Part shown: positions 1 to 64,000 of the stretch, piece by piece
Layout of the letters: every line of letters begins with the position of its first letter
Numbering within the stretch: position 1 is the stretch's first letter
DNA from: Halobacteriovorax sp. HLS
GTDB lineage: Bacteria > Bdellovibrionota > Bacteriovoracia > Bacteriovoracales > Bacteriovoracaceae
DNA length: 64,000 nt
NCBI RefSeq assembly: GCF_004006665.1
Contig: NZ_QOCL01000009.1
Location: forward strand, 248,001 to 312,000
Direction of reading: 5' to 3'
Made by a program: the position numbers and the translations under genes
The notes under the pieces: model-generated
Databases searched by the model: none
What the model saw: only the letters and a program-made list of their open reading frames with translations
Told to the model about the DNA's origin: nothing

Positions 1-1
1 G

Positions 2-520
2 TTTACTCCAACTATTTCACCTATTTATTACTATAATATTTCAAGCGGTGAAATTGAGTCTGTAGACTTTGATCTCGAAACAATCCAGTTATCAGGATTT
101 TATATTACTAAGCAGATGCGAAAGATAATTACTATAGTTCTTACTTTTATTGCTCTATTCGTACTAGTTTATATTTTAAAACGAGAACAGATAAGAGGTT
201 ATGTCGCGCAGAAATTAAGAAAGAGACAGTTAATATCACAGTTTAAACAGGCGCTAACATCGAAGGAGTACTCGAAAGTAATCTCTCTCTTTTATAAGGC
301 CCTTGATGAGTTTTCTCCAGACAATTACTTTTTGAAGAAGTTCTTGTTACAAGTTTCAAGTTCAGAATTAGAACCCCTAGATCATCTCCTTGAGAATCAC
401 TATAGTAGTCGGAGTAAAAATATTCATACTGATAAATTAAAAGTATTATTTAATGAGGTTGCCTCTAGTAGAAAATGTGACTTTGAAGATGCTAGGATAA
501 ACTTAGAAATAAACACGTAA
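2..520 (+). CDS. C-terminal part of a membrane-anchored protein, possibly BatD-like (5' end outside window)
   Basis: The reading frame is open from base 2, and the ATG at 116 lies in the same frame with 38 sense codons before it, so 116 is probably an internal Met and the gene starts upstream of the window. The visible part starts with a beta-rich piece (reading TISPIYYYNISSGEIESVDF), followed by a single membrane helix just after the Met at 116 and then a basic helical tail of about 110 residues. A periplasmic beta domain with 'YYYNISSGEIES' before a C-terminal membrane helix and cytoplasmic tail is the layout of BatD (aerotolerance) proteins. The family name is a guess from layout and a short motif only. 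The gene ends just before a strong terminator. Confidence 0.6.
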   Translation, partial: FTPTISPIYYYNISSGEIESVDFDLETIQLSGFYITKQMRKIITIVLTFIALFVLVYILKREQIRGYVAQKLRKRQLISQFKQALTSKEYSKVISLFYKALDEFSPDNYFLKKFLLQVSSSELEPLDHLLENHYSSRSKNIHTDKLKVLFNEVASSRKCDFEDARINLEINT

Positions 521-540
521 AAAAGCTAATATTTAAAATA

Positions 541-572
541 TAAAAAAAGGCCTCTAATAGAGGCCTTTTTTA
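541..572. terminator. Bidirectional Rho-independent terminator
   Basis: AAGGCCTC and GAGGCCTT arms (548-555 and 560-567) with a 4-base loop are flanked by an A-run on the left and a T-run on the right, so the hairpin can terminate both the plus-strand gene ending at 520 and the minus-strand helicase gene ending at 573. Confidence 0.9.
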
Positions 573-2573
573 TTAGCTTAAACTAAGTTCAATTTGTTTG
601 AATCGTCCCTCGCCAACAGAGCTTGTTTTGAATTTCTTATCTTCACTTATGTATTGGTGAACAATTCTTCTCTCTGCTGGATTCATGCTCTTTAAAAGAA
701 CTGCTTCTTTAGAGCTGATTACTTTCTTTTTCATTTTGTCTACAAGAGCACAAATATCTTTTTCAGACTTCTTTTTATCTCTTGTATTTCTATCGTTGTA
801 TTCTTTTTGTTGTTCTTCACTAAAGCACTTAATTGAAAGTTTAACTTCATCTTTTACATAAACTTTACGTAATAAGAATTGCTTAATTAATGTTTCAAAA
901 GCTGTAAGTAGTTCTGCCTTCTTACGTAGTACAAGACCGAGGTCTTTTCCTGAAAGAGAAACTTTAAGAAGACCATCTTTAAAAGATACTTTAACAAATA
1001 GTTCTAGTTGAGCTTTCTTAATTATACTAATTAAAAAAGGAGTTAGAATCTTCTTATAGATTGGCTTTAAAGAGTGCTTGTAAGTTGTAACTCTTGGTCC
1101 AAAGAAGAAGAATTTCTTTCCACCAACAGACTCTACAGTTGTATTTAGTAGGTGGTCGTCATTAATATCAAAGTAAGTAAGGGCCGCTTTTATAGAGTCT
1201 TGCTCACTAGTGGCCTTGTTAAAGAAGAATCTTCTATCATCTTTAAAAACTTTTGAACTAAATGGGACAGTACTTGTCTTTGGTTTGATATCATTTCTAG
1301 ATTCAGACTTAGAGTCTTTATCTTTAAAGTCTTTTTTCTTAAAATCTTTTTTATCTTTAGAAAATCTCTCACTTCTTTCAGTCACCATAAGTGTCTTCGC
1401 ATCAAGGTATGGTTTTTGAGCGATATCTGTAGCAAAGTCATCATTTTCTAAATCCATCTTAGGTATTTTACTACCAATGAATTCATAAATCGGGTCTAGG
1501 TTTTCACAGTCTTCAAAAGCACAGAAACTAATTGCATGACCATCTTTTCCGGCCCTTCCTGTTCTACCAATTCTATGAACATAACTAGCGGCTTCATTTG
1601 GAAGGTCATAGTTTATAACAAGATTGACATCCTTAACATCAAGTCCACGGGCAGCAACATCAGTACAAACTAAGATAGTCACTTCTTTTGCTCTGAATTC
1701 TTCCATTAATTTTGTTCTTTTATTTTGTGCCATTCTTCCTGAAATTGGCTTGGCCTTAAAGTTCATCTTCTTTAACCACTCAGCTACTAAGTGAGTTTGA
1801 AATTGAGTGTTACAAAATACAATTGCATATGCATCTTCGTGATCTCTAAGTTGCTTAACAAGTAGTGGCATCTTTTCATTCTTATCAATCATCGCAATTT
1901 TGTGATCGATATTATCTACTAACATTGAGTCTGCATTTAATTTGATTTCTACTGGGTGAGAACCATATTTGAATGCTGTGTTTAGAACATCCATATTCGT
2001 TGTCGCCGAAACCATGATTAATTGTCTCTCTTTTGGAATTCCTTTAAGGATAAACTCGATGTCCTTTTTGAACCCCATATCAAAGAGTCTGTCTGCTTCA
2101 TCAAATACGACAGCAAAGCAATTTGAAAGATCAACTTGTTTTTGCTTAGTAAGGTCATTGAGTCTTCCTGGTGTCGCCACAAGAACATGAACACCTTTTT
2201 GAATTTCTTCAATTTGTGCTTCAATTCTCTCACCACCAATAATACATGCTGTTTTAACACCGATATCTTTACCAACTTGAGCAAAGAACTTATTCGTTTG
2301 TTGAGCAAGCTCTCTTGTTGGGCTTAGGATTACGACTTGTTGTTTTGGATTCTCTAATGCGTGCTCTTCTAAGAGTCTTTCCATAATTGGAATTGCAAAT
2401 GCCCCAGTCTTTCCTGAGCCTGTTTCAGCTAGAGCGAAGATGTCTTTCTTCTCGAGGATTGGTGGAATTGTGAGGTTCTGGATTTCTGATGCTTCTTTAA
2501 AGCCATGGTTTGTAAGTGCAGCTACTAGCTCGTCTTGTAAATTGTACTGTGTAAATTCTTTCGTTGTTTTCAT
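573..2573 (-). CDS. DEAD-box RNA helicase fused to a Jag/KhpB-like tail (Jag_N, KH, R3H)
   Basis: ATP-dependent RNA helicase of 666 residues. The core (1-380) shows motif I AETGSGKT (49-56), PTRELAQQ, TPGR, DEAD (158-161), SAT (189-191), and the C-lobe motifs TDVAARGLD and HRIGRTGRAG. A lysine/aspartate-rich linker (about 400-445) follows. The tail looks like a full KhpB/Jag protein: a Jag_N-like segment (about 455-498, 'SIKAALTYFDI...GGKKFFFFG'), a KH-II-like segment (about 510-580, 'SGKDLGLVL') in which the usual GxxG is replaced by RKKA, and an R3H domain with MNPAERRIVH (630-639, R635-x3-H639) followed by SVGEG. In other bacteria Jag is a separate RNA-binding protein near the oxaA/yidC locus. 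The start is ATG with AAGGAA upstream. A role in RNA remodelling or cold adaptation is inferred from the family. Confidence 0.93.
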   Translation of the reverse strand: MKTTKEFTQYNLQDELVAALTNHGFKEASEIQNLTIPPILEKKDIFALAETGSGKTGAFAIPIMERLLEEHALENPKQQVVILSPTRELAQQTNKFFAQVGKDIGVKTACIIGGERIEAQIEEIQKGVHVLVATPGRLNDLTKQKQVDLSNCFAVVFDEADRLFDMGFKKDIEFILKGIPKERQLIMVSATTNMDVLNTAFKYGSHPVEIKLNADSMLVDNIDHKIAMIDKNEKMPLLVKQLRDHEDAYAIVFCNTQFQTHLVAEWLKKMNFKAKPISGRMAQNKRTKLMEEFRAKEVTILVCTDVAARGLDVKDVNLVINYDLPNEAASYVHRIGRTGRAGKDGHAISFCAFEDCENLDPIYEFIGSKIPKMDLENDDFATDIAQKPYLDAKTLMVTERSERFSKDKKDFKKKDFKDKDSKSESRNDIKPKTSTVPFSSKVFKDDRRFFFNKATSEQDSIKAALTYFDINDDHLLNTTVESVGGKKFFFFGPRVTTYKHSLKPIYKKILTPFLISIIKKAQLELFVKVSFKDGLLKVSLSGKDLGLVLRKKAELLTAFETLIKQFLLRKVYVKDEVKLSIKCFSEEQQKEYNDRNTRDKKKSEKDICALVDKMKKKVISSKEAVLLKSMNPAERRIVHQYISEDKKFKTSSVGEGRFKQIELSLS

Positions 2574-2722
2574 TAAGTTATATTTCCTTGTAATTACCTT
2601 AGTGTTTTACTAGATAATTCATGAAATTTCCATTATTTATACGATTTGTGGGGGAGTGCGACATTTGTGCAAGTCTTTGAAACTACGAGTGACGCGCAGA
2701 TGCATCACTCGTCTTATTTTAA

Positions 2723-3931
2723 TTATTCTAATAGCGCTGCAATATTAATGCGACCATTGGCCTGTATTCGTCCATTCAGGTGTTCAACAGGAGTTGAAGT
2801 GGAGATCAGCTTTTCTCTAACTTGTAGAGGAGTAAGGTTTGGATACTTTGTGAGAAGCAGCCCAATTGCACCTGCAACGTAAGGTGCAGACATAGAAGTT
2901 CCAGATAGAACCATATACTTATTCTTTGGAACAGTTGAAATGATATTTCTTCCTGGTGCGGCAACATGGACGGTTCTTGGTCCATAACAAGAAAATCCTG
3001 TCATTCTGTTTTCAGGGTTAATCGCCGCAACTGAGATAAGGTTTTCAGATTCATGATTTGCTGGATAGCGTGGGTTGATGTCGTTATTTGCGTAGCTATT
3101 TCCTGCTGCTGCAACAAAGATTACTCCAGACTGATTGGCCTGTTCTATAATCTCTTGTAAAATTTCTGATTTCTTCAGAGCACCCCAAGAGTTATTCAAA
3201 ATTTTAGCACCTCTTACAAGAGCGTAGTTAATAGCTTTGATTGCACCAGCTATGTCTCCACGGCCTTTCTTGTCCATAAATTTAACAGCTAGGATAGATA
3301 CATTTTTCATTACTCCATCAACTCCGTTTGAGTTATGAGCGGCGCCAATTATCCCGCTAACATGAGTCCCATGCTTATTCTCATCCATTGGATCTGAGTT
3401 ATTGTCTGAAAAATTGTAGCCATAGATATCATCTACAAAGCCATTACCATCATCATCAATTCCATCTTTCCCATTTTTTTCAGCAAGATTAATGAGCATA
3501 TTATCTTTTAAGTCGAAGTGTTTATAGTCCACACCTGTATCAATAACAGCTATGATTGTTTTCTTAGAGCCAAAGATTCCTTGTTCCCATACAGGCATGA
3601 TATTTAAGTCAGCCCCAACAACTCCAGGTATTGGAATCCTTCCTCCGCCGCGTCTAGGTTCATTGTTTCCAAGATTATTTAATGCCCATTGAACAGGTCT
3701 AAAGTCTTCTGCTATAGAGACATCGAAATTTTCTTCAATTATTTCGAAATCACTTTTGTCTGAAGCGGATAAATTTTCTTTAGAAATTCCAAAGTAGGGA
3801 CCAAATAGATGTTCATCATAGTTCTTTGATAGAATGAAATTTTGTGGGTTGGATACCTTAACAATATAGTCAGTCTTTGCTGTTGCAAGTTTGGCCGAAA
3901 ATATGAATAAACATAGTAGAAAAATCTTCAT
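2723..3931 (-). CDS. Secreted subtilisin-like serine protease (peptidase S8)
   Basis: Exported endopeptidase of 402 residues with a signal peptide (about 1-18, cleavage after ATA). An inhibitor-like propeptide probably spans about 20-100. The catalytic triad is visible: D131 in IAVIDTGVD, H187 in NKHGTHVSG and S346 in LSGTSMSAPYVAG, with oxyanion N278 in AAAGNS. A DDDGNGFVDD stretch (about 159-168) looks like a calcium-binding insertion. There is no membrane anchor or C-terminal sorting domain, so it is probably released to the periplasm or outside. It lies upstream of the helicase on the same strand, but a 149-base gap suggests separate transcription. In a predator it could digest prey protein; that is inference. 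Confidence 0.95.
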   Translation of the reverse strand: MKIFLLCLFIFSAKLATAKTDYIVKVSNPQNFILSKNYDEHLFGPYFGISKENLSASDKSDFEIIEENFDVSIAEDFRPVQWALNNLGNNEPRRGGGRIPIPGVVGADLNIMPVWEQGIFGSKKTIIAVIDTGVDYKHFDLKDNMLINLAEKNGKDGIDDDGNGFVDDIYGYNFSDNNSDPMDENKHGTHVSGIIGAAHNSNGVDGVMKNVSILAVKFMDKKGRGDIAGAIKAINYALVRGAKILNNSWGALKKSEILQEIIEQANQSGVIFVAAAGNSYANNDINPRYPANHESENLISVAAINPENRMTGFSCYGPRTVHVAAPGRNIISTVPKNKYMVLSGTSMSAPYVAGAIGLLLTKYPNLTPLQVREKLISTSTPVEHLNGRIQANGRINIAALLE

Positions 3932-4040
3932 GAAAACTCCTTTTACAATATTGTAACCATACTTTCTTAAGAATAAATGGAACTACGCAAGGTAATGAAA
4001 ATGTTGAGAAAACCCTTCATTTCATTTCTAATATTCCGAT

Positions 4041-5369
4041 ATGACTGAAATGCAAGATAAGTATAATATCTGGGGTACCTTCAAGTCTGTTGAACTTGAG
4101 AAGAAGTATCTCGAAGAGACTTTTGAAACTAATAGAAACTATACGTTTCTGACTTATTTCTTTTGTTGTTTATTCTTTGTCTTTGCTGGGGTCTTTGGTG
4201 ATTTTCAACGAAAATTCTACATCCTAGGAGCATATGAATTGCTTGCAGTGAGACTGTTCATTCTCGCAATCTCTATTTCTTTCTTTTTAATTTATAGAAA
4301 AGTTACTGAGCGACCTAAGCACTGGGAGCTTTGGCTTGATGTTTTAAAGATACTTTCTTCTATCAGTATTTTTCTTCTGACATGGTGGACTAAGGGGGCG
4401 AGCTTAACTTTACTTCCTGGAATTATGATGATGGTAGGAAGTTTCTATATGATCTTGCCTGGTAGAGTTCACTCCACAAATATTTGTGCCGTTTTTCTGC
4501 TTATTACTTTTGCACTTTTACAAGACCCTGTTTTAACTTATGGCGAGAAAGTTCATCGCTACATGATATTCATGCTATTTGCTATAGAAGTCCTCTTATT
4601 ATTTTTTAAATGTAAAATAGATAAGTGGGCAAGAGTAGAGTTCTATACTAAAAAAGAATTAGACACAATTAATGATACAAAAGATAAAATTCTTGCGGCC
4701 ATTGCTCACGATATACGTAACCCACTTACTATTATAATGACTAAGGCCGAAAGATGTAGAATACAGGCCCAAAAAGGTGATATGAGTGCAGTTGTTGATT
4801 ATCAAAACTCAATTGTTTCTTCTGTGAGTCGCCTTGATGGTCTTCTTGCAGATATTGTTGATTGGGCGGTTACTGAACTTCAAAATGGTCGAACTTTAAA
4901 AGAGAATAAGTGTATTGATAAAACCATTAGAGAAGCAATCGAATTTGTCTACGAACAGGCCGAAACAAAGAATATAAAGTTTGATATTGATGTTGAACCT
5001 GCAAATATTCTACATGAAACTAAGATGATGAAAACTTGCATAAGAAATGTACTTTCCAATGCAATCAAATTTTCCAATAGCTCTTCACAAATAAAAATCT
5101 CAGGAATATTAGATGCTAATCATTATAAAATTATTGTTTCAGACTCTGGTGTTGGAATGGAGGAAGATATTGTAAAAGATATTCTTGGGGGAGTAAATTC
5201 TCACACCGACTTCGGATCCGAAGGAGAAAAGGGAACAGGGCTAGGATTAAAATTAGTTAAGAATGTGATAACTAGGCATGAAGGTGAGATGGAAATAACC
5301 TCTACTCCAGGTCAAGGAACAACTTTTACTTTTCTTATTCCCTCTAAAGTTCAAAGTGCCATTGCTTAA
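4041..5369 (+). CDS. Membrane sensor histidine kinase, orphan
   Basis: Integral membrane kinase of 442 residues. Five to six hydrophobic helices fill residues 33-190 with only short loops, so the stimulus is probably sensed in the membrane. The H-box is IAHDIRNPLT with phosphoacceptor H223, the N-box is NVLSNAIKFSN, the G1 box is DSGVGM, and the G2 box is GTGLGLKLV. No receiver or output domain is fused and no response regulator gene is adjacent. The gene is divergent from the subtilase across 109 bases. The ATG at 4041 and another at 4050 are both possible starts. The signal and partner cannot be told from sequence. Confidence 0.92.
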   Translation: MTEMQDKYNIWGTFKSVELEKKYLEETFETNRNYTFLTYFFCCLFFVFAGVFGDFQRKFYILGAYELLAVRLFILAISISFFLIYRKVTERPKHWELWLDVLKILSSISIFLLTWWTKGASLTLLPGIMMMVGSFYMILPGRVHSTNICAVFLLITFALLQDPVLTYGEKVHRYMIFMLFAIEVLLLFFKCKIDKWARVEFYTKKELDTINDTKDKILAAIAHDIRNPLTIIMTKAERCRIQAQKGDMSAVVDYQNSIVSSVSRLDGLLADIVDWAVTELQNGRTLKENKCIDKTIREAIEFVYEQAETKNIKFDIDVEPANILHETKMMKTCIRNVLSNAIKFSNSSSQIKISGILDANHYKIIVSDSGVGMEEDIVKDILGGVNSHTDFGSEGEKGTGLGLKLVKNVITRHEGEMEITSTPGQGTTFTFLIPSKVQSAIA

Positions 5370-5424
5370 AACAAATGCCATTTGTTCACTTTGTCTTTCT
5401 CACTAAAAAATACTATTATGAGTT

Positions 5425-7149
5425 ATGTTCGAACTCAGACCTTATCAAAAAGATTCAGTTAAAGCTGTAATTAAGCACTTTCAAGTAACGAGAGACCCTG
5501 CCGTCCTTGTTCTTCCAACTGGAGCGGGAAAGAGTTTAGTTATTGCAGAGCTTGCAAAGATAGCACGAGGAAGGGTTCTTGTCCTTGCTCACGTTAAAGA
5601 GTTAGTAGAGCAAAATCACGCTAAGTATGAGAGCTATGAATTAGAAGCAGGGATTTTTTCGGCAGGGCTTAATCGTAAGGACCATGGGAATAAAGTTATT
5701 TTTGGTTCAATACAATCTATTGCTAGAGCAAGAGAGAATTTCTTTGAGGATTTTTCCTTACTTGTTATCGATGAGTGTCATCGAGTTTCTTTAGAGCAGG
5801 ACTCTCAATATCATCAAGTTATTACGAAGCTATATAAAGAGAACTCGCAACTTTGTATCTTAGGTTTAACAGCAACACCTTATCGGTTGGGGTTAGGATG
5901 GATTTATAATTTTCATTATAGAGGAATGATTAAGAGTGAAGAAGAACGTTTTTTTAAAAAATGCATTTTTGAACTACCTCTTAATTATATGATCAGACAT
6001 AAGTATCTGACACCACCTATTGTAATTGATTCTCCTGTAGCGTGTTATGATTTTTCAAGCTTGAAGAGAAACTCTGGTGATCGTGCATTTAGTGTCACTG
6101 ATATCGAAGAGGTTCTCTCAGATCAAAAAAGAGTTACACCTGGAATTATAGGGCATATCATTTCTCAAGCTAAGGAGAGAAGTGGGGTGATGATTTTCAC
6201 TTCCTCGGTTAGGCATGCCAAAGAAATACTCTCACTTCTTCCTATTGATATTTCTCAACTAGTCACTGGGGATACTCCTGAAGATGAGCGTGATGATATC
6301 ATTAAAAGATTTAAAAAAAGAGAGTTGAAATTTCTCGTTAATGTTTCTGTATTAACGACTGGCTTTGATGCTCCTCACGTAGACCTTATTGCTGTTCTAA
6401 GACCGACTGAATCAGTGAGTTTATATCAGCAAATTGTTGGACGTGGTTTGCGACTCTCACCAGGAAAAGAAGACTGCTTGGTATTGGATTACACTGGGCA
6501 AGGTTATGATCTTTTTTCACCTGAAGTCGGAAATGAAAAAACAGTTTCTGATAGTGAAGCCGTTCAAGTTCTTTGTCCAGAGTGTGGCTTTGCAAATATT
6601 TTCTGGGGTAAGGCAGATTCTGAAGGTCATGTGATTGAGCACTATGGAAGAAAGTGTCAAGGGGCCGTGGAAGATCCTCACTCTCTAGAAGTAATACCAT
6701 GTGGTTTTCTTTTTCGCTTTAAAATATGTGAAACCTGTGGAATTGAAAATGATATCTCTGCCAAGATCTGCAAGTCTTGTGATGCAACACTTGTTGACCC
6801 AGATGCGAAGTTACGTGAAGCGATGCAACTCAAAGATGCTCATGTTCTAAAGTGTGACACAATGACTTTTGAGGTTGATCAGGACAAGAAAGGTAGAGAG
6901 AGATTGGCAATTAAATACTATGATTATGATGGCGAGTCGCTAAGCGAGTACTTTTACTTAGAAAGAGATGACCAAAGAGGGGCCTTCTTTCATAATTTTG
7001 TAAGACCTCATTTAAAAAACGCTGGGCAGAAGTTCGATATTATATCTGCGCAACAAATAGTACAGATCTCTCCCATTTTTAGAAGGCCAGTATTTGTTAT
7101 TGCTAGGAAAGTTAAACATTATTGGAAAGTTAGGGAAAAAGTTTTCTAA
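5425..7149 (+). CDS. radD: RadD/YejH-type superfamily 2 DNA helicase
   Basis: ATPase/helicase of 574 residues that matches the E. coli RadD (YejH) layout along its length. Walker A is PTGAGKS (31-37) and Walker B is DECH (116-119). Further motifs are GLTATPYRLG, VLTTGFDAPHVD and QQIVGRGLRLSPG. A cysteine-rich zinc-finger region follows at about 385-455 (CPECGFAN, then CETCG, CKSCD). The end YWKVREKVF also agrees with the RadD C-terminus. In E. coli RadD aids double-strand-break repair and RecA-dependent exchange, so a DNA-repair role is likely. The gene ends with a 4-base overlap against the convergent neighbour. Confidence 0.95.
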   Translation: MFELRPYQKDSVKAVIKHFQVTRDPAVLVLPTGAGKSLVIAELAKIARGRVLVLAHVKELVEQNHAKYESYELEAGIFSAGLNRKDHGNKVIFGSIQSIARARENFFEDFSLLVIDECHRVSLEQDSQYHQVITKLYKENSQLCILGLTATPYRLGLGWIYNFHYRGMIKSEEERFFKKCIFELPLNYMIRHKYLTPPIVIDSPVACYDFSSLKRNSGDRAFSVTDIEEVLSDQKRVTPGIIGHIISQAKERSGVMIFTSSVRHAKEILSLLPIDISQLVTGDTPEDERDDIIKRFKKRELKFLVNVSVLTTGFDAPHVDLIAVLRPTESVSLYQQIVGRGLRLSPGKEDCLVLDYTGQGYDLFSPEVGNEKTVSDSEAVQVLCPECGFANIFWGKADSEGHVIEHYGRKCQGAVEDPHSLEVIPCGFLFRFKICETCGIENDISAKICKSCDATLVDPDAKLREAMQLKDAHVLKCDTMTFEVDQDKKGRERLAIKYYDYDGESLSEYFYLERDDQRGAFFHNFVRPHLKNAGQKFDIISAQQIVQISPIFRRPVFVIARKVKHYWKVREKVF

Positions 7150-8969
7150 AAAGTTCTACCTCTTATATGACCGCGTCCCATAATCAAGTCTTGACCTGCT
7201 AAATCGATCATGAATTTATGAATTGGGAGTCCGAACTTTTTGTGATTCAGTAACTCTACTAATTTCTTCGCTCTATCAAGACCATTATTCGTTGCTTGAA
7301 CCTCTTCAAAGCGATTCATTATTTTTAAGGCAAATTCTATTTTTTCTAAGTACTTAATCTTTTCTTTTTCTAACTTTGATAATCGATGCTTATTTTTGGA
7401 AGAGTGAAAGTTATTTCTCTTAAAGTTAGATACATAGTATTTATTAATATAATTATTTCTCTCTTTTGGAGACTCCCATATGTAAGGATCATTATGCCCA
7501 AGGGCCGAGGCCAGTGATATCCATTTTTCATTTGAAGAAGATTCAAAGATTTTTCTAATGGCCTGAGAAGTAAAACGCATCTTTGCCTGTAGTTGTATTT
7601 TGCCGTAATTTCTATCTTCATCAAATCTCATTGGTATACCAGCTGGAATTCCAAGTAGTTTAACTATTTGAGAAACTTCGTTAAGCTCTTCTCCTTTAGC
7701 TTTAGTGTCTTCATAGTAATAAAGCGTATCTAGAACAAAATTGTTTTGATTTGTGCTCTTGGGAATGATTGTGGAGAATGTAAGAATATCTTTTTCTTCT
7801 CCGCTAAAGCCTTTGCGATCTAGAACTCTCTTTCTAATGACTTCGTCGTAATCGTACTTCTTACCATCAGGTAAAGTGGTATTATACTTTCCATTAACAG
7901 TGATATTTCTCTCACCACTGCGGTATAGAATTAAATTGATGGCAAAATTTCTCTCTTTGGTTTCTACAGTTCCTTCTTTGACAATATCAACCTTAACTGG
8001 AGATTGCTCCTCGAGACTCAAATCTTGAACCGTTGTTAGGTCACTATTTAAAAAATCTTGATAGGCCTTCAGTCCTAGCTCTTTAGATAGATCAATTTTA
8101 TATACTAGGGATTTAATTTTTTGAGTTGTTTTTTTGAAATTTGCAACAATTGGAGAGTATCCATTTTGCCCATCAATGCCAATTGAGATAGGTAGATTTA
8201 TAAGTTCTTCAAAGTAAACGCCAAGACCAATACCTGCTCCTGCCATATGTTCATTTATATCTTCAAGTGCAATAATGATAATATCTTCACTCTCTTTAGT
8301 GATACTTACTTTCATGGACTTCTTTAAGTGGTACTTTATTTTAGGACCCAGGTTTATAGGTGAGGGAATGTTGAGTCCCATCATATCGAACAGTCCTAAA
8401 GATAGTCTTGTAAAGAAACCATTTGTGGTTACTGTTGAATGAACTTCATTCTCGCTTAACTCTGTAAACTCATTGTAGTTAAAAGGAAACTTTTGTATTT
8501 TATAGATTTCAGTTTCAAGTGCCTCTTTATAAGTTGGCGCATGCTTTATTCGAGTAAAGACTTTATCGTAAATCGGTCCACCTTGAATATATGGAAAGTA
8601 ATAACCTAAAAGTAAATTTGTACTCACTGATGCAACTTGAGTCATTATATTTTCACCAAGAACAACTCTATCTACAACAAGGAAACCCTTCGTAAGGTCT
8701 GGTATGATCTGTCTTGAGACACGTGGATTAAGCCATCCTTTGTCATAGATTGGCCCATAGAGACCTAGTTCTAATTGATCTTTTATCCACAGGGGATTGG
8801 ATTGAAACTCTTCTAATGGTTCCCATTTCTTTTGAGCTCTAAGGTCTAGGTCTATGAGGATTTGCTTTTCTTGATCTAGTGTTAAGTCTGAAGAGAATGC
8901 AAGAGTCGACATTCCCAACAGGACTGCTAAAACTAGGACGAATTTCCTCTTCAATACTAGAAGTTTCAA
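7146..8969 (-). CDS. Large secreted protein of unknown function
   Basis: I do not recognise this 607-residue protein. It begins with a basic N-region and a hydrophobic signal peptide (about 8-26, ending near AFSS), then a helical segment beginning DLTLDQEKQILIDL. The middle alternates beta-like stretches, with glycines in GAGIGLGVYFEELINLP (about 240-260). The last 130 residues are basic and helical. No catalytic motif, lipobox or membrane anchor is apparent, so it is probably periplasmic or exported. It stands alone, convergent with radD and transcribed away from hlyIII. Size and export suggest an envelope role typical of lineage-specific predator proteins, which is only an inference. Confidence 0.8.
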   Translation of the reverse strand: MKLLVLKRKFVLVLAVLLGMSTLAFSSDLTLDQEKQILIDLDLRAQKKWEPLEEFQSNPLWIKDQLELGLYGPIYDKGWLNPRVSRQIIPDLTKGFLVVDRVVLGENIMTQVASVSTNLLLGYYFPYIQGGPIYDKVFTRIKHAPTYKEALETEIYKIQKFPFNYNEFTELSENEVHSTVTTNGFFTRLSLGLFDMMGLNIPSPINLGPKIKYHLKKSMKVSITKESEDIIIIALEDINEHMAGAGIGLGVYFEELINLPISIGIDGQNGYSPIVANFKKTTQKIKSLVYKIDLSKELGLKAYQDFLNSDLTTVQDLSLEEQSPVKVDIVKEGTVETKERNFAINLILYRSGERNITVNGKYNTTLPDGKKYDYDEVIRKRVLDRKGFSGEEKDILTFSTIIPKSTNQNNFVLDTLYYYEDTKAKGEELNEVSQIVKLLGIPAGIPMRFDEDRNYGKIQLQAKMRFTSQAIRKIFESSSNEKWISLASALGHNDPYIWESPKERNNYINKYYVSNFKRNNFHSSKNKHRLSKLEKEKIKYLEKIEFALKIMNRFEEVQATNNGLDRAKKLVELLNHKKFGLPIHKFMIDLAGQDLIMGRGHIRGRTF

Positions 8970-9112
8970 GGTTATCTCACTTTGTTATATCTAGTATTAT
9001 AAGCAAAATATATGCCGAATATGACGTGTTTAAGACTCTGGAAATACGTGAGTCAGTGTTAGCAATTGTCTTATATTTTTACAATTAATATGTTTTAATA
9101 CGAAGATGATAT

Positions 9113-9760
9113 CTAGGCAGTAATAACAGCAATATAGTGACAAACACTTCCCGCTAAGACACAGAGATGCCAAATGGAATGTGTGTAGGGAACTTTCTTA
9201 AGTAGATAGAAAACCACTCCTCCAGTGTAGAAGATTCCTCCATAAATAAGAAAATCTAGTCCTGATTGAGAAAGAGACTTAGAGACATCTGGCCAGAATA
9301 AGACTACAAGCCATCCCATGAGTAAGTAGATTGAGACAGAAATGATTTTATTTTGCTTTTTTGCAAAGAGTTTATAAAAAGTTCCAAATAGGGCGATTGC
9401 CCACACTCCTAACGTGATATAGAGGCCAAGAGAGCCTGGCACATGGTTTAGCATTAAGGGAGTATAATTTCCTGCGATGAGATAATAGATACAAATGTGA
9501 TCTAGTTTCTTATACCTTAGTTTAAGAGACTCATCTTTAACAAAGTGATACATTGTCGAAGCACTATAAAGGGCCAGAAGTGACAGCGTATAGATGATAT
9601 AGCTAAATGTTTTTTTGTGATCAGAGAAGTCGTTAAAGACAAAGACTAAGTAAATAAGACCAACTAGAGATAGAACTATTCCTAAACCATGGGAGTAGGT
9701 ATTGGCCCTTTCTTCACTCGATGAATATCCTGATATATTTAGAGTCTTCATAGGCTTCAC
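9113..9760 (-). CDS. Hemolysin III (PAQR/HlyIII) family membrane protein
   Basis: Seven-helix integral membrane protein of 215 residues. Family motifs are present: EERANTYSHGLG near the start, SASTMYHFVKDE (the Ser/His pair), LDHICIYYLIAGNYTP after helix 3, and the C-terminal HSIWHLCVLAGSVCH, whose His residues with the earlier His form the zinc site of this fold. Bacterial members relate to eukaryotic adiponectin/progestin receptors. Their function in bacteria is unsettled, with lipid or membrane homeostasis proposed. It is monocistronic; no regulator is visible. Confidence 0.93.
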   Translation of the reverse strand: MKPMKTLNISGYSSSEERANTYSHGLGIVLSLVGLIYLVFVFNDFSDHKKTFSYIIYTLSLLALYSASTMYHFVKDESLKLRYKKLDHICIYYLIAGNYTPLMLNHVPGSLGLYITLGVWAIALFGTFYKLFAKKQNKIISVSIYLLMGWLVVLFWPDVSKSLSQSGLDFLIYGGIFYTGGVVFYLLKKVPYTHSIWHLCVLAGSVCHYIAVITA

Positions 9761-9871
9761 TATAGCCTATTTGAGTGCAATGTATGCTTTATTAGTGGTC
9801 TTTTACATTTATTTTACTCAGATTGTGCCGATTCTCTTAATTTGTGGAGTTTTTGTATAAATATCATTAGA

Positions 9872-10237
9872 ATGTCTTCTATGAATAAAGTATTTTTGTA
9901 CTATAAGTTACAATTTAAGCTCTTTGCTGCCTTAAATTGTCTTATAGTCTTACCTCTCATTTTAATCTATCTCTACTCACCATATGAATGGGATAATCTC
10001 TATTGGCTTTTTTTGACGTTCCTATTTGCTCTTAAAATTATTTTTTATAAAGAGGCACCATATAAGAAGTCTCTTACACAGATCACACGTGAGAAACTGC
10101 AAAGCGAATTGAAAAGAAGTCCTTCTAAAATGGAAGTTGTTAATCGTATCGAAGATATGGTTACAGCGAGAGATGTGGCCCTCGTCTCTGTAGGTGTCTT
10201 CGTAGTCTTTATCACTATTATATTTGGAAAACTTTAG
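9872..10237 (+). CDS. Small membrane protein of unknown function
   Basis: A short protein (about 122 residues from ATG 9872; ATG 9881 is an equally good start, and a TTG 30 bases upstream is less likely). It has two adjacent hydrophobic helices near the N-terminus, a basic soluble loop containing TREKLQSELKRSPSKMEVVNR, and a final helix ending IIFGKL. No Shine-Dalgarno distinguishes the starts. The stop is 7 bases before the ATG of the Gre-like gene, so the two probably form an operon. I do not recognise a family. Confidence 0.6.
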   Translation: MSSMNKVFLYYKLQFKLFAALNCLIVLPLILIYLYSPYEWDNLYWLFLTFLFALKIIFYKEAPYKKSLTQITREKLQSELKRSPSKMEVVNRIEDMVTARDVALVSVGVFVVFITIIFGKL

Positions 10238-10244
10238 GAAGCTT

Positions 10245-10724
10245 ATGAATAAATCTCTCATACTTGAAAAACTTATAAAGCAATTAAATGATGAGTTAGA
10301 AAAAGCTAAGGCCGCCTACGAAACGGCTAAGAACTTGACTCAGGAGCCTGACTTTAAGGCCGAAAGTAAGTGGGATACTCGAAGTATAGAAGCTGGTTAT
10401 TTGGCCGGGGCGCAGAAAAAAAGAGTAGATGAGCTTGAAATGGATGTGAAGATGATTGAAGAGCTAGCTGGTGAGAAGCTTAACAAAGCGGCTTCTGTTG
10501 GCATTGGATCATTAGTAGATATTGAGTTTAATGATCAGATAAGAAAGTACTTCATCGCTCCGACTGCTGGTGGGTCAATGATTGAAGTTGATGGTGAAGT
10601 TGTCTTAGTTATTTCGGTCTTTTCTCCAATTGGTGATGGGGTTGTCAATTTATCTGAAAATGACACCTTTGAGATTGAAATGAAGGGTGGAAATCGTGAA
10701 TACCTTGTGGTTTCTTTTGAGTAA
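10245..10724 (+). CDS. GreA/GreB-family transcription factor-like protein
   Basis: Soluble protein of about 160 residues. An N-terminal coiled coil (about 1-75) includes SKWDTRSIEAGYLAGAQKKR, which parallels the Gre coiled-coil tip segment, and the C-terminal FKBP-like Gre domain ends ISVFSPIGDGVVNL then a glycine-containing turn and a final beta strand. This matches the short GreAB-like proteins seen beside true GreA/GreB in proteobacteria. Gre factors enter the RNA polymerase secondary channel to rescue backtracked complexes; whether this one cleaves is unclear because the acidic tip pair cannot be placed with certainty. I chose ATG 10245, which has AGGAAG four bases upstream, over an in-frame TTG at 10224. 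Confidence 0.85.
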   Translation: MNKSLILEKLIKQLNDELEKAKAAYETAKNLTQEPDFKAESKWDTRSIEAGYLAGAQKKRVDELEMDVKMIEELAGEKLNKAASVGIGSLVDIEFNDQIRKYFIAPTAGGSMIEVDGEVVLVISVFSPIGDGVVNLSENDTFEIEMKGGNREYLVVSFE

Positions 10725-10765
10725 TTAAGGCTAATCTGTCTGTAAATTTCGTCGATAAGCTCTAT

Positions 10766-11260
10766 ATGAGATTACTAATCATTTTGATGTCATTCATACT
10801 TTCTATCCATGCGTATTCAAAAAATACTCTTTCTGTTAACTTAGGTAAAAAGAAAAAGACTGAAGACGTAAAAGAAATCGTTATTAATGAAGAAGGTATT
10901 CTCATTACTGGTACTAAAGAATTAAAGTGCTTTCTTCCATTTGAAAAAATAACTAAAGGTGTTCCTGTATCTTCTCACTGTGCAAGCTGCAAAGAAGAGT
11001 ACACCGAAAAAGATAGATTCACTGATATGTTTAAGAATGCTAAGGACGCTCAAATTAGTTGCGAGATAAAGGATGATGTGGCCGTTGGCTTTAACTTTAT
11101 GGGGCAAACTTCCTATAGGGGAGAAGGAGCTTTTGTAAATTATGGACGTATTCTAGATATGGAAGTCTATAGAACTGATTTCCATGTTGAAGAAAAACCT
11201 GGAGCTCTAGACAATACAATTCGTAAAGTAGAAAAAGTTTTATTAAAATTATTTTTCTAA
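10766..11260 (+). CDS. Small secreted protein, unknown function
   Basis: A 164-residue protein with a clear signal peptide (1-17, cleaved near IHAYS) and a mature part starting with a lysine cluster (LGKKKKTED). Four cysteines (one each in LKCF, HCASC twice and ISCEI) could form disulphides in the periplasm. I see no known domain. It lies 41 bases behind the Gre-like gene on the same strand and its last 12 bases overlap the convergent ribbon-helix-helix gene. Confidence 0.75.
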   Translation: MRLLIILMSFILSIHAYSKNTLSVNLGKKKKTEDVKEIVINEEGILITGTKELKCFLPFEKITKGVPVSSHCASCKEEYTEKDRFTDMFKNAKDAQISCEIKDDVAVGFNFMGQTSYRGEGAFVNYGRILDMEVYRTDFHVEEKPGALDNTIRKVEKVLLKLFF

Positions 11261-11554
11261 TTCTTTCTTTATTGTAAGTAATTTATCACTTCTTTTTTTT
11301 ATCAAATCACCTACAAACTTTGTTAAGGCCTCTTTTAGGTAAGGCTCAAAGTCCTTGTCTTCACAATCGGTAGTGCTAAATAAGTCCATATATAGTTCAT
11401 GTGTCTTAGGGCTAACTGAGAGTGTAATTGTGTTGGGATTGAGCTGATCTTCAAGTGCTTCTCTGATAACACCGCTTAACTTTAGACCCTTTTCATTAAT
11501 ACTTTCGTAGTAACTAATAGGTATGTGCACATTAACTCTTTTCATATCTTCCAT
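11249..11554 (-). CDS. Ribbon-helix-helix (CopG/MetJ-like) DNA-binding protein
   Basis: A 101-residue protein. The first 40 residues read as a ribbon-helix-helix: a strand (KRVNVHIPISYYESI), helix A, the turn KLSG, and helix B (VIREALEDQL). The remaining 60 residues are a helical extension with acidic (DCEDKDFEPY) and basic (KKRSDKLLTIKKELEK) parts, which may mediate oligomerisation. The ATG has GGAG upstream. The gene is transcribed away from an intergenic region that contains several TTTACTCA-type half-sites in inverted pairs, so autoregulation is likely (inference). Confidence 0.78.
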   Translation of the reverse strand: MEDMKRVNVHIPISYYESINEKGLKLSGVIREALEDQLNPNTITLSVSPKTHELYMDLFSTTDCEDKDFEPYLKEALTKFVGDLIKKRSDKLLTIKKELEK

Positions 11555-11581
11555 TTTTATCTCCTATTCATCTCTTCGGTA

Positions 11582-11608
11582 TGAGTAAAAAATACTATAG
11601 TTTACTCA
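11582..11608. promoter_or_regulatory. Inverted repeat, candidate operator 1 of the RHH protein
   Basis: TGAGTAAA (11582-11589) and TTTACTCA (11601-11608) are exact inverted repeats separated by 11 bases, placed 28 bases upstream of the ribbon-helix-helix start codon. The same half-site recurs at 11717-11733 and 11766-11772. Confidence 0.55.
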
Positions 11609-11716
11609 CTAGGTTTTTAACTTACTGTAATTATTTGCCATGACAGATAGTTGTGGCACTTTTTTAACTTTTAGAAAATAGCTAAATGTGTAAAAAAGAA
11701 TCATAAGTATTAAATA

Positions 11717-11733
11717 TTACTCATATTGAGTAA
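11717..11733. promoter_or_regulatory. Inverted repeat, candidate operator 2 plus half-site
   Basis: TTACTCA-TAT-TGAGTAA is an exact 7-base inverted repeat with a 3-base centre. A lone half-site TTTACTC follows at 11766-11772, 40 bases before the ATG of the facing gene. The shared half-site suggests one regulator acts on both divergent promoters. Confidence 0.55.
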
Positions 11734-11811
11734 AAAGTTGTTTTTTTTGCTCAGTCTTGCTCAATTTTACTCCATACTAGGTTTAACAGCAAAACAAACG
11801 TGAGGTTAAAA

Positions 11812-12102
11812 ATGAGTGATTTATTTGAAGACGTTATTCTTACTGAGAACTGTTTAAAAGAAGCACAAAGAGCAGGAATAACAATTCGCCAAGTCTTCGA
11901 AGTTATCACTTTTGGTTGTCCTTGGGTTACTGATCTAGGAGGTCTAAGTTTTTATTATAATGGTATCGAAGTACTAACTTGTGCCAGTTGTGAATATGCC
12001 ATAGCTGTCATTGATCATGGGCAAGACCTATCCCACCAGGTCGCTCATGCTGGTAACTTTGTCTCTCTTAATCGAAGTTTTTTTCACGAAGCTCTATGTT
12101 AG
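11812..12102 (+). CDS. Small protein of unknown function, weakly DUF4258-like
   Basis: A 96-residue soluble protein starting at ATG 11812 (GAGG seven bases upstream; an in-frame GTG at 11800 is less likely). It reads as a helix (LTENCLKEAQRAGITIRQVF), then beta strands (FYYNGIEVLTCA, EYAIAVIDHG). The pattern of a helix with 'aGIt..qV..vi' followed by strands resembles DUF4258/BrnT-like proteins, but the match is weak. Four cysteines occur in the mature region. It faces the ribbon-helix-helix gene across 257 bases rich in operator-like repeats and is followed by its own terminator. Confidence 0.65.
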   Translation: MSDLFEDVILTENCLKEAQRAGITIRQVFEVITFGCPWVTDLGGLSFYYNGIEVLTCASCEYAIAVIDHGQDLSHQVAHAGNFVSLNRSFFHEALC

Positions 12103-12133
12103 AAAAGTTCAACGCTCAATCGTGATAGAAGAA

Positions 12134-12175
12134 TTCCCCTAAAATCATATGGATTTGGTTTTAGGGGAACTTTTT
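12134..12175 (+). terminator. Rho-independent terminator
   Basis: An 11-base stem, TTCCCCTAAAA (12134-12144) with TTTTAGGGGAA (12159-12169), is followed by C and five T's. It serves the plus-strand gene ending at 12102 and abuts the stop codon of the convergent urocanase gene. Confidence 0.85.
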
Positions 12176-14168
12176 ACAATAAGTTTTCGTCTACAAGGTT
12201 TGGAATTGTAACATTTAAAAGAGGCTCTTTTTCCATTGCTCTCTTTATCGCAAAAGTTGCGCCTTCGTTTCTTGCCCAGCTTCTTCTGTTTATTCCGTTA
12301 TTAACATCCCAAAAGAGCATTGATTTTATTCTACGGTCACAATCTTCACTGCCATCTAGAACCATACCAAATCCACCATTCACAACTTCTCCCCAGCCAA
12401 CACCACCTCCATTGTGTAGTGAAATCCAAGTGGCCCCTCTAAAAGAGTCGCCTACAAAGTTTTGAACGGCCATATCTGCTGTGAAGCTTGAACCATCATA
12501 AATATTAGAAGTTTCTCTATACGGTGAATCTGTTCCCGAAACATCGTGATGATCTCTACCTAGAACTATTGGGGCTTTGATCAATCCATCTCTTATGGCC
12601 TTGTTAAATGCCAGTGCGATTTCAATTCTACCGTCACTGTCGGCATAGAGTATTCTTGCTTGCGAGCCTACTACAAGTTTATTTTCTCTCGCACCTTCAA
12701 TCCAAGTAATATTATCACTCATCTGTTGTTGAATCTCTTTTGGAGATTCTTTCATAAGTTTTGTAAGAACATCTTTAGCGATTAAATCAGTAGTATCTAA
12801 ATCTTCACTAAGTGAACTAGTACAAACCCATCTAAAAGGTCCAAATCCATAATCAAAGCACATCGGTCCCATGATATCCTGAACATAACTAGGATATTTA
12901 AATTCTCCATCTTCTTTTAAGATATCCGCACCCGCTCTTGATGCCTCAAGTAGAAAAGCATTTCCATAATCAAAGAAGTACATTCCTTTCGCTGCTAGCT
13001 CATTTACAGCACTCACATGTCTTCTTAATGTTTGTTGTACTTTTTCTTTAAATAGCTCAGGATCTTTTGCCATGAGTTCATTTGATTCTTCAAGGGTGAG
13101 GTCCGCTGGGTAATATCCTCCGGCCCAAGGATTGTGTAGAGAAGTTTGATCTGAACCAAGCTCTACATGGATATTTTCGCTATTTAATCTTTCCCATAGA
13201 TTAACGATATTACCTTGATAGGCAATTGAAACAACTTCTTTCTTTTCCTTGGCCTCTTTTACTCTTGGTATTAGTTTATCTAAGTCTTCGTAGACTTCAT
13301 CTACCCAACCTTGCTCGTGTCTCGTCTTTACGGCCATTGGATTAATTTCTGCTACTAACCCAATACATCCTGCAATGACAGCTGCCTTTGGTTGAGCTCC
13401 ACTCATACCACCAAGCCCCGCTGTAACAAAGAGTTTACCAGCTAAGTCGGTCTTACCATTACTTATCTTTCTTCCAGCGTTTAAGACGGTTATTGTTGTT
13501 CCGTGAACGATTCCTTGTGGACCAATATACATAAATGATCCGGCCGTCATCTGACCATATTGAGTAACACCAAGAGCATTAAACTTTTCCCAATCATCTG
13601 GTTTAGAGTAATTTGGAATCATCATTCCGTTTGTTACGACAACTCTAGGAGCGTCTTTATGAGAAGGGAATAAACCTGCCGGATGTCCAGAGTAAAGGGC
13701 CAGTGTTTGCTCATCTGTCATAGTTGCTAGATATTTCATCGTTAGCAAGTATTGGGCCCAGTTACTAAAGACAGCACCGTTACCACCATAAGTAATAAGT
13801 TCATGGGGATGTTGAGCAACAGCGTAATCTAAATTATTTGAAAGCATAAGCATAATCGCTGCCGCTTGCTTTGATTTATGTGGATAGTCCTCAATACTTC
13901 GTGCAAAAATTTTATAATCAGGACGAAACCGATACATATAGATTCTTCCATAAGTCTCAAGCTCTTCTCTAAATTCTGGAGCAAGTTCTTTATGAAACTT
14001 TGTATCGAAGTAGCGTAAGGCATTCTTTAGAGCGAGTTTCTTTTCTTTCTCATTTAAAATTTGTTTTCTATTTGGAGCATGATTAATAGATTGATCATAT
14101 TCTTTCTTAGGAGGAAGTTCTGATGGTATTCCTTGTAAAATAGTTTCTTTAAACTGTTGAGAGTTCAT
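12174..14168 (-). CDS. hutU: Urocanate hydratase
   Basis: Urocanase converts urocanate to 4-imidazolone-5-propionate in histidine breakdown, using tightly bound NAD as electrophile. The protein is 664 residues, the long type, versus about 555 for the common bacterial type. Diagnostic stretches include SGHPAGLFPSHKDAPR, VTNGMMIPNY, GPQGIVHGTT, the NAD-site segment AGLGGMSGAQP, the segment FGFGPFRWVCTSS, and GRDHHDVSGTDSPYRET. It is transcribed alone: no hutH, hutI, hutG or hut regulator lies in this window, so the remaining pathway must be elsewhere. The ATG has AAAGGA upstream. Confidence 0.96.
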   Translation of the reverse strand: MNSQQFKETILQGIPSELPPKKEYDQSINHAPNRKQILNEKEKKLALKNALRYFDTKFHKELAPEFREELETYGRIYMYRFRPDYKIFARSIEDYPHKSKQAAAIMLMLSNNLDYAVAQHPHELITYGGNGAVFSNWAQYLLTMKYLATMTDEQTLALYSGHPAGLFPSHKDAPRVVVTNGMMIPNYSKPDDWEKFNALGVTQYGQMTAGSFMYIGPQGIVHGTTITVLNAGRKISNGKTDLAGKLFVTAGLGGMSGAQPKAAVIAGCIGLVAEINPMAVKTRHEQGWVDEVYEDLDKLIPRVKEAKEKKEVVSIAYQGNIVNLWERLNSENIHVELGSDQTSLHNPWAGGYYPADLTLEESNELMAKDPELFKEKVQQTLRRHVSAVNELAAKGMYFFDYGNAFLLEASRAGADILKEDGEFKYPSYVQDIMGPMCFDYGFGPFRWVCTSSLSEDLDTTDLIAKDVLTKLMKESPKEIQQQMSDNITWIEGARENKLVVGSQARILYADSDGRIEIALAFNKAIRDGLIKAPIVLGRDHHDVSGTDSPYRETSNIYDGSSFTADMAVQNFVGDSFRGATWISLHNGGGVGWGEVVNGGFGMVLDGSEDCDRRIKSMLFWDVNNGINRRSWARNEGATFAIKRAMEKEPLLNVTIPNLVDENLL

Positions 14169-14340
14169 AAAAATCCTTTCTAAATATTTCGGGCATATTA
14201 ACTTAAAACTATTAAAGGAGCTAGTTTCAAGGGGGAAAACTGGCCAGGACTATCGTTAAGGTACTAATATTAGGAGATAAACGCTGCCTTGCGCATCGTG
14301 TATTATTGTTTTTAAAAAGGTATTTATTTAAGGATAGTGC

Positions 14341-14368
14341 AAAAAAAGAGCGCCCTGGGGACGCTCTC
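14341..14368 (-). terminator. Rho-independent terminator of the M14 peptidase gene
   Basis: AGAGCG (14347-14352) pairs with CGCTCT (14362-14367), with GC-rich inner bases. Seven A's at 14341-14347 give a T-run on the minus strand just beyond the stop at 14381. Confidence 0.85.
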
Positions 14369-14380
14369 TAAATTATGTAA

Positions 14381-15784
14381 TTAGAATTGTAGATCTACTC
14401 TTAGGTTTTCAAGAGCTAGAGATTTTGTAGAGACTATAGATCTACCTTTCTTCAAAGAGAAAGTGTAGCTCCCTGGATTGAGCACAATATGAAATGATCC
14501 ATTTGGATTCACTCTATAATTTTGAACAATAGTTCCATCTTCTTTTTTTACTTCTATTTCATAACTTTGAGGAGTAACAAAAGTTTCATCTAGTAAACCT
14601 TTAACTCCCGTTCCATTCATTCTATCAAGAAGTAGCATCCAAGCTGCTCTATTTCTTTGAACAGTCTTGTCTCTCCATTTAGAGTAACTTGGTTGGAAAC
14701 CTTCTCTTCTACTATTAACTTCAAGTACGTATGGAATAACTTGGTAAGCATTATACATCCAATCAATATCAGAACCATCTACAGAGTATAGAAGTTCCCA
14801 GGCTGTTCCTGGAGCGTAGTTAACTGCTGCGCCCATTTGCTTTCCGATTTTTTCTACGATCTCTTTAGTGTGTGTTCTTTGTCCTTTACACCCCATAGGA
14901 TAGATAACAAGCTCACTGTATGCGTGATAACTAATATCAAATACAGGTCTGATTTCTTTTACTAGATTCATAAGGGCTTGCGTTTCAGGTTCTGATCCAG
15001 CTTCTGGTCCTCTATAAGTACTAGACCATGTTGAGCCGGATGAACCATTGCAAGCTCCCCATAAGTGAGGATAATTTCTGTTAATATCAACTCCGTGTCC
15101 GTAATTTGTGTTCTTTCTCCACATATTGCTTCCGGCCCAAACCTTTGCATTTCCATCAACATTTAGCATTGGAACAACCCAAATCTCGTTAGAGTCTACA
15201 TAGTTTTGGATTTTTAAGTCACTTGAATACTTGGTAAGTAAAGTTTCAATAATATCTAAACTTACTTCTGGTGACATCACTTCTCGTGCATGGTGCATGC
15301 TATTGAAAAGAACTGATGATTCTTCTATTTCACTATCAGCGACATTGTCAGAAATTTTCATCGCATAAATATTTCTTCCTTCTGCAGAAGTTCCAATAAC
15401 GTGAACCTTAGCAACTTCTGGATATGTACTTTCAAAGTTCTTTAGAATCGTTTCAATTTCACTTGGAGATTTATATTCAGTATCAACCTTTGTGATCTTC
15501 TTTTGTGTTTTGATAGAAATAAATGTAGAACTAGATTTCTCTAAGAGTTTCATTTGTTCCCCAGTCGCAAAAATGTCTGCAATTGAGTTCTTTACGTCTA
15601 CACCAGTAACATCAATATCTAGCTTCTTTAATAGAAGCATTCCTGATTTATAATCTTTAAATTTAATTGAGACATAGTCTGTTCTTGGATTATCTATAGA
15701 TGCTGAATTTGAGTGAGCAAAAGAGCTTGTTGTGATAAGTCCTAAACCTATCGCACATGCAAGCGAGAGCAGGTGATTTTTCAT
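14381..15784 (-). CDS. Secreted zinc carboxypeptidase (peptidase M14)
   Basis: Exported metallocarboxypeptidase of 467 residues, related to carboxypeptidase T. Order: signal peptide (1-23), a propeptide-like segment (about 35-105), the catalytic domain (about 108-390) and a C-terminal beta domain of the CarboxypepD-regulatory type (about 395-467). Zinc ligands are H165 and E168 in MHHARE, and H287 in ISYHAYSE; the catalytic base is E355 in YVLEVNSR; DINRNYPHLWG (233-243) carries the substrate-binding Asn-Arg. AGGAGG precedes the ATG. It probably trims peptides outside the cytoplasm and complements the secreted subtilase and metalloprotease in this window. Confidence 0.95.
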   Translation of the reverse strand: MKNHLLSLACAIGLGLITTSSFAHSNSASIDNPRTDYVSIKFKDYKSGMLLLKKLDIDVTGVDVKNSIADIFATGEQMKLLEKSSSTFISIKTQKKITKVDTEYKSPSEIETILKNFESTYPEVAKVHVIGTSAEGRNIYAMKISDNVADSEIEESSVLFNSMHHAREVMSPEVSLDIIETLLTKYSSDLKIQNYVDSNEIWVVPMLNVDGNAKVWAGSNMWRKNTNYGHGVDINRNYPHLWGACNGSSGSTWSSTYRGPEAGSEPETQALMNLVKEIRPVFDISYHAYSELVIYPMGCKGQRTHTKEIVEKIGKQMGAAVNYAPGTAWELLYSVDGSDIDWMYNAYQVIPYVLEVNSRREGFQPSYSKWRDKTVQRNRAAWMLLLDRMNGTGVKGLLDETFVTPQSYEIEVKKEDGTIVQNYRVNPNGSFHIVLNPGSYTFSLKKGRSIVSTKSLALENLRVDLQF

Positions 15785-15945
15785 ATGTTCCTCCTGAACA
15801 ATTGAGATAATTTTAATACATAGCTATTATCAACCTTTATTGAATATTGAACAATGAATGTCATATTATATTAGAACAGTTGAGCGTAATAGACAGGTAT
15901 GCCTTTTTTGTTGTAGGTCCAAGTGTTTTATTGTTCAATAAAGTT

Positions 15946-16620
15946 ATGAAAATTTTTATCTTTTTACTTCTGTTTCCATTATCTTCATTAGCGAGCTCAA
16001 TTTGTGACTCCCATGTTGAATTCTTTGAAAATATGAGAATTCAAACAGGAAGTTTTAAATCTAATGAGTGCTATATTTCTATTTCTCCTAGAAAGACTTA
16101 CGAAATGAAGTATCGAAACTTTCTTCTCACATCAAGTGGGCGTTTTCTTGTTTTTAATTCCTATGGACAAGGACCATCAAATGAATTTTCTGGTGCCAGA
16201 GAGTTTAACTTCTTTCCTAGAGCTACACAGCTCACTTACGAAGTATCTGAAAGAGAAGTTGTAGTTACTTTAGTAAATGGGGATAAGCTTGTATTTGATA
16301 AGGAAATTGCATTACCTATATCGTTAACAAATGCAATCATTAGTGTTGATGAGGATATAATCCGCGGCAATGCTGGAGGTGTTGAAATTCTAAATTATCA
16401 GCGTGTACTAATTGATTTCGGATTTCAGATGGGAATGTCTCCGACTTGGTACTTAAAAAGAAAGGCCACTGTCATTGATGAGTTTAATGCAAAGTGTTCT
16501 ATAACAAACTCAGAGATTTTGTATAAGAAAAACTCTGATGTTTATTGGCAGTATGATACAGATCGTCTATTATTTTCTTACTTAAATAAAAGATGCCCTT
16601 TATTAAATTTACCAGATTAA
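15946..16620 (+). CDS. Secreted protein of unknown function
   Basis: About 224 residues. I place the start at ATG 15946 because it begins a textbook signal peptide (KIFIFLLLFPLSSLASS); the longer frame starting with TTG at 15847 would put a non-signal sequence in front of it. The mature protein is beta-rich with several cysteines (SICDSH, NECYIS, AKCSIT, RCPLLN). I recognise no family. It lies 14 bases before the parvulin gene, so it may be the first gene of a three-gene unit with the parvulin and the YecM-like gene. Confidence 0.72.
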   Translation: MKIFIFLLLFPLSSLASSICDSHVEFFENMRIQTGSFKSNECYISISPRKTYEMKYRNFLLTSSGRFLVFNSYGQGPSNEFSGAREFNFFPRATQLTYEVSEREVVVTLVNGDKLVFDKEIALPISLTNAIISVDEDIIRGNAGGVEILNYQRVLIDFGFQMGMSPTWYLKRKATVIDEFNAKCSITNSEILYKKNSDVYWQYDTDRLLFSYLNKRCPLLNLPD

Positions 16621-16634
16621 AGTGAGAGATATAT

Positions 16635-16907
16635 ATGAGTTCAATTTCAGCTAAGCACATTCTAGTTCACCAAGAGTACGAGGCCCAAGATCTTATTAAA
16701 AAATTAAATGATGGAACTCCATTTGAAGAATTGGCCAAAGACTTTTCTCAGTGTGCTTCATCTTCAGGTGGTGGAGACCTTGGAAGTTTTTCTAAAGGAA
16801 TGATGGTTAAACCATTTGAGCAAGCCGCGTTTGCTTTAAAAGTAGGTGAGACTTCAGGAATAGTTAAGACACAATTTGGCTATCACCTCATAATGAGAAC
16901 GGCATAA
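16635..16907 (+). CDS. ppiC: Parvulin-type peptidyl-prolyl cis-trans isomerase
   Basis: A single-domain parvulin of 90 residues, the size of E. coli PpiC (93). Conserved stretches: AKHILV (6-11), FEELAKDFSQC, GGDLGSF, the MVKPFEQAAF substrate-binding region, and the closing TQFGYHLI. No signal peptide or anchor is present, so it acts in the cytoplasm. Its stop overlaps the ATG of the next gene by one base (TAATG), indicating coupled translation. Confidence 0.95.
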   Translation: MSSISAKHILVHQEYEAQDLIKKLNDGTPFEELAKDFSQCASSSGGGDLGSFSKGMMVKPFEQAAFALKVGETSGIVKTQFGYHLIMRTA

Positions 16908-17398
16908 TGTTTAAAAAAGACTTGATGGAGTCCTTTCTTCATAAATTAGAAGATAATTTAGAAAGTGAAGGTATAGATCTTTGTTCCCTTGAAATTGATC
17001 ACCTTTGCTATAGAGTAGATAGCGAAGAAAGATACGATGAGCTTAAAAGCGATCTTGCCCTAGAAAATAAGCTTCTACATGAAGCGATGATTTCAAATCG
17101 TCCTATTGCAACTTTTAAAATGAAAGAGGCATTTATATATAAGAATATTACGATACCTCTTCTTGAACTCCCATCTCCGAAACCGGGCAGTGATTATACA
17201 GAAGGTTTCGAACATGCTGAGGCGGTTATCAATATGAGCTTTGAGAAATTCTCACATAAGTATCCCCATATTGAGTTTGACTGGAAGGCAGCTAAGAAAT
17301 CTCACAATCCTGAACTAAGAATTAGTTTTGGGGATATTTCTATTAAGTTTCACCATCATTCTTTAGAAGATATTATTGAGAGTGAGCTAAATTCTTAG
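16907..17398 (+). CDS. YecM-like protein (VOC/glyoxalase fold)
   Basis: A 163-residue soluble protein. The segment LEIDHLCYRVDSEERYDEL and the later LLELPSPKPGSDYTEGFEHA are characteristic of YecM, whose fold is related to isomerases and oxygenases of the vicinal-oxygen-chelate superfamily. Possible metal ligands are H in IDHLCYR and E/H in LELPSP and GFEHAE. The substrate is unknown in all family members I know of. Coupled to ppiC by TAATG. Confidence 0.85.
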   Translation: MFKKDLMESFLHKLEDNLESEGIDLCSLEIDHLCYRVDSEERYDELKSDLALENKLLHEAMISNRPIATFKMKEAFIYKNITIPLLELPSPKPGSDYTEGFEHAEAVINMSFEKFSHKYPHIEFDWKAAKKSHNPELRISFGDISIKFHHHSLEDIIESELNS

Positions 17399-17469
17399 TT
17401 TACTCTTTGTCATTTCATACTCTTTATAAGTAAAATAAGTTTAAATAAACTAAATTCTAGGACTATATA

Positions 17470-19365
17470 ATGGATCTCAAAATTTCTAATATGGATGAGT
17501 ATAATAATGCCTATGCAATGGCACAATCTAACCCTCAAGAGTTCTGGGCACAGATGGCCACCAACTTTCAGTGGACTAAGAAGTGGGACGAAGTACAGTC
17601 AGGAACAATTGAACAAGCAGATATAAAATGGTTCGATGGTGCTCAGTTAAATATCACTGAAAATTGTCTAGATAGACATCTTGAGAAGAGAAGCGATCAA
17701 GTGGCCTTACTGTTTGAGCCAAATGATCCTTCAGAAGAAACTGTAAAATACACATACGCTCAATTACACGCCGCTGTTTGTAAAACAGCAAATATGTTAA
17801 AAGAGCTAGGAGTTAAAAAAGGCGATAGAGTTTGTATCTATATGTCTATGGTGCCAGAACAACTTATTTCCGTCTTAGCATGTGCTCGCCTAGGGGCCAT
17901 TCACTCAGTTGTTTTTGGAGGCTTTTCCGCCTTGGCCCTTGCAGGAAGAATTGAAGATTGCGAATGTAAAGTTCTAATTACTAACGATGCTGGATTTAGA
18001 GGAAATAAAATTATACCTCTAAAAGAAATTAGTGATGAAGCTCTTAAAATGAAAGAATGTCGCTCTATTGAGAAGGTGTTGGTTCATAAGCGTGTGGGAA
18101 GTTCTGTTTCTATGCAAGAAGGAAGAGATATCTGGTGGCATGATCTCTACGCTAAGTGCTCCACTGAATGTGAGGCAGAAGTTATGTCTTCAGAAGACCC
18201 TTTATTTATTCTTTACACTTCTGGTTCAACAGGAAAACCAAAGGGAATTTTACACACTACTGCGGGCTATATGGTATGGGCGGCCTACACATTTGCAAAT
18301 GTATTTCAAGTTGATGAGGGAGATACTTACTGGTGTACGGCGGATATTGGTTGGATTACAGGTCACACTTATATTACCTATGGACCTCTTTTAAATGGTG
18401 CGACGACGACTATGTTTGAAGGTGTCCCTACTTGGCCTGACGCTGGAAGGTTTTGGGATATTGTCGATAAACATAAAATAACACATTTCTACACAGCTCC
18501 TACAGCAATAAGAGCATTAATGGGTTGTGGAAATGAATTTGTAACGAATAAATCACTAACTAGTCTTAAAGTTCTTGGTTCAGTTGGTGAGCCAATAAAT
18601 GAAGAAGCTTGGCACTGGTATGACGAAGTGGTTGGCAAAAAGAAATGTCCAATAGTGGATACTTGGTGGCAAACCGAAACAGGGGGAATTTTAATTTCAC
18701 CTCTTGCTGGAATAACTAAGACAATTCCGTGTTTTGCAACAAAACCTCTGCCAGGTGTTTCTCCCGTTCTTATGAATAGTGAAGGTGAGGTCATTGAGAC
18801 TACCGAGGCATCAGGAAATCTTTGTATAGATAGACCATGGCCGGGAATGCTAAGAGGAATATGGGGAGATATGGAAAGATTTAAACAAACATATCTTAGT
18901 GCGTATCCTGGAAAGTACTTTACAGGTGATGGATGTAAAAGAGACCAATTTTCTAATTATAGAATTACAGGTCGTGTTGATGATGTTCTAAATATTTCTG
19001 GACACAGAATAGGAACTGCTGAAGTTGAAGATGCAATTGATCAACACCCGGATGTTATTGAAGCTGCAGTAGTAGGTTTTCCTCATGATGTAAAAGGGCA
19101 GGGGATATACGCTTATGTAGTTACTGGTCATGATTGTGAAGACTCTATTAAGGCCGAAATTATCGCCACTGTGAATAAGATGATTGGACCTATTGCAAAA
19201 CCAGATAAGATTCAAATAGTAAAAGGGCTTCCAAAAACTAGGTCCGGAAAAATTATGAGAAGAATTTTAAGAAAAATTGCTTCTCATGAATTTGATAATT
19301 TTGGTGATACATCAACACTTTTAGATCCATCAGTAGTTGATGAAATAAAGGATGGCGTTTTATAG
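17470..19365 (+). CDS. acs: Acetyl-coenzyme A synthetase
   Basis: AMP-forming acetate-CoA ligase of 631 residues, which makes acetyl-CoA from acetate via acetyl-adenylate. The P-loop-like motif YTSGSTGKPKG is at 249-259. The acetate-pocket region WWQTETGG, the hinge TGRVDDVLNISGHR, and the C-terminal catalytic lysine in RSGKIMRR (K594) are all present; that lysine is the acetylation switch in known Acs enzymes. The N-terminal ACAS_N-like segment (20-75) is also present. It is transcribed alone and ends 6 bases into the convergent reductase gene. With citrate synthase 40 kb away it would feed the TCA cycle. Confidence 0.97.
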   Translation: MDLKISNMDEYNNAYAMAQSNPQEFWAQMATNFQWTKKWDEVQSGTIEQADIKWFDGAQLNITENCLDRHLEKRSDQVALLFEPNDPSEETVKYTYAQLHAAVCKTANMLKELGVKKGDRVCIYMSMVPEQLISVLACARLGAIHSVVFGGFSALALAGRIEDCECKVLITNDAGFRGNKIIPLKEISDEALKMKECRSIEKVLVHKRVGSSVSMQEGRDIWWHDLYAKCSTECEAEVMSSEDPLFILYTSGSTGKPKGILHTTAGYMVWAAYTFANVFQVDEGDTYWCTADIGWITGHTYITYGPLLNGATTTMFEGVPTWPDAGRFWDIVDKHKITHFYTAPTAIRALMGCGNEFVTNKSLTSLKVLGSVGEPINEEAWHWYDEVVGKKKCPIVDTWWQTETGGILISPLAGITKTIPCFATKPLPGVSPVLMNSEGEVIETTEASGNLCIDRPWPGMLRGIWGDMERFKQTYLSAYPGKYFTGDGCKRDQFSNYRITGRVDDVLNISGHRIGTAEVEDAIDQHPDVIEAAVVGFPHDVKGQGIYAYVVTGHDCEDSIKAEIIATVNKMIGPIAKPDKIQIVKGLPKTRSGKIMRRILRKIASHEFDNFGDTSTLLDPSVVDEIKDGVL

Positions 19366-20211
19366 AATATAAGAAGAGAGTCGGATCATATGCCTTACGG
19401 CCTTGATTGTATCCGCCTCTGTCTTTTCATACTCTTTACCGATAAGTTGTAGTGTTCTTTCAGGTATCATAAGAGCATTACACTGATTCGTTCCAGCAAG
19501 AGTTACTTGCTCTCTCGGATAACCAAAGCTCTCAGCTAAATCTCTAAGAAAATCAATTTCCTCCGAACCATCAACTGCACCAAAGTGGAAAACACCTTCT
19601 CCTTTCATTTTGAGAACGGCTGCCATCATATCTGCCATGTGATTCGTTGCAAGTCTATTTTGAAGAACTCCAGCATCGATTGGTAAGGATTCCCCGCTTA
19701 ACATATGTTCTAAGAATAGTTCGGTTCTTGATTTTGAATTTGGGGCCCAACCATGAGTTGCACCAAATCTAAAAATTGAAAAATTTGATCCATTTGCAAA
19801 GAGCTCTTCCTCGCAACGGGCCTTGAATAGACCGTAGTCGGTTTGAGCGTTTGGAAGTTCGTCTTCATAATGCTCTGTCGAGATATTTGCATCCAATGCA
19901 TTAAATGAAGAGAAGTAATTATAATGGATGCTTGAACTCTTGCATCTATCAATTAGATACTTGTGCATAGTAAAAGCATCATCATCTTCACCGCGTGTCA
20001 TATTAATAATGATGTCTGGATTAAAGACTTTAATCTTTTGATCAATAATATCTAGGTCACTAGAAGTTGCTATAAAGTTTTCAATACTATGCTCTGATGT
20101 ATTGGTCACTCTACTACCTAAAATATTGCATTCACTTATATGTTTTTGAAGTGAAGGGATGAGATAGTGTGCAATCCACCCTGAACTTCCAAGTAAGAGT
20201 ATCTTCTTCAT
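19360..20211 (-). CDS. NAD(P)-dependent sugar epimerase/reductase (extended SDR, RmlD-like)
   Basis: A 283-residue Rossmann protein. The nucleotide-binding loop is LLGSSGWIAHYL (6-17), and the catalytic YxxxK is YGLFK within QTDYGLFKARCEE. The FRFGATHGW segment fits the post-catalytic region of RmlD-type dTDP-4-dehydrorhamnose reductases. The first glycine motif is GSSGWIA, compatible with NADP or NAD. No other nucleotide-sugar gene is nearby, so the substrate is unknown. Confidence 0.85.
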   Translation of the reverse strand: MKKILLLGSSGWIAHYLIPSLQKHISECNILGSRVTNTSEHSIENFIATSSDLDIIDQKIKVFNPDIIINMTRGEDDDAFTMHKYLIDRCKSSSIHYNYFSSFNALDANISTEHYEDELPNAQTDYGLFKARCEEELFANGSNFSIFRFGATHGWAPNSKSRTELFLEHMLSGESLPIDAGVLQNRLATNHMADMMAAVLKMKGEGVFHFGAVDGSEEIDFLRDLAESFGYPREQVTLAGTNQCNALMIPERTLQLIGKEYEKTEADTIKAVRHMIRLSSYIL

Positions 20212-20289
20212 TGCTTGAGTATAATAGTAAAAAAGCAGGATGGCGAGAAATTGAATTATTGAATGATTTGCCTAAGGTAAATATTGCCC

Positions 20290-21774
20290 TTAAGTATCTT
20301 GATTGATGGGAAGGGAAATCACGAATTGTGTTAGCTTACTTTGGCGATCAATAAAGACTGAGCCATGATGAATTTCGATAATTTCTTTTGTTATACTCAT
20401 TCCTAACCCGGTACCCTTGCCAACTTCTTTAGTAGTGTAAAAGGGTTCAAAAAGACGATCCATAGTTATTGGACTCATTCCCGCGCCAGTATCAGAAATT
20501 TGAATTTTTACAAAACCATGAACAGAGGTTGCGCAAATCATAATTTTCTTTAATGAATTTTCATTATTCTCTTCTATTGCATCAATCGAGTTATTTATGA
20601 AATTTAAAAAAACTTGGGATAATTCTGTGTAGTGGCAATCAATAAATATATCATCGCTACAATTGATCTCAATCTCTATGCGTTGGTAGTTTAATTTATC
20701 ACTACAGAGTGAAACGGAGTCATTTATAAGCTCTAATAAATTAACCTTTTTAAAAGGATCAAGTTTAGAATCTCTAGAGACCCTCTTAAGGGCCAAGATG
20801 ATTTGATGAATTCGATCAACAGTCTTTTCTATCTTTTCTAAATGTCCTTTTATTGGTTCTGAAGAATATTTCTTTCTTATGATTTGGGCATTACCTTTTA
20901 TTACCATTAGAGGGTTATTTATTTCGTGGGCTATACCTCCGGCCATCTCTCCAATTGTAATCCACTTGCTCGAGCTTATCATTTTCTCTTGGAAAATCTC
21001 GGCCTCTTGCTCCGCTTTGATTCGCTCTGCTATTTCTTTTTTAAGCTTTGTATTTAGATTCCTAAGAAAGTCAATATCAACTAGCTTTTGTGAGTTTAAA
21101 TAGGCACTGAAAACGATAATTGCAACAAATCCATATTCGATAAGATAGATAAACTTATAGAGATGGAAAGACCCAAGCAGTGAATCATTAATTAATGTTA
21201 CTGTGAAAATAGTAAGTGAGAATAAGAAAAGTGAATTATATCGAGTTTTCTGCTTTAGGTATTTCTTGATACAGAAGTAGTAGAGGACGCTGAAGTAAAA
21301 GAAAATAATTATTGTTAGAACTTTAAGAATTGGCCCAGGTGAAACTTCAAGTACAGAGTATGTAAATAAATCAAAGACATTCACTTCAAAGAGTCTAGAG
21401 TTCTTTGTGTCCCAAAATAAGTCATTACTGGCAAAGAATGATGCAAAGATAGCAAAGGCTGCTGTTGCTATAGTCAAATTTTTAAAAAAACGTGGAACTC
21501 TTAGGTAGAATTGATCTACATAAATAAATATGAGGCAACAAACTATAGCAATAAATGGCAGTTGATAGGTTTGTATAAGATGAGAGGTTGCAATATCATT
21601 AGAGTTATAAAGAAGTGCACATGAGATATCGTAAAAACCTACAAAAATACAAAGTAGGGTAAAGATTTTTTCTCTCTTGTGGGAGACAACTCCGGAAAAG
21701 AGAAAGTAGTGATATATTCCAACATATAGAGCAATTGTTGCTAGGATAATTGGAGGAATTGACTGATAATTCAT
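20290..21774 (-). CDS. Membrane sensor histidine kinase (7-helix sensor), orphan
   Basis: 494 residues. About seven hydrophobic helices (residues 5-225) form a membrane sensor of the 7TM/histidine-kinase-N type, followed by a coiled coil (232-268, RNLNTKLKKEIAERIKAEQE) that links to the kinase. H-box: AGGIAHEINNPLMV with H283; N-box: FLNFINNSIDAIEENNE; G1: DTGAGM; G2: GKGTGLGMSI. The EINNPL form of the H-box is shared with the kinase at 52262. No receiver domain or adjacent response regulator. Confidence 0.92.
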   Translation of the reverse strand: MNYQSIPPIILATIALYVGIYHYFLFSGVVSHKREKIFTLLCIFVGFYDISCALLYNSNDIATSHLIQTYQLPFIAIVCCLIFIYVDQFYLRVPRFFKNLTIATAAFAIFASFFASNDLFWDTKNSRLFEVNVFDLFTYSVLEVSPGPILKVLTIIIFFYFSVLYYFCIKKYLKQKTRYNSLFLFSLTIFTVTLINDSLLGSFHLYKFIYLIEYGFVAIIVFSAYLNSQKLVDIDFLRNLNTKLKKEIAERIKAEQEAEIFQEKMISSSKWITIGEMAGGIAHEINNPLMVIKGNAQIIRKKYSSEPIKGHLEKIEKTVDRIHQIILALKRVSRDSKLDPFKKVNLLELINDSVSLCSDKLNYQRIEIEINCSDDIFIDCHYTELSQVFLNFINNSIDAIEENNENSLKKIMICATSVHGFVKIQISDTGAGMSPITMDRLFEPFYTTKEVGKGTGLGMSITKEIIEIHHGSVFIDRQSKLTQFVISLPINQDT

Positions 21775-21912
21775 TGATGTTAAATTATCTAAAATTTTGT
21801 TAAAATTCTAGTGATATAATTGAAGAATGATAAAGCAAGAGATGGAATTACAATGGCTTATCTGGGCTTTCTGATGAGAATCTATAGATGGGTCTTAAAG
21901 TTGGAGAGTTAA

Positions 21913-22743
21913 ATGAATATCACTCGTATTGCGCCAACACCTAATGGCCATTTACACTTAGGCAATATTTTAAACTTCATTCATACTTACCGTTTGGCCA
22001 AGACAGTCGGAGCGAAGCTTTATCTAAGAATAGATGATCACGATGGACCAAGGTGTAGGCCTGAGTTTGTTGGTGAAATATTATCTGCCTTAAGTGCTCT
22101 TAAAATTCCGATTGATTATGGACCGAGTTCGGTAGATGAGTTTTATTCAAAATTTACTCAGACTAAAAAAAGTGATTTCTATTTCTCAAAACTAGAGCTT
22201 CTTGGTGATAAGTTTACTTGTGCCTGCTCTCGAAAAGAGGTTTTTGCCTCAAGTTCTTTAGGTATCTATTCTGGTAAATGCAGACCATTGGCAATTCAAT
22301 TCGAAAATATGAAGAATGTAATCAGGTACTCTTGCCCAGATATTAAGGTTCAATTTCGTGAAAGCTCTGTTCATTTGCGTGAAGAAATAGGTGATGCAGT
22401 GTTGTGGAGAAAGGACGGTCTTTCATCTTATCAGTGGATGAGTGTTTGCGAAGATTTAGAAATGAAGACAACTCACTTTGTAAGAGGTGAGGATTTACTA
22501 AGTTCTTCAGCAATTCAGATTGCAATTGCTAAATCACTTGCTCAAAAATTTCCTTCTGAGGATAAGTTCTATCATCATAAACTTGTACTATGTGGAAAGC
22601 GAAAAATGTCGAAGTCTAAAGGAGATGAAGGAGTTGTAGATAGGTTGAAAAGTGACCCTCTTCATTTTCTACACGCGTACTGTGATTTCTTTGAACATGA
22701 AAAAGTGAGCTCCTTAGAAGAGCTCACCAATCTAGCATTATAA
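21913..22743 (+). CDS. gluQ: Glutamyl-Q tRNA(Asp) synthetase-like protein
   Basis: A 276-residue protein containing only the catalytic domain of glutamyl-tRNA synthetase, without the anticodon-binding half, as in GluQ-RS (YadB), which glutamylates the queuosine base of tRNA-Asp. The HIGH-type motif is PNGHLHLGN (10-18). The GluQ-RS zinc site CxC...YxxxC is visible (TCACSRK and GIYSGKCR). It keeps a full KMSKS signature (KRKMSKSKGD), which is often degenerate in GluQ-RS. Its 3' end contains, on the other strand, the terminator of the convergent gene. Confidence 0.88.
   Translation: MNITRIAPTPNGHLHLGNILNFIHTYRLAKTVGAKLYLRIDDHDGPRCRPEFVGEILSALSALKIPIDYGPSSVDEFYSKFTQTKKSDFYFSKLELLGDKFTCACSRKEVFASSSLGIYSGKCRPLAIQFENMKNVIRYSCPDIKVQFRESSVHLREEIGDAVLWRKDGLSSYQWMSVCEDLEMKTTHFVRGEDLLSSSAIQIAIAKSLAQKFPSEDKFYHHKLVLCGKRKMSKSKGDEGVVDRLKSDPLHFLHAYCDFFEHEKVSSLEELTNLAL
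22700..22727 (-). terminator. Minus-strand terminator embedded in the gluQ coding region
   Basis: GTGAGCTC (22705-22712) and GAGCTCAC (22720-22727) form an 8-base GC-rich stem. Four A's at 22701-22704 (after TG) give a T-run only on the minus strand, so it terminates the convergent gene (stop at 22738), not gluQ, which it lies within. Confidence 0.8.
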
Positions 22744-23634
22744 CTTTACTCTGATTTTTTTTAATTTTGCACTATAGTCTTCAAACATTTGCTCGATATA
22801 TTGACCCTTAGCTGTCGAGTAAGTTAAAGAATCTAGAATCTCTGAATAGATATTTCTTGATAAATTTCTTAACTCTGACTCTATTGAACTATTAGTTGAA
22901 TTATCGGCCGCAATATCAATCTTCACTTTAACTTCTTTTAAGATCGAAATGTAACTTTGAATATCATACGATGTTCTATATTCTAAATTTCCGATATAGC
23001 TATTTAGTTCTTTAGATGCTTCATCTAGCGCCTCAGTTTGTTTTTGCTTTTTTAACTGAGTTGATCTTTCATTTTCAACTTCGTCAGAACCAGTCATTTT
23101 AAAAGTAAGAGTTTGGTAGCATTCGACTAGACCATCATACTCTTTAGCACATTCAAAGTTAGAAAGATCAAGTCCAAAGCTAAAGGCAACATTATCTTGT
23201 GCAATTCCAAAGTTACCAAAGATTGCACCACCAAGTGCTTCTAATTGTTTATTATATAGTGCTTTATAAATATCACTTTCGATTTCTATTTTCTTAATCT
23301 TTCCCCACGACTTATCAATTTTGGCCGTAACAACTTCATTGATTCCATCTTCCGTATCAATGAGTTGAAGAGAATGTTTATCTTTTATAATAAGTAACAT
23401 ATTTTTATCACGATTATACTCGGCAGGTTGTGACTCACTAATATTAGCAACTTGGTCGCCTTCTTTAACAACACCCTTAACTTTCGTCTCTGCCGAAGAA
23501 TGAATTTTAGACAAAGTAGTGCTATTCGTTTTTTCAAAAAGGATCTTTTGAAAAACTGAGACTTCTAAGTCAACTGTGAGGGCAAAGGTATTTGCACAAG
23601 CTAGAACTGCGAGGGCAGTAATGGTCTTTTTCAT
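22738..23634 (-). CDS. Secreted helical protein of unknown function
   Basis: 298 residues with a signal peptide (1-18, MKKTITALAVLACANTFA). The mature protein has a beta-rich first half (about 20-180) containing two cysteines (FECAKE, ECYQTL) and a second half of long charged helices (about 195-298) that end IRVKL. No catalytic motif or lipobox is seen. I do not recognise a family. Its 3' end overlaps gluQ by 6 bases. Confidence 0.75.
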   Translation of the reverse strand: MKKTITALAVLACANTFALTVDLEVSVFQKILFEKTNSTTLSKIHSSAETKVKGVVKEGDQVANISESQPAEYNRDKNMLLIIKDKHSLQLIDTEDGINEVVTAKIDKSWGKIKKIEIESDIYKALYNKQLEALGGAIFGNFGIAQDNVAFSFGLDLSNFECAKEYDGLVECYQTLTFKMTGSDEVENERSTQLKKQKQTEALDEASKELNSYIGNLEYRTSYDIQSYISILKEVKVKIDIAADNSTNSSIESELRNLSRNIYSEILDSLTYSTAKGQYIEQMFEDYSAKLKKIRVKL

Positions 23635-23758
23635 ATTTACTCCAAATTAAAAATAGTTTTATTTAGTTTAGAGTAAATATGAATTTGATATAAGACGATT
23701 GAAATGCTTACAGGGGAGGGTGTCTAAAATCTAGACGTTACCTTTTTATTACAACTAC

Positions 23759-24271
23759 TTATGCCTTGGCCAGTCTAACTAATTGCTCAATAGTGGCCTT
23801 GGCCGAGTCAAAGTTAAGTTGTTTCTGGTAATGGGTATGGAGCTTTCTTCCAATAATAGTACATCCTATAAAGGAGAACTGCTCTTGCATGGCCATCAGT
23901 ACATGCTGACCTCCGCCTCCACTATGTGTAGCGAGGACAACTGGTTTAGAATTAAAAGCATCTCTCCAGTTATCATTTCCAGACCTACTTATCCATGAAA
24001 TAGAGTTGATTAGAATAGGAGGAACTGAGCCATTGTATTCAGGCGCAATTACGATAAATCCATCGGCCTTCATGAATTTGTCTGTTAGAGCGATAGCATC
24101 TTTAGGTGTTCCATTCTTTTCTTCTGAGCTGGTATAGATTGGTAAGTTAAAGTCAGATAACTTAAGAACTTCGAAGTTTGCATCGTAATCCTTAGAAACA
24201 TCTAAGAGAGTATTTGCTAACTTCAAATTATTTCCATCGCTTGCAGCAACTATTAAAATTTCTTTTTTCAT
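23759..24271 (-). CDS. NADPH-dependent FMN reductase (flavodoxin-like fold)
   Basis: About 170 residues from ATG 24271, which has GAGGAG five to eight bases upstream; the longer frame from 24289 would place that Shine-Dalgarno inside the gene. The protein has the flavin-binding pattern of this family: IVAASDGNNLKLANTL near the start, the APEYNGSVPPILINSISW loop, and the THSGGGGQH segment. It probably reduces FMN, quinones or azo compounds with NAD(P)H in the cytoplasm. It is not clearly part of an operon. Confidence 0.92.
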   Translation of the reverse strand: MKKEILIVAASDGNNLKLANTLLDVSKDYDANFEVLKLSDFNLPIYTSSEEKNGTPKDAIALTDKFMKADGFIVIAPEYNGSVPPILINSISWISRSGNDNWRDAFNSKPVVLATHSGGGGQHVLMAMQEQFSFIGCTIIGRKLHTHYQKQLNFDSAKATIEQLVRLAKA

Positions 24272-24353
24272 ATATTCTCCTCGCTGCATTTTACTTCAAA
24301 ATGATTAGCAATTATAGTTTAATTATTGAACAGATTAGACAGGATTTTAATAA

Positions 24354-25280
24354 ATGAATAACGAACTTTCAAATTATATTACTTTCAGCGAAGATGTTGA
24401 GCATGCTCTTTTAAATGCAATTCCAGTGGTTGCTCTTGAGTCAACTATTATCTCTCATGGCATGTCCTACCCAAAGAATTTGGAAACAGCTAAGAAGGTA
24501 GAGGGGATTGTTAGGGCCAATGGCGCTGTTCCTGCTACAATAGCTATTATTAAAGGTAAGTTAAAAATAGGATTAGATCATAGTGAGCTCGAGCTCTTAG
24601 CTAAAGAGGGACAGAAAGTTCATAAAACTTCAAGAAGAGATATTCCCTATGTTGTATCTTCTATGAAGACAGGGGCCACCACCGTAGCGGCCACAATGTT
24701 TATTAGTTCACTAGCTGGAATAAAGGTATTTGCTACAGGTGGAATAGGTGGTGTTCATCGCGGAGCTAGTCAAACCTTTGATATTTCTGCAGACCTTCAA
24801 GAATTAGGCAAGACCAATGTGGCGGTTATTTGTGCGGGAATAAAATCTATTTTAGATATTGGTCTAACTCTTGAGTATTTAGAAACTTATGGGGTTCCAG
24901 TTCTTGGAAATAATGTTGAACAACTGCCTGCATTTTACAGCAGAGAAAGTGATTTTAAAGTTAATTTTAAAATGAATAATGAAAAGGAAATAGCAGATTT
25001 TCTAAAAGTAAAATGGGATTTAGGCCTTAAGGGAGGAGTTGTCATCGGAAACCCAGTGCCTGCAGAGTTTTCTTATGATAAGTCACAGATAGATGCTGTG
25101 ATAAATGATGCAATAAAAGAGATGAACGAGAAGGAAATAGTTGGAAAAGAGTCGACACCATTTCTCTTAAAAAGAATTAGTGAACTAACTAAAGGAAAGA
25201 GCTTAGACTCTAATATAGAGCTTGTCTTAAATAATGCAAGGGTGGCGAGCTTGATCGCTGTAGAGCTTAGTCGTCTCTAA
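24354..25280 (+). CDS. psuG: Pseudouridine-5'-phosphate glycosidase
   Basis: 308-residue enzyme that splits pseudouridine 5'-phosphate to uracil and ribose 5-phosphate (reversibly). The signature region VVALESTIISHGMSYPKN (24-41), the catalytic-lysine region IAIIKGK, the metal/phosphate region FATGGIGGVHRGA, and VLGNNVEQLPAFYS are present. PsuK, the usual kinase partner, is not adjacent. Directly convergent are two RluA-type pseudouridine synthases. Confidence 0.96.
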   Translation: MNNELSNYITFSEDVEHALLNAIPVVALESTIISHGMSYPKNLETAKKVEGIVRANGAVPATIAIIKGKLKIGLDHSELELLAKEGQKVHKTSRRDIPYVVSSMKTGATTVAATMFISSLAGIKVFATGGIGGVHRGASQTFDISADLQELGKTNVAVICAGIKSILDIGLTLEYLETYGVPVLGNNVEQLPAFYSRESDFKVNFKMNNEKEIADFLKVKWDLGLKGGVVIGNPVPAEFSYDKSQIDAVINDAIKEMNEKEIVGKESTPFLLKRISELTKGKSLDSNIELVLNNARVASLIAVELSRL

Positions 25281-26184
25281 GAAAGAAATCCTCAGCAAGA
25301 GGACTCTCTACTTTTATATACTCTTTAGTTAATGGATGATTAAACTCAAGAGAATAGGCATGTAATAATGTTCTCTTAGCATCAGTACTATTTCCATAAA
25401 TAGTGTCACCCACAATAGGAAAACCATATTCACTGAGATGTACTCTAATCTGATGCATTCTTCCTGTTTTCGGAGTTACTTTTAAGAGTGCAAAGTCACC
25501 ATCTCTTTTTATTAGTTCAAACTTCGTCGTGGCCTTTTTTCCATCTTTTTTCACGTTGCACATCTTCATCTTGTTTGATTTATCTTTTGCGAGAAGGTTA
25601 TTAATAGTGAACTTTTCGTCTAGGCGCTGATCTTCGTCTTTTACAATTGCATAGTAGGTTTTTACAATCTTATGATTCTCAAAAAGATCACTTATAGATT
25701 TATTCAAAGATTTCTTGGTACAAAAAAGTAGAAGTCCACTAGTTTCGAGATCAAGCCTATGATGAAGAGAGATATACTTTACATTTGGCTTAAATCTCTT
25801 AAGGGCCTCTAGCATATGATCTTGAGAAGAATTTATAGTTGCATTTGAAGAGACTCCACTTGGCTTTCTTACAACTATAATAGAGGAGTCTTCAAAGAGT
25901 ATATCTGCTTGTTTCAAATAAACTTGAGGTACTATTTGTTTAGAATTCTCTCTAATATCTCTTTTGTTCAGAGATATTTTAATAAGATCACCTGCTTTAA
26001 CGGGGTGATCAATATTAGAAATAGAACGATTAAAAATATAAACTTTTCTTTCTTTAATAAGAGTGAGGAGACTAGAAGAACTTAACTCGAGAGAAAACTT
26101 ACTATTAAAATCCCTTAAGATAAGCTCTTTTACCGTCGATTGAGCTTTGACCTTTATTGTAAAATCTTTGTACTTAATGACCAT
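25267..26184 (-). CDS. RluA-family RNA pseudouridine synthase with S4 domain
   Basis: 305 residues. An S4 RNA-binding domain (about 1-75, ending GDLIKISL) precedes the catalytic domain with the RluA signature HHRLDLETSG; the Asp in RLD is the nucleophile that forms the adduct with the target uridine. TGRMHQIRVHLS is the conserved late motif. The RNA site cannot be deduced. It overlaps the upstream synthase gene by 11 bases and psuG by 14 bases. Confidence 0.95.
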   Translation of the reverse strand: MVIKYKDFTIKVKAQSTVKELILRDFNSKFSLELSSSSLLTLIKERKVYIFNRSISNIDHPVKAGDLIKISLNKRDIRENSKQIVPQVYLKQADILFEDSSIIVVRKPSGVSSNATINSSQDHMLEALKRFKPNVKYISLHHRLDLETSGLLLFCTKKSLNKSISDLFENHKIVKTYYAIVKDEDQRLDEKFTINNLLAKDKSNKMKMCNVKKDGKKATTKFELIKRDGDFALLKVTPKTGRMHQIRVHLSEYGFPIVGDTIYGNSTDAKRTLLHAYSLEFNHPLTKEYIKVESPLAEDFFLRDD

Positions 26185-26824
26185 AATTATACTCTACTAG
26201 TTTATTAAATTCTGTTGGAGCTTCACAAAGGATATTTAATGGATTGCCGTCTATTATGATGGAAAGCTTGTGAGCATGTAGGGCCATTCTTGAAACTGCA
26301 TAGAGTTTTGAGATTTTCTTATTAAACGCTTTATCACCATATCTATTATCACCAATTATGGCATGTCTTGCTAAAGCACAGTGCTTTCTTATTTGATGTG
26401 TTCTACCGGTTTCGATTGTGACTTCTAGTAATGAAAAATAAGGATTTTTTGCTAAAAGGACCCAGGAACTTATAGCATTAACACGATCTTTCTTTATTCC
26501 ATCTACTTTTTTGCTCCCCTCGGCCTTATTAGTAATTGGAAAATTCCAAATACCACTTTCCTCTTTCAATTGCGCTCTACAGATTGTTAGGTATGTCTTC
26601 TTTGAGCTTTTCAGAGCAATAGATAATTTATCAATATACTTAGTGTCTTTTGCCAGTATGAGTATTCCACTTGTTTCTTTATCAATACGGTGTACAGGAG
26701 TATAGTTGAGGCCTTTTTCTTTAAAAAAATCGATGACATTTTTATCTTCAGCATTGTGTACACTGACCCCATGGGGTTTATTAATAATAAGGCATTGATC
26801 ATTTTCAAAGAGTTTTTCAAACAT
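26174..26824 (-). CDS. RluA-family RNA pseudouridine synthase, short form
   Basis: 216 residues with the catalytic domain alone. The signature VHRIDKETSGILIL carries the catalytic Asp, and TGRTHQIRKHCA is the late motif. It lacks the S4 domain of its downstream neighbour, with which it overlaps by 11 bases, so the two are translated together. Size fits TruC/RluA-like enzymes that act on tRNA or 23S rRNA; the target is not evident. Confidence 0.95.
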   Translation of the reverse strand: MFEKLFENDQCLIINKPHGVSVHNAEDKNVIDFFKEKGLNYTPVHRIDKETSGILILAKDTKYIDKLSIALKSSKKTYLTICRAQLKEESGIWNFPITNKAEGSKKVDGIKKDRVNAISSWVLLAKNPYFSLLEVTIETGRTHQIRKHCALARHAIIGDNRYGDKAFNKKISKLYAVSRMALHAHKLSIIIDGNPLNILCEAPTEFNKLVEYNYGH

Positions 26825-26871
26825 GATTTAATATGACATGATTTACAGGCCAATTCAACAAAGGTGGGAAT

Positions 26872-27345
26872 ATGTATGAGGAAATAATAAATCGATTTGA
26901 AATGATTGCTCATCCAGAAGGAGGTTTTTTTAAAGAAACCTATAGAAGCAAAGGCAATACGGAAACTGAGTTTGGAACTAGATCTCTTTCTACAGGAATC
27001 TACTTTCTACTTCCAGCTGGTCATGTCTCACACTTTCATAGAATTAAGTCTGACGAAATGTGGCATTTCTACTCAGGGGATCCACTTATCGTTGTAGAAA
27101 TAGACGAATCTGGAAACCTCATAGAAACTAGACTTGGCCATGATTTAAAAAATGGTGAAGTTCCACAATATGTTGTTAAAGCAAATCGTTGGTTTGGCTC
27201 TTACCCTGCCGATGGGTCAGAGTATAGCTTTGTAGGCTGTAGCGTTTCGTTTGGATTTGACTTTAAAGATTTCGAACTGGCCAATAGAGGTTGTTTAGAA
27301 AAAGAGTTTCCACAGCATCAAGAAATGATTAAACGTCTTACGTAG
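26872..27345 (+). CDS. Cupin-fold protein, DUF985 family
   Basis: 157 residues. The family motifs are AHPEGGFFKETYR (13-25), the cupin strand SHFHRIKSDEMWHFYSGDP with its His residues, and the closing GCSVSFGFDFKDFELA. DUF985 proteins are metal-dependent-looking cupins of unknown substrate. It is divergent from the pseudouridine synthases over only 47 bases. Confidence 0.93.
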   Translation: MYEEIINRFEMIAHPEGGFFKETYRSKGNTETEFGTRSLSTGIYFLLPAGHVSHFHRIKSDEMWHFYSGDPLIVVEIDESGNLIETRLGHDLKNGEVPQYVVKANRWFGSYPADGSEYSFVGCSVSFGFDFKDFELANRGCLEKEFPQHQEMIKRLT

Positions 27346-27413
27346 TTTTTTATGCGAGGCCCAAGAACTTATACTTACATATTTCTTGACTTTCATTGAC
27401 ACAAATTTAAATC

Positions 27414-27425
27414 TATAGATCTATA
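27414..27425. promoter_or_regulatory. 12-base palindrome before the DUF4186 gene
   Basis: TATAGATCTATA is a perfect palindrome 21 bases before the probable TTG start of the next gene, lying among -10-like AT-rich sequence. It may be chance in such composition. Confidence 0.3.
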
Positions 27426-27446
27426 AATTTTTACAAAGTATTAAAG

Positions 27447-27869
27447 TTGCAAAATCACGAGCTCATTTATTTTACTGATGTTTTTAAGAGATTAAAAAAA
27501 TCCAGTATATGTAATAAGTTTACTCTAAAAGAACATGAGTGGAACTATCTTGCAAATAGAGGTTTAGACTCAATTCTCTTAGAAGGTAGAACTTTAATTA
27601 TTCAACGTTATAAAGAAAGTGATGAAAATCATTGTTGTCGAAAATCACCTCTCAGGCATCATCCTATACTAGTGGCCCTACATGCAACTGGAACCTGCTG
27701 TAGAGAGAGCCTTTTTAAATGGCATGGTATTGATAAAGACAATGAGCTTAGAGAGAAAGATATTTTCTATATACTCTTAATTTTAAAAGAATGGTTTGTT
27801 AGGCAGGTAAGACCGGCCTACTTACTAAGTGATCTAGAGACTGAACAACTTAATCTCTTTTGCAGTTGA
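27447..27869 (+). CDS. DUF4186 family protein
   Basis: 140 residues, of a conserved family of unknown function. Diagnostic features include FKRLKKSSICNKFTLKEHEW near the start and the His/Cys-rich core LRHHPILVALHATGTCCRESLFKWHGI, read as HHPILVALHATGTCC and ESLFKWHGI, which suggests a metal site. There is no in-frame ATG near the N-terminus; TTG at 27447 is the likely start with a weak AAAG upstream. It precedes the CDF transporter by 56 bases on the same strand, which with its metal-ligand look hints at metal handling (inference). Confidence 0.85.
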   Translation: MQNHELIYFTDVFKRLKKSSICNKFTLKEHEWNYLANRGLDSILLEGRTLIIQRYKESDENHCCRKSPLRHHPILVALHATGTCCRESLFKWHGIDKDNELREKDIFYILLILKEWFVRQVRPAYLLSDLETEQLNLFCS

Positions 27870-27925
27870 GTTGCATAATAAGGCTTTAAGTTGCTTTGAA
27901 TACTTATTCGTAATAGCCTTTTAAA

Positions 27926-28852
27926 ATGAAAGAACATCACCACCATAGTCATCATGACCACAACGACCATCATCATCACCACCATAATATTAAAGGTAGT
28001 AAGAATATTCTCATTGCCTTTGCTTTGAATTTCTCTTTTTCAATTATCGAGTTTATTGGTGGATACTTAACTAATAGTATGGCGATTTACGCGGACGCTC
28101 TCCACGATCTTGGAGATAGTAGTGCTCTACTTATGGCGTACTTTTTAGAAAAGTTCTCAAAAAAATCTGCTGATGAAGTTTACACATATGGGTATAGAAG
28201 ATTTTCAGTTCTGAGTGCTCTAATTAATGCAATGATTCTTCTTATTGGATCCTTATTTGTAATCAAAGAATCTGTAGAGAGACTTTTGAGTCCAGAGCCA
28301 GTGAATAACGAAGGCATGCTCTATTTGGCAATACTTGGAGTCATTGTAAATGGAATCGCTGCGTATAGGTTATCAAAAGATGAGGGGATAAATCAGCGAA
28401 TGGTAATGCTTCACTTATTGGAAGATATTCTAGGATGGGTTGCTGTCTTAATAGTTAGTGTCGTTCTATTTTTTAAACCATGGTTTATTCTCGATTCAAT
28501 TCTTTCAATTTTAATTTCACTATTAGTTCTCAGAGGTGTTTACTTTGGACTAAAGAAGGTAGTCTCAATTCTAATGCAGGCCTTTCCAAAAGGAGTAAAT
28601 TCCCAAAAAGTCACTCAAGAGCTACTCAAAATTGATGGGGTTCTAGGAATTCACTATATTCAAGGTTGGTCTATGGATGAGGAGTCTCACTCTCTCACTT
28701 TTCACGTTTCAGTCTCGGAAGATATGAAGGTTCGCGAACTTGATGAGATGAAATTAAAGATCAAGGCAAAGCTATATGATTTATCTGTCAAAAACTCAGT
28801 AATAGAGTTTGAAGGCCGTCATCATGATTGTAGTGAACATACCAAGCTGTAG
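27926..28852 (+). CDS. Cation diffusion facilitator (CDF) metal exporter, His-rich N-terminus
   Basis: 308 residues, six membrane helices and a cytoplasmic C-terminal domain. The first 20 residues contain 13 histidines in runs (including a six-His run), a likely Zn/Co/Ni-sensing or -loading tail. Helix 2 carries AIYADALHDLGDSSALL, the HxxxD transport site typical of zinc-type CDFs; a second ligand pair appears in HLLEDILGW. The C-terminal domain has GVLGIHYIQGWSM and ends in a His-rich GRHHDCSEH. The likely substrate is zinc. Confidence 0.95.
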   Translation: MKEHHHHSHHDHNDHHHHHHNIKGSKNILIAFALNFSFSIIEFIGGYLTNSMAIYADALHDLGDSSALLMAYFLEKFSKKSADEVYTYGYRRFSVLSALINAMILLIGSLFVIKESVERLLSPEPVNNEGMLYLAILGVIVNGIAAYRLSKDEGINQRMVMLHLLEDILGWVAVLIVSVVLFFKPWFILDSILSILISLLVLRGVYFGLKKVVSILMQAFPKGVNSQKVTQELLKIDGVLGIHYIQGWSMDEESHSLTFHVSVSEDMKVRELDEMKLKIKAKLYDLSVKNSVIEFEGRHHDCSEHTKL

Positions 28853-28932
28853 TGCGTTATGTTAGGACTAACTATTCAAGTACTTATATATACTAGTAAA
28901 TAGGGCCAACTTGAAAAAAAAGATATCAATAC

Positions 28933-28959
28933 TTGAAAAATCGCATAAAAGCGTATAAT
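28933..28959 (+). promoter_or_regulatory. Candidate sigma-70 promoter of the small basic protein gene
   Basis: A perfect -10 box TATAAT (28954-28959) preceded by TTGAAA (28933-28938) with 15 bases between them, or CTTGAA with 16. It lies 44 bases before the GTG start at 29003. Confidence 0.5.
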
Positions 28960-29002
28960 TTCTTACAGTTGGTATTGTTAACATTTAACAGGGGTTGTTG
29001 TC

Positions 29003-29107
29003 GTGGCCAGTGGTTCTCGTCATCGTAGAAAGCACAATAAAGGTAGAAGAAAAAGAGGTTCTAAATATAGAAAGAACTTACGTCTACGTAGAAAACAAAA
29101 AAGCTAA
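29003..29107 (+). CDS. 34-residue highly basic protein, possibly ribosomal
   Basis: A GTG start preceded by AGGGG 8 bases upstream opens a 34-codon frame that stops at TAA 29105-29107. About 18 of its residues are Arg or Lys, with only one aromatic (Tyr) and no acidic residue; the ends are ASGSRHRRKHNKGRRKR and LRLRRKQKS. Such composition is that of tiny ribosomal proteins (bTHX, or the AURKAIP1/COX24-type mini-proteins), but I cannot assign a family. A promoter with TATAAT and a strong terminator frame it as an independent unit. A longer open frame over the same bases in another frame has no such composition and is not credible. Confidence 0.7.
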   Translation: MASGSRHRRKHNKGRRKRGSKYRKNLRLRRKQKS

Positions 29108-29132
29108 AAGCTTAAGCTTTCATTACATAAAG

Positions 29133-29158
29133 AACCCCTCGACAAGAGGGGTTTTTTA
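29133..29158 (+). terminator. Rho-independent terminator of the small basic protein gene
   Basis: AACCCCTC (29133-29140) and GAGGGGTT (29146-29153) form an 8-base stem, followed by TTTTT. A separate 14-base palindrome (AAAGCTTAAGCTTT, 29107-29120) lies between the stop codon and this hairpin. Confidence 0.9.
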
Positions 29159-29214
29159 TTTCCAAATTGAACCAACTCAAATAACCTCTCCTTACTAATT
29201 TTTACGAGGTGAAT

Positions 29215-29847
29215 ATGTCTAAATTACAAAGTATTTTTGAGTCCAATAAGAATTGGTCAGCTGATATCAAAAAAGAAGATCCAACATTCTTCGAAAGGTT
29301 ATCTAATCAACAAGCTCCTAAATATCTATGGATTGGTTGCTCTGATAGTCGAGTTCCTGCAACGCAATTGTGTGGACTTGATGCAGGTGAAATTTTTGTT
29401 CATCGTAATATCGCCAACCTTGTTATCAATACGGACTTTAACTGCTTGTCAGTTATTCAATATGCCGTCGAGGTTCTTAAAGTTACAGATATAATCGTTT
29501 GCGGACATTACGGATGTGGTGGAGTTGCAGCTGCACTTTCTAATCAATCTCTTGGGCTAATTGATAACTGGATTAGAAATATAAAGGACGTCTACCATCT
29601 TCATAGAGAGGAAATGGTTAAATATGTAAAAGGCTCGGAAGAAGAGTGTAATAGGTTAACTGAATTGAATGTCTCAAACCAAGTCTATAATCTGGCCAAT
29701 ACTACTATTGTTCAAAATGCTTGGAAGCGTTCTCAAGAACTTAATCTTCATGGAGTAGTTTATAGCTTAAAAGATGGTATTCTTAAAGATCAAGGAATTT
29801 GCCTTAGCTCAGATAAAGATATCGAAGAAGTTTTTAAACTGTCTTAA
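29215..29847 (+). CDS. can: Beta-class carbonic anhydrase
   Basis: 210 residues from ATG 29215 (GAGG 5 bases upstream; an in-frame GTG at 29209 overlaps the Shine-Dalgarno). It interconverts CO2 and bicarbonate. Zinc ligands sit exactly where E. coli Can has them: C42 with the D44/R46 dyad in GCSDSRVP, then H98 and C101 in CGHYGCGG. Ends before a bidirectional terminator. Bicarbonate supply for carboxylation is the usual role. Confidence 0.96.
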   Translation: MSKLQSIFESNKNWSADIKKEDPTFFERLSNQQAPKYLWIGCSDSRVPATQLCGLDAGEIFVHRNIANLVINTDFNCLSVIQYAVEVLKVTDIIVCGHYGCGGVAAALSNQSLGLIDNWIRNIKDVYHLHREEMVKYVKGSEEECNRLTELNVSNQVYNLANTTIVQNAWKRSQELNLHGVVYSLKDGILKDQGICLSSDKDIEEVFKLS

Positions 29848-29852
29848 AATTA

Positions 29853-29873
29853 AGGGGCCTAATTATGGCCCCT
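29853..29873. terminator. Bidirectional terminator between can and the 29.9-36.6 kb operon
   Basis: AGGGGCC (29853-29859) and GGCCCCT (29867-29873) with a 7-base loop sit between convergent genes. Flanking A/T runs are modest on both sides. Confidence 0.7.
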
Positions 29874-29883
29874 CTTGCATCGT

Positions 29884-32556
29884 TTAATCGAGAAACTCAA
29901 TCAAACCAGTTTCTCCGTTCATTCTTATTTTATCACCTGTTTTGATTTTCTCAGTAAGACCTTTAACGCTAACAATGGTCGGTATCCCCATCTCTCTAGC
30001 AACAATGGCCGAGTGAGATAGCAGGCCTCCACGTTCAACAAGTAAGGCCTTTGCTGACGGGAATAGTGGTACCCAACCTGGGTCAGTTCTCATAGTTACT
30101 AGAATTTCTCCATTTAATGATAGATCGTCGTCGGGATTAAGAATAATTTTCGCAACCCCTTCAATCACACCTGCGCAACATGGAATACCTTTTAGGCAAC
30201 CCTCTGGAACATCTGATAGGTCAATCTCTTCTTCAGGTGGAAGGTGGTTGTTTTGCCAGTAGACTGGACCTCTTGTGTGAAACCTTGGCGCTGGTTCAAT
30301 CTCCAAGAATCGTTCATATTCCTTTCTTCTTAATTCAACTAAGGCCTTAAAATCGAGTACCGTACAAAATCCTTCAACAGATCCTAATAGTTCTGGTAGT
30401 GTGAGATAGAAGATATCTTCATCTTTTAAAATGATACCTCTATTTGCGTAATTTGCTCCAATTGCATAGAACATTTTTCTGACGATACCATAGACTCGTG
30501 TCCTACAGAATCTGGTGTTCTCTCTATTTCTAACGGCCTTTCTCGCATGATTGAGTGACCATGAAAATATTAGTTTTTTTATTCCACTAACAGCTCCAAA
30601 GGCCTTAGTTTCTGCTTCATTTCTAACTTTTTTCTCTCTTGCTTCTAGCTCTTCAATAGAAGGAATCTCATTATTAAGATGGTTTTTAATAAAGGTAAAC
30701 AGAGAGTGTGGGTTGTGAGTCAAATCACGCTGTTCCAGTTTCATCTCACTCATACACCTAAAGCCGTACTTATCAATATAGGTTTCGATCTCATTATAGA
30801 ACGAATCAAATGAAGACTGTCTTAGTGTTTCATGTAGATCGGTACTTGGAGTATTAAGAATAAGATCTTTTAACTCCTTATCAGAGTCCACAATGCGAGC
30901 GAGGCGTATCACTTCTCTAGTAGGAAGTGCTGATTCGAGATTTCCATCCCCACAGAGTAGATCATTTTGAAATCCATCCCCAAATTGAGGCATCCATTTA
31001 GAAACAAGTTTCTTTAGAAGTCCAAAATGAATCATACAAAGATAGTCATTGATAATTGGGGCCTTCCAATTTGCCAGAAATCTTCTTTCCAGTTCGTAGT
31101 ATGTGTCAATGATCTCATTGGGAGTTTTACTATTGAAATCAATGTGTCGAAATTTCTCATATTCAATATAGAAATAATCCATAAATCCGTCGACGAGCTT
31201 TTGAGCAGTGAGATGAAAGTAGAAGAACTTCATTCCCGTCATGAATCTTCTTACTTTAGAAGAAAACTTCTCTTCAAAAGCAGGAGGTTTTATTCGATCA
31301 GCAATTTCATCTGCAAGAGAGTCGTTTGTCCCCATCATGGTTTCCATGAATGAACGATTATACTTAAATCCGGGAAGTATACTGGTGAGCTTATACCAAT
31401 TTAAAATATTATAATATATTCTTCCATAGAAGCTACCGAGCATATTTCTTAGAAAATAATCCATTTCCTTAATTCTCTTAGGTGAAACCATTAGAATCTC
31501 ACAAAATTGAACATAGACGTGATGGTAGACATGTCTTGCAAAATCAGTTGTGAGAGGAGCAGTTAGCCCTCCATAACTTTCTACAATATTTGAATTATCC
31601 CAGATATAGAGAGTTCCTTCTCCATTTAAGATAGGAGTTGTAACTGGCCTTGCTTGAAGAATATAGAGCTGTCCGTCCTTTATCGCCCATTCAATATCTT
31701 GTGGAAAGTGATAAGATCGCTCTATGGCGGAGGTCTCTTTTATTAAGTTTTTAAGCTGATCGTCAGTTAAGCTTGAAATTGATTTTTGTTCATCATCAAG
31801 AGCAACAACTTTACATGTTTGATTCTCAACATCCTGAACCATCTTACTTTCTTTATCAGCAATTTCCTTCTCTGTTATTTCATAGCTTAGTTTATTGACC
31901 GTATATGTATCAGCTTCTAGTAAACCTGATACGAGACCTTCTCCTACACCAAAAACAGCGTTAACCATTGAAACTTCACTAGATCCCTTTATAGGGTCAC
32001 AAGTAAATGTTACACCGGACACATCGGGGTCAATCATCTCTTGAAAAATTACCGCCACATCAATGATCTTAATATCAAGCTTGTTTTGAAGCCGATAACT
32101 GATACCTCTTTCACTGTATGCACTTGCCCAGCACTGTTTAAGTGCTTCAATGGCCTTAGCTTCTGTTTGAATATATAGGTAACTTGATAGCTGACCTGCA
32201 AACGAAAACTCTGCGCTATCTTCACCGATAGCTGATGAACGAATCGCGATGAGTTTACAATCAAGATCTTTGTAGGCCTTCTTCGCTAGAGTTATCACTT
32301 CTTGAGAAAGTTGTGCATCGACAATTAGTTTTGAGATCGCTTCATGTATCTCTTTAGGTGATTTATTTTGTGAGACAATATCATCAATCTTTTCCTGGAC
32401 TCCATTTTCATCAATAAACTTTCTAAATACAGAGCTAGACAGTATCTGAAACCTAGGAACATTGAAGCCGGCCTTACTTAAATGATAAAGATTAAGTCCC
32501 TTTCCTCCTGCATACTTATTAGCATAGAAAAGTGTAGTGTCTTTTGTGATAATCAT
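29884..32556 (-). CDS. PEP-synthase-like phosphotransferase (rifampin-phosphotransferase architecture)
   Basis: 890 residues. Order: ATP-grasp domain (about 1-310; GGKGLNLYHLSKAGF and IRSSAIGEDSAEFSFAGQ), a helical middle part (about 320-790), and a swivelling phospho-histidine domain at the end with GGLLSHSAIVAREMGIP, catalytic H848. It lacks the TIM-barrel pyruvate/PEP domain of PpsA and PpdK, so it should phosphorylate some other acceptor using ATP (giving AMP and phosphate), as rifampin phosphotransferase does. Last gene of a coupled operon (ATGA overlap with the UbiA-like gene), so the acceptor is probably an intermediate of that pathway rather than a drug. The substrate is unknown. Confidence 0.85.
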   Translation of the reverse strand: MIITKDTTLFYANKYAGGKGLNLYHLSKAGFNVPRFQILSSSVFRKFIDENGVQEKIDDIVSQNKSPKEIHEAISKLIVDAQLSQEVITLAKKAYKDLDCKLIAIRSSAIGEDSAEFSFAGQLSSYLYIQTEAKAIEALKQCWASAYSERGISYRLQNKLDIKIIDVAVIFQEMIDPDVSGVTFTCDPIKGSSEVSMVNAVFGVGEGLVSGLLEADTYTVNKLSYEITEKEIADKESKMVQDVENQTCKVVALDDEQKSISSLTDDQLKNLIKETSAIERSYHFPQDIEWAIKDGQLYILQARPVTTPILNGEGTLYIWDNSNIVESYGGLTAPLTTDFARHVYHHVYVQFCEILMVSPKRIKEMDYFLRNMLGSFYGRIYYNILNWYKLTSILPGFKYNRSFMETMMGTNDSLADEIADRIKPPAFEEKFSSKVRRFMTGMKFFYFHLTAQKLVDGFMDYFYIEYEKFRHIDFNSKTPNEIIDTYYELERRFLANWKAPIINDYLCMIHFGLLKKLVSKWMPQFGDGFQNDLLCGDGNLESALPTREVIRLARIVDSDKELKDLILNTPSTDLHETLRQSSFDSFYNEIETYIDKYGFRCMSEMKLEQRDLTHNPHSLFTFIKNHLNNEIPSIEELEAREKKVRNEAETKAFGAVSGIKKLIFSWSLNHARKAVRNRENTRFCRTRVYGIVRKMFYAIGANYANRGIILKDEDIFYLTLPELLGSVEGFCTVLDFKALVELRRKEYERFLEIEPAPRFHTRGPVYWQNNHLPPEEEIDLSDVPEGCLKGIPCCAGVIEGVAKIILNPDDDLSLNGEILVTMRTDPGWVPLFPSAKALLVERGGLLSHSAIVAREMGIPTIVSVKGLTEKIKTGDKIRMNGETGLIEFLD

Positions 32557-33443
32557 AGTAGTAAACCTGTTTGAGTTTCAATGATAAAAAATATATAAAA
32601 AAGTATTATGTAAATAGATGAGAAAATACGATAGAGCTTTCCAAATTTCTTAGCATCAGTAACTGCAAATAATATTCCTGCCAGAAATAGAACTAAAGTT
32701 AAAATAGACTGCAGTATTGAAATTGATCCAAACACTCCCCTTAAAGCAAGTAGTGAAAAGAGCGACATGGAGACCACTAAGATTACAGCTCCAAATCTTG
32801 TAAATATTTTTGAGTACGATTCAACAGCGTTTCTCTCTTCTTCTGTAGTAAATGTCTTGCGACCAAACTCAAATATATTAAAGACAAACCAGCTACATAG
32901 AACAAAGTATAAGTATTTTTGATTCAGCTCTCTTGGATCCATTGATGTAGCGGCAGTAAAAATAGCTATTCCCATAGGAATTGTAACAACAGTATGCAAT
33001 AGGGCATAGGTTGTGAGGTGTGGGCGAATGAGTTTGGGTATAAAGAACTCTTTATACATTAGTAGAGAGTAACAAATTGCAAAGATCATCATCATGATTG
33101 CATTGAGACGAAGCGGTAGAAATAGTGCTATCTCAAAGAATATACATACAACTATGCCCTTGTGCATATCTTTCACTTCTAATAGACCTCTTGGAAGAGG
33201 TCTGTCTGGATTAATCTGACAGTCTAAATCGTAATCTTTTATTTCGTCATAGAGACGCATTTTATAAAAGAAGAAAAAGATAGCAATCAAAGTTAGAAAT
33301 GAATTAAAGATGCTAAAGTCGTTTTTGAGATGAATGCTAAGTGATAAGTGAGCACCAACAAAGAGGATGATCATCAGAGAATGATCGAGTAGTGGAAACC
33401 TTTCTTTTGTAAATGTCATCCATCGTTGAGCTTTACTAGTCAT
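32553..33443 (-). CDS. UbiA-family prenyltransferase-like membrane protein
   Basis: 296 residues, eight to nine hydrophobic helices. The first Asp-rich motif is DEIKDYDLD (66-74) followed by INPDRPLPRG, the pattern seen in chlorophyll-synthase and digeranylgeranylglyceryl-phosphate-synthase relatives; the usual Asn before the first Asp is absent. A second motif is less clear: a DAKKFGKLYR stretch near residue 265. UbiA enzymes move a prenyl group from a diphosphate to an aromatic ring, sugar phosphate or lipid. It overlaps both neighbours (1 base upstream, 4 bases downstream), so it belongs to the operon. The acceptor is not known. Confidence 0.82.
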   Translation of the reverse strand: MTSKAQRWMTFTKERFPLLDHSLMIILFVGAHLSLSIHLKNDFSIFNSFLTLIAIFFFFYKMRLYDEIKDYDLDCQINPDRPLPRGLLEVKDMHKGIVVCIFFEIALFLPLRLNAIMMMIFAICYSLLMYKEFFIPKLIRPHLTTYALLHTVVTIPMGIAIFTAATSMDPRELNQKYLYFVLCSWFVFNIFEFGRKTFTTEEERNAVESYSKIFTRFGAVILVVSMSLFSLLALRGVFGSISILQSILTLVLFLAGILFAVTDAKKFGKLYRIFSSIYIILFYIFFIIETQTGLLL

Positions 33444-35839
33444 TAGATAAGTCCCTTACTCTTTAAATCTTTTCTAAGGATATCGTATTCTACTTTTGAG
33501 TGATGTCTCGCATCCATAGGAATATCAGAGAAAATGATAACTTTATCTACGATGATGGAGTTCTTTTTCATTATTCTTTCAATTTCAGAAATCATTTGAG
33601 AGTCAGTAAGTGAATTTTCTTCTCTAGGAGCAACTACACAGACAGTCTTTTCTCCAAGTTCTTGATCTTCAACTCCAAGGTAGGCACAATACTTTGTAAA
33701 AGGAAGCTTCTTTAAAACTATCTCTGCTCTTACTGGAAAGAGATACTGCTCACTTCTAATGATCGCATTATGCACACGACCAACAAGCCAAAGGTTCTTT
33801 TGATCATCAAGTTTTCCAAGATCTCCTGTTCTGTGCCAAACAATTCCATTATGATCTAAAATCTTTGCTCTTGAGAAGGCCTCTTCATTATTGTAGTAAT
33901 CTCTACAAACATGTTCTCCTGAGACGATAAGTTCTCCTACTTCTCCATCCTTAAGGGTGATCGATTCAAAGTCACTATCTGAGTTTACGCTTACTGTTCC
34001 TTTTGAGATTTTTATAAATTTATACTGTAGACCACCATCAAGGTGACCAACGTTAACACCTTCGTCAACTAACTCTGGGTCATCTTCAGTCACTGATTTT
34101 ATTTCAATCATCTCTTTTGCCGAAATGTGAGCAATGGGTTCAACTTCTGTAGAACCATAGAGAACAAGAATCTCTGCATTTGGAGCAACTTTGGTGAAGT
34201 CTACGATATTATCTCTTGAAACAGGAGCTCCTCCTGTAACAACTCTTTTAAGTTCAGGCATCGTAATGCCATTATCTAAGCAATGCTTCGAAAGAGAATT
34301 GAATATTGAAGGTGATAGTGTTGTACATGTTACGTTGCACGCTTTAAATTGAGCAAGGAGAATAATAGGTGTTTCCTTGGTTGGAGCGCCGACATCAAAA
34401 GATGGAATAACAGTCGCAACACCTTCAGCTAGGTTATTCAGTGAGAAGATAGGAAAAACAGGAAGATCTACATCGCTATCAACATATGGTAGACCTCTGT
34501 GAAGAGCATAGTGTTGTGCTGCTAGAAAGCGATGAGTTCTATTTGCTCCTTTTGGCGTTCCGGAACTTCCGGTGGTAAAAGTTATAAGGGCCGTTTCTTC
34601 TTGCTCCATAGGGCAAATAGGAACTTCACCTTCTGATTGCATTAGCTTCTCTATAGAGGAATCAAAGCTTCCCGTATGTTCTCCAACTACGATCTTTAAG
34701 GGCATATTGTCAAAAATATCTGCGCCGCTACATAGATCAAAGGCCTGTTGGAAGCTGATCATACACTTTGGGTCTGCAACTTCTGCTGAAACTCCAAGTT
34801 GATCTCGTCGTGCCCAGCTATCTAGAAAGGTCGGAATTGCACCGATCTTTTGGAGAGCAAACATTGAAGCATAGAGATATAGTGACATTGGAACAAAGAG
34901 AATGACTCTGTCGCCTTTTTGAATTCCAAGATCACTAAAGCCTTTGGCTATCTTATTTGAAAAGTGATAGAGCTCCGCAACAGAGACAGATTTATGCTCT
35001 AATTGATCTTCTACTTTGAAGCTCCATGATCCAATTGTTTCTCGGTCTACCCATTTTAAAATAGGCCGTGTTGGAAATTTTTCTAGATGATCAACGATGA
35101 ATGAGTAAACGTTATTGCCGGCATGACACCCGTCATAGTAACCCAACTTCTTTGTCATAGTAGACTCCGTACTTTTTCCTATATATTCATTAATTAATTT
35201 TGAAACCTCATGTGCGTTTGTCCAAGTAAGAGCATGTCCTGCACCAGCAATAGTTTCAACTTTCAGCGTCTTAATATTTCTTTCTAGTGGAGAGACTTGC
35301 TCATTGTAATCAGAGGTCTTATCTTCGCTCCCATAAATGATGAGAACAGGGCATTCGATATTATATTCTGATGAAAACTCACTCTCAATTAGATGCACTT
35401 TTTCAAAAATTGACTTCTTTAAAATCTTATAATCTGAGAGGTAGTCGCTTTGTGCTTGATAATCTTTTGGAACCTCTAGGGGAGAAGTACTGTCTTTAAT
35501 AAATTTTTCAATTGCTTTAGGACCAATCCTTTTGAGTAGAGCACTACCTAGAATTGGTGTCGCGAGCAAGAGGTTTTTTAAAGTCGAAACATTCGAGTTA
35601 AAAAGAAATGGAGAAATTAATATTATTTTTTCTACTTGCTCAGAGTTTCTTTGATAAAAGTCAAATAATTCTTTAGAGCCCCAAGAGTAAGCCAGTAGAA
35701 TCAATTTCTCATCTACTATCTTTGGTTGTGGACTCTGATTATATCTATCTATATGTATAAACTCACCATCAATGTAGGACTCTAGTTGCTTGAAGTCTGC
35801 TGGTCCTCCGGGAGAGCCATGAAAGGTTATAAATTTCAT
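33443..35839 (-). CDS. Alpha/beta-hydrolase fused to an OleC-like acyl-adenylating enzyme
   Basis: 798 residues, two domains. Residues 1-222 are an alpha/beta hydrolase: HGSPGG oxyanion loop, nucleophile S52 in AYSWGS, acid D173 in YGSEDK, H202 in GAGHALTW. Residues 228-798 are an ANL adenylating enzyme: A3 motif FTTGSSGTPKG (421-431), A5 YGSTEVEP, A7/A8 WHRTGDLG and LVGRVHN, and a C-terminal lysine K782 in DARHHSK, a segment close to OleC beta-lactone synthetases (consensus DxRHNAK). OleBC fusions of olefin pathways use an OleB with Asp as nucleophile; here it is Ser, so this is not a typical OleBC. No OleA or OleD is near. The Met at 228 could be a second start. Part of the operon (ATGA and TAATG overlaps). 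Confidence 0.85.
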   Translation of the reverse strand: MKFITFHGSPGGPADFKQLESYIDGEFIHIDRYNQSPQPKIVDEKLILLAYSWGSKELFDFYQRNSEQVEKIILISPFLFNSNVSTLKNLLLATPILGSALLKRIGPKAIEKFIKDSTSPLEVPKDYQAQSDYLSDYKILKKSIFEKVHLIESEFSSEYNIECPVLIIYGSEDKTSDYNEQVSPLERNIKTLKVETIAGAGHALTWTNAHEVSKLINEYIGKSTESTMTKKLGYYDGCHAGNNVYSFIVDHLEKFPTRPILKWVDRETIGSWSFKVEDQLEHKSVSVAELYHFSNKIAKGFSDLGIQKGDRVILFVPMSLYLYASMFALQKIGAIPTFLDSWARRDQLGVSAEVADPKCMISFQQAFDLCSGADIFDNMPLKIVVGEHTGSFDSSIEKLMQSEGEVPICPMEQEETALITFTTGSSGTPKGANRTHRFLAAQHYALHRGLPYVDSDVDLPVFPIFSLNNLAEGVATVIPSFDVGAPTKETPIILLAQFKACNVTCTTLSPSIFNSLSKHCLDNGITMPELKRVVTGGAPVSRDNIVDFTKVAPNAEILVLYGSTEVEPIAHISAKEMIEIKSVTEDDPELVDEGVNVGHLDGGLQYKFIKISKGTVSVNSDSDFESITLKDGEVGELIVSGEHVCRDYYNNEEAFSRAKILDHNGIVWHRTGDLGKLDDQKNLWLVGRVHNAIIRSEQYLFPVRAEIVLKKLPFTKYCAYLGVEDQELGEKTVCVVAPREENSLTDSQMISEIERIMKKNSIIVDKVIIFSDIPMDARHHSKVEYDILRKDLKSKGLI

Positions 35840-36588
35840 AATACCATTCCATTTTTTTTCATTACTTTTACCTGTTTCCTAGAAGGGTTTTTAGTATAGA
35901 TTTTTTCATCTGTTTTATTTATCGTTCCACAAGGAAATTTCTCTTGTTGCGAAATTTTGCTTAATAAGCTTGCTAGTTCTCGTCCTTCCTGTGCTGCTCC
36001 TAATTCTAGGTAGTCTATATAGTCTTTATGCTCACCATTACTGACGCTAACCGTTTTAAAAATCATTCCATCATCAATCTTTCTATTCATTTGATGTATG
36101 GTAAAACCGGCCTCTCTATTCTCTGATAAAGCATAGAGATCGCACATCGTTCCCCTGTACTTTGGCAAAATGCCGTGGTGGATATTAATACAACCAAGGG
36201 AAGGAGTTTTTAGAATTTCCTTTTTGTATATACATCTGGTTCTAACATTAACGATGACATCTACTGCCTTTTCTTGACACCACTCAATTGCGACTTTGTC
36301 ATTCATTGATTTAAATGTTTGAACCTCAATCCCTCTTTTTTCAAAGAGATTTTGTCTTGATCTTTTTGGGAGATTGATAATATTTTTAAGTAGCGTTCTT
36401 TGCACTTTATTTGCGCCTAAGTAAGAAAGGCCAGCGACTGATTTTAATAAAGAAGTATCTAGGTTTTTTAGAAGAACTAGGCCGACGACTTTAACATCTT
36501 GTGAGTGTTTAAAGAACTCGACGAATAAGTCTAGATAGTTTCTTGGTATATAAGTTATTTGTGAAGTCACAAATATAACTCTGATCAT
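35836..36588 (-). CDS. Formyltransferase-like protein (Fmt N-terminal fold)
   Basis: 250 residues, first gene of the operon. The formyltransferase fold is recognised by NIHHGILPKYRG (135-146) and KIDDGMI (170-176), giving the catalytic Asn-His-Asp trio as N135, H137 and D172. It is shorter than methionyl-tRNA formyltransferase (about 310) and lacks the C-terminal OB-like tRNA domain, so it more likely transfers a formyl group from 10-formyl-THF to an amine on a small molecule or sugar. In some residues it is divergent (H138 follows directly where many sugar formyltransferases have a small residue). ATGA overlap with the next gene. Confidence 0.82.
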   Translation of the reverse strand: MIRVIFVTSQITYIPRNYLDLFVEFFKHSQDVKVVGLVLLKNLDTSLLKSVAGLSYLGANKVQRTLLKNIINLPKRSRQNLFEKRGIEVQTFKSMNDKVAIEWCQEKAVDVIVNVRTRCIYKKEILKTPSLGCINIHHGILPKYRGTMCDLYALSENREAGFTIHQMNRKIDDGMIFKTVSVSNGEHKDYIDYLELGAAQEGRELASLLSKISQQEKFPCGTINKTDEKIYTKNPSRKQVKVMKKNGMVL

Positions 36589-36745
36589 GTTGGGCCTTGG
36601 TAATGTCGTTTGGAAATGTATCGGATATGTAAGAGAAATAGTTTAGTATTTTATTCAGTTATTTTTTATAACTCATTGATTTTATATTCTTCTTAGAGTC
36701 TTTTATAGTGTCCAATTCAATATCTAATGCCTATAATTGAGCTTC

Positions 36746-38074
36746 ATGAATTTTGAACTTTCAAAGCTGCTGAAGCTTAGCCTTCCTATTTTTCTTGCTC
36801 AACTGGGCGTTGTCCTACTTGGTGTTACTGATATGATCATGTTGGGACAGTTTGATGAGCTATCACTCAAAGCTTCTGGAATTGCAAATGTCTGGGTTAT
36901 TGGAACGCTGATGTTTGGAATAGGTTGTTGTCTTGGTGTAGATCCCTTTATTGCAAAATTCATAGGCCAGCAGAATTCTCTAGAGGTAAAGAAGGCCCTT
37001 ATTAGTGGCAAGTTTGTCGCCATATTAATTGCCTTAGTACTAAGTACTCTATGGTTATGTACTGGGGATGTTTTAGAATTCTTTGGTCAATCAGATGTGT
37101 ATACGAAGCTTGCTCATGACTATGCTTTGGTTCAAATACCAAGTCTCATTCCATTTTTTATGTATATGGTTTTTAGACAGTATTTAATCGGCCACGAAAA
37201 GGCTTCAGTCGTTGCCATCGTTTTACTTTTGACAAATTTTGTAAATGTAATTCTTAATTGGATTTTTATTTATGGAGCTGGACCAATTGAGGCAATGGGT
37301 CTATTTGGTGCAGGTCTTTCTACTTGTATCATGAGAGCATGCCAGTATCTCTTTTTATGTTTGCTGATTGGTCTTTCGAAAAGAGATAAGCACTTATGGG
37401 TCCCATTTTCATGGCAACTTGTGGATTGGGTACTAGTTAAGAATATTCTTCTTATTGGTCTCCCAATTGGCCTAAGCTTTATGCTAGAGGCCTTTGGTTT
37501 ACAGTTAACAACTTTTCTTGCTTCGAGGATTGGCGATAACGAATTAGCTGCTCATAGTATACTTGTGAATTTACAGTATCTCTTCTTTTCTATTCCAATG
37601 GCCATTTCAATTGCCGCGGCGATAAGGATAGGAATTACTCTTGGTCAAAGAAAGGAAGTACTAAATGTTATTAGAGCAAGTTTTATTGCTATAACTTTTC
37701 TTGTCACACCTTTTTGCCTCATTCTTTATTTTTTAAATCAAAGTATTGTTGAGCTCTATGGTGTTAGTGGCATGATTAAATCTTTGGCCAACTCTTCAAT
37801 TATTGGAGCTGCGCTATTTTTATATCTCTATAGTTTACAACAAGTAATGGGGGCTTTATTAAGAGGTCGAGGCAGAACTTTTTGGCCATCTATAGTTAAT
37901 ATATCTTCGCTATATTTAGTAGGACTGCCAATCGCTTATTACCTTTCCATGAAGTTAAGTTATGGCCTAAGTGGCCTTTGGTATGGACTGAGTGGGAGTA
38001 TGTTTGTTTGTTGTCTTGGGCTAGGTCTTCTGAACCTTAATTCGTATAAGGCCCAGAAGAATCAATTAAGCTAG
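36746..38074 (+). CDS. MATE-family multidrug/metabolite exporter
   Basis: About 442 residues from ATG 36746 (an in-frame TTG at 36737 is unlikely). Twelve hydrophobic helices arranged as two MatE repeats; the N-terminal repeat starts SLPIFLAQLGVVLLGVTDMIMLGQ, the family hallmark, and the second repeat begins IGLPIGLSFMLEAFGLQ. MATE proteins export cationic compounds using Na+ or H+. It is divergent from the biosynthetic operon over 157 bases, so export of that pathway's product is possible but unproved. Its stop overlaps the RND gene by 4 bases. Confidence 0.93.
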   Translation: MNFELSKLLKLSLPIFLAQLGVVLLGVTDMIMLGQFDELSLKASGIANVWVIGTLMFGIGCCLGVDPFIAKFIGQQNSLEVKKALISGKFVAILIALVLSTLWLCTGDVLEFFGQSDVYTKLAHDYALVQIPSLIPFFMYMVFRQYLIGHEKASVVAIVLLLTNFVNVILNWIFIYGAGPIEAMGLFGAGLSTCIMRACQYLFLCLLIGLSKRDKHLWVPFSWQLVDWVLVKNILLIGLPIGLSFMLEAFGLQLTTFLASRIGDNELAAHSILVNLQYLFFSIPMAISIAAAIRIGITLGQRKEVLNVIRASFIAITFLVTPFCLILYFLNQSIVELYGVSGMIKSLANSSIIGAALFLYLYSLQQVMGALLRGRGRTFWPSIVNISSLYLVGLPIAYYLSMKLSYGLSGLWYGLSGSMFVCCLGLGLLNLNSYKAQKNQLS

Positions 38075-40362
38075 ACTTTCTTTTTTTCTAGAAGTAATAG
38101 AGCGGGGAGGAAAATCAGATCTATCACTAGCGCGACAGTAAGCACTATGGCAGTAAGAAGTCCAAAGTTTGAATTTGGAGTAAAGTCTGCAAAGATCATC
38201 GCTCCAAATCCAACAACGAGTATGGCCGTAGTCCAAAAAAGGGCAGCCCCAGTAGTTCCTAAAACATAAATAAGCGAGTCTTTATTACTCATTCCTTTAT
38301 TCTTACAAAGGTTATAAGTCGTCAGAAAGTGAATCGTATCATCTACAACAATACCTAAACAAACAGAGCTTACAAGAGCAGTTCCGACATCAATCGGTCG
38401 ATGAAGAAATGTCATTATTCCTGCTCCAATTGCCAGTGGAATAATGTTTGGAATCATTGATAAGAGACCAAGCTTAATTGAACCAAATACAATGACTAAG
38501 AGAATAGATATTCCTATAAGGGCCATTGTTATTGATGAGAAAAATGATTTAACTACAAAAGTAGTCATATTTTGATAAATTGGTATTTTACCTGTTACAA
38601 CTGCTTTAAGTCCAAAGTCCTTGGCCTTATCTTCCATCATGGCCATTCTTTGTAAGGATAGTTTAGATCCTTGAGTAGTCCAAAGAACTGCCATTCTTAG
38701 TGCATCTCTATTTATTGTCATTCTATCATTGAGATCCTTTCCTTGAGGGAGACTCATTTCGTAGAGAAATAGAAGCTCTGCAATGGTTTTCCTACTATCT
38801 GGAATGGAGTAGAATTCTTCTTTGTCTCCATGGAAGGACTTATTCATGGATTTTACAATTTCAACTATTGAAGTAACCCTTGAGATATATTCCTTATCTT
38901 CTAACCATCTCTGATATCTATCAACACTTTGTAAGAATTTTGGATCTTTGATTCCATCTTTTACACCAGACTCTATCACCAATTGAGGGCCATAAAATCC
39001 ACCGAGATTTTCAAGTGTAAAATTATTTGATTTAGTAAGTGGGACTTGTTCAGAAAAGTAATCATAAGGATTAGAGTTTACTTCATTTTTAGATCCGTAA
39101 TAGATAAAGACAGCACTAAGCATAATGGTCCCAAAGACAATGTGCTTCTTATACTTATCAACAAGTGTGACGATTTTTGTTGCTACAGCAAAAGTGTTTT
39201 GATCTTCTGTCTTTTCTGCCTTCTTATCCCATTTTACATCTTTCAAACTAAGCACTGGGCAAATGATAAGCATCGTATAAAGCCAAGCAAACATTGTTCC
39301 AAAGGCGGCGAGAATACCCATGTCTCTTAATGGTATAAGATCAGAAGTGGTGCAACTGAGAAATCCTATTGCTGTCGAAATACTTGTTAGCAGGGTAGGT
39401 TTAATATTCTTTTCAAAAGCACTTCTTGTTGCATCAACATTTGATTCACCAAGAGATCGAAATTGAAAGTAACTCACAAGTACATGAACACTATCTGCAA
39501 TTGCAATAGCGATTAGAATTGTAGGAACCATAGCAATGAGATTATTAAATTTTATTCCTAGATAACCAGCAAAACCAAAAGTTGATAAAGTTGTTACAAC
39601 GATAATTACAATTGGAAGAATGAGACCAATTACTCTTTTGAAGGTGTAGAGTAAGAAAATAAAAATGAGAAGCATGACAATCGGAAAGATTGTCACAATA
39701 TCATGCTCAGAAACTTCTCTAAATGTATTATTTATATCCAATGAACCATTGATATAGAACTCGTGTTTATCGTCTTTTGGAAGTCTCTCTTTGATCTTTT
39801 TAATGAGTTCTCTAGTTTTTTCAATTATTAATTTATCATCTGGAGCACCTACAAAGTAGGGTTTAATTTTTGCGTAAATATTTGTAACGGTGGCCTTTCT
39901 ATTAATGAGATAGTCTGGCAAAGTCTTATCAGCGAGGGCCAACTTCCTTTTTTGCAAGAGAAGTTCTTGGTCATATTCTTCTGGAATAAAGTCTTCAATG
40001 GTAAGATCATCTTCTACAGCTGTGGTCCACTGGTAGTTTGTAATAGAGTCTACACTTATAACATCTGGAACTAGCCATAATTGGTCTGTCGCCTCTTTGA
40101 TAATTTCAATTGTTTGTGTATCAAAGATACCATCTGGTGAGTGAATAATTATATTTACTAAGTCATCATTGCCAAATTTTGCTTGGAAATCATCATAGAG
40201 TTTTAGAAGTGGTTCAGAATCTCGAAACCATATACGATAACTAAAGTCAGACTTTACTAGAGTCAGGCCAGGTAGAAGAGTGGCCATAATGGCAAGCGCA
40301 ACAATCATGCTGGTCCACGGCCTAGAAATAAGAAGTTGCGTTAGTCTCTTTGAGAAATTCAA
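38071..40362 (-). CDS. RND-superfamily exporter of the MMPL/HAE3 type
   Basis: 763 residues with the RND layout: helix 1, a large periplasmic domain (about 35-215), helices 2-6, a second periplasmic domain (about 420-610), helices 8-12. Helix-4-like segments carry the polar residues of the family: AIADSVHVLVSY and the repeat's GIVVDDTIHFLTTYN. The two-halved form with no adapter or outer-membrane gene nearby resembles HAE3 / hopanoid or lipid transporters (HpnN-like). Likely role: lipid or hydrophobic-compound transport across the inner membrane. Only the family is certain. Convergent with the MATE gene. Confidence 0.92.
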   Translation of the reverse strand: MNFSKRLTQLLISRPWTSMIVALAIMATLLPGLTLVKSDFSYRIWFRDSEPLLKLYDDFQAKFGNDDLVNIIIHSPDGIFDTQTIEIIKEATDQLWLVPDVISVDSITNYQWTTAVEDDLTIEDFIPEEYDQELLLQKRKLALADKTLPDYLINRKATVTNIYAKIKPYFVGAPDDKLIIEKTRELIKKIKERLPKDDKHEFYINGSLDINNTFREVSEHDIVTIFPIVMLLIFIFLLYTFKRVIGLILPIVIIVVTTLSTFGFAGYLGIKFNNLIAMVPTILIAIAIADSVHVLVSYFQFRSLGESNVDATRSAFEKNIKPTLLTSISTAIGFLSCTTSDLIPLRDMGILAAFGTMFAWLYTMLIICPVLSLKDVKWDKKAEKTEDQNTFAVATKIVTLVDKYKKHIVFGTIMLSAVFIYYGSKNEVNSNPYDYFSEQVPLTKSNNFTLENLGGFYGPQLVIESGVKDGIKDPKFLQSVDRYQRWLEDKEYISRVTSIVEIVKSMNKSFHGDKEEFYSIPDSRKTIAELLFLYEMSLPQGKDLNDRMTINRDALRMAVLWTTQGSKLSLQRMAMMEDKAKDFGLKAVVTGKIPIYQNMTTFVVKSFFSSITMALIGISILLVIVFGSIKLGLLSMIPNIIPLAIGAGIMTFLHRPIDVGTALVSSVCLGIVVDDTIHFLTTYNLCKNKGMSNKDSLIYVLGTTGAALFWTTAILVVGFGAMIFADFTPNSNFGLLTAIVLTVALVIDLIFLPALLLLEKKKV

Positions 40363-40454
40363 TTTGTGCCCCTAAATAAGTTTTAATACTTTTCGGGTGC
40401 AACTTAATTGAAATAAGTTAGGAAGGGAATTATTTGATAAGAAGAGTATTTTTC

Positions 40455-40715
40455 CTAGTCTTCTGACTCATCCATCTCAATGTCATCGAGAGAAAGTTTT
40501 AGTGTGTTAGGAGCTTCAACACACTTTGGACACCACACTCCTCGAGTACTCTTCTTTCCCATAATTTCTAATGCTGATGCTTTCCACTTGTGCCCATTTT
40601 TACACTCCCAAAGCAAGTAGCTCGTACTATTGACGTACTCAGTCGAATGGAGTTTACCACCTTTTAATTGTGCATATTGTGCTAGTAGTTCTAGGTCAAA
40701 AACTCGTTTACTCAT
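40455..40715 (-). CDS. Small treble-clef/zinc-ribbon protein
   Basis: About 86 residues from ATG 40715, which has GGAG 7 bases upstream; a frame starting at 40769 would be less well supported. A zinc finger of the form C-x3-H ... C-x2-C is visible in WECKNGHKWKA and VWCPKC, preceded by a segment SYLLWEC typical of the treble-clef domains that occur singly or in tandem in bacteria and phages and probably bind nucleic acid. The last 15 residues are acidic (DDIEMDESED). It lies 92 bases from the RND gene, with no terminator seen. Confidence 0.8.
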   Translation of the reverse strand: MSKRVFDLELLAQYAQLKGGKLHSTEYVNSTSYLLWECKNGHKWKASALEIMGKKSTRGVWCPKCVEAPNTLKLSLDDIEMDESED

Positions 40716-40785
40716 TAATTCTCCATTGTGAGCTTCTGTATACCATAGTTTCATTGAAAGACCATTCATTATTATACGTAAAATT

Positions 40786-40859
40786 AATAGGTTACATAGG
40801 TGTGTAATAGGTTTTCTCTATCAGGATATCAATTATGTCGATGCCTGTTGAAATAGGTT
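40786..40859. repeat. Three direct copies of AATAGGTT before the MerR gene
   Basis: AATAGGTT occurs at 40786-40793, 40806-40813 and 40852-40859, with a near copy ACATAGGT at 40794-40801. All lie in the 189-base gap between the zinc-finger gene and the MerR-type gene, whose CarH/LitR relatives bind tandem direct repeats. Possible operators. Confidence 0.45.
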
Positions 40860-40904
40860 TTTTTTTGCCGTACTTTATCTTAGTAAATTAACCAAGGAAA
40901 GTTT

Positions 40905-41828
40905 ATGTACAATATTCAATTGGCCTCATCTTTAAGCGGAATTAATGTTCACAATTTAAGAGCATGGGAAAGAAGATATAGTGCTGTCTCACCTGAGAGG
41001 GATTCTGTTGGTAGAAGACTATATTCAAAAGAACACGTAGAAAAATTATATCTATTAAATCAACTTGTTAAAGAAGGAACGGCAATAAGGCATATTGCAA
41101 GTAATACAACTGAAGAATTAATTTCGATGGCCGAGTCAAAGGGGCTTGAAGTTGATCTTTCATTTGAGTCTAAGCCAAACGATGAACAAGAATTAGAACT
41201 AAGTTACAATGCTGTTAAGTTAGCATTGAATTTTAAGAAGTTTGATATCATCTCTCATGAGCTTAATAAGGTTTTAGAGAATTACGATCTTAGAAAAGTT
41301 GTATTTAAAATGCTTATTCCGAGTCTATTTCTTCTTAGAGATAAGCTAAATGCTGGTGAAATTTCTCTAGAGGAGAAGCAAACAGTCGTTACTATAATTA
41401 AATACTATCTAAGAAAGAAAGTGTTTCAAAATAATGTAGACTTAACTAAAGCGAGTTACCTGGTAGCAGCTCCAAAAGGAGATACTTATGAGTTTCAAAC
41501 TTTAATAGCTTCTCTATTATTAGGGGCGCATAATAAGCAAGTTATTTATCTTGGAGCAAGTGTTGAGGCAGATGTGATCGCTGAGACAATGGCGGCTACA
41601 GGTTCTGAGAACCTTATTGTTTGGGGATCATGTCAGTGGGATCAAACAAAGGGTGCACAGTTAGGAGAGTATTTCCAAAGCTTAAGTGCTCAAGCTCCAA
41701 AGGGTGCAAAGATTACAGTTGCGTGTAATGGACCTGCTCCTTATGATTTCTTTATCAATGACTTAGAAATATCTTCAGTGAAGAGTTTTGAGCAGTTTGA
41801 TCATAAGTTACAGAGTAATACCTTATAG
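40905..41828 (+). CDS. MerR-type regulator of the CarH/MlrA group with a B12-binding-like domain
   Basis: 307 residues. N-terminal MerR helix-turn-helix with LRAWERRYSAVSPERD and GRRLYSKEHVEKL. A helical cap (about 85-180) and a Rossmann B12-binding-like domain (about 185-300; APKGDTYEFQTLIASLLLGA, VIYLGASVEADVI) follow. The usual lower-ligand motif (E/DxHxxG, His to cobalt) reads GDTYEFQ here, with Tyr in place of His, and the cap W-x9-EH motif is missing (LRDKLNAGEISLEEKQ). It therefore probably does not bind cobalamin as CarH does. ATG has AAGGAAAG upstream. Target genes are unknown; the repeats just upstream suggest autoregulation. Confidence 0.88.
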   Translation: MYNIQLASSLSGINVHNLRAWERRYSAVSPERDSVGRRLYSKEHVEKLYLLNQLVKEGTAIRHIASNTTEELISMAESKGLEVDLSFESKPNDEQELELSYNAVKLALNFKKFDIISHELNKVLENYDLRKVVFKMLIPSLFLLRDKLNAGEISLEEKQTVVTIIKYYLRKKVFQNNVDLTKASYLVAAPKGDTYEFQTLIASLLLGAHNKQVIYLGASVEADVIAETMAATGSENLIVWGSCQWDQTKGAQLGEYFQSLSAQAPKGAKITVACNGPAPYDFFINDLEISSVKSFEQFDHKLQSNTL

Positions 41829-42722
41829 ACAAATTTGGGATGCTGATAAAGAGTATCCCATTTCTTCACTGTACTTGTTAAAATGATGAGAGAAAGAGTT
41901 CCAAGTTATTTGGTTCTCTTTCAACTGACAGCTTGCAGAAGCTAACTTTTCTAATTCCTCTTCTGAAAGGTTTAATCCTTTAATACTTTGAAAGAAACTA
42001 ATGATTGTGTTTGGTTCAGAGTCTTTGATTTGATTGGTAAACTCTTCAATAATATACGACCTATTAGGATCATTCTTATTCATTAGTAATGTTTTATAGA
42101 CAATGCTCTTTGAGCCTCCTTGAAGCCCTCTTGTTTTCTTAAGAAAGTCATCAAATTCATCTTGAGTAGGGGAGCTTTTCAGAAAGAGCTCACTTGTATT
42201 AACTAAAATATCTTCATTATTGTAGGAAAGAAAATCTAAGAAGGGGATATCCTCTTGAAGGTCATCATTGCTTTTATTTAAAATTAAAAGTGATCTTCCT
42301 AGAAGTTTATGCGCAGGAGTTTGATTTTCATCAAAATACCCATCAGCATCAGGCTTAGTGTCACAAAAGTCTTTCTTCAAACAGTTGTTAAGTTCAGAAC
42401 TTAAGTTAATGAGATAGTTCTTAAGCTCAGTTGCTGAGAAAGACTTTATTATTTCTTCTGGTTTTTTTCTATAGTCATTTAATGAGTTAAAGTACTCACT
42501 ATTAGATATCGATTTTTCAATTTGTTTTGCTAGATGTTTAATTTCACTATTTAGGATTTCCTCCCCTAAGTGAGCTTCTTTCTTTAACTTCTTTTCAATA
42601 TGTGGAGTCTGCGATCTAGTCGCTTTGGGAGAGTTTAGCTCTTGATCAGTTTTTAAGAGAAGGTAGAAGACTACTGCAACAGCAGAGATACCAATAAAGA
42701 AAATAAGTGCATTTTTTTTCAT
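41823..42722 (-). CDS. Membrane-anchored helical protein with Cx5C motif (partner A')
   Basis: 299 residues. One N-terminal hydrophobic helix (5-24), not a classical cleaved signal, then an acidic/basic linker and a helical domain of the HEAT-like kind. A Cx5C motif (C114 to C120, NNCLKKDFCDTKPD) matches the Cx5C at the corresponding place in the protein at 45815. Probably anchored in the inner membrane with its bulk in the periplasm. It lies 48 bases downstream of the lysozyme-fold enzyme gene on the same strand. Function unknown: partner, inhibitor or scaffold of that enzyme are possibilities. Confidence 0.72.
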   Translation of the reverse strand: MKKNALIFFIGISAVAVVFYLLLKTDQELNSPKATRSQTPHIEKKLKKEAHLGEEILNSEIKHLAKQIEKSISNSEYFNSLNDYRKKPEEIIKSFSATELKNYLINLSSELNNCLKKDFCDTKPDADGYFDENQTPAHKLLGRSLLILNKSNDDLQEDIPFLDFLSYNNEDILVNTSELFLKSSPTQDEFDDFLKKTRGLQGGSKSIVYKTLLMNKNDPNRSYIIEEFTNQIKDSEPNTIISFFQSIKGLNLSEEELEKLASASCQLKENQITWNSFSHHFNKYSEEMGYSLSASQICL

Positions 42723-42770
42723 AATATTAAACTTTGGGAATAGAGTGAATTCTCTATTCCCAGTTAGTAA

Positions 42771-43886
42771 TTATTCTAAAATCTTTTCTATACTTATTCT
42801 ACTATTCTTTTGTTCTTTAAAGTTCGTTACGATCTCATCGTATGCGGCCTTTACTTCTGGATTCATACTGAAAGAGATACTATCAAAGACTCCTATTTTC
42901 TCTTGATTTGGAAAATCTAAAACCTTGTCTAAGTTTCTTTTAAATCCAGTATCATGCGAAGCATATGGCCCGTTAGTGTCTGCAAAACGGCAAGTTTGCC
43001 CTAAGTTACCTGAGTTATATTTTCCTGCCCAAGTTCCTCTAATTAATTTTTCATAATCAATTTGAGTTCTATCATTTCTTGATCTTAAGCAACTCATCCA
43101 AGTTTTCCACTTTTTCTTTGAAGTTCTTCCATTGGCATATAGCCTTACTTTCTTAGAACTTCTCCAGTTATAAAGAACTTTTTTGTATCCACTCATTAAG
43201 AAGTTTAGTCCATAGCTCATCGTTTTACGAAGTGACTTATATTGCTCTTGTGCTAAGAAAATATCATAGTGCCAACGAATACTTAATTGCATTGCTCCTA
43301 AGTCAGATCCATCTCCACCTCTAATAATTTGACGGATAACTTGATCGTCTTTTAAAGAGTCACAATCTGGAAAGAATGAATTACCAGGAGTTTTAAAGTA
43401 TTGTGTAAAATTCTTAAATGTTGGTCCTTTCAATTTTGCTTCGGCCAACTCTTCTGCAGTGTATTTTGCGTCAAGTTTTTCTTGAGTATAAGCAAAGAGG
43501 ATATTTCCACTATTTGCGTGTTGGTTACAGAGACCTGGCTGGTCATTAACCTCTCTAACATGCATATAAAGTCCTTCATGAAGAGGAACTGTCAGCGCCA
43601 GAGTTAAGAATCCGTAATATGCTTGAGTATTTCCTTCTTCGAGTAGGAACTTTGCTCTTTTATGTGCTTCTTGAATTAGTGTTTTCGCAAATTCACTACC
43701 GTATTGTAATTTGGCAACTTCAGTATTTCTAAATAATGGACCATCTAGCTCCGCTGTTGGGTTAATAGTCGTCATCATTTTATCTAGTACTTTGACTCTT
43801 GGTATCTCTTCTAGATTTGCATAAGTATTCAAACTTAAAACACCAATGAGCATACTGCTACAAATAGTCTTACTAAAAAGCTTCAT
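42771..43886 (-). CDS. Secreted lysozyme-fold (GH23-like) protein (enzyme A)
   Basis: 371 residues, signal peptide 1-23. Lytic-transglycosylase-like landmarks are visible: E104 in PLHEGLY (catalytic Glu position), DLGAMQ (195-200, the G-x-MQ motif), RWHYD, and KYNSGN (289-294, matching the A-YNxG motif). About 80 residues, with three cysteines, are inserted between the Glu and the GAMQ motif. It aligns stretch by stretch with the divergent neighbour at 44031 (GGD..G.Q..RWH and the YNxG region). Expected to cleave peptidoglycan glycan strands in the periplasm or in prey. Called by motif; the exact family needs a profile search. Confidence 0.75.
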   Translation of the reverse strand: MKLFSKTICSSMLIGVLSLNTYANLEEIPRVKVLDKMMTTINPTAELDGPLFRNTEVAKLQYGSEFAKTLIQEAHKRAKFLLEEGNTQAYYGFLTLALTVPLHEGLYMHVREVNDQPGLCNQHANSGNILFAYTQEKLDAKYTAEELAEAKLKGPTFKNFTQYFKTPGNSFFPDCDSLKDDQVIRQIIRGGDGSDLGAMQLSIRWHYDIFLAQEQYKSLRKTMSYGLNFLMSGYKKVLYNWRSSKKVRLYANGRTSKKKWKTWMSCLRSRNDRTQIDYEKLIRGTWAGKYNSGNLGQTCRFADTNGPYASHDTGFKRNLDKVLDFPNQEKIGVFDSISFSMNPEVKAAYDEIVTNFKEQKNSRISIEKILE

Positions 43887-44030
43887 TTCAACTCCTATGA
43901 TTCAAATTCTTGTGTTTTATATCGCATAGCGTCGATAAACTCTAGGAAAAACTTACGCGGTGTATTAATTTCAGTATCTAAGGTATTATTCAATATAATC
44001 AGACACTTATATAGCCCTTAGGAACGTAAT

Positions 44031-45818
44031 ATGTTTAAAGTTATTTTGTTTACAGTTTTTCTTACCTCTTTATTGACGCCAAAGGCCTCTGCCGCACCCG
44101 ATGACACTCCTGATTGGTGGAATTGTCCAAATAGAACTAGTGGGGACTGGGAATTCGGTAGGGCCCCTGATGTTTGTGATTTAGATAGTTTTATAGACCT
44201 AGGCTACGTTGAAGACGAATTTGAGAACTTCATCTTCGATGAAGATGCTTCTAGAGAAACCGAAACACATCGCTATATGAATAAGGTGTATTCACTTATA
44301 AAAGACGTAGCTAATTATTATATCGAAAAAAGAAATCCTCAAGCGTCAGCTGAAGAAGTTGAAACCTTTCTTCGCGCCTCATTTACGATTGGTCATCAAG
44401 AAAGTTTTTGGACTCACTATAGAAGATCGGGAAATGGTGATACGCAGCTGATGAGAAGTGGTGGTGACTATGGTCATGGTCACGGATTATTCCAAGTTGA
44501 TGACCGTTGGCACTTTCCAGCGGTGTTAGATGGTAGGGCCGCAAATATTGTAATGAATATGGTCTACTCTTTAGAAGAGTACTTTCACGCTTGGCAAACT
44601 GCACCTTCAACAAATTGTGCCACTGAGAGCGATTATATCTCTAGAGCAAGATCAGCTTATAGTGCTTATAACGGAGGCCTTAAGAGAATTTGTCGTTGGA
44701 CAAATCCAAATGATCGCTGGGCCAGAAATGATAAAGGGTGGTGGAGTAAGTATCAAAGAGTTGAGTGGGAGTCTTATGTTTCAGATACAGATTCTTCTTC
44801 AGGAATAGATATCGACTGTATAGTTCAAGGTAATGAAGGATGTAGAACAGATGTTGGTGACGATCCTAGTCCAGTTAGTGGTAAAATTTATAAAAACTCA
44901 ACTCAGCAGTTCTGTGCTTTTATAAATAGTTCATTTGAATGTGTAGAATCATTAAGAGATACAAGTTGTCTTGCAATAAAGGGTGGAGAAGATTTTAGTC
45001 GTTTTAGAGGCAGGTTTTCTAAGATGCCTACTGACTTTGAATCAGACTATCAATTTAATGTTCTTGATAAACACGAGCTTTGTCATAGTGAAGTTTCAAG
45101 TCTTTTTAATGTTGGAGAGTCAATTACTCTTGGAAAGAATATTAATCTTCGACTGACTCCTGGGGGAGCGTGGAAGGTTACAATTCCAAGAAATTCTGTG
45201 GTTCAAGTCTTAGACTTTGTTCTAAGTGATATCTTTGATCAGAAAAGGTTCTATAAAGTTAAGTACAAAGATTTTGTAGGATTTATCTATGCTGGTAATA
45301 AGCAGGACTTTACAGATTGGAGTAACCGAACACAACAAAAATCTATTGATCGTCTGATCGCCATGCGTGGAGATAAAGTTAAAGTAGAAAAGGAAGGCGG
45401 TGTCGCTGTTTATAACTCTGATGGAGATATTATTAGAGAGCTACCTGCTGGAGAAATTCTTACGGTAAGTTCTATTTCGATTGCTGGTGATATGAATAAT
45501 ATTGCTTATCAAGTTGGAAGCGATGCTTTTGTGAATGCTGGATATTCTGGTGAATTGCTAAATGCCCCTGAGTTCTTTAGTGTTATAAAAGAAGTAAGAA
45601 CTCCTATTAGAACCCTTGCTCAGTTAAGAAAGTCTACATGGTGGAAGAGGCTTAGAGTTTGCCCTTCAAAGAAATGCTCTAAAAGTTCAAGTATAAAAGG
45701 TCCTCGCTTATCTAGGAAAAAGTTCTACGTTATTGATAGTAAGGATAATTGGAATTTGATTGAGCAAAGTTCGAAAAAAGGTTGGATTGAATCTAAGTAT
45801 GTGAGGGTAGTAAAATGA
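44031..45818 (+). CDS. Secreted lysozyme-fold (GH23-like) enzyme with SH3-like repeats (enzyme B)
   Basis: 595 residues, signal peptide 1-21. Catalytic-domain motifs: E124 in TIGHQESFW, HGHGLFQ (149-155) before DDRWH, and AYNGG (212-216). Residues 255-345 are a cysteine-containing linker. The last 240 residues contain three SH3-like segments (about 360-425, 445-515 and 535-595; for example NINLRLTPGG and KKGWIESKYVRVV), which normally bind peptidoglycan. ATG has AGGAAC upstream. The stop overlaps the next gene's ATG (ATGA). It is the divergent homologue of the gene at 42771. Likely peptidoglycan cleavage during cell division, prey entry or prey exit. Confidence 0.82.
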   Translation: MFKVILFTVFLTSLLTPKASAAPDDTPDWWNCPNRTSGDWEFGRAPDVCDLDSFIDLGYVEDEFENFIFDEDASRETETHRYMNKVYSLIKDVANYYIEKRNPQASAEEVETFLRASFTIGHQESFWTHYRRSGNGDTQLMRSGGDYGHGHGLFQVDDRWHFPAVLDGRAANIVMNMVYSLEEYFHAWQTAPSTNCATESDYISRARSAYSAYNGGLKRICRWTNPNDRWARNDKGWWSKYQRVEWESYVSDTDSSSGIDIDCIVQGNEGCRTDVGDDPSPVSGKIYKNSTQQFCAFINSSFECVESLRDTSCLAIKGGEDFSRFRGRFSKMPTDFESDYQFNVLDKHELCHSEVSSLFNVGESITLGKNINLRLTPGGAWKVTIPRNSVVQVLDFVLSDIFDQKRFYKVKYKDFVGFIYAGNKQDFTDWSNRTQQKSIDRLIAMRGDKVKVEKEGGVAVYNSDGDIIRELPAGEILTVSSISIAGDMNNIAYQVGSDAFVNAGYSGELLNAPEFFSVIKEVRTPIRTLAQLRKSTWWKRLRVCPSKKCSKSSSIKGPRLSRKKFYVIDSKDNWNLIEQSSKKGWIESKYVRVVK

Positions 45819-46516
45819 AGAAATTAATTGTTCTCTCATTCATCCTCACAGGAGTATTACTTAGCTATTATAATAAAGATGCCTTAAAGCTTGCTACCAA
45901 ACTTAAAAGTAGAAGTATTGCTTCAAATCATTCTATCGATCCGAAATTTGAAGACCTTCTAAGTAAAAAGTCTAGAACAATAGATCACCTTAGGAGTTGT
46001 TTTGAAAGTCGAAGTTGTGGTTTTTCAAAAACAGACTCTAGGGCCTATGACCTAAATTTGGCACAAGCAATTAAAAGAGAGCTGAATCATTTATATGAAT
46101 TTGTTTTAGAAAATGAAATAGAGGATGATCGAATTTCTTCTTTAGCGAGAGGCTATTTGAAAATATCTGATGGGCACGTAAAGGAAGCTGCTTTAATGCT
46201 TTTGAGTACGCAGAAGCCGAGTTCAGAAAATTTAGAGTCTATTTTGGAACAAACAATTTCCTATCACTCTGCCCCTCTTGTTGAGCTAGCAATGATTGAA
46301 TTGTCGAAATATAAGACATCTGAGTGGCAAGAAAGAATTGATAATAACTTTATTGAAAACTTAAAAACTGGAAGTGTTATTGTTAGGCAGGTTTTAGCAA
46401 AGAATATAGCAACTTTTTTAAATGAAGAGAATCGCTTAAAGTACAAGTCTTTTATTAAAAATTATACAAGTGACTCAAAGGTTAGGAAGTTTATATTGGC
46501 CTCTCTTGAAGATTGA
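45815..46516 (+). CDS. Membrane-anchored helical protein with Cx5C motif (partner B')
   Basis: 233 residues. An N-terminal hydrophobic helix (3-19), then helical repeats resembling HEAT/ARM repeats. A Cx5C motif at C62-C68 (LRSCFESRSCGF) is followed by a DSRAYDLNLAQAI segment that parallels the stretch after the Cx5C of the protein at 41823. Translation is coupled to the lysozyme-like gene by a 4-base ATGA overlap. It probably stays anchored with a periplasmic body. Whether it binds, restrains or protects against the enzyme is unknown. Confidence 0.72.
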   Translation: MKKLIVLSFILTGVLLSYYNKDALKLATKLKSRSIASNHSIDPKFEDLLSKKSRTIDHLRSCFESRSCGFSKTDSRAYDLNLAQAIKRELNHLYEFVLENEIEDDRISSLARGYLKISDGHVKEAALMLLSTQKPSSENLESILEQTISYHSAPLVELAMIELSKYKTSEWQERIDNNFIENLKTGSVIVRQVLAKNIATFLNEENRLKYKSFIKNYTSDSKVRKFILASLED

Positions 46517-46522
46517 GAGGCC
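46498..46522. terminator. Hairpin at the convergent gene ends, possible terminator
   Basis: GGCCTCTC (46498-46505) and GAGAGGCC (46515-46522) form an 8-base GC-rich stem spanning the stop codon of the gene at 45815. It is followed only by an A/T-rich tail without a clean T-run on either strand. Confidence 0.45.
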
Positions 46523-46530
46523 TAGAAAAA

Positions 46531-47418
46531 TTATTTTAAAATACAAGATTTATTAGCGTAAGAAAACTCTTTAATTTCATTAAGTGGAACAATAGAGATT
46601 CCATTTTTCTTAGCATCTCTTATAAAAATCTCTGATGCTTCAATACTTCTTTCATGAATATCATGCATTAACGCTACTCCACCACCAAATGGGTATTTAA
46701 TTTTATACTTCACCATTTTATACTTAGTGTTCCCAAATATTGTTCTCTTTACCTTGTGCTTATATGCCGTTCCACCTTTTACATGGGCCATTATATTATC
46801 AGAGATTTGTTGTGCCGTAATGGTTGGAACCCAGTCTGATGTATCAATATCCCAAAAGGCAAAATTGATACAGTTCTCACCATATAATTCATTTGAAACT
46901 TCTTTCATGGTATTAAAGTGATGGTAGAACTTATTAGAACCATACGCTCCGTATGGAAATCTATAGTAACTAGAGATTTGAGAAGAACCATACTTTGCTT
47001 TTAATTGCTCTAAAAGAAGAACAGATTTATATAGTTCTTCTTTGAACTCACTTTCTTCTTCGTGATTATTGTTTTCATGATCATGATCGTGACTTGCTAA
47101 GATATGTCCTTCATCCAAAATTCTTTCAATAATTGGCAAAGTCTTGTCAGTTATATTTTGTGTTAATACAAAGAAGGTCGCTTTTACATTTTCGCTTTTG
47201 AGAAGATCTAGCAATTTTGGAGTTCTTGTTTCGTGAGGACCATCATCATAAGTGAGGGCAACTTTATTAGAGCCTTTAAGTGACTTTGTTCTATATTGAT
47301 CAAAACCCACGTCAACATTTGGTCTATAAACTTGTTGCTCATTTGGAAATTGCTTTAAATTTACTGAGTGTACTTGTGCACTCAAAAGAATTGTACACAA
47401 TGTGATAAGTGGTTTCAT
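46531..47418 (-). CDS. Secreted polysaccharide deacetylase (NodB/CE4)
   Basis: 295 residues with signal peptide 1-18. CE4 motifs: TYDDGPHE (56-63; D58 and D59), HxxxH metal pair in ASHDHDHENN (H110, H114), the RFPYGAYG motif, DIDTSDW, and ALMHDIH. Peptidoglycan or chitin deacetylase is the likely activity. Bdellovibrio uses similar secreted deacetylases to mark prey wall, and a lysozyme there prefers deacetylated wall; the two lysozyme-fold enzymes lie immediately next to it in this window. Convergent with the gene at 45815. Confidence 0.93.
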   Translation of the reverse strand: MKPLITLCTILLSAQVHSVNLKQFPNEQQVYRPNVDVGFDQYRTKSLKGSNKVALTYDDGPHETRTPKLLDLLKSENVKATFFVLTQNITDKTLPIIERILDEGHILASHDHDHENNNHEEESEFKEELYKSVLLLEQLKAKYGSSQISSYYRFPYGAYGSNKFYHHFNTMKEVSNELYGENCINFAFWDIDTSDWVPTITAQQISDNIMAHVKGGTAYKHKVKRTIFGNTKYKMVKYKIKYPFGGGVALMHDIHERSIEASEIFIRDAKKNGISIVPLNEIKEFSYANKSCILK

Positions 47419-47496
47419 TTACTTTCTCCTAAATTAATTACCTCTTAGATAACCCTAGAGGAAGAAAGTTTCAACGCAGTGTGTAAAAAAGAGTAT

Positions 47497-48228
47497 CTAT
47501 AGAATAAGTGGGATCTTTCTATCTACTTTGATCTCTAACTCATTTAAACTACATTGATATACGAGAATTTCTACGTCATTTTCAAAGGCCTCTTTCAATA
47601 GTTTCGCATAAGTAGGGTCAATTTTATCTGCCGGAGAAAATCTATTTACATCTTCTCTTTGAACAATATAGAGCATGCATGCTCTAATCGAATCAGTCTT
47701 AAGCTTGGTTAACTCTTTGAGGTGTTTCTGGCCTCTCTCGCTTACGCTATCTGGAAATAGTGCCAATTCATCATCTCCTAATAGGGTCACATTCTTAACT
47801 TCTACATAGCATTGCTTAGATGGAGACTTCTTATCTCCACTATATAACCAGATATCTAGTCGGCTATCGCCAATCTTCTTTTCAGGTTTGATAATCTCAA
47901 AATCTTGAAGCTCAGAGATGACTGAGTTTTCAATTGCTTCAATGGCCAGTTTATTTGGTAGAGAGGTATTAACACCAATCCAGCTCTTTCCATTATGAGT
48001 CATTTCTAAGGAATACTTCAGCTTTCTTTTGGGATTATCATGATAACTTAGTAAAACAGGCCAGTTTAGATCCCAACAAGTTTTCATACTCCCTGTATTA
48101 GCAGTATGTGCCACAATAATATCGCCTTTTTTGTTAAGTGGAGTATCTTCGAGCAGTTCAATATCTGCTAAAAATCTCTTATATCTCTTAAGTATTCTTC
48201 CATTTATTAAGGGTGTATTAAACTTCAT
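47497..48228 (-). CDS. sfsA: SfsA family DNA-binding/nuclease-fold protein
   Basis: 243 residues. Conserved stretches: INGRILKRYKRFLADIEL, AHTANTGSMKTCWD, IGVNTSLPNKLA, the core RLDIWLY and YVEVKNVTLL, and the metal-ligand motif DSVSERGQKHLKEL. Those acidic and lysine residues (D..D and EVK) form the restriction-endonuclease-like core. E. coli SfsA stimulates maltose fermentation gene expression, but its true activity is not established. It stands alone. Confidence 0.95.
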   Translation of the reverse strand: MKFNTPLINGRILKRYKRFLADIELLEDTPLNKKGDIIVAHTANTGSMKTCWDLNWPVLLSYHDNPKRKLKYSLEMTHNGKSWIGVNTSLPNKLAIEAIENSVISELQDFEIIKPEKKIGDSRLDIWLYSGDKKSPSKQCYVEVKNVTLLGDDELALFPDSVSERGQKHLKELTKLKTDSIRACMLYIVQREDVNRFSPADKIDPTYAKLLKEAFENDVEILVYQCSLNELEIKVDRKIPLIL

Positions 48229-48351
48229 AGTGATTTCCGATTCTTATAGTCGGTTTAATATTAACTTTATTATTAAAACTTTACCACTCAAGTCATTGAA
48301 TTTTTTTAACTTATTTCCGGTTTTGGGGTAAAATACTTTAGCAAGGAGAGT

Positions 48352-49722
48352 GTGAGAAATATGAGTCAAGCTTTAATCATTTCTGATAATGAAGTCTTAA
48401 ACGACCTTTATTCTGTGAACTTAGAAGTTTACACGGGCACCAATGTGACCGTTAAAAGAAATTGTGATGAGGCGATTAAGCTTCTCGAGCTTAACCCAAA
48501 TTTTGACGTCATTATCTCCCTTTGTATGTTAAGTGATATAGATAGTGGATCTATTATTTATCAACATTTAGTTGAAAATGATATCGATAGTCCTCTGATC
48601 GTAGTAGGAAAAAAGAGTGATGTTCCAAAAGACGTTCCTCAAGTGGTAGGCTGCTACGATATAAAAAACCTTATTCGAAACGTTGCCAAAGTTTTGGAAA
48701 TATCGGCCAAGGATATGGTTGATAAGGCCGTTCCTGATTACTATCCGGTTCCAATAAAGCTTTTCTATAATGTTCAAAAAGTTCCTTGTGATATCTTTTT
48801 AAAGTTAAAGAAGTCTATGACAGATATTGAATACCCTAAGATTTTTTCAAAAGGAGATTCTCCTTCAGTAGGGATAAAAAAGTATCTAGATGAAGGTGTC
48901 CATTTTCTCTATGTTGATTCAACTATGAGACTTGAAATTATAAATCTAGCGAGTGCTTGCATTTTAACTGAACTAAATGCACTTGGTGATCCTGGTGTTA
49001 CTGATGAAAAGAAAATAGAGGTCATTGAACAGGGGATAGAGATCGTTGCAGATAAACTCTTTACTGAAAATGAGGTAAATGAAGAAATTATTGAGCTTTC
49101 TAAAAGCTGTATGAGTTCAGTTAAAGATGTTGTTGAGAATAACCCTAAGCTTAAAAATATTTTAAAGCTCTTAACTGCAAATCGCGCGAGCTACTTATAC
49201 TCTCATTCAATAATTGCAACATATGTTGCTACACATATTGTAAAAACAATTTCCTGGGGAGGAGAAAGTCATATCGATAAGATTAACTTTGTCTTCTTCT
49301 TTCATGATCTCTATTTAGCGCCGATTTATAGCAAGTATCCAGAACTAAAATACGAAGAAGAAGCTTTGTTTAATTCAAAGCTTGAAGATAGTGAAAAGGA
49401 AGTCATTTTAAATCATGCGAAGTTAGCGGCGGATGCACTTGCAAATTATCCTCGACTTCCTCTTGGTGCAGACCAGATTATTTTACAACACCATGGTATG
49501 ACCAGTGGACAAGGTTTTGCTGTTAACTTTAAAGATGATATATCACCTCTAGCTAAAGTTATGATCATAGCTGAAGGCTTTACAGAAGAGTTATTAAGAA
49601 CCTTAGAAGATACAACTGCAGAGAAGCTTACGAAGCCTGAAATTATTAAGGCCCTTCACATTAAATTCCCAAGACACACTTATAAAAAGATTATTGAAAC
49701 TTTAAATGAGCTTAAATTTTAA
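48352..49722 (+). CDS. REC-like/HD protein, paralogue 1 (keeps HD, lacks GYP)
   Basis: 456 residues (or 453 from ATG 48361; AAGGAG lies 3 bases before GTG 48352 and 12 before the ATG). An N-terminal receiver-like fold (about 5-115) lacks the phosphoacceptor: DVIISLCML has Ser where Asp is expected. A linker with YYPVPIKLFYNVQKVPCDI is shared with the convergent paralogue at 49712. The C-terminal HD domain (about 245-455) keeps FFFHDLYLAP, but HHGMTSGQGF stands where HD-GYP phosphodiesterases have HHExxDGxGYP. The c-di-GMP-degrading role is therefore doubtful. Its 3' end overlaps its paralogue by 11 bases. Confidence 0.8.
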   Translation: MRNMSQALIISDNEVLNDLYSVNLEVYTGTNVTVKRNCDEAIKLLELNPNFDVIISLCMLSDIDSGSIIYQHLVENDIDSPLIVVGKKSDVPKDVPQVVGCYDIKNLIRNVAKVLEISAKDMVDKAVPDYYPVPIKLFYNVQKVPCDIFLKLKKSMTDIEYPKIFSKGDSPSVGIKKYLDEGVHFLYVDSTMRLEIINLASACILTELNALGDPGVTDEKKIEVIEQGIEIVADKLFTENEVNEEIIELSKSCMSSVKDVVENNPKLKNILKLLTANRASYLYSHSIIATYVATHIVKTISWGGESHIDKINFVFFFHDLYLAPIYSKYPELKYEEEALFNSKLEDSEKEVILNHAKLAADALANYPRLPLGADQIILQHHGMTSGQGFAVNFKDDISPLAKVMIIAEGFTEELLRTLEDTTAEKLTKPEIIKALHIKFPRHTYKKIIETLNELKF

Positions 49723-51076
49723 TAGCTTTCTCTAATGCTGAAAACGGGTCTTTAAAATTCCCTACATTATAATCTAGTTTCAAATCCTCTAGGATCTTTA
49801 TTTGATCTGAGCTGGTTTTATTAGATAGAGCATACTTTGCAACAAATGCTGTCGCAAGAATGAAAGCACATGAGTGAGCTGAGAGCTTATTTACTGTTAC
49901 ACCAAAAGGAAACCCTGAGCCATTAGGTCTTTCATGATGTTGAGCAATTACGAAATCAACCTCCGAGTATCCTTGAAATTGTCTGGCAATTTCAGCTGCT
50001 CTAATAGGGTGAGTTAGGTACTCATCCTGTTCGTCTTTGGTAAACATTTGTAAATTAGGATCATTAGCACTTGTAATTTTTATTAAATCCTCATTTCCAA
50101 GAGTAGAGTCTTGAAGTAGAGAAGCTAGTCCAAGCTTTTTTCTAGAGAGATCAGATTTCCATCCTAGATTATGTAAAATAGCTTCACTCAAGTAAGAAGT
50201 AAGGATCGCTTGTTCCGCAAAGTCACCATTTTTAAAAGGAATTTCTGCAAGTAAAGATGATACTGACTCTCTCTTTCTAATGACTTTATCAGTTGTATCA
50301 ATGATTAGTGAGCAAAGAGCTTGAATATCATCACTAACACCAATCGCTCTTATATATTGCTGTACTATAAGTGTTCCTCTTATCTGATTTGCAATATACT
50401 TTTGAGAAGTAAGACCTTTTTGCATTAAGTTGGTGGTTACTTTTTCGATTCCATCTTCAAGCATTTTTATAAAATCATTCTTACCGAGATAGAGGCTTTT
50501 TATATTTTTACGAGCATATGTTTGTATTTTAGCGTGCGTGTAAGGAGTATTTCGTTTAATAATTTTTATAAACTTTGTACTAGTTAATTCTAAGTAGACA
50601 TCATAGGGAACGATTTTAAACATATAGAAGTTTCGAATCCGCATCGGAAGTAGTTCATCTCTATCGATCTCTTCAATGGATTCTTCAAATTCTTCTTTCT
50701 TCGCCCACTCAAGAGATGCTGTGATAACTTCTTTAAAGTTTACTGCTTCGTATGGAGTTGTAATAATACCGTTGATTGGATGATTATTGTATAGATCATT
50801 ATCAACTCTATCTTTTATATGAACGGCCGAACCCATAAAAATAATAGGTCTCTCACCAACTGTTTCAATGATTTGGTGACCAACTTTTGTAGGATCGTTC
50901 TCTTTTATTGAAGCTTCAATCATGACAATTGCAAAGGGACCCTCGTACGATAATTTCTCCAGGGCATCACTTGCATTTATGGAGCAAATTAATTCTACTT
51001 TTGGGAAGTTTGCAGTAAAAAGTTTACTGAGATTTGTCCACTCTTCCTTATTGTCACAAATAAATAGTGCTTTCAT
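49712..51076 (-). CDS. REC-like/HD-GYP-like protein, paralogue 2 (lacks HD, keeps GSGFP)
   Basis: 454 residues, homologous to the convergent gene at 48352 along the linker (LPMRIRNFYMFKIVPYDVYLEL) and HD region. The receiver-like domain has Glu (VMIEASI) at the phosphoacceptor position, which could mimic a permanently phosphorylated state. In the HD domain the HD pair reads QD (LLQDSTLG), but the later HHERPNGSGFP keeps most of the HD-GYP signature. It is probably catalytically dead or altered, acting as a c-di-GMP or protein-binding effector (inference). Confidence 0.8.
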   Translation of the reverse strand: MKALFICDNKEEWTNLSKLFTANFPKVELICSINASDALEKLSYEGPFAIVMIEASIKENDPTKVGHQIIETVGERPIIFMGSAVHIKDRVDNDLYNNHPINGIITTPYEAVNFKEVITASLEWAKKEEFEESIEEIDRDELLPMRIRNFYMFKIVPYDVYLELTSTKFIKIIKRNTPYTHAKIQTYARKNIKSLYLGKNDFIKMLEDGIEKVTTNLMQKGLTSQKYIANQIRGTLIVQQYIRAIGVSDDIQALCSLIIDTTDKVIRKRESVSSLLAEIPFKNGDFAEQAILTSYLSEAILHNLGWKSDLSRKKLGLASLLQDSTLGNEDLIKITSANDPNLQMFTKDEQDEYLTHPIRAAEIARQFQGYSEVDFVIAQHHERPNGSGFPFGVTVNKLSAHSCAFILATAFVAKYALSNKTSSDQIKILEDLKLDYNVGNFKDPFSALEKAIKI

Positions 51077-51191
51077 CTTTCTTGCTAGGCCTTTGTCAGA
51101 AAATACTTATTACTCTATAATACATCTATCAAGACTTAGGATAAAGTATTGAAATAAGTTACATTTTTTACCGCTTGTAGGATTTAACATT

Positions 51192-52106
51192 GTGAAAAGC
51201 ACCGATTTAGATTTGTTCTATAGTGAAATTGAACAGAACTTCAAAAAAATAGCCCAAAGTAAGCTGGCGCAGCGTCTCTATCATGGAAGAGGTGGGACAT
51301 ATGAAGAGTTAAACTTTTTTAATATAGACTTTTACTCTAGTGCTGTCTTTATAACACTCTTTAAAGATTTACCATTTGATTCAATCTTGGGGAAACTTAG
51401 AAGTATCTTTGGACAAAATTTCTCTGTTATTTTGCAAAGACGATATCTTAAACCTGTACAAGTTGAGCAATATGGAACTGAAATATCTTCTCCATTTCTA
51501 TGTGAAGAAATGGGGCTTAAGTTCTATGTCAATCTACTAGAAAATCAAAATCCTGGTTTGTTTCTTGATATGAAAGAAGGAAAGAAGTGGCTTCGTGATA
51601 ATAGTAGAGAAAAGTCTATTTTAAATTTATTTAGTTATACATGTTCTGTTTCAGTTTTTGCTCTTGCAGGTGGGGCAAGCAAGGTTTTGAATATTGATCA
51701 AAAGAAATCTTTTCTAAATATTGGTCGCGAGAACCATAGACAGAATAATTTCAATTCTAGAGCGGAGTTTAGAAATTGGGATGTAAAAAAATCTATGAAC
51801 CAAATTGCTAAACAAGGTCCCTTTGATATTATCTTTTGTGATCCTCCGACTAATCAAGCAAAGAGCTTCTTTTATAAGAATGATTACTCCAAGATTATTG
51901 AAAAATCTTCGAAGGTATTAAGTGTAGGAGGTTACTTTGTGGCCTGTCTCAATACACCTTTTGAAACGAGTGAATATTTACAGAAGCTTTTCTTAGCAGA
52001 TTCAAATGAGTGGGAATATGTGAAAACTCTATTCTCAAGTGATGACTTTCGTGAAATTGATAAAGAAAATGGTGTAAAGATTGTCATATATCGACTCATT
52101 TCTTAG
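51192..52106 (+). CDS. RlmI/RlmK-like class I SAM-dependent methyltransferase
   Basis: 304 residues. The SAM-binding motif I region is NLFSYTCSVSVFALAGG with GASKVLNID, and motif IV is FCDPPTN, the pattern of the RlmI/RlmK cytosine-C5/guanine methyltransferase group (NLFAYTG.FS; DPPS). It lacks a full N-terminal PUA domain; residues 1-100 are a shortened, divergent RNA-binding part. The start is GTG. The substrate is probably 23S rRNA, but this is not shown. Confidence 0.85.
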   Translation: MKSTDLDLFYSEIEQNFKKIAQSKLAQRLYHGRGGTYEELNFFNIDFYSSAVFITLFKDLPFDSILGKLRSIFGQNFSVILQRRYLKPVQVEQYGTEISSPFLCEEMGLKFYVNLLENQNPGLFLDMKEGKKWLRDNSREKSILNLFSYTCSVSVFALAGGASKVLNIDQKKSFLNIGRENHRQNNFNSRAEFRNWDVKKSMNQIAKQGPFDIIFCDPPTNQAKSFFYKNDYSKIIEKSSKVLSVGGYFVACLNTPFETSEYLQKLFLADSNEWEYVKTLFSSDDFREIDKENGVKIVIYRLIS

Positions 52107-52261
52107 GCATATTCTTAGTAAACTAAAGAAAAATTAGTAATTCACCTTTAGACATATAATAATTGAAAATGTATAAATTACTTATACTTAGGTGATTTCT
52201 ATTAAAGTTAATATAAATTATCAAGTTACAATATTGTTCTATATTTTAGGACAGGGATAGG

Positions 52262-53515
52262 ATGGATTTACTAAGCAAAATAAATATCATTGCGAAGACG
52301 TTGTTCAATACGACCGACCCGAATATCGCTCTTGAAAGAAGCTTGGCTTCGCTTGGAGAGTTATTGCAAGTCGATAATATTTGGCTTGTCAAAAATGTTC
52401 TAGATGAAGCTGGTAGCCAGATTCAATTAGAGCCTTATAGTGAATGGTACCTAAATGAAGAAATTGGCCGTATTAATTTCGACTTGCTGGCCGGTTTTAC
52501 TTATGAAGAAATCTACGATTACTATTCGATAGTTATTTCTAGAGGTGAACCACTCTTTGGAAACTCATCAAACTTTACCTTTAAATCTAAAAAAATTGGA
52601 AAGTACTATAAAGATATGGGGATGAAGAGCTTTATAGTCGTTCCCATTTTCTATGACTCCTTTCACTGGGGAAATCTTGTTTTACTAGATTTCAATGTTG
52701 AGAGGCAATGGGATTCTCTGGCGCAGGCCATGACACTCATTTCTTCAATTTTTGGGGCCCATATTAGAAATATGGAATTTAGAGATTCTATTAATGAAGA
52801 GTATGTTTCTGATCATGGAAAGAAAATGGCAACTCTTGGTGAGATGGCCGCAGGCATTGTTCACGAAATAAATAATCCACTCTTTATAATTAACGGTTTT
52901 GCGACAAAGATAAATAATCTTATTGAGCGTGATCAGTTAGATAAGTATCAATTGATGAATATTTCCGAGATGATTCAAAAGAATTGCAAGAGAGTTACAA
53001 GTATTATCTCTGGTCTTCGAATGATTTCTAGAAAGACTAAGCTTGATGAATTAGAAGTAAAAAGTTTGAAAGATATCATTGAATCCACAATAGATATATC
53101 TCGTGAAAGAATTAGGCTTGCTGATATCGATTTAAAAATTAATTTTCCTGATGGAGATGACTTTCCAGTAGAGTGTCATCCTGAGCAATTATCACAAGTA
53201 TTGGTAAATCTCTTTAATAACTCCTATGATTCAATATGCGAAAATGATGGAAGTAAATGGATTGACTTAAGTTTAAAGGATTTGGGGGATAGATTTCTTT
53301 TCTCTGTGACTGATTCTGGAAGCTCAATACCAAATGAAATTGCTCAGAAAATTATGCAGCCTTTCTTCACGACAAAAGAGTCTGGAAAAGGAACAGGCTT
53401 AGGTCTTAGTATTTCCAAAGAAATTGTTAGTAAACATGGTGGAAATTTTTATCTTGACCAAAGTTGTTCAAACGTTAAGTTTATTATCGAATTACCAAAG
53501 CTAGAGTACGAATAA
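52262..53515 (+). CDS. Soluble GAF-domain sensor histidine kinase, orphan
   Basis: 417 residues with no membrane helix. A GAF-like domain (about 15-170; SFIVVPIFYDSFHWGNLVLLD) is followed by the kinase core: H-box AAGIVHEINNPLFI with H201, an N-box LVNLFNNSYDSI, G1 DSGSSIP, G2 GKGTGLGLSISKEIV. The EINNPL H-box is shared with the kinase at 20290. No receiver or response regulator is adjacent. Start ATG with GGGATAGG upstream. Confidence 0.92.
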   Translation: MDLLSKINIIAKTLFNTTDPNIALERSLASLGELLQVDNIWLVKNVLDEAGSQIQLEPYSEWYLNEEIGRINFDLLAGFTYEEIYDYYSIVISRGEPLFGNSSNFTFKSKKIGKYYKDMGMKSFIVVPIFYDSFHWGNLVLLDFNVERQWDSLAQAMTLISSIFGAHIRNMEFRDSINEEYVSDHGKKMATLGEMAAGIVHEINNPLFIINGFATKINNLIERDQLDKYQLMNISEMIQKNCKRVTSIISGLRMISRKTKLDELEVKSLKDIIESTIDISRERIRLADIDLKINFPDGDDFPVECHPEQLSQVLVNLFNNSYDSICENDGSKWIDLSLKDLGDRFLFSVTDSGSSIPNEIAQKIMQPFFTTKESGKGTGLGLSISKEIVSKHGGNFYLDQSCSNVKFIIELPKLEYE

Positions 53516-53582
53516 GCCTCAAGATTTATTTAGTTTATATTTTTCAGTGTCATGATAAAATCTTATCTATCAAGGATTTTAA

Positions 53583-54290
53583 ATGACGTTTTTTCGAATT
53601 TTCATAATATACCTTTTAGGAGTATATTTTGCGAATGCAAAAGTTGTAACTGTCTCTGGTATTCAAGGTTCGTTAAATAGTGAGATTAGTTATGCTGTTC
53701 TTTCTGAAGCCTATTCTCAAATTGGATATACATTAAAGTGGAAGCCCCTACCGGCAGAAAGATCTCTTCGTACTTCTAATTCTGGTGAAGTTGATGGAGA
53801 ACTTTTTCGTATTGGAGGTATTCAACGAAAGTATACAAATCTTCTTATTGTTCCTGTTGTAATTAATAAACTCCAAGGAGTTGTCTATGCCAAGAATAAA
53901 GACTTTAAAGTAAATGGTTGGTCTTCTTTAAAGGGTTCTAAAATAGGAATTCAAAGAGGTGTGAAGTTCTCTGAAAATGGCACAAAAGGTATGTTGGTCG
54001 AAATTTTTAATTCGGTAGATGAGCTCTTAAAAAGTTTAGGTAGTAGGCGAATAGATGTCGCAATCGTCTCGAGAGTGAATGGACTTAAGTATAAAGACTC
54101 TGCAAAAGAGTCAAAGGCTATTGCTCTGAGACCGTTTATTGAAGAGTTTGAACTCTTTCATTATATTCACAAAAAGAATGAATATTTAGTTGAAAAGCTA
54201 GTTACTGTTCTTTTACAAATGAAAAGCTCTGGTCGAATCGATGAAATACGAAGAGATTATTTAAGTAGGTATGAAGTTGAGCAATATTAA
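53583..54290 (+). CDS. Periplasmic solute-binding protein (family 3-like)
   Basis: 235 residues, signal peptide about 1-19 (ending FANA). The body is a small class-F/SBP-3-type binding fold: KVVTVSGIQGSLNSEISYAV, LKWKPLPAERSLR, VDGELFRIGG, LKGSKIGIQRG and a C-terminal EIRRDYLSRY helix. No ABC-transporter genes are adjacent; instead the gene's last 20 bases overlap the start of the hybrid kinase, so the protein is likely the ligand-binding input of that kinase. Confidence 0.88.
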   Translation: MTFFRIFIIYLLGVYFANAKVVTVSGIQGSLNSEISYAVLSEAYSQIGYTLKWKPLPAERSLRTSNSGEVDGELFRIGGIQRKYTNLLIVPVVINKLQGVVYAKNKDFKVNGWSSLKGSKIGIQRGVKFSENGTKGMLVEIFNSVDELLKSLGSRRIDVAIVSRVNGLKYKDSAKESKAIALRPFIEEFELFHYIHKKNEYLVEKLVTVLLQMKSSGRIDEIRRDYLSRYEVEQY

Positions 54291-56244
54291 AAAAAATGAC
54301 CTTCAGAACTCCTTATCCAAGAAGTTTTTAAAAATTACAATTTATAGCTATATTGCTATTACTGCTATTATTACAATTATTCAACTCTCGATGACTTACT
54401 TTAATACACAAGAGCGTATTAGTTACGAGATTAAACAAATTCCTCAATCATACGGGCCTAGTATAGGCGCTGCAATTTGGTCTTTTAATGACGATGCACT
54501 AGTTTCATCTGTTAATGGCCTACTCGAAAAAGATATGATCTCTGGTGTAAATGTGCAGTATTCTTCTGAAGAGATCTCAGTTGGTATTGTAAAGAAGAAT
54601 GGTCATTATTATAGTTACGAGTTTTCTGGAACTGATGATACGGCGAAGAAGCTTAGTGGTAATTTAAATTTTCTTGAAGAGTTTAAATTTCCAATAGTTT
54701 TTAAAACAGTGCAAAAAGAACTTCATACTGTTGGGATTATGACAATCTATGTTTCAAAAGAAGTTTTTTATAAAGAAATTAAAAGAAGTCTTATTCTCGT
54801 TGTTACAAACTCTGTTCTAATTTTGGTTTTCCTCATTCTTATCTCGTCTATTTTCTTGAAACGAATTATTTCTAATCCTCTTGAACAACTTGTATCTGAA
54901 ATTGATAAGGTTAGTTTTTCAAACTTAGATGAAAGTTTTCTTGTTTCGACGCACTCTACTTCAGATGATGAGATTCGCCACCTTGAACATTCATTTAATA
55001 ATCTAATTTCAAAATTAATCGTCTCCAAGCAGGAAATCAGTCAACTGACTTCTGGTCTGGAGTCTCAAATTGAAGAAAGAACTGCTGATCTTATTGGTGC
55101 GCTTGAACAGGCCAAAACATCTAGTAAGGCAAAAAGTCAGTTCTTGGCAAATATGAGTCATGAGCTTAGAACTCCGCTAAATGCCATAACAGGTTTTAGT
55201 GCAGTACTTATGGAAGATTTACAAAAAATGAATCTATCAAAAGAGTATATTGATAACTTATCAAATATTCACCAGTCTTCAATTCATCTAACTCAAGTAG
55301 TAAGTGATATTCTTAGCTTATCAAAGATTGAGTCAGGAAAAATGAAGCTAGATATTTCTTCATGCTCTTTAAAAGAAGTTTGTAACTCAGTTTTTTCTAT
55401 GACTGAACACTTCGCAAAAGAAAAAAATATTGAGTATAACTATTCATTTTCTGATGATTGTGACTTTGTATGCGACACTGATGAGACGAAGATCAAACAA
55501 GTATTACTAAATCTTATATCAAATGCGATCAAGTTTACCCCAAAGGAGGGGAGTATCTCATTTAATATCAAACGAGATAAGTTAGATAATATTCTTGTTG
55601 AGGTAATAGACACTGGAATAGGGATAGAAGCTTCTAAGATAGATGTGATCTTTAAAGAGTTTGAGCAAGCTGAAATGTCGACAACAAAGAAATTTGGTGG
55701 CACAGGACTTGGCCTTTCAATTTCAAAAAAGTTAGTGACTATGCTTGGAGGTTCTTTAGAAGTTACAAGTGTAGTTTCTAAAGGTTCTACTTTTTCTGTC
55801 ATTCTCCCACTTAAGCCAATTGATAATATTCAAAATAATGTTGAGAATGAAATTGATTATTCAATTGATGGTCTGGATTTCTTAGTTTTCGAAGATAATA
55901 AACTCAATCAGAAACTTATTGGAACACTTTTAAAAAGATCTGGAGCAACATGTACTTTGGCCTGCGATGGACTAGATGGTCTTGAAAAACTAAAACTAAA
56001 ACGTCCTGATGTAATACTCATGGATCTTCATATGCCCAATATGAATGGACTTCAGGCAACAGTGGAAATTCGAAAGAAGTTTAGTAGTAGCGAGCTGCCA
56101 ATCTTTGCTTTAAGTGCTGATATAATGGAAGAGAGTATAATTGAAACTAAAAAGGCCGGAATGAATGGATTTCTCTCTAAGCCAGTTCAAATGAAAGAAC
56201 TAAAGAAACAAGTTAGTCTAGAAAGTAAAAAGGCCTCAACTTAG
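54271..56244 (+). CDS. Hybrid sensor histidine kinase with C-terminal receiver
   Basis: 657 residues. Order: membrane helix (about 23-45), periplasmic sensing region (about 46-170, starting with a GAAIWSFNDDAL sensor segment), membrane helix (172-196), HAMP (about 196-250), coiled coil, kinase core (H297 in NMSHELRTPLNAI, N-box LLNLISNAIKF, G1 DTGIGI, G2 GGTGLGLSI), and a receiver (about 536-650) with phosphoacceptor D585 in VILMDLHMPNMNG and the conserved K637 in LSKPV. The ATG at 54271 is inside the solute-binding protein gene (20-base overlap). The pair resembles ligand-dependent kinases with a separate binding protein. No downstream response regulator is visible. Confidence 0.94.
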   Translation: MKLSNIKKNDLQNSLSKKFLKITIYSYIAITAIITIIQLSMTYFNTQERISYEIKQIPQSYGPSIGAAIWSFNDDALVSSVNGLLEKDMISGVNVQYSSEEISVGIVKKNGHYYSYEFSGTDDTAKKLSGNLNFLEEFKFPIVFKTVQKELHTVGIMTIYVSKEVFYKEIKRSLILVVTNSVLILVFLILISSIFLKRIISNPLEQLVSEIDKVSFSNLDESFLVSTHSTSDDEIRHLEHSFNNLISKLIVSKQEISQLTSGLESQIEERTADLIGALEQAKTSSKAKSQFLANMSHELRTPLNAITGFSAVLMEDLQKMNLSKEYIDNLSNIHQSSIHLTQVVSDILSLSKIESGKMKLDISSCSLKEVCNSVFSMTEHFAKEKNIEYNYSFSDDCDFVCDTDETKIKQVLLNLISNAIKFTPKEGSISFNIKRDKLDNILVEVIDTGIGIEASKIDVIFKEFEQAEMSTTKKFGGTGLGLSISKKLVTMLGGSLEVTSVVSKGSTFSVILPLKPIDNIQNNVENEIDYSIDGLDFLVFEDNKLNQKLIGTLLKRSGATCTLACDGLDGLEKLKLKRPDVILMDLHMPNMNGLQATVEIRKKFSSSELPIFALSADIMEESIIETKKAGMNGFLSKPVQMKELKKQVSLESKKAST

Positions 56245-56252
56245 AGGCCTTT
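56229..56252 (-). terminator. Terminator overlapping the 3' end of the hybrid kinase gene
   Basis: AAAGGCCTC (56229-56237) and GAGGCCTTT (56244-56252) with a 6-base loop straddle the kinase stop codon. On the minus strand the stem ends in a run of T's (from the A's at 56227-56231), so it best serves the metalloprotease gene ending at 56259. Confidence 0.8.
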
Positions 56253-56258
56253 ACTATT

Positions 56259-58802
56259 TTACTTTATCATTCTGTATAAACTCTTTTCATTCATATAGAA
56301 CTCGTAAATATCATCAGGCGTTGAATCTATGTCACCAAAAGTCGTCACAATACCAGTTTCTAACTTTTCAAAGCTTGCATAAACTTTTGCCTTAACTTTT
56401 TTCATTCTTCTTTTAAAACTATGGGAGCTTGGAAAGAGGTCCGATTTTAACAGATCAAATGCCTCTTTTCTTAGAGACTTCCCATTCACAGCATATTTAA
56501 ACTCTGGAGTGTAAATAAGTGGAGCGTTTTCCAGAGCAATAGATGAGTTTGTTCCAATAAGAGTTGAAGTTAACTTGTAAATTTGATCACTCATTCCTTC
56601 TTGTTCATAAGAATACGGTTGATCTAAGTATTGAATAGCGTAGAAGAGTAGCTTTCTATCAAACGCTATTGCGTGCTCATTAATTTTTAACTTAGTTAGT
56701 TCAATAATTTTCTCATTCTTTAGTTCTGGATAATACTTTGGAAGAAGTTCATAGGCCTTCTCTTTCATCTTTCTTGTCAAAGGACTTATCCAACCTGAAT
56801 TGTCTTTAGTTGGAGTTAGGTTTTCAAATAGTACTTTGTTCATTCCTCCAATCTTATCAAAGTCACTTTTAATCTTTTGCTTATTCAATAAGAAAAAAGC
56901 ATCCATATCAAAAGATGACTCCACATTCATTGGAGTAAGTCTTTCAATTGTTCTACTAATTTTTCCAAGCTTGGCCTTTTCAATAAGTGGTTTTAGACGG
57001 TTTTTAGCAAACCAGCTGACTTGGTACTCTGCTGTATTATAGAAGTTTTGAAGACTAAATATTTTCATCTCTTCAGTCATTTGCTCATCACCAAGAAATG
57101 AGAATGTAGTAGAAATAAGGTTATGGGCCATTATATTTAAAGATTGCTCCATAAAGAATTGCTTCTCAGCCATTACATTTGCAAAAGCATCGAATCTAAA
57201 ACAATCGTAATACTTTCCTGCATGGTCATCAGTACAGAATTGAAGCTCTGAATATTGAGCTTCTTCAAAGTAAGCAACATTTACTACGTGTTGATCATAG
57301 TCCAGTACTTCTTTTTCTAGGCGAATCTTTGCTCCAATTAAATTTGAGAAGTAGCCCGGAGTGTAGTCCATTACAGAACTTGCAACCTTTATAGTTGACG
57401 CTACATCTCCAGAGATTAAGTAGTCCTTTGATATAGAGTTGTAGTTGCTAGAGTCAATTGTTGTCTCTAAGCTCGCTGCGAAGTTATGTCTAAAGCCAAG
57501 TGTGTGACCAACTTCGTGGGCAACAACTTGACGAACGTAATCTGAAACATATCTAGTGTAGATTATTTCCTTTTCTTCATCCGATAAGTTGCTTGCGTCT
57601 AGATCATTAGTTAACTCTTTAATTCTTTCTATTTCAGCAACTGCACTTTGCTCACCATGGTTACAAAGTTTAGAAGATTCAAATCCTGTTAGTCCCATTT
57701 TCTGAACAGGTTTTTTTTGTTCCACTAGAATTCTATTTAAAAGGTTTTTGACGGACTTGTACGAACCATTGGCAAATGAGCTTGTCATAAAGACGTGTGC
57801 CTGATGAATCTCGCCAGTAAGTGGGTCAGAGTTTGATGCAGCATAAGCAAAACCTGCTGTATCCCAATCTAGCCATTGAACTATATTGTATCCAGGTTCA
57901 TGAATACTGATATTTGGTTTAAGTGTATCAACGGTTATAACTTCTTTTTTAAATGCCTTATTCCAGTAAAGAATACCGTCAATGACTGCTTGCTTGTACT
58001 TCTGCGGAATATTTGATGTAAGAGAAAACTTAATACCTTTATTAATATCAAACTTCTTTATATGAGTAACGGGTTGTTCAATTATTTGCCCTTCAGAGTC
58101 TGTTGGGTAAATTGGGTGGTTTTCAAAATAACCAACGTAATCAAAGCCTGGGCTTTGTGTTGGTTTAAAGTTCTCATTTTTTATGTAAGTAGATAGAGTA
58201 TATTTTATTTGAACAGGCTCAATACTCGCTGGAGTTGTAGTTGTAGCAGAAGATTCAACTCTTAAATACTGGTCTATGAATATATGATTATTTCTTAGCA
58301 CTACTTTATTTAAGAAACTTTCAACTATAGAGTAAGTGCTCTCTGTACTAGGGTCTCTTTGTGGGTTTGCGATAAAATATGATGACTTTTGGAATAGAAC
58401 TTTCATCCCTTGTTCAAAGTTAAAGATTAAGCTTGTGTTATCCTCCATAATAAGAGGAAATTTTGCTAGTAATATTTCTGTTGTTACTGAATTCGTAACT
58501 AGCTTTCCATTTGTAGATTCAAACATACCAACAAAGTTACCACTTCTTTTGAAGTAAATAATTTTGGCCGCAAGAGGGTTTCCTGTTGCTGCAGGAGGGT
58601 TATCTATAATCGAAGTGTGTAAAAGGAAGAGGTGTCCAAGGGCCTCTTTCTTTAATGTTAGATTGTAGTTATCTCCAGTCGAAAGAGATTTCTTATTTCC
58701 CTTAACAGCATTAAGTAGTGGAGATGTATCTGTATGTTTAACTTGAATGCCGGCCGAGATTGAACTACTTAGAAGTAGAGCTAGCAACATGATATATTTC
58801 AT
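56259..58802 (-). CDS. Secreted zinc metalloprotease (DUF5117/DUF4953-like)
   Basis: 847 residues from ATG 58802, chosen because the signal peptide (MKYIMLLALLLSSSISA) starts there and AAGGAAT lies upstream; a frame extended to 58928 would put a non-signal sequence in front and overlap pyrE. The zinc site is HEVGHTLGFRH (about residues 429-439), with the Met-turn SVMDYTPGYF later; this is the HExxHxxGxxH metzincin-like arrangement of the DUF4953 family. N-terminal half (about 60-400) is the DUF5117-like beta region. Probably exported and proteolytic. Confidence 0.9.
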   Translation of the reverse strand: MKYIMLLALLLSSSISAGIQVKHTDTSPLLNAVKGNKKSLSTGDNYNLTLKKEALGHLFLLHTSIIDNPPAATGNPLAAKIIYFKRSGNFVGMFESTNGKLVTNSVTTEILLAKFPLIMEDNTSLIFNFEQGMKVLFQKSSYFIANPQRDPSTESTYSIVESFLNKVVLRNNHIFIDQYLRVESSATTTTPASIEPVQIKYTLSTYIKNENFKPTQSPGFDYVGYFENHPIYPTDSEGQIIEQPVTHIKKFDINKGIKFSLTSNIPQKYKQAVIDGILYWNKAFKKEVITVDTLKPNISIHEPGYNIVQWLDWDTAGFAYAASNSDPLTGEIHQAHVFMTSSFANGSYKSVKNLLNRILVEQKKPVQKMGLTGFESSKLCNHGEQSAVAEIERIKELTNDLDASNLSDEEKEIIYTRYVSDYVRQVVAHEVGHTLGFRHNFAASLETTIDSSNYNSISKDYLISGDVASTIKVASSVMDYTPGYFSNLIGAKIRLEKEVLDYDQHVVNVAYFEEAQYSELQFCTDDHAGKYYDCFRFDAFANVMAEKQFFMEQSLNIMAHNLISTTFSFLGDEQMTEEMKIFSLQNFYNTAEYQVSWFAKNRLKPLIEKAKLGKISRTIERLTPMNVESSFDMDAFFLLNKQKIKSDFDKIGGMNKVLFENLTPTKDNSGWISPLTRKMKEKAYELLPKYYPELKNEKIIELTKLKINEHAIAFDRKLLFYAIQYLDQPYSYEQEGMSDQIYKLTSTLIGTNSSIALENAPLIYTPEFKYAVNGKSLRKEAFDLLKSDLFPSSHSFKRRMKKVKAKVYASFEKLETGIVTTFGDIDSTPDDIYEFYMNEKSLYRMIK

Positions 58803-58919
58803 ATTTATTCCTTTTGAAAGTGTTGTCACTTTTTGTTTGGGGACTGTATACTTGAGCGAAATAACCGTCAAATTTATTGAGTCTGACAAAGACTTACAGT
58901 TTGTGAAAACTTTGGAGAA

Positions 58920-59555
58920 ATGATGCAAAGAGAGAAAGAAGTTGCAAAGATTTTATTAGATAATAACTGCTTACAACTTTCTCCTAGTGAGCCGTTTACT
59001 TATGCATCGGGTCTAAAGGGTCCTATCTACTGCGATAATAGAAAGCTGCTTAGTTTTGTTGAAGCAAGGAGTCGTATCGTTCAGCACTTTGTTGAGACAA
59101 TAAATGAAAGTGGTATCAAGTTTGATCAACTTGCTGGCCTTGCAACTGCGGGGATTCCTCACTGTGCTTTTATCGCAAACGAACTTAGTGTCCCAATGAT
59201 TTATATCCGTGGGAAAGCAAAGGGGCATGGTAAACAAAATCAGATTGAAGGAAGTTTTAAAAAGGGACAGTCTATTTTATTAGTAGAAGATCTTATAAAC
59301 CAAGGCAAGAGTCTAGAGGATGCTATCATAGCGGCTTTGGCCGAAGGATTGGTCCCTGTGGGAGTCGTTTCGATTGTTACTTACGAGATGCAAAAGTCTA
59401 AAGAGATTTTGAGTAAATATAAGATACCCTTAATATCATTAACAAATTTCTCCGATATAGTCTCTTTGGCCCTTGAGCAAAATGTGATTTCTACCGATGA
59501 GTTGAATATGTTAACTTCATGGCAACTTGACCCAGCAAATTGGGTTCGAAAGTAA
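58920..59555 (+). CDS. pyrE: Orotate phosphoribosyltransferase
   Basis: 211 residues. It joins orotate to PRPP to give OMP in pyrimidine synthesis. Motifs: YASGLKGPIYCDNRKL near the start, the flexible-loop region RGKAKGHGKQNQIEG, and the PRPP-binding VEDLINQGKS. GGAG lies 5 bases before ATG 58920 (a second ATG follows immediately at 58923). Transcribed towards the citrate synthase gene, 122 bases away, without other pyr genes nearby. Confidence 0.95.
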   Translation: MMQREKEVAKILLDNNCLQLSPSEPFTYASGLKGPIYCDNRKLLSFVEARSRIVQHFVETINESGIKFDQLAGLATAGIPHCAFIANELSVPMIYIRGKAKGHGKQNQIEGSFKKGQSILLVEDLINQGKSLEDAIIAALAEGLVPVGVVSIVTYEMQKSKEILSKYKIPLISLTNFSDIVSLALEQNVISTDELNMLTSWQLDPANWVRK

Positions 59556-59677
59556 CTTTACTTTTGGACGCTAAGCGGTCGACATTTAATGATCTTGCGT
59601 GCTATGAGGTTCATTAAGACATTAAAATTATATAAGTTCTAAAATAGATTATTTCGTATATATATAAAGGAGTTTGA

Positions 59678-60949
59678 ATGGCAAATAACGCAAAGCTAGA
59701 TTTAGGCGACAAAACTATTGATCTACCGATTATTGAAGGAAGTGAAGGTGAAAAGGCCTTAGATATTTCCAAGCTTCGTGGAGAGACTGGATTTATCACA
59801 CTCGATAATGGTTTTGTTAATACTGGTTCATGCCAATCAGCAATAACATTCTTAAATGGTGAAAAAGGAATTCTTCGTTATAGAGGATATCCTATAGAGC
59901 AATTGGCCGAAAGCTCAAACTTCTTAGAGGTTTCATGGCTATTATTCTATGGAGAGCTACCAACAGCTGCTGAGCTTGAATCTTTCACAAAGAAAGTTGC
60001 AAGTTTCAATACGCTTCCTGAAGGAATTGAGAAGATAGTGGATACTTTCCCAAAGACAGCTCATCCAATGGGTGTTTTATCTTCTGCGACTGTTGCACTT
60101 TCTGCTTACTACGAAAATCATCTTGGACCTCAGCCAACTGATGCTGATAAAGATGAACTCTTTGCACAATTAATGGCTCAACTTAAATTAATCGTTGCTA
60201 GATTTTACAGAAAGTCACTTGGTCTTGCTCCGATAGCATCTGATCCAAGTCTTTCTTATAGTGCAGACTTTCTAAATATGATGTTTGAAAATACTGACGC
60301 AGACGTTGCAAAAGCGCTAGACGTTCTACTCATTCTTCATGCTGATCATGAGCAAAACTGTTCGGCTTCAACTGTTAGAGTAGTAGGTTCTTCACATGCA
60401 AATGTATTTACAACAATCTCAGGTGGAATTGATGCTTTATGGGGTCAACTACACGGTGGAGCTAATCAGGCAGTTTTAGAGATGCTTGAGCAAATTAAGA
60501 ATGAAGGTGGAAATGCATCTTCGGCTTTAGCAAAAGCAAAAGACAAAGAAGATCCATTCAAATTAATGGGATTTGGTCATAGAGTTTATAAGAATTTTGA
60601 CCCTAGGGCGAAGATCATTAAAGTTGCATGTGATAAGGTTCTAGAGAAGCTAAATGTAAACGATCCTCTATTAGAGATTGCTAAAGGGCTTGAAGCTGAA
60701 GCGTTACAGGATGATTACTTTGTAGCAAGAAAGCTTTATCCAAATGTAGACTTTTACTCGGGAATTATTTATAAGGCCCTTGGGATTCCTACAAATATGT
60801 TTACTGCGATGTTTGTTCTTGGAAGACTTCCTGGATGGCTATCTCAGTGGAAGGAATTACGTGAAGATCCTTCAGCTAAGATTTGTAGACCACGTCAAAT
60901 CTACATAGGACAGACCGAAAGAAATTATAAAAAAATTGAAGACAGATAA
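59678..60949 (+). CDS. gltA: Type II citrate synthase
   Basis: 423 residues, the size of hexameric type II enzymes. It condenses oxaloacetate with acetyl-CoA. Active-site stretches: HADHEQN (221-227), GFGHRVYK with H301, and NVDFYSG with D358. The N-terminal beta domain characteristic of Gram-negative enzymes is present (GFITLDNGFVNTGSCQSAIT). AAGGAG lies 6 bases before the ATG. Ends at a terminator. Confidence 0.97.
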   Translation: MANNAKLDLGDKTIDLPIIEGSEGEKALDISKLRGETGFITLDNGFVNTGSCQSAITFLNGEKGILRYRGYPIEQLAESSNFLEVSWLLFYGELPTAAELESFTKKVASFNTLPEGIEKIVDTFPKTAHPMGVLSSATVALSAYYENHLGPQPTDADKDELFAQLMAQLKLIVARFYRKSLGLAPIASDPSLSYSADFLNMMFENTDADVAKALDVLLILHADHEQNCSASTVRVVGSSHANVFTTISGGIDALWGQLHGGANQAVLEMLEQIKNEGGNASSALAKAKDKEDPFKLMGFGHRVYKNFDPRAKIIKVACDKVLEKLNVNDPLLEIAKGLEAEALQDDYFVARKLYPNVDFYSGIIYKALGIPTNMFTAMFVLGRLPGWLSQWKELREDPSAKICRPRQIYIGQTERNYKKIEDR

Positions 60950-60954
60950 GCAAG

Positions 60955-60979
60955 GCCCTCGTAAGAGGGCTTTTTTTTT
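60955..60979 (+). terminator. Rho-independent terminator of gltA
   Basis: GCCCTC (60955-60960) and GAGGGC (60965-60970) with a 4-base loop, followed by nine T's. Confidence 0.92.
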
Positions 60980-61022
60980 GTTTGAAATGTGAGTTTTTAT
61001 TCACATTTGGGAAGAGCTAATT

Positions 61023-62069
61023 ATGATTATTGCCAACAAATCGAAAAATTCTACTTTTAATGTCATTATATTTATAACACTCGTCGTGGCATTGATCACT
61101 ATGTTTACAAGCTTGGTGAAGATATCGAAAAAGGTAGATGTTCTGAATAACGTGGGTAAAGTTTCAGTTATTGAGCAACAACTACTAATAAATCAAATAC
61201 AGCAAAGAATTAAGTGGTGGCATAAGCAGATAGATTTTTCAATAATTAGCGAAGAAAAAGTAAAGCTAGACTTTAAAGATGCAGACTTTGAAGATTTTAA
61301 AAATCAATTCTTTAACAATCATAAAAAAGTGAACCACTACTTTTCTGTGTGGGGATTTGATGCGAATGATATTTTAAAATTTAATAAAATAAAGGTTTTA
61401 TTTTCTGCAAATACATTTCTCTTACTAAAACAACAAAGAGTTGAAAGCAGCGAGAAACTTTATTTAAAGAGATTATTAAGTGACTATGGAAACTCTCTAA
61501 GTTTCTATAGTGAGGTCTTAGAACAAAAACACCATGAGGTTATTGTTAGCTTAAGAAGTGAGAAAGAATTGAGAAATGGACTTTATATTACAATTTGTGG
61601 AGTCTTTATAATTATATGTTTTTTCTCCTTTGTATTAATAAAGCAACTTCTGAAAATGAAGTATGAAAATTCTAGTAAAAAATATAATGTTTTATTTGTA
61701 GATGATGATGTCGAAATTTTAGAGGTTCTGACAAGTACTAACGAAAAGTTACTGCATTGTAGTTTCTTTCAGGCCAGTGATGGTATAGAGGCTTTACAAA
61801 TAGTCGCAACCCAAAGAATAGATCTGATTATTACAGATCTTAGTATGCCAAATATGGATGGTGTAGAGCTTATTAAGAATTTAGAAAAAAAGAGTATTCC
61901 CTATATAGTCATGACAAGTAAAGTTCTCTTAAGTGAAAAGGTTAGAAAGCAACTAAAAGGACAACATGTCTTTGATAAGTTTGATATTCTCTATCGCATG
62001 GATGAGATTATAGGTTCACAGCTAAAGTTTAGTGATGAAGACTTGAATATTCTTGAGGACGCTAGTTAG
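61023..62069 (+). CDS. Membrane-tethered receiver-domain protein without output domain
   Basis: 348 residues. Two membrane helices (about 13-31 and 187-209) bracket a periplasmic, helical region of 150 residues. A receiver domain follows directly (about 220-340): acidic patch DDD (227-229), phosphoacceptor D272 in LIITDLSMPNMDG, T-loop and K300 in VMTSK. There is no histidine kinase core and no output domain. Such a protein may accept phosphate from one of the orphan kinases, or relay periplasmic input to a receiver. Preceded 73 bases earlier by the gltA terminator. Confidence 0.85.
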   Translation: MIIANKSKNSTFNVIIFITLVVALITMFTSLVKISKKVDVLNNVGKVSVIEQQLLINQIQQRIKWWHKQIDFSIISEEKVKLDFKDADFEDFKNQFFNNHKKVNHYFSVWGFDANDILKFNKIKVLFSANTFLLLKQQRVESSEKLYLKRLLSDYGNSLSFYSEVLEQKHHEVIVSLRSEKELRNGLYITICGVFIIICFFSFVLIKQLLKMKYENSSKKYNVLFVDDDVEILEVLTSTNEKLLHCSFFQASDGIEALQIVATQRIDLIITDLSMPNMDGVELIKNLEKKSIPYIVMTSKVLLSEKVRKQLKGQHVFDKFDILYRMDEIIGSQLKFSDEDLNILEDAS

Positions 62070-62105
62070 AGTGACAATAAAACTCATATGTAGTAAAATC
62101 TCTTC

Positions 62106-63149
62106 ATGAAATTTGAACTAGAACAAATTAAAAAAAACCTTCTGTGTGAAGATATGACTGAGCATAGATTAGTTCAAACTCTTGAGCTCATCTCTAAAGG
62201 CTTTACTTCGAAAAGAGAAAATATTTCAAAATATGTTAATGATCGGGAGTATGTGAGTGCATATACATCTTTTTATCTACCAACAAATATTCCTAAATTA
62301 AAATTTGTTTTCGATCAATTACCGAAAGATCTTCTTAGCTCAATTAAAGATTCTCATATCGTAGACTATGGCTGTGGCCCTGGAACCTTTTCCTTTGCGT
62401 TCGATGAATACTTTGATGGAGATATTAGGGTAACTGGAGTTGATCAAAGTTCAATAATGATTGAGCAAGCGAAGAAACTTAATGAGAGATTGTATCTCAA
62501 TACCGATCTTCACTTTGATTCAGAGATTCCTGCTCAATGGTCTGAGGGGACTTTGTTATTTGGTCATTCTATGAATGAAATGGGACATGAGAGAGCTTTA
62601 AAGTTGATAACTCAGCACCGGCCGAAACATATTATCTTTATCGAACCTGGCACTAGCGAAGTCTTTAAGTCAATATTGGCCATTAGAGACGCTCTTAGCA
62701 AATCAGGGTACACATGTTTTTACCCTTGTCAGAATATTCAGATGAGGTGTCCAGTAGGTGAGAGAGTTAGCGAGGGACTTAGTGATTGGTGTCATCAGGT
62801 CATTCGAACAACTCATGGGCCTGATATAGAGAGGCTAGCTCAGCTCATTAAATTAGATCGCAAAACGATGCCTTTGATTGCTCATGTTTATAGCACAGAA
62901 GTAACTAGATCATCTTCTTTGGCGAGAATGATTAGATTCTATCGAGAGACTAAGTTCTCTTTTGATTGGGAAGTCTGCCTAGAGAGGGAAGGAAAGCTCT
63001 CTGTCATTGATTTTGAGGTGACAAAGAGAGAACTAACTAAGGGACAGATTAAGTATCTACAAAAAATCAGTGTAGGTCTTGAATTTGAATTTGAAGTTAT
63101 TAAAGAGTTAGGCCCAGATCGTTGGCGAGTGAAAATAAATCTTGATTAG
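62106..63149 (+). CDS. Rsm22-family (METTL17-like) ribosomal methyltransferase-like protein
   Basis: 347 residues. SAM-binding motif VDYGCGPGTFSFAF (about 86-100). The family's cysteine cluster is visible near the C-terminal third: FYPCQNIQMRCPVGER followed by SDWCHQVIR, which in relatives binds an iron-sulfur cluster. Rsm22/METTL17 assist small-subunit rRNA modification or assembly; direct methylation is not always shown. Starts at ATG 62106 after a short gap. Confidence 0.88.
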   Translation: MKFELEQIKKNLLCEDMTEHRLVQTLELISKGFTSKRENISKYVNDREYVSAYTSFYLPTNIPKLKFVFDQLPKDLLSSIKDSHIVDYGCGPGTFSFAFDEYFDGDIRVTGVDQSSIMIEQAKKLNERLYLNTDLHFDSEIPAQWSEGTLLFGHSMNEMGHERALKLITQHRPKHIIFIEPGTSEVFKSILAIRDALSKSGYTCFYPCQNIQMRCPVGERVSEGLSDWCHQVIRTTHGPDIERLAQLIKLDRKTMPLIAHVYSTEVTRSSSLARMIRFYRETKFSFDWEVCLEREGKLSVIDFEVTKRELTKGQIKYLQKISVGLEFEFEVIKELGPDRWRVKINLD

Positions 63150-63188
63150 ATATTAATATTTTTTATAAATATATGGTAATATATAAAA

Positions 63189-64000
63189 ATGTTACCAAGC
63201 TCAAATGATATACAATATTTTCTAGAAGTTTCTAAAACTTTAAACCTCAGTCGTTCTGCCGAAAAGTTGGGAATTACTCAGCCAACACTGAGTTTTGCTA
63301 TTAAGAGATTAGAGCAGTCCCTAGGTGTTGAGCTCTTAGTTAGGTCTAAGACGGGTGTCTCTCTAACTCGCTATGGAGAGAGCTTTAGGCGTGAGTCGAA
63401 GAAGTTCTTAGAGGATTGGTATCAATTAAAATCTAAACTTGTTCAAGAAAAAGAGGAAATTAGAGGATTATATACAATGGGTGTTCATCCCTCTGTTGCT
63501 CTATATACACTGGGAGAGTTCATTCCTAAACTCTATCATGATTACCCAAGTCTAGAAGTGAAACTAGTTCATAGCTCTAGTAGACTTATTACTGAACAAG
63601 TTATTTCCCATAAGTTAGATTTAGGGATCGTTGTCAATCCTGTTTCTCATCCTGACCTAGTGATAATTAAATTATTAACAGATGAGGTGACCCTATGGGA
63701 GAGTCCGTCCAATAAAAATAAAGATGTCCTATTATGTGACCCTGATCTCACACAAACATCCTCCCTTGTCATGAAGTTAAAAAAGCAAAAATTACATTTT
63801 AGCAGAATTCTTCATTCTCAAAACTTAGAGGTATTAACTGATTTAACTGTTAATGGTGCTGGAGTAGGAATACTTCCAGGTAAAGTCGTAATGAGCAGTG
63901 GAGCAAAGCTGTTAAAGGTTCCCGCTGCACCAGTATTTAAGGATACTATTTGTCTGATTTTTAGAGTTGATAGAGTTAAAACTAGGGCCAGTGAAGAAAT
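63189..64000 (+). CDS. LysR-family transcriptional regulator, 3' end outside window
   Basis: An open frame from ATG 63189 reaches the end of the window without a stop (270 full codons). It starts MLPSSNDIQYFLEVSKTLNL followed by SRSAEKLGITQPTLSFAIKRL, the LysR helix-turn-helix. A substrate-binding domain follows (KLDLGIVVNP, GAGVGILPGK). It lies 39 bases after the Rsm22-like gene on the same strand. Confidence 0.93.
   Translation, partial: MLPSSNDIQYFLEVSKTLNLSRSAEKLGITQPTLSFAIKRLEQSLGVELLVRSKTGVSLTRYGESFRRESKKFLEDWYQLKSKLVQEKEEIRGLYTMGVHPSVALYTLGEFIPKLYHDYPSLEVKLVHSSSRLITEQVISHKLDLGIVVNPVSHPDLVIIKLLTDEVTLWESPSNKNKDVLLCDPDLTQTSSLVMKLKKQKLHFSRILHSQNLEVLTDLTVNGAGVGILPGKVVMSSGAKLLKVPAAPVFKDTICLIFRVDRVKTRASEE

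Follow-up and report, generated by a model that had tools for sequence, protein, structure and literature searches.

A DEAD-box helicase with a KhpB-type C-terminal module in Halobacteriovorax and its relatives

What does a DEAD-box helicase do with the three domains of KhpB at its C terminus? The question is raised by a gene of Halobacteriovorax sp. HLS, located in the window (the whole stretch of DNA that was analyzed, 64,000 nucleotides). The gene (573..2573, minus strand) encodes 666 residues from ATG to stop and is assigned as a DEAD-box helicase/KhpB fusion from its translation and its Pfam and NCBIfam matches.

The DEAD domain (RecA-like domain 1, residues 30–195, 1989..2486, minus strand) and the Helicase C domain (RecA-like domain 2, residues 234–342, 1548..1874, minus strand) are both matched above the Pfam cut-offs (PF00270, 1.7e-46, and PF00271, 7.4e-35). 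The motifs AETGSGKT, PTRELA, TPGR, DEAD, and SAT are intact in domain 1, as is HRIGRTGR in the Helicase C domain. In the 19 aligned sequences, the Q motif and motifs I, Ia, Ib, II (DEAD), III (SAT), and VI (HRxGRxGR) are invariant, motif VI with one variable position. By its core motifs and Pfam domains, the frame is that of a DEAD-box RNA helicase. The core scores well with the NCBIfam models of CshA, DbpA, RhlE, and RhlB and attains none of their cut-offs; the top score, with CshA (NF053631), is 361.6 bits, below the equivalog cut-off of 646. Helicases of the CshA/RhlE/DbpA type have all the core motifs in common with the fusion, but their tails are RRM-like, basic, or RG-rich.

A flexible linker rich in Lys, Asp, and Ser follows (residues 401–445, 1239..1373, minus strand), delimited by low pLDDT and alignment variability. 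In the full-length predicted model (pTM 0.44), pLDDT is below 50 at residues 401–429 and 438–440, the stretch 401–429 is disordered, and the tail has no confident placement on the core. Among the fused relatives, the linker and the insertions are charged and highly variable.

The tail contains three predicted domains, all on the minus strand. The Jag_N-like domain (residues 446–503, 1065..1238) is placed by the span of the NCBIfam Jag_EloR match, the predicted fold, and the alignment to the Jag protein 3gku. The KH-II domain (residues 504–585, 819..1064) is placed by fold prediction and structure alignment; it carries RKKA at 550–553 and Leu562 at the putative KhpA-docking position. The R3H domain (residues 609–661, 591..749) is matched by Pfam PF01424 above the cut-off (2.7e-11), and its RxxxH motif is formed by R635 and H639. 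The Jag_EloR match covers residues 456–661, i.e., model positions 8–199 of 203 (3.4e-17). The Jag_EloR scores of the aligned tails are 63–68 bits (63 for the window's tail), below the equivalog cut-off of 145, a value attained in none of 144 genomes of the phylum. Both Jag_EloR and Pfam R3H match 19 of 19 aligned tails; Pfam Jag_N matches only three of them. Against solved structures, the single tail sequence finds 3gku (9.2e-10) and Thermus KhpB 9lrg (4.1e-4), and the profile of the 19 tails finds 3gku over its length (2.4e-24) and 9lrg (4e-12).

The predicted model of the tail has a mean pLDDT of 86.9, and its order of strands and helices corresponds to three small domains. The Jag_N-like part is predicted as strand–helix–strand–strand and aligns to 3gku from model residue 3. 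The best Foldseek matches are 3gku (9.4e-15), 9lrg (4.9e-9), 9lri (1.9e-8), and HP1451 (2pt7_G, 3.1e-5), with VIA-align Z scores of 11.8 for 9lrg, 11.1 for 3gku, and 9.9 for HP1451. The overall rmsd to these structures is large (9–15 Å), which we read as domains placed differently, since single-domain rows align at ∼2–3 Å. Invariant or near-invariant columns are present in all three domains of the tail. All 19 aligned tails have R635, R636, and H639, and RxxxH is kept in 37 of 37 fused sequences and in 27 of 27 free KhpB. With Jag_N, KH-II, and R3H present in that order, the tail is, as judged from sequence profiles and predicted fold, a complete KhpB-type module.

The initial annotation had read this frame as a DEAD core, a charged linker, and Jag_N, KH-II, and R3H in order, and each part agrees with the matches above. 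The profile search of the tail, chosen beforehand as the decisive test, found both Jag_EloR and R3H. The motifs that it had placed, MNPAERRIVH (residues 630–639) and SVGEG (652–656), are in the translation; the minus strand and the start of the module at about residue 446 are additions to it. A chance R3H-like match is ruled out by the full-length Jag_EloR match and by the 3gku and fold matches. An assembly chimera or a frameshift is ruled out too, with 37 distinct fused sequences that match the profiles of both halves, tail and core.

Directly 3′ of the stop codon there is a terminator-like hairpin (543..571, minus strand) of 13 pairs and a T run; shuffled sequence yields a mean of 1.1 such sites, so that by itself it is weak support for a terminator. 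Over the 187 bases upstream of the gene, close kin are alike only along a short stretch near the start. A conserved neighborhood or operon partner was not found, the widest neighbor family occurring at five of 17 loci with mixed distances and strands. In the window, the genes upstream include a subtilisin-like protease (2723–3931, minus strand) and a second superfamily 2 helicase (5425–7149, plus strand), both named from sequence appearance only.

The fusion resembles KhpB/Jag/EloR (3gku, Thermus 9lrg/9lri, and pneumococcal EloR) in domain order, RxxxH, predicted fold, and the presence of a khpA gene. The differences are that KhpB is a separate protein there and the C-terminal third of a helicase here, and that the fusion lies outside the yidC operon, has lost GxxG, and scores below the NCBIfam equivalog cut-off. 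In eukaryotes, the helicases YTHDC2 and IGHMBP2 also have an R3H domain in the same polypeptide. They belong, however, to other helicase families (DEAH and SF1), with another domain order and without a Jag_N or KH-II of the KhpB type. In the mycobacterial RNA degradosome, as described in one report (PMC12542702), KhpB is found beside RNA-decay enzymes as a separate protein, whereas here it is fused. A literature search, mostly outside subscription journals, found no described helicase with a Jag/R3H tail.

In the genome collection, 18 loci encode full-length relatives (45%–76% identity), with 19 further matches to the core only. The tail profile matches 56 of 129 family genomes at E 0.001 or better (33 of the 73 high-quality genomes, and 30 of 48 genera). 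In 51 of those 56, the fusion is a single frame of 648–778 aa. The other five lack a single long frame: G117 (253 aa), G224 (348 aa), G225 (335 aa), G189, with the tail split over two frames, and G193, with a tail frame of 219 aa cut by the contig end. The fusion protein is dispensable to the family, since 40 of the 73 high-quality genomes have no tail match. Stand-alone Jag-like proteins with Arg/Gly/Asn-rich N termini instead of a helicase also occur in the family (L087, 4560–5594; L088, 4600–5589; L089, 5609–6615, the latter with the frame split in two).

At 1e-6, the tail profile matches 195 of 368 genomes of the phylum, 56 in the family and 139 of 239 outside it. Outside the family, the frames are of 177–276 aa among the matches listed and of up to 331 aa in another phylum search; a frame of fused size was absent from the matches listed in the phylum searches. 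A survey of 72,556 plasmid records gave three tail matches, two annotated as ordinary jag and one unannotated. The fusion thus appears restricted, within the phylum as sampled, to the window's own family.

Where, then, is the usual khpB gene? The window's genome (99.98% complete) contains one R3H gene, the fusion gene itself, so that the initial annotation's question of a free jag elsewhere has a negative answer there. In each of the 23 distinct genomes read from elsewhere in the phylum, a free KhpB gene follows yidC in the same orientation, and mnmE comes next in 22 of them (the contig ends in the remaining one). The window's genome has rnpA, yidC, mnmE, and mnmG in this order. On L146, yidC ends at 4677 and mnmE starts at 4679, and jag is absent between them. 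The fusion gene is not located behind yidC. Among 46 family genomes searched, 44 have yidC, and 30 loci were returned. In all 30, mnmE directly follows yidC, at an estimated gap of −10 to 67 bases, and a jag-type frame was not found at the junction.

This opposition, yidC–jag in all 23 genomes from outside the family against yidC–mnmE without jag in all 30 loci inside, points to a departure of KhpB from its ancestral operon. Gene order shows that, in the window's genome, KhpB has left the yidC–mnmE slot and exists only as the C-terminal module of a helicase. The ancestral free gene is, on the same comparison, gone throughout the sampled family, where the KhpB domains survive in the tail of a helicase, in a stand-alone gene at another locus, or nowhere. 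In two loci of family f7 (L140, L141), the free KhpB behind yidC has 323–331 aa, versus the usual 190 aa.

The history of the fusion can be approached through its two halves. In a quick tree of 85 helicase cores, computed without bootstraps, the 36 fused cores form one clade (SH-aLRT 98). Its sister (support 95) is the core of L096, from the one genome outside the family, of Bdellovibrio type, sampled for the nearest unfused core; that protein lacks a Jag module and has an RG-rich basic tail. The tail tree has 64 rows; G193 (L090), whose frame starts at a contig end, is counted among the unfused, and G189, in two frames, is left out. By themselves, the fused tails do not form one clade there (AU p 0.00059). 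The fused L156 and L153 have the stand-alone tails of G224/G225 and G117 as neighbors, and support for a clade of all 41 family tails is not strong (47/79).

The fused-type core is missing in eight tail-less family genomes (G059, G039, G024, G016, G088, G101, G135, G157), where the best full-model scores are 308–359 bits versus 1044 and 1102 for the two intact genes of the same search. It is missing also in G117, G224, and G225 (291–328 bits; G224 and G225 are only 62%–67% complete). The helicase and Jag halves can therefore part, since there are family genomes with a stand-alone Jag and without a fused-type core. A free KhpB of the family as the state before fusion is disfavored: the fused cores form one clade, and the unfused tails nest beside fused ones. 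There was probably one fusion, followed by splits and losses. Taken together, the core and tail trees are most simply explained by one fusion and a subsequent loss of the helicase half. Two or more later splits fit the trees better than a free KhpB before fusion, and several fusions are less likely.

In the KH-II domain, RKKA (residues 550–553) occupies the GxxG positions, a change that the initial annotation had noticed and that the alignment bears out as a loss common to the free KhpB of the phylum. Both glycines are kept in none of 37 fused sequences, in one of 23 free KhpB outside the family, and in none of four unfused within it. The fourth position is G in seven of 37 fused sequences versus 19 of 23 free outside the family. 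A loss of GxxG caused by the fusion is ruled out as stated, since 20 of the 23 free KhpB from outside the family lack the first glycine as well. Erosion of the loop was probably under way before the fusion, since the free KhpB of the phylum are largely without GxxG too. R3H may plausibly provide most of the contact with RNA.

The partner gene khpA is found in 54 of 59 family genomes. In the window's genome, it adjoins an rpsP-like gene (as read from sequence) and carries IGKQG. All 21 copies read have IGK[QH]G and then the RTI helix; ten are from genomes with the fused gene, nine from tail-less ones, one from a genome with an unfused tail, and one is the window genome's own. Pneumococcal KhpA docks on the KH-II domain of EloR, with its I61 meeting L239 of EloR at the interface (PMC6403258). 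At the equivalent of L239, all 37 fused tails have L, I, or V (Leu562 in the window's protein), and the 23 free KhpB from outside the family have F, I, Y, or L. By analogy with pneumococcus, these conserved positions would fit a KH-II domain kept for KhpA docking over RNA grip. Conservation of khpA is no proof of partnership with the fusion, because the gene is equally kept where the fused gene is absent (nine of nine family genomes read without a tail match). In genus g5, the KhpB tail is matched in none of the 14 listed genomes and khpA is kept in G039, the one read: KhpA without KhpB.

For the function, our tentative preference, held with somewhat less than even confidence, is a DEAD-box helicase that has absorbed the sole KhpB, with a tail that selects RNAs of the KhpA/KhpB type and a core that remodels them. 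The R3H face would bind RNA. The KH-II domain, its RNA grip through GxxG gone, would retain pairing with KhpA through the third helix, and the docked KhpA would supply an intact GxxG. Tail and docked KhpA together would choose the targets (mRNA, sRNA, and tRNA types as in other bacteria), and the tethered core would use ATP to unwind or remodel them, so that they are turned over or paired with sRNAs. A single polypeptide would stand in for the partnership of a helicase and an RNA chaperone; the fusion itself suggests that both proteins work on the same RNAs. A role in RNA decay is possible, given an RNase E/G gene in the window's genome. In the mycobacterial RNA degradosome set, a DEAD-box helicase is present. 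KhpA and KhpB are reported in that degradosome (PMC12542702, citing Plocinski 2019), and two papers describe KhpB in other bacteria as binding mRNA, tRNA, and sRNA and pairing with KhpA (PMC10117718, PMC12542702). It is conceivable, if doubtful, that the fusion is natural evidence for a cooperation of KhpA/KhpB chaperones and DEAD-box helicases in bacteria generally, the chaperone module picking RNAs, perhaps sRNA–mRNA pairs, and the helicase remodeling them for decay or pairing.

DbpA is targeted to the ribosome or rRNA by its C-terminal RNA-binding domain. The tail of the fusion could be such a targeting module, in a helicase for ribosome assembly or cold adaptation with KhpB ancestry incidental. 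The scores of the core with the CshA, DbpA, RhlE, and RhlB models, below cut-offs as they are, go in that direction, and so does the resemblance of the KH-II model to the KH domains of ribosomal protein S3, though this is the general KH-II fold. In Grad-seq, moreover, KhpA and KhpB tail into the 30S fractions (PMC10117718). The fusion retains, however, the full three-domain order of KhpB, which exceeds the needs of a simple rRNA anchor, and rRNA-specific features were not found; we consider ribosome targeting somewhat unlikely.

Basic or RGG tails raise RNA affinity in many DEAD-box proteins, and the tail might mainly act in this way, holding RNA near the core with the KH-II domain as a relic. 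The nearest unfused core, in the one Bdellovibrio-type genome sampled (L096), bears an RG-rich basic tail instead, and the loss of GxxG and the charged, variable linker and insertions are also compatible with such a role. But a relic would drift, and invariant or near-invariant residues occur in all three domains of the tail, with the KH docking helix hydrophobic in 37 of 37 fused sequences. We regard general affinity as unlikely. HP1451, a Jag-like protein, inhibits the ATPase VirB11, and its place among the structural neighbors of the tail (Foldseek 3.1e-5, Z 9.9) brings up a brake or switch on the ATPase of the core. VirB11 is not a helicase, however, and a long disordered linker with the tail not confidently placed on the core (pTM 0.44) speaks against a brake, which we consider very improbable.

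What is new is the departure of KhpB from the yidC–mnmE slot, the restriction to one family within the phylum as sampled, the single clade of fused helicase cores, and the phylum-wide erosion of GxxG; the parts of the fusion are known, and the mechanism is one that we infer. For the way in which KhpA and KhpB alter the fate of the RNAs that they bind, the fusion points to a concrete helicase partner. It also prompts the question whether, in other bacteria, KhpB and a DEAD-box helicase come together on RNA as separate proteins. In this family, which comprises relatives of bacterial predators, what KhpB does with RNA is moreover uncoupled from its connection with YidC.

In the mnmE gene of the window's genome (L146, G000:C2:225000-236000, ∼5790–5930), there are in-frame near-palindromic repeats, TGGTCCTATGGGGGCA, TGGTTCTATAGAACCA, and TGGTCCTATAGAACCA. 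These repeats are close to TTCCACGTGGAA sites, near dnaA, which we take to be parS-like, and are perhaps a second family of origin-linked binding sites.

Follow-up and report, generated by a model that had tools for sequence, protein, structure and literature searches.

A conserved four-gene operon of Bdellovibrionota, half of a possible pathway to a fatty-acid-derived envelope amino-lipid

Fusions in which a hydrolase stands ahead of OleC, the OleBC proteins, are known (PMC7064751), and among the enzymes of the prodiginine and tambjamine systems (PigC/RedH with PigE, TamQ/TamH) PigE reduces a thioester (PMC8341465). Other described relatives of the genes discussed here are the sugar N-formyltransferases and the formylation domain of LgrA, rifampin phosphotransferase Rph, archaeal DGGGP synthase (6m31/7bpu) and BtaA of betaine-lipid (DGTS) synthesis. 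Relatives of these enzymes are encoded together in Halobacteriovorax sp. HLS, of which we analyzed a stretch of 64,000 nucleotides (contig NZ_QOCL01000009.1, positions 248,001 to 312,000; the window, within which all positions below are numbered). The initial annotation held that the families combined here match no described pathway, and our literature search agrees, having returned no described cluster, no paper naming this gene set and no paper linking DUF3419 with UbiA. We propose, at what we judge an even chance, that the operon encodes the core half of a pathway dedicated to a fatty-acid-derived amino-lipid for the envelope, probably the outer membrane.

The operon comprises four minus-strand frames in the list of open reading frames of the window. 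The first gene (35836–36588) encodes FT, an N10-formyl-THF-type formyltransferase of 250 aa; the second (33443–35839) a Ser α/β-hydrolase (residues ~1–225) fused to an ANL acyl/aminoacyl-adenylating domain (~270–798); the third (32553–33443) a UbiA-superfamily membrane transferase of 296 aa; and the fourth (29884–32556) a PPS-like protein of 890 aa, with an ATP-grasp (PPDK_N), a middle domain and a phospho-His domain (PEP-utilizers) in an Rph/PigC-type layout. On the coding strand the genes overlap by 4 bases between FT and hydrolase::ANL (ATTATGAAA), by 1 base between hydrolase::ANL and UbiA (CTAATGACT, TAATG) and by 4 bases between UbiA and PPS (ACTATGATT), confirming their earlier reading as one expression unit, and the formyltransferase-, hydrolase/ANL- and UbiA-type assignments made at the outset stand likewise, the Pfam matches of all four proteins exceeding the Pfam cutoffs. 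A promoter scan gave a result at chance level. In the gap between the convergent ends of a carbonic anhydrase gene and the PPS gene the sequence reads as a perfect 7-bp, G+C-rich hairpin (29853–29873, AGGGGCC-TAATTAT-GGCCCCT), a possible two-way terminator that is absent from the list of a consensus scan.

The window copy retains the catalytic residues of FT, hydrolase, ANL and PPS, and relatives show no variation at them. FT scores 53.9 bits against Formyl_trans_N (cutoff 26.1) and its Asn-His-Asp triad (N135/H137/D172) is invariant in 13 sequences; by profile its nearest relatives are Fmt, sugar N-formyltransferases, ArnA and LgrA. It shares family and triad with the sugar N-formyltransferases and LgrA but has its own N-terminal part, is replaced by a GNAT in sister clusters, and has no recognized sugar-nucleotide genes beside it. 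The fusion protein scores 139.3 bits for AMP-binding and 37 bits for Hydrolase_4; in the window copy and its relatives the hydrolase residues S52, D173 and H202 are invariant, with a G/A-Y-S-W/F-G nucleophile elbow, as are the P-loop and K782 of the ANL domain. The two parts are separate genes in L043, L158 and L162–L164, and ANL::UbiA fusions occur as single frames in L046, L170, L171 and L180.

A search for the four-gene order across genomes, the check that the initial annotation had called for, found it co-conserved, with ten additional genera in a first sample and more outside it; a contig scan with a single protein was too narrow, yielding only two loci. FT, hydrolase, ANL, UbiA and PPS occur together in 28 loci, and thus their grouping is not due to chance. 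With a UbiA profile, relatives are found in 151 of the 369 genomes of the phylum and in 61 of the 182 genera of Bdellovibrionota, and in 106 of 111 genomes positive for the reductase AAR (see below) versus 151 of 369 overall, these counts ignoring phylogeny. Nearly every locus pairs UbiA with PPS, and ANL is present in all BtaA-bearing loci (30/30). In another family (L162, L163) a single 13-gene operon reads DAGK-SDR-AAR-BtaA-FT-hydrolase-ANL-UbiA-PPS-ABC-FtsX-LolA-OM395. An HMG-CoA-reductase::APH fusion adjoins the core in L045 and L169, and an alphaproteobacterial plasmid (L117) carries UbiA-PPS-DUF3419-kinase-like-GNAT-ANL, of which plasmid searches with other L117 genes gave no second example. 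Clusters lacking BtaA nearby may have it elsewhere, the stretches covered being ~18 kb. The gene set, which had no name before, recurs in many predatory relatives of Bdellovibrio.

Bdellovibrio bacteriovorus HD100 has the FT-bearing form of the set, at about 3.062–3.084 Mb; in strain W a sister type of the core has taken its place at the same site, with a GNAT instead of FT and hydrolase. Between L151 and L152, a pair from one genus that shows the in-place swap, UbiA and PPS are 29% and 42% identical, against 72% for BtaA, 73% for LolA, 77% for AAR and 69–75% for two upstream genes. FT and hydrolase always occur together (28 loci) and never with GNAT (25 loci). The two types form a single split in the PPS tree and in the UbiA tree alike, so their exclusivity reflects one event, and many independent FT-to-GNAT swaps are ruled out.

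The four genes first described do form an operon, but they are only half of the pathway. In relatives, genes for a YegS/DAGK-type kinase (DAGK), SDR, AAR and a DUF3419/BtaA-like protein lie divergent from or contiguous with the operon, and in this genome that half is unlinked, on another contig (L107, G000:C3) and thus out of sight of the initial annotation. A structural model of AAR matches acyl-ACP reductase 6jzu (E 8.5e-19) and the N-terminal domain of PigE, 4ppm (E 6.4e-38), and the active-site CxAET is conserved (CLAET, C616); against the acyl-ACP reductase equivalog TIGR04058 it reaches 57–62 bits, below the 449.7 cutoff. The DUF3419 protein scores 95 bits in L040 and 189 bits in L117 (cutoff 28.2), a membership at family level; BtaA activity and its acceptor are our assumption, and our search for a solved relative returned none. 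As in DGTS synthesis, a DUF3419 protein stands beside lipid enzymes, but an N-formyl- or N-acyltransferase and an adenylating enzyme are present instead of BtaB, no such methylase being recognized in the cluster.

The most likely product is a lipid derived from a fatty acid, with an amino-acid head that is N-formylated (or N-acylated), and destined for the outer membrane. A lipid product of some kind, as already suggested for this operon, is plausible and in our estimate quite probable. Conversion of acyl-ACP into a long-chain aldehyde by AAR and reduction of the latter to the alcohol by SDR are rather likely opening steps, after which DAGK would phosphorylate a lipid hydroxyl. For the head group we tentatively suggest that the DUF3419/BtaA-like enzyme may transfer 3-amino-3-carboxypropyl from SAM to give an α-amino-acid head, that FT would formylate its amine (GNAT acylating it in the sister type), and that, with the amine blocked, ANL could adenylate the carboxylate, the fused Ser hydrolase editing or removing the block. 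PPS, as a phospho-His enzyme, may then activate a partner by phosphoryl transfer or ATP-driven condensation, and UbiA would make the final bond in the membrane. L178–L183 have divergent UbiA and PPS genes but neither ANL nor BtaA; either the head-group steps are dispensable for the core or it acts differently there. ABC/FtsX/LolA-like proteins, the conserved export partners, would carry the product outward. The MATE (36737–38074, plus strand, divergent) and MMPL/RND (38071–40362, minus strand, HAE3, HpnN-like) transporters initially put forward as exporters, named here by Pfam and, for MMPL, NCBIfam, are present in the window, but G000 (this genome) and G002 are the sole genomes in which they adjoin the operon; three further species of the genus lack them there. 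Because the association is not conserved, a conserved exporter role is rejected and the claim is unsupported, although MMPL may stand in locally.

The UbiA protein scores 40.8 bits (Pfam cutoff 34.2) and has a first Asp-rich motif (R63, D66, E67, K69, D70 and D74; D66/D70/D74 invariant), whereas the second is absent, with E192-R195-K196 (E-x2-RK) and E203 in its place. Its AF2 model (pLDDT 92.3) has DGGGP synthase 6m31 as best Foldseek match. The UbiA-like assignment first made for it is borne out in family and fold, but the prenyl transfer suggested with it is unproven because the second Asp-rich motif is missing. That region looks similar to motif 2 of the membrane phosphoribosyltransferase 8j8j; kinship with this enzyme is not claimed, since the fold match is weak (E 0.06, TM 0.52) and there is no profile match. 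DGGGP synthases are the closest solved relatives by profile (29.6 bits) and fold, sharing the first Asp motif and RPLPxG. This, the UbiA/PPS pairing and the recurrence nearby of kinases of different families (DAGK, the HMG-CoA reductase-fused APH, a CTP-kinase-like protein) speak for a fatty-acid ether lipid, in which AAR, SDR, DAGK and PPS would make an alkyl or 2-alkenyl (di)phosphate for UbiA to use like a prenyl diphosphate, with an ether formed in the manner of archaeal DGGGP synthase. We nevertheless consider it rather unlikely: a saturated alkyl diphosphate cannot ionize as an allylic one does, UbiA has lost motif 2, the holder of the diphosphate metal, and 15–18% identity with TM ~0.65 does not set the substrate. 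The supply genes here, too, are fatty and not isoprenoid, unlike those of the archaeal enzyme. A more specific form of our proposal is a long shot: UbiA would have turned from isoprenoids to fatty-acid chains, AAR, SDR, kinase and PPS making an activated alkyl or 2-alkenyl phosphate for attachment by UbiA to the N-formylated, BtaA-made amino-acid head, giving a new outer-membrane lipid class across predatory and related Bdellovibrionota.

The PPS protein matches PPDK_N (269.6 bits) and PEP-utilizers (81.7 bits), with the catalytic swinging His invariant (H848 in GGLLSHSAIVARE), and aligns at full length, in one stretch, with RedH and PigC. Together with the resemblance of AAR, which in its C-terminal half has a thioester reductase of PigE type, Cys included, and whose closest counterpart is the PigE reductase domain, this homology raises the thought of a prodiginine- or tambjamine-sort alkaloid, a PigC/TamQ-type ligase joining the AAR aldehyde to a non-lipid partner and UbiA decorating it; PPS-like genes also occur in plasmid clusters with PigE-like proteins, and L181 encodes a PigE-like aminotransferase::AAR protein. 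We think this improbable, the scores lying far below the family cutoffs (PigC 384.2 of 1300, RedH 400.7 of 1350 bits), pyrrole-making genes (prolyl ligase, PCP, oxidase) being unrecognized in every locus, and the lipid kinase, DUF3419 and LolA-like partners, as well as UbiA and FT, setting these clusters apart. Improbable again, to a similar degree, is true isoprenoid prenylation, with UbiA attaching a polyprenyl chain to a quinone- or amino-acid-like head that the rest decorates: superfamily membership, the HMG-CoA-reductase-like partner in L045 and L169 and the CTP-kinase-like partner in L117 (phytol/dolichol kinase-like by eye) would suit it, but two other genes of the genome are more canonical members of the UbiA family (166 and 108 bits), and what accompanies most clusters is a fatty acyl reductase instead of isoprenoid genes.

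An ordinary PEP synthase for gluconeogenesis with unrelated neighbors, in line with the automatic name of NF004881 and with the PEP-synthase-like family first named for PPS, is rejected as extremely improbable, there being no PEP-utilizers_C (PEP/pyruvate-binding) domain, a TIGR01418 score of 314 bits (cutoff 740), a separate PPDK-length match in the genome (G000:C4, 904-aa frame) and a strict association with UbiA in many genera. PPS instead resembles PigC/RedH, and exceeds the cutoff of NCBIfam PRK06241.2-2 (999.9 versus 883 bits). Rph likewise combines ATP-grasp, middle substrate domain and C-terminal swinging His with no PEP domain, but the PPS middle domain is not matched in one stretch and the score is 366 bits (cutoff 999). 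The nucleophile of OleB, an enzyme of the haloalkane-dehalogenase type, is an Asp. The Ole olefin/β-lactone pathway with an OleB::OleC fusion, consistent with the hydrolase::ANL order and with PRK09274 and OleC as the closest NCBIfam groups to ANL, is rejected in turn as extremely improbable, ANL scoring 246 and 217 bits against OleC cutoffs of 850 and 900, the hydrolase using Ser-Asp-His and the partner SDR reaching 48 and 46 bits (OleD cutoff 580). The other genes of the set do not correspond to partners of OleBC, and no OleA thiolase is seen inside the clusters. Of the label OleC-like there remains that ANL, judged by sequence, belongs to the wider PRK09274/OleC branch.

Within Bdellovibrionota the set is widespread, the model predator B. 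bacteriovorus HD100 being among its carriers, and a related set lies on a plasmid of an alphaproteobacterium. Unique membrane lipids are reported for these predators (Muller et al. 2011, as cited in PMC7529429), and in a genome-scale model of HD100 lipid and peptidoglycan reactions are over-represented among the dead ends, the envelope part being called incomplete (PMC7529429). The cluster is a direct, testable handle on a probable envelope lipid of these predators, and a function would follow for branches of the UbiA, PPS/PigC and DUF3419 families whose automatic names mislead or say nothing.

Reading of the open reading frames confirmed the four minus-strand genes at positions 29884-36588 of the window, part of a 3.84-Mb genome (G000:C9), with the overlaps of 4, 1 and 4 bases reported by the initial annotation, and Pfam and NCBIfam bore out the families assigned there: a formyltransferase (FT), a hydrolase fused to an adenylating domain (ANL), a UbiA-like protein and a PEP-synthase-like protein (PPS). 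The start of the operon faces the MATE gene; at its other end a gap of 36 bases, which holds a G+C-rich hairpin, separates it from the convergent gene for carbonic anhydrase. This carbonic anhydrase gene (29209-29847) and a cation-efflux gene (27926-28852), both downstream, are apparently unrelated to the operon, and a urocanase gene (histidine breakdown, 12174-14168) is ordinary. Catalytic residues are present in all four proteins and invariant among relatives, the exception being the second UbiA motif: UbiA retains the first Asp motif and carries E192-R195-K196 where the second would be. Its structure model (pLDDT 92.3) and profile both place archaeal DGGGP synthase as the nearest, though remote, solved relative; the genome holds two further UbiA-family genes. 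The FT triad is complete, the hydrolase has Ser-Asp-His, and ANL keeps its P-loop and C-terminal Lys. PPS comprises ATP-grasp and phospho-His domains, a PEP/pyruvate domain being absent in the Pfam search. The protein's homology to RedH and PigC spans its full length as a single stretch, at scores far below their NCBIfam cut-offs; the only group whose cut-off it exceeds is PRK06241.2-2, which is uncharacterised.

With the UbiA protein as query against 59 related genomes, followed by reading of 18-kb stretches around the matches, the identical four genes in identical order were found in each of the genus's five species; ten other genera, including one from another family (G056), share the arrangement. 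The MATE and MMPL genes suggested as exporters flank the operon only in the window's genome and G002. A phylum-wide profile search recovered UbiA relatives in 151 of 369 genomes (61 of 182 genera), after which 36 additional neighbourhoods were read. Beside and divergent to the four genes, many relatives carry a second operon encoding a YegS/DAGK-type lipid kinase (DAGK), a NAD_binding_4 SDR, a 680-residue protein (AAR) whose C-terminal half is an acyl-thioester reductase, and a DUF3419/BtaA-like protein. Throughout the window's genus this partner operon lies elsewhere, unlinked to the core, in the window's own genome at L107:7677-12819 (G000:C3, about 475.7-480.8 kb). A TPMT-type methyltransferase gene is divergent beside it and also occurs close to the cluster in several relatives. 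In L162 and L163, loci from another family, one continuous operon reads DAGK-SDR-AAR-BtaA-FT-hydrolase-ANL-UbiA-PPS-ABC-FtsX-LolA-OM395, the OM395-type proteins matching only outer-membrane DUF1302, and weakly. AAR occurs in 111 of the 369 genomes, 106 of them with UbiA (Fisher p about 5e-49, shared ancestry ignored); those without are drafts 84-86% complete (G011, G068, G337), a genome with PPS and AAR matches on short contigs of 4.8 and 3.8 kb (G027), and a weak match (G353). AAR has the fold of cyanobacterial acyl-ACP reductase and likewise of the PigE reductase domain, with the active-site Cys retained; for PigE, reduction of a thioester has been reported (PMC8341465). The N-terminal 310 residues matched no Pfam family. 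Residues 1-310 of the L107 protein recur as stand-alone paralogues in other genomes (L115:7592-8545, L116:7887-8843).

Taken together, the genes resemble an assembly line for a lipid, the specific chemistry being a proposal drawn from the gene content. AAR would reduce an acyl thioester and the kinase handle the alcohol; DUF3419 would add an amino-acid-like unit from SAM, the amine of which FT or GNAT would block and the carboxyl of which ANL would activate; the last step would fall, in the membrane, to the closely linked UbiA/PPS pair, and a lipid-sorting type exporter would move the product out. The hydrolase may, by inference, be an editing or deformylating enzyme. Two observations support the head-group part: all 30 loci with BtaA also have ANL, and both genes are missing in L179, L181 and L183, three loci that encode long proteins whose C-terminus is AAR-like. 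These three loci and L178 have divergent UbiA and PPS plus GNAT, without ANL or DUF3419. Pfam resolves the L181 protein as an aminotransferase-III::AAR fusion, reminiscent of PigE/TamH, and the pathway in the four loci may be a related one that involves a fatty amine. The alcohol-phosphate part draws support from HMG-CoA-reductase::APH-type kinase fusions beside UbiA/PPS/ANL genes (L045:5009-7354, L169:3367-5784), which would combine conversion of a thioester to an alcohol with a kinase domain, and from a kinase-like protein in L117. The latter locus, on an alphaproteobacterial plasmid (Roseinatronobacter sp. S2, NZ_CP121116.1), is a six-gene relative of the cluster encoding UbiA, PPS, DUF3419, a GNAT-like protein, ANL and a membrane protein that has no Pfam match but, judged by eye, looks like the CTP-dependent phytol/dolichol kinases; plasmid searches found no second plasmid carrying the cluster. 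The libraries and open papers searched, themselves limited, contained no described cluster with this gene set, which upholds the novelty of the set as such; the initial observation is confirmed.

Two core types can be told apart among 59 loci: FT and hydrolase occur in 28, GNAT in 25, and both together in none; FT is never without the hydrolase, and P450 genes are confined to GNAT-type loci. In one type ANL forms a fusion with the hydrolase; several GNAT-type loci have it fused to UbiA, in single reading frames (L046:8477-10963, L170:9335-11599, L171:9216-11645, L180:9187-11469) that suggest a direct hand-over between the two. Distances in the UbiA and PPS trees are correlated (r = 0.84, species history left in), and the types form a single split in both trees, therefore one historical event. 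Despite this single split, the core types move between genomes. L151 and L152, from one genus, share flanks, with two upstream genes 75% and 69% identical and partners BtaA, LolA and AAR 72%, 73% and 77% identical, against only 29% for UbiA and 42% for PPS. Genomes G154 and G155, which we take to be B. bacteriovorus HD100 and strain W, carry the FT type (L154) and the GNAT type (L152), respectively, both with DAGK, SDR, AAR, LolA, BtaA, FtsX and ABC genes no farther than about 25 kb from the core. Between L151/L154 and L152, the whole core is swapped in place as a block between constant flanks and partners, which argues that the core types are equivalent in function and that a single pathway comprises the core together with AAR, DUF3419 and the LolA-like gene.

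Follow-up and report, generated by a model that had tools for sequence, protein, structure and literature searches.

Halobacteriovorax is a marine predatory bacterium that invades its prey, and a locus of Halobacteriovorax sp. HLS raises the question of what two small helical proteins, each encoded beside a secreted lysozyme-like enzyme, do for the cell that makes them. The window, by which we mean the whole 64,000-nucleotide stretch of DNA that was analysed, carries two divergent operons here, one on the minus strand comprising the enzyme E1 and its partner P1, and one on the plus strand comprising E2 and P2 (Table 1). The original prediction had placed four open reading frames at this locus, with E2 and P2 coupled by ATGA, and both the list of reading frames and the sequence bear this out: E2 and P2 overlap by these four bases, and E1 and P1 are spaced 48 bp apart. 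The divergent region presumably holds both promoters; promoter-like matches in a scan of its 144 bp did not rise above the level of shuffles.

Table 1. Features of the two divergent operons and their flanks, in window positions.
Feature	Position	Strand	Size or remark
MerR-type regulator	40905-41828		flanks the operon pair on one side
P1, partner of E1	41823-42722	-	299 aa
E1, secreted goose-type-lysozyme-like enzyme	42771-43886	-	371 aa
Intergenic region between the divergent operons	43887-44030		144 bp
E2, secreted goose-type-lysozyme-like enzyme with C-terminal SH3-like wall-binding region	44031-45818	+	595 aa
P2, partner of E2	45815-46516	+	233 aa
Secreted CE4 polysaccharide (peptidoglycan) deacetylase	46531-47418	-	Pfam Polysacc_deac_1, 2.7e-24

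As had been proposed, the two enzymes are homologous, their profiles matching at 98.2% by hhalign, and the profile alignment sets the proposed motifs opposite one another: E104 with E124, GAMQ-RWH with GLFQ-RWH, and KYNSG with AYNGG. The glutamate singled out as catalytic is invariant, in 22 of 22 E1 sequences and in all 30 of an E2 set that includes two distant relatives. In the latter, D146 is invariant alongside E124; in the E1 alignment (n = 22), whose key features are E104, D192, GAMQ, RWH and YNSG, D192 is conserved in at least 90%. The catalytic residues of goose-type lysozymes are E73, D86 and D97. E2 shares the glutamate and both aspartates with them, since its D146 and D157 are set on D86 and D97 of the goose enzyme (153l) in the printed alignment, whereas E1 has a serine at the place of D97. 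Accordingly, the catalytic signature of GH23, a glutamate with an aspartate pair in a GDxGxGxGLMQVD context, is found in E2 and in part in E1. When the E2 profile was searched against the PDB up to an E-value of 1, the sole enzyme matches were g-type lysozymes (best E 7e-4), the remainder being SH3-like domains and one weak, unrelated match; in Pfam, six of nine E2 members have an SH3_3 domain. No Pfam SLT/GH23, lysozyme or transglycosylase model matched the nine E2 or 22 E1 members at 0.01, and a distant enzyme relative, L129, alone comes near the SLT model (0.0012, below the cut-off). For this reason we call E1 and E2 related to GH23 and not members of it, and annotation pipelines based on Pfam would overlook them. 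Judged by these residues, E1 and E2 would hydrolyse as goose-type lysozymes do. They differ from the latter in their extra Cys-rich regions, with several cysteines conserved in the alignments of both families, in their SH3-like domains and in having a dedicated partner. Both carry N-terminal export signals on inspection of the sequence. Divergent E1-P pairs occur at L131:5465-8829, L277:4749-7707 and L119:4219-6875, with enzymes of 836, 713 and 629 aa, respectively; in the L119 and L131 enzymes the GxMQ motif reads GIMM and the glutamate is retained.

The partners, too, proved to be kin. The Cx5C element ascribed to each is real, C114 and C120 of P1 being invariant in an alignment of 22 and C62 and C68 of P2 at least 90% conserved over 31 sequences. 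A further pair of invariant cysteines in P1, C265/C298, is absent from P2 and had gone unremarked in the original prediction. In a pairwise HMM comparison, P1 and P2 matched at 96.1% (E 3.6e-9, score 69.3) with a wider P2 set, the first sets having given 91.7%. The profile alignment begins at Cx5C and is independent of the membrane helix. Against the score of 69.3, the best of 100 column-shuffled decoys reached 15.6 and the reversed alignment 15.5, and a control family of anchored ankyrin solenoids matched the two partners at just 4.8% and 1.6% by hhalign. A likeness owed merely to both being helical or anchored proteins is excluded by the shuffles, the reversal and the ankyrin control. Two candidate relatives, at L132 and L133, were discarded, one being a PilN-like gene of the neighbourhood and the other a generic protein of the HEAT kind.

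AlphaFold2 predicts for P1 (pLDDT 89.2) a transmembrane helix at residues 2-27, a disordered linker at about 30-46 and an all-alpha solenoid body, and for P2 (pLDDT 92.4) a transmembrane helix at residues 2-28, a linker and again an all-alpha solenoid body. Both proteins are thus predicted to be anchored in the inner membrane by the N-terminal helix. The P2 model matches ARM/HEAT chains with Z values of 12-13.9, and its top Foldseek matches include artificial HEAT-like alphaReps (prob 1.0, E about 0.05); for the P1 model Z reaches 9.6, and the matches listed are almost all alpha-solenoids. Pfam finds HEAT_2 weakly in two of 31 P2 members. Support for describing P1 and P2 as HEAT/ARM-like alpha-solenoids is moderate, because these Z values lie near the background for helical proteins. 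In three Halobacteriovorax species (L099, L101 and L102) the membrane helix of P1 contains a lipobox-like cysteine, and P1 may be lipidated there.

The arrangement of enzyme followed by its own partner on the same strand, as predicted for the window, recurs widely. In loci drawn from the family and the phylum (Bdellovibrionota), we counted 74 adjacent pairs, 43 of E1-P1 and 31 of E2-P2, a linkage far above chance. Cross pairs, E1-P2 or E2-P1, number zero among the 74; the L119 partner had best matched the P2 profile in a looser first search. Enzyme and partner are separated by -61 to 183 bp, with a 4-base overlap in 13 cases. Some ten pairs lie beyond the census, two of them confirmed and in GC-rich DNA (L247 and L248), one with a split E1 gene (L272) and seven taken from match coordinates. 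E1 is mostly basic and P1 acidic (median pI 8.6 and 5.3), and the contrast is weak for E2 and P2, whose pI values straddle 7 in 16 of the 31 pairs. The locus had been read as a duplicated unit. It does contain two homologous enzyme-partner units, but these are two old lineages and not the products of a local duplication, since E1-P1 and E2-P2 are each found apart from the other in many genomes and in many families. The layouts seen include head-to-head, tail-to-tail (L106) and unlinked, and a recent local duplication is excluded.

This distribution bears on one explanation of the partners, namely that they are scaffolds or localisation adaptors that position the enzymes to serve wall growth or division of the predator itself. 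There is a precedent in NlpI, a TPR solenoid lipoprotein that scaffolds peptidoglycan hydrolases (PMC7049810), and P1 and P2 likewise have folds of an interaction type. However, the gene of NlpI is unlinked to those of the many enzymes it serves, whereas here each enzyme type is linked to its own partner type and cross pairs are absent. The families also occur patchily, unlike a housekeeping function: of the 116 genomes searched, 22 have E1, and two of five genomes of the genus have E2-P2. We regard such a role as improbable. A tether, by which the partner would store an active but confined enzyme at the predator surface or time its release at prey exit, is very improbable. Tethering to the predator has been suggested for DslA (PMC7511926), and some E1 relatives bear a lipobox (L103, L104, L258 and L265); yet the E1 proteins with a lipobox still have a partner, and a partner whose predicted place is the inner membrane is ill suited to displaying an enzyme towards prey. 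Both adaptor and tether are less likely than either of the two readings to which we now turn, self-protection and assisted folding.

The latter is the main rival: the partner would be a steric chaperone of the Lif/LipH kind, folding the enzyme in the periplasm and releasing it for export. Lipase foldases have a characteristic gene order and a flexible linker. Secreted lipases have a membrane-anchored foldase (PMC7046727, PMC13381987), and the likeness is close, with a secreted enzyme gene followed by that of an inner-membrane-anchored helical protein, and with a transmembrane anchor, flexible linker and helical domain in the same anatomy. Lipase foldases are equally tightly linked to their enzymes, encoded downstream of them and anchored in the inner membrane, and these features weigh against self-protection to that extent. 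The several conserved cysteines of the enzymes would also suit a foldase, as would the presence of a partner for every enzyme of both subfamilies, none in the census lacking one. More distant relatives of the enzyme domain do lack a partner, however, in one distant family (L128-L130) and at L264, so the domain is evidently able to fold alone; L129, L130 and L264 start like lipoproteins, and L262 is an SH3 fragment only. The enzyme class differs from that of the lipases, and the fold predicted for P1 and P2 is a compact HEAT/ARM-like solenoid. Pfam Lipase_chap (PF03280) matched none of the 22 P1 and 31 P2 members at 0.01; the absence of Lif among the structural matches listed for the two models is in itself neutral as to a Lif fold.

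Orphan partners also speak against a foldase. The original prediction had tied the partners to their enzymes, and partners without an enzyme were found in just four intact cases (L120, L121, L127 and L276). At L127 (genome G015) the flanking genes match those of the sister genomes G059 and G182; the enzymes have been lost, and P2 alone remains. This P2 is 24-28% identical to those of the sisters, whereas the two sister proteins share 55% identity, and two flanking genes are 50-53% identical; such drift after enzyme loss implies that the constraint on the partner depends on the enzyme. The asymmetry of loss, with orphan partners and no orphan enzymes of either subfamily, rests on four loci and is statistically weak. 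The correlation of identities between enzymes and partners (0.74 and 0.53) does not discriminate between self-protection and folding. Taken together, we consider a foldase unlikely, if still the strongest competitor.

Self-protection, by contrast, finds its closest model in Bdellovibrio bacteriovorus, where the pair Bd3459/Bd3460 was demonstrated to serve it by the structure of the complex, by inhibition and by deletion, and where the gene of the guard, Bd3460, lies downstream of that of its enzyme (PMC4686830). Pairs of this type occur in the neighbourhood of ours. Census loci include a PBP4-like (DD-)endopeptidase in eight cases, and in L109, L274 and L278, all of one genus, an endopeptidase followed by an anchored ankyrin protein stands back to back with E1-P1. 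The best solved relatives of the L278 endopeptidase are Bd0816 and Bd3459 (PDB search, E 2.7e-26). The genome of the window itself encodes, on contig 12 (L286:1002-3245), a 440-aa endopeptidase matching Bd3459 at 4.1e-35, and 9 bp after it begins the gene of a 303-aa ankyrin protein, which has a membrane helix at its N-terminus; by sequence, this is a self-protection pair of the Bdellovibrio type in Halobacteriovorax. The predatory context and this neighbour, resembling Bd3459/Bd3460, favour protection over a generic partner and so lend support to the earlier suggestion of a partner that would bind or delay the enzyme or protect against it.

Other wall enzymes keep company with the pairs as well. 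CE4 deacetylases and YkuD L,D-transpeptidases each adjoin in 15 census loci, and the deacetylase of the window is a probable functional associate of the enzyme-partner units. In four clusters (L136, L141, L146 and L275), an L,D-transpeptidase and an endopeptidase occur together with E1-P1; a deacetylase is also present in L136, L141 and L146, and a 3D-domain protein in L141 and L146. These clusters look like islands for remodelling the prey wall. From such genome context, E1 and E2 would be used on prey.

We therefore think it probable, though well short of certain, that P1 and P2 are self-protection (immunity) proteins of a non-ankyrin kind for prey-wall enzymes. The operon linkage, the homology of both parts, the anchoring, the solenoid fold and the catalytic residues were all computed; binding, inhibition and use against prey would complete the following scheme. 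Carrying a signal peptide, the enzyme would cross the predator's inner membrane, equipped to cut the glycan strands of peptidoglycan by a goose-type lysozyme active site. The solenoid partner, which its N-terminal helix and flexible linker would fasten to that membrane, would meet the enzyme as it enters the predator periplasm, bind it one to one and keep it from acting on the wall of the predator itself until it has reached the prey or bdelloplast. A lysozyme that has to cross the periplasm of the predator that makes it needs restraint, and a dedicated solenoid partner at the inner membrane fits the part of guard best. As the catalytic glutamate is never lost, the partners accompany enzymes that look active, and in all 74 pairs the partner gene lies directly downstream of that of a putatively predatory peptidoglycan hydrolase. 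Solenoids are known immunity folds, as in Imm-HEAT and Imm-Ank (PMC3482391) and in the ankyrin protein Bd3460.

Set beside the systems known from Bdellovibrio, the pairs are distinct. They share with Bd3459/Bd0816 and Bd3460 a predator wall enzyme with its partner gene downstream, and a solenoid partner that is exported or membrane-anchored (anchored in the homologues seen here). However, Bd3459 and Bd0816 are DD-endopeptidases and E1 and E2 are lysozyme-like, and Bd3460 is an ankyrin protein, whereas P1 and P2 are HEAT/ARM-like with cysteine pairs and, by the ankyrin control above, of unrelated profile. With no Pfam Ank match in 22 P1 and 31 P2 members at 0.01, P1 and P2 lie outside the Bd3460 ankyrin family. 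DslA (Bd0314) is a Bdellovibrio lysozyme specific for deacetylated wall, which is transcribed alone and from which the predator protects itself by wall marking (PMC7511926). Like E1 and E2, it is a lysozyme-superfamily enzyme of a periplasmic predator, and a CE4 deacetylase often adjoins E1 and E2; unlike them, it stands alone, with wall marking as protection, and it was not matched by the E1 or E2 profiles in the PDB search. At L264:4748-5728, in another family of the phylum, a partner-less lipoprotein lysozyme-like enzyme is possibly a relative of DslA. We found no paper on lysozyme inhibitors in Bacteriovorax in the open-licence literature, and such partners are not mentioned in the part considered of a comparative genomics paper.

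In the literature considered, avoidance of self-digestion is known in Bdellovibrio in two ways, by one ankyrin inhibitor and by chemical marking of the prey wall. If the partners are guards, they would constitute a second class of protective protein, broader than the first and shared by several families, and would explain how strong lysozymes can be used on the Bacteriovorax side of the predators. More tentatively, and with the balance tipped slightly against it, each class of prey-wall enzyme may have separately evolved an anchored solenoid guard, ankyrin for the endopeptidases and a HEAT-like family for the goose-type lysozymes, the latter being an undescribed family of g-type-lysozyme inhibitors across Bdellovibrionota. 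The pairs are also a possible source of novel lysozyme inhibitors and wall-cutting enzymes.
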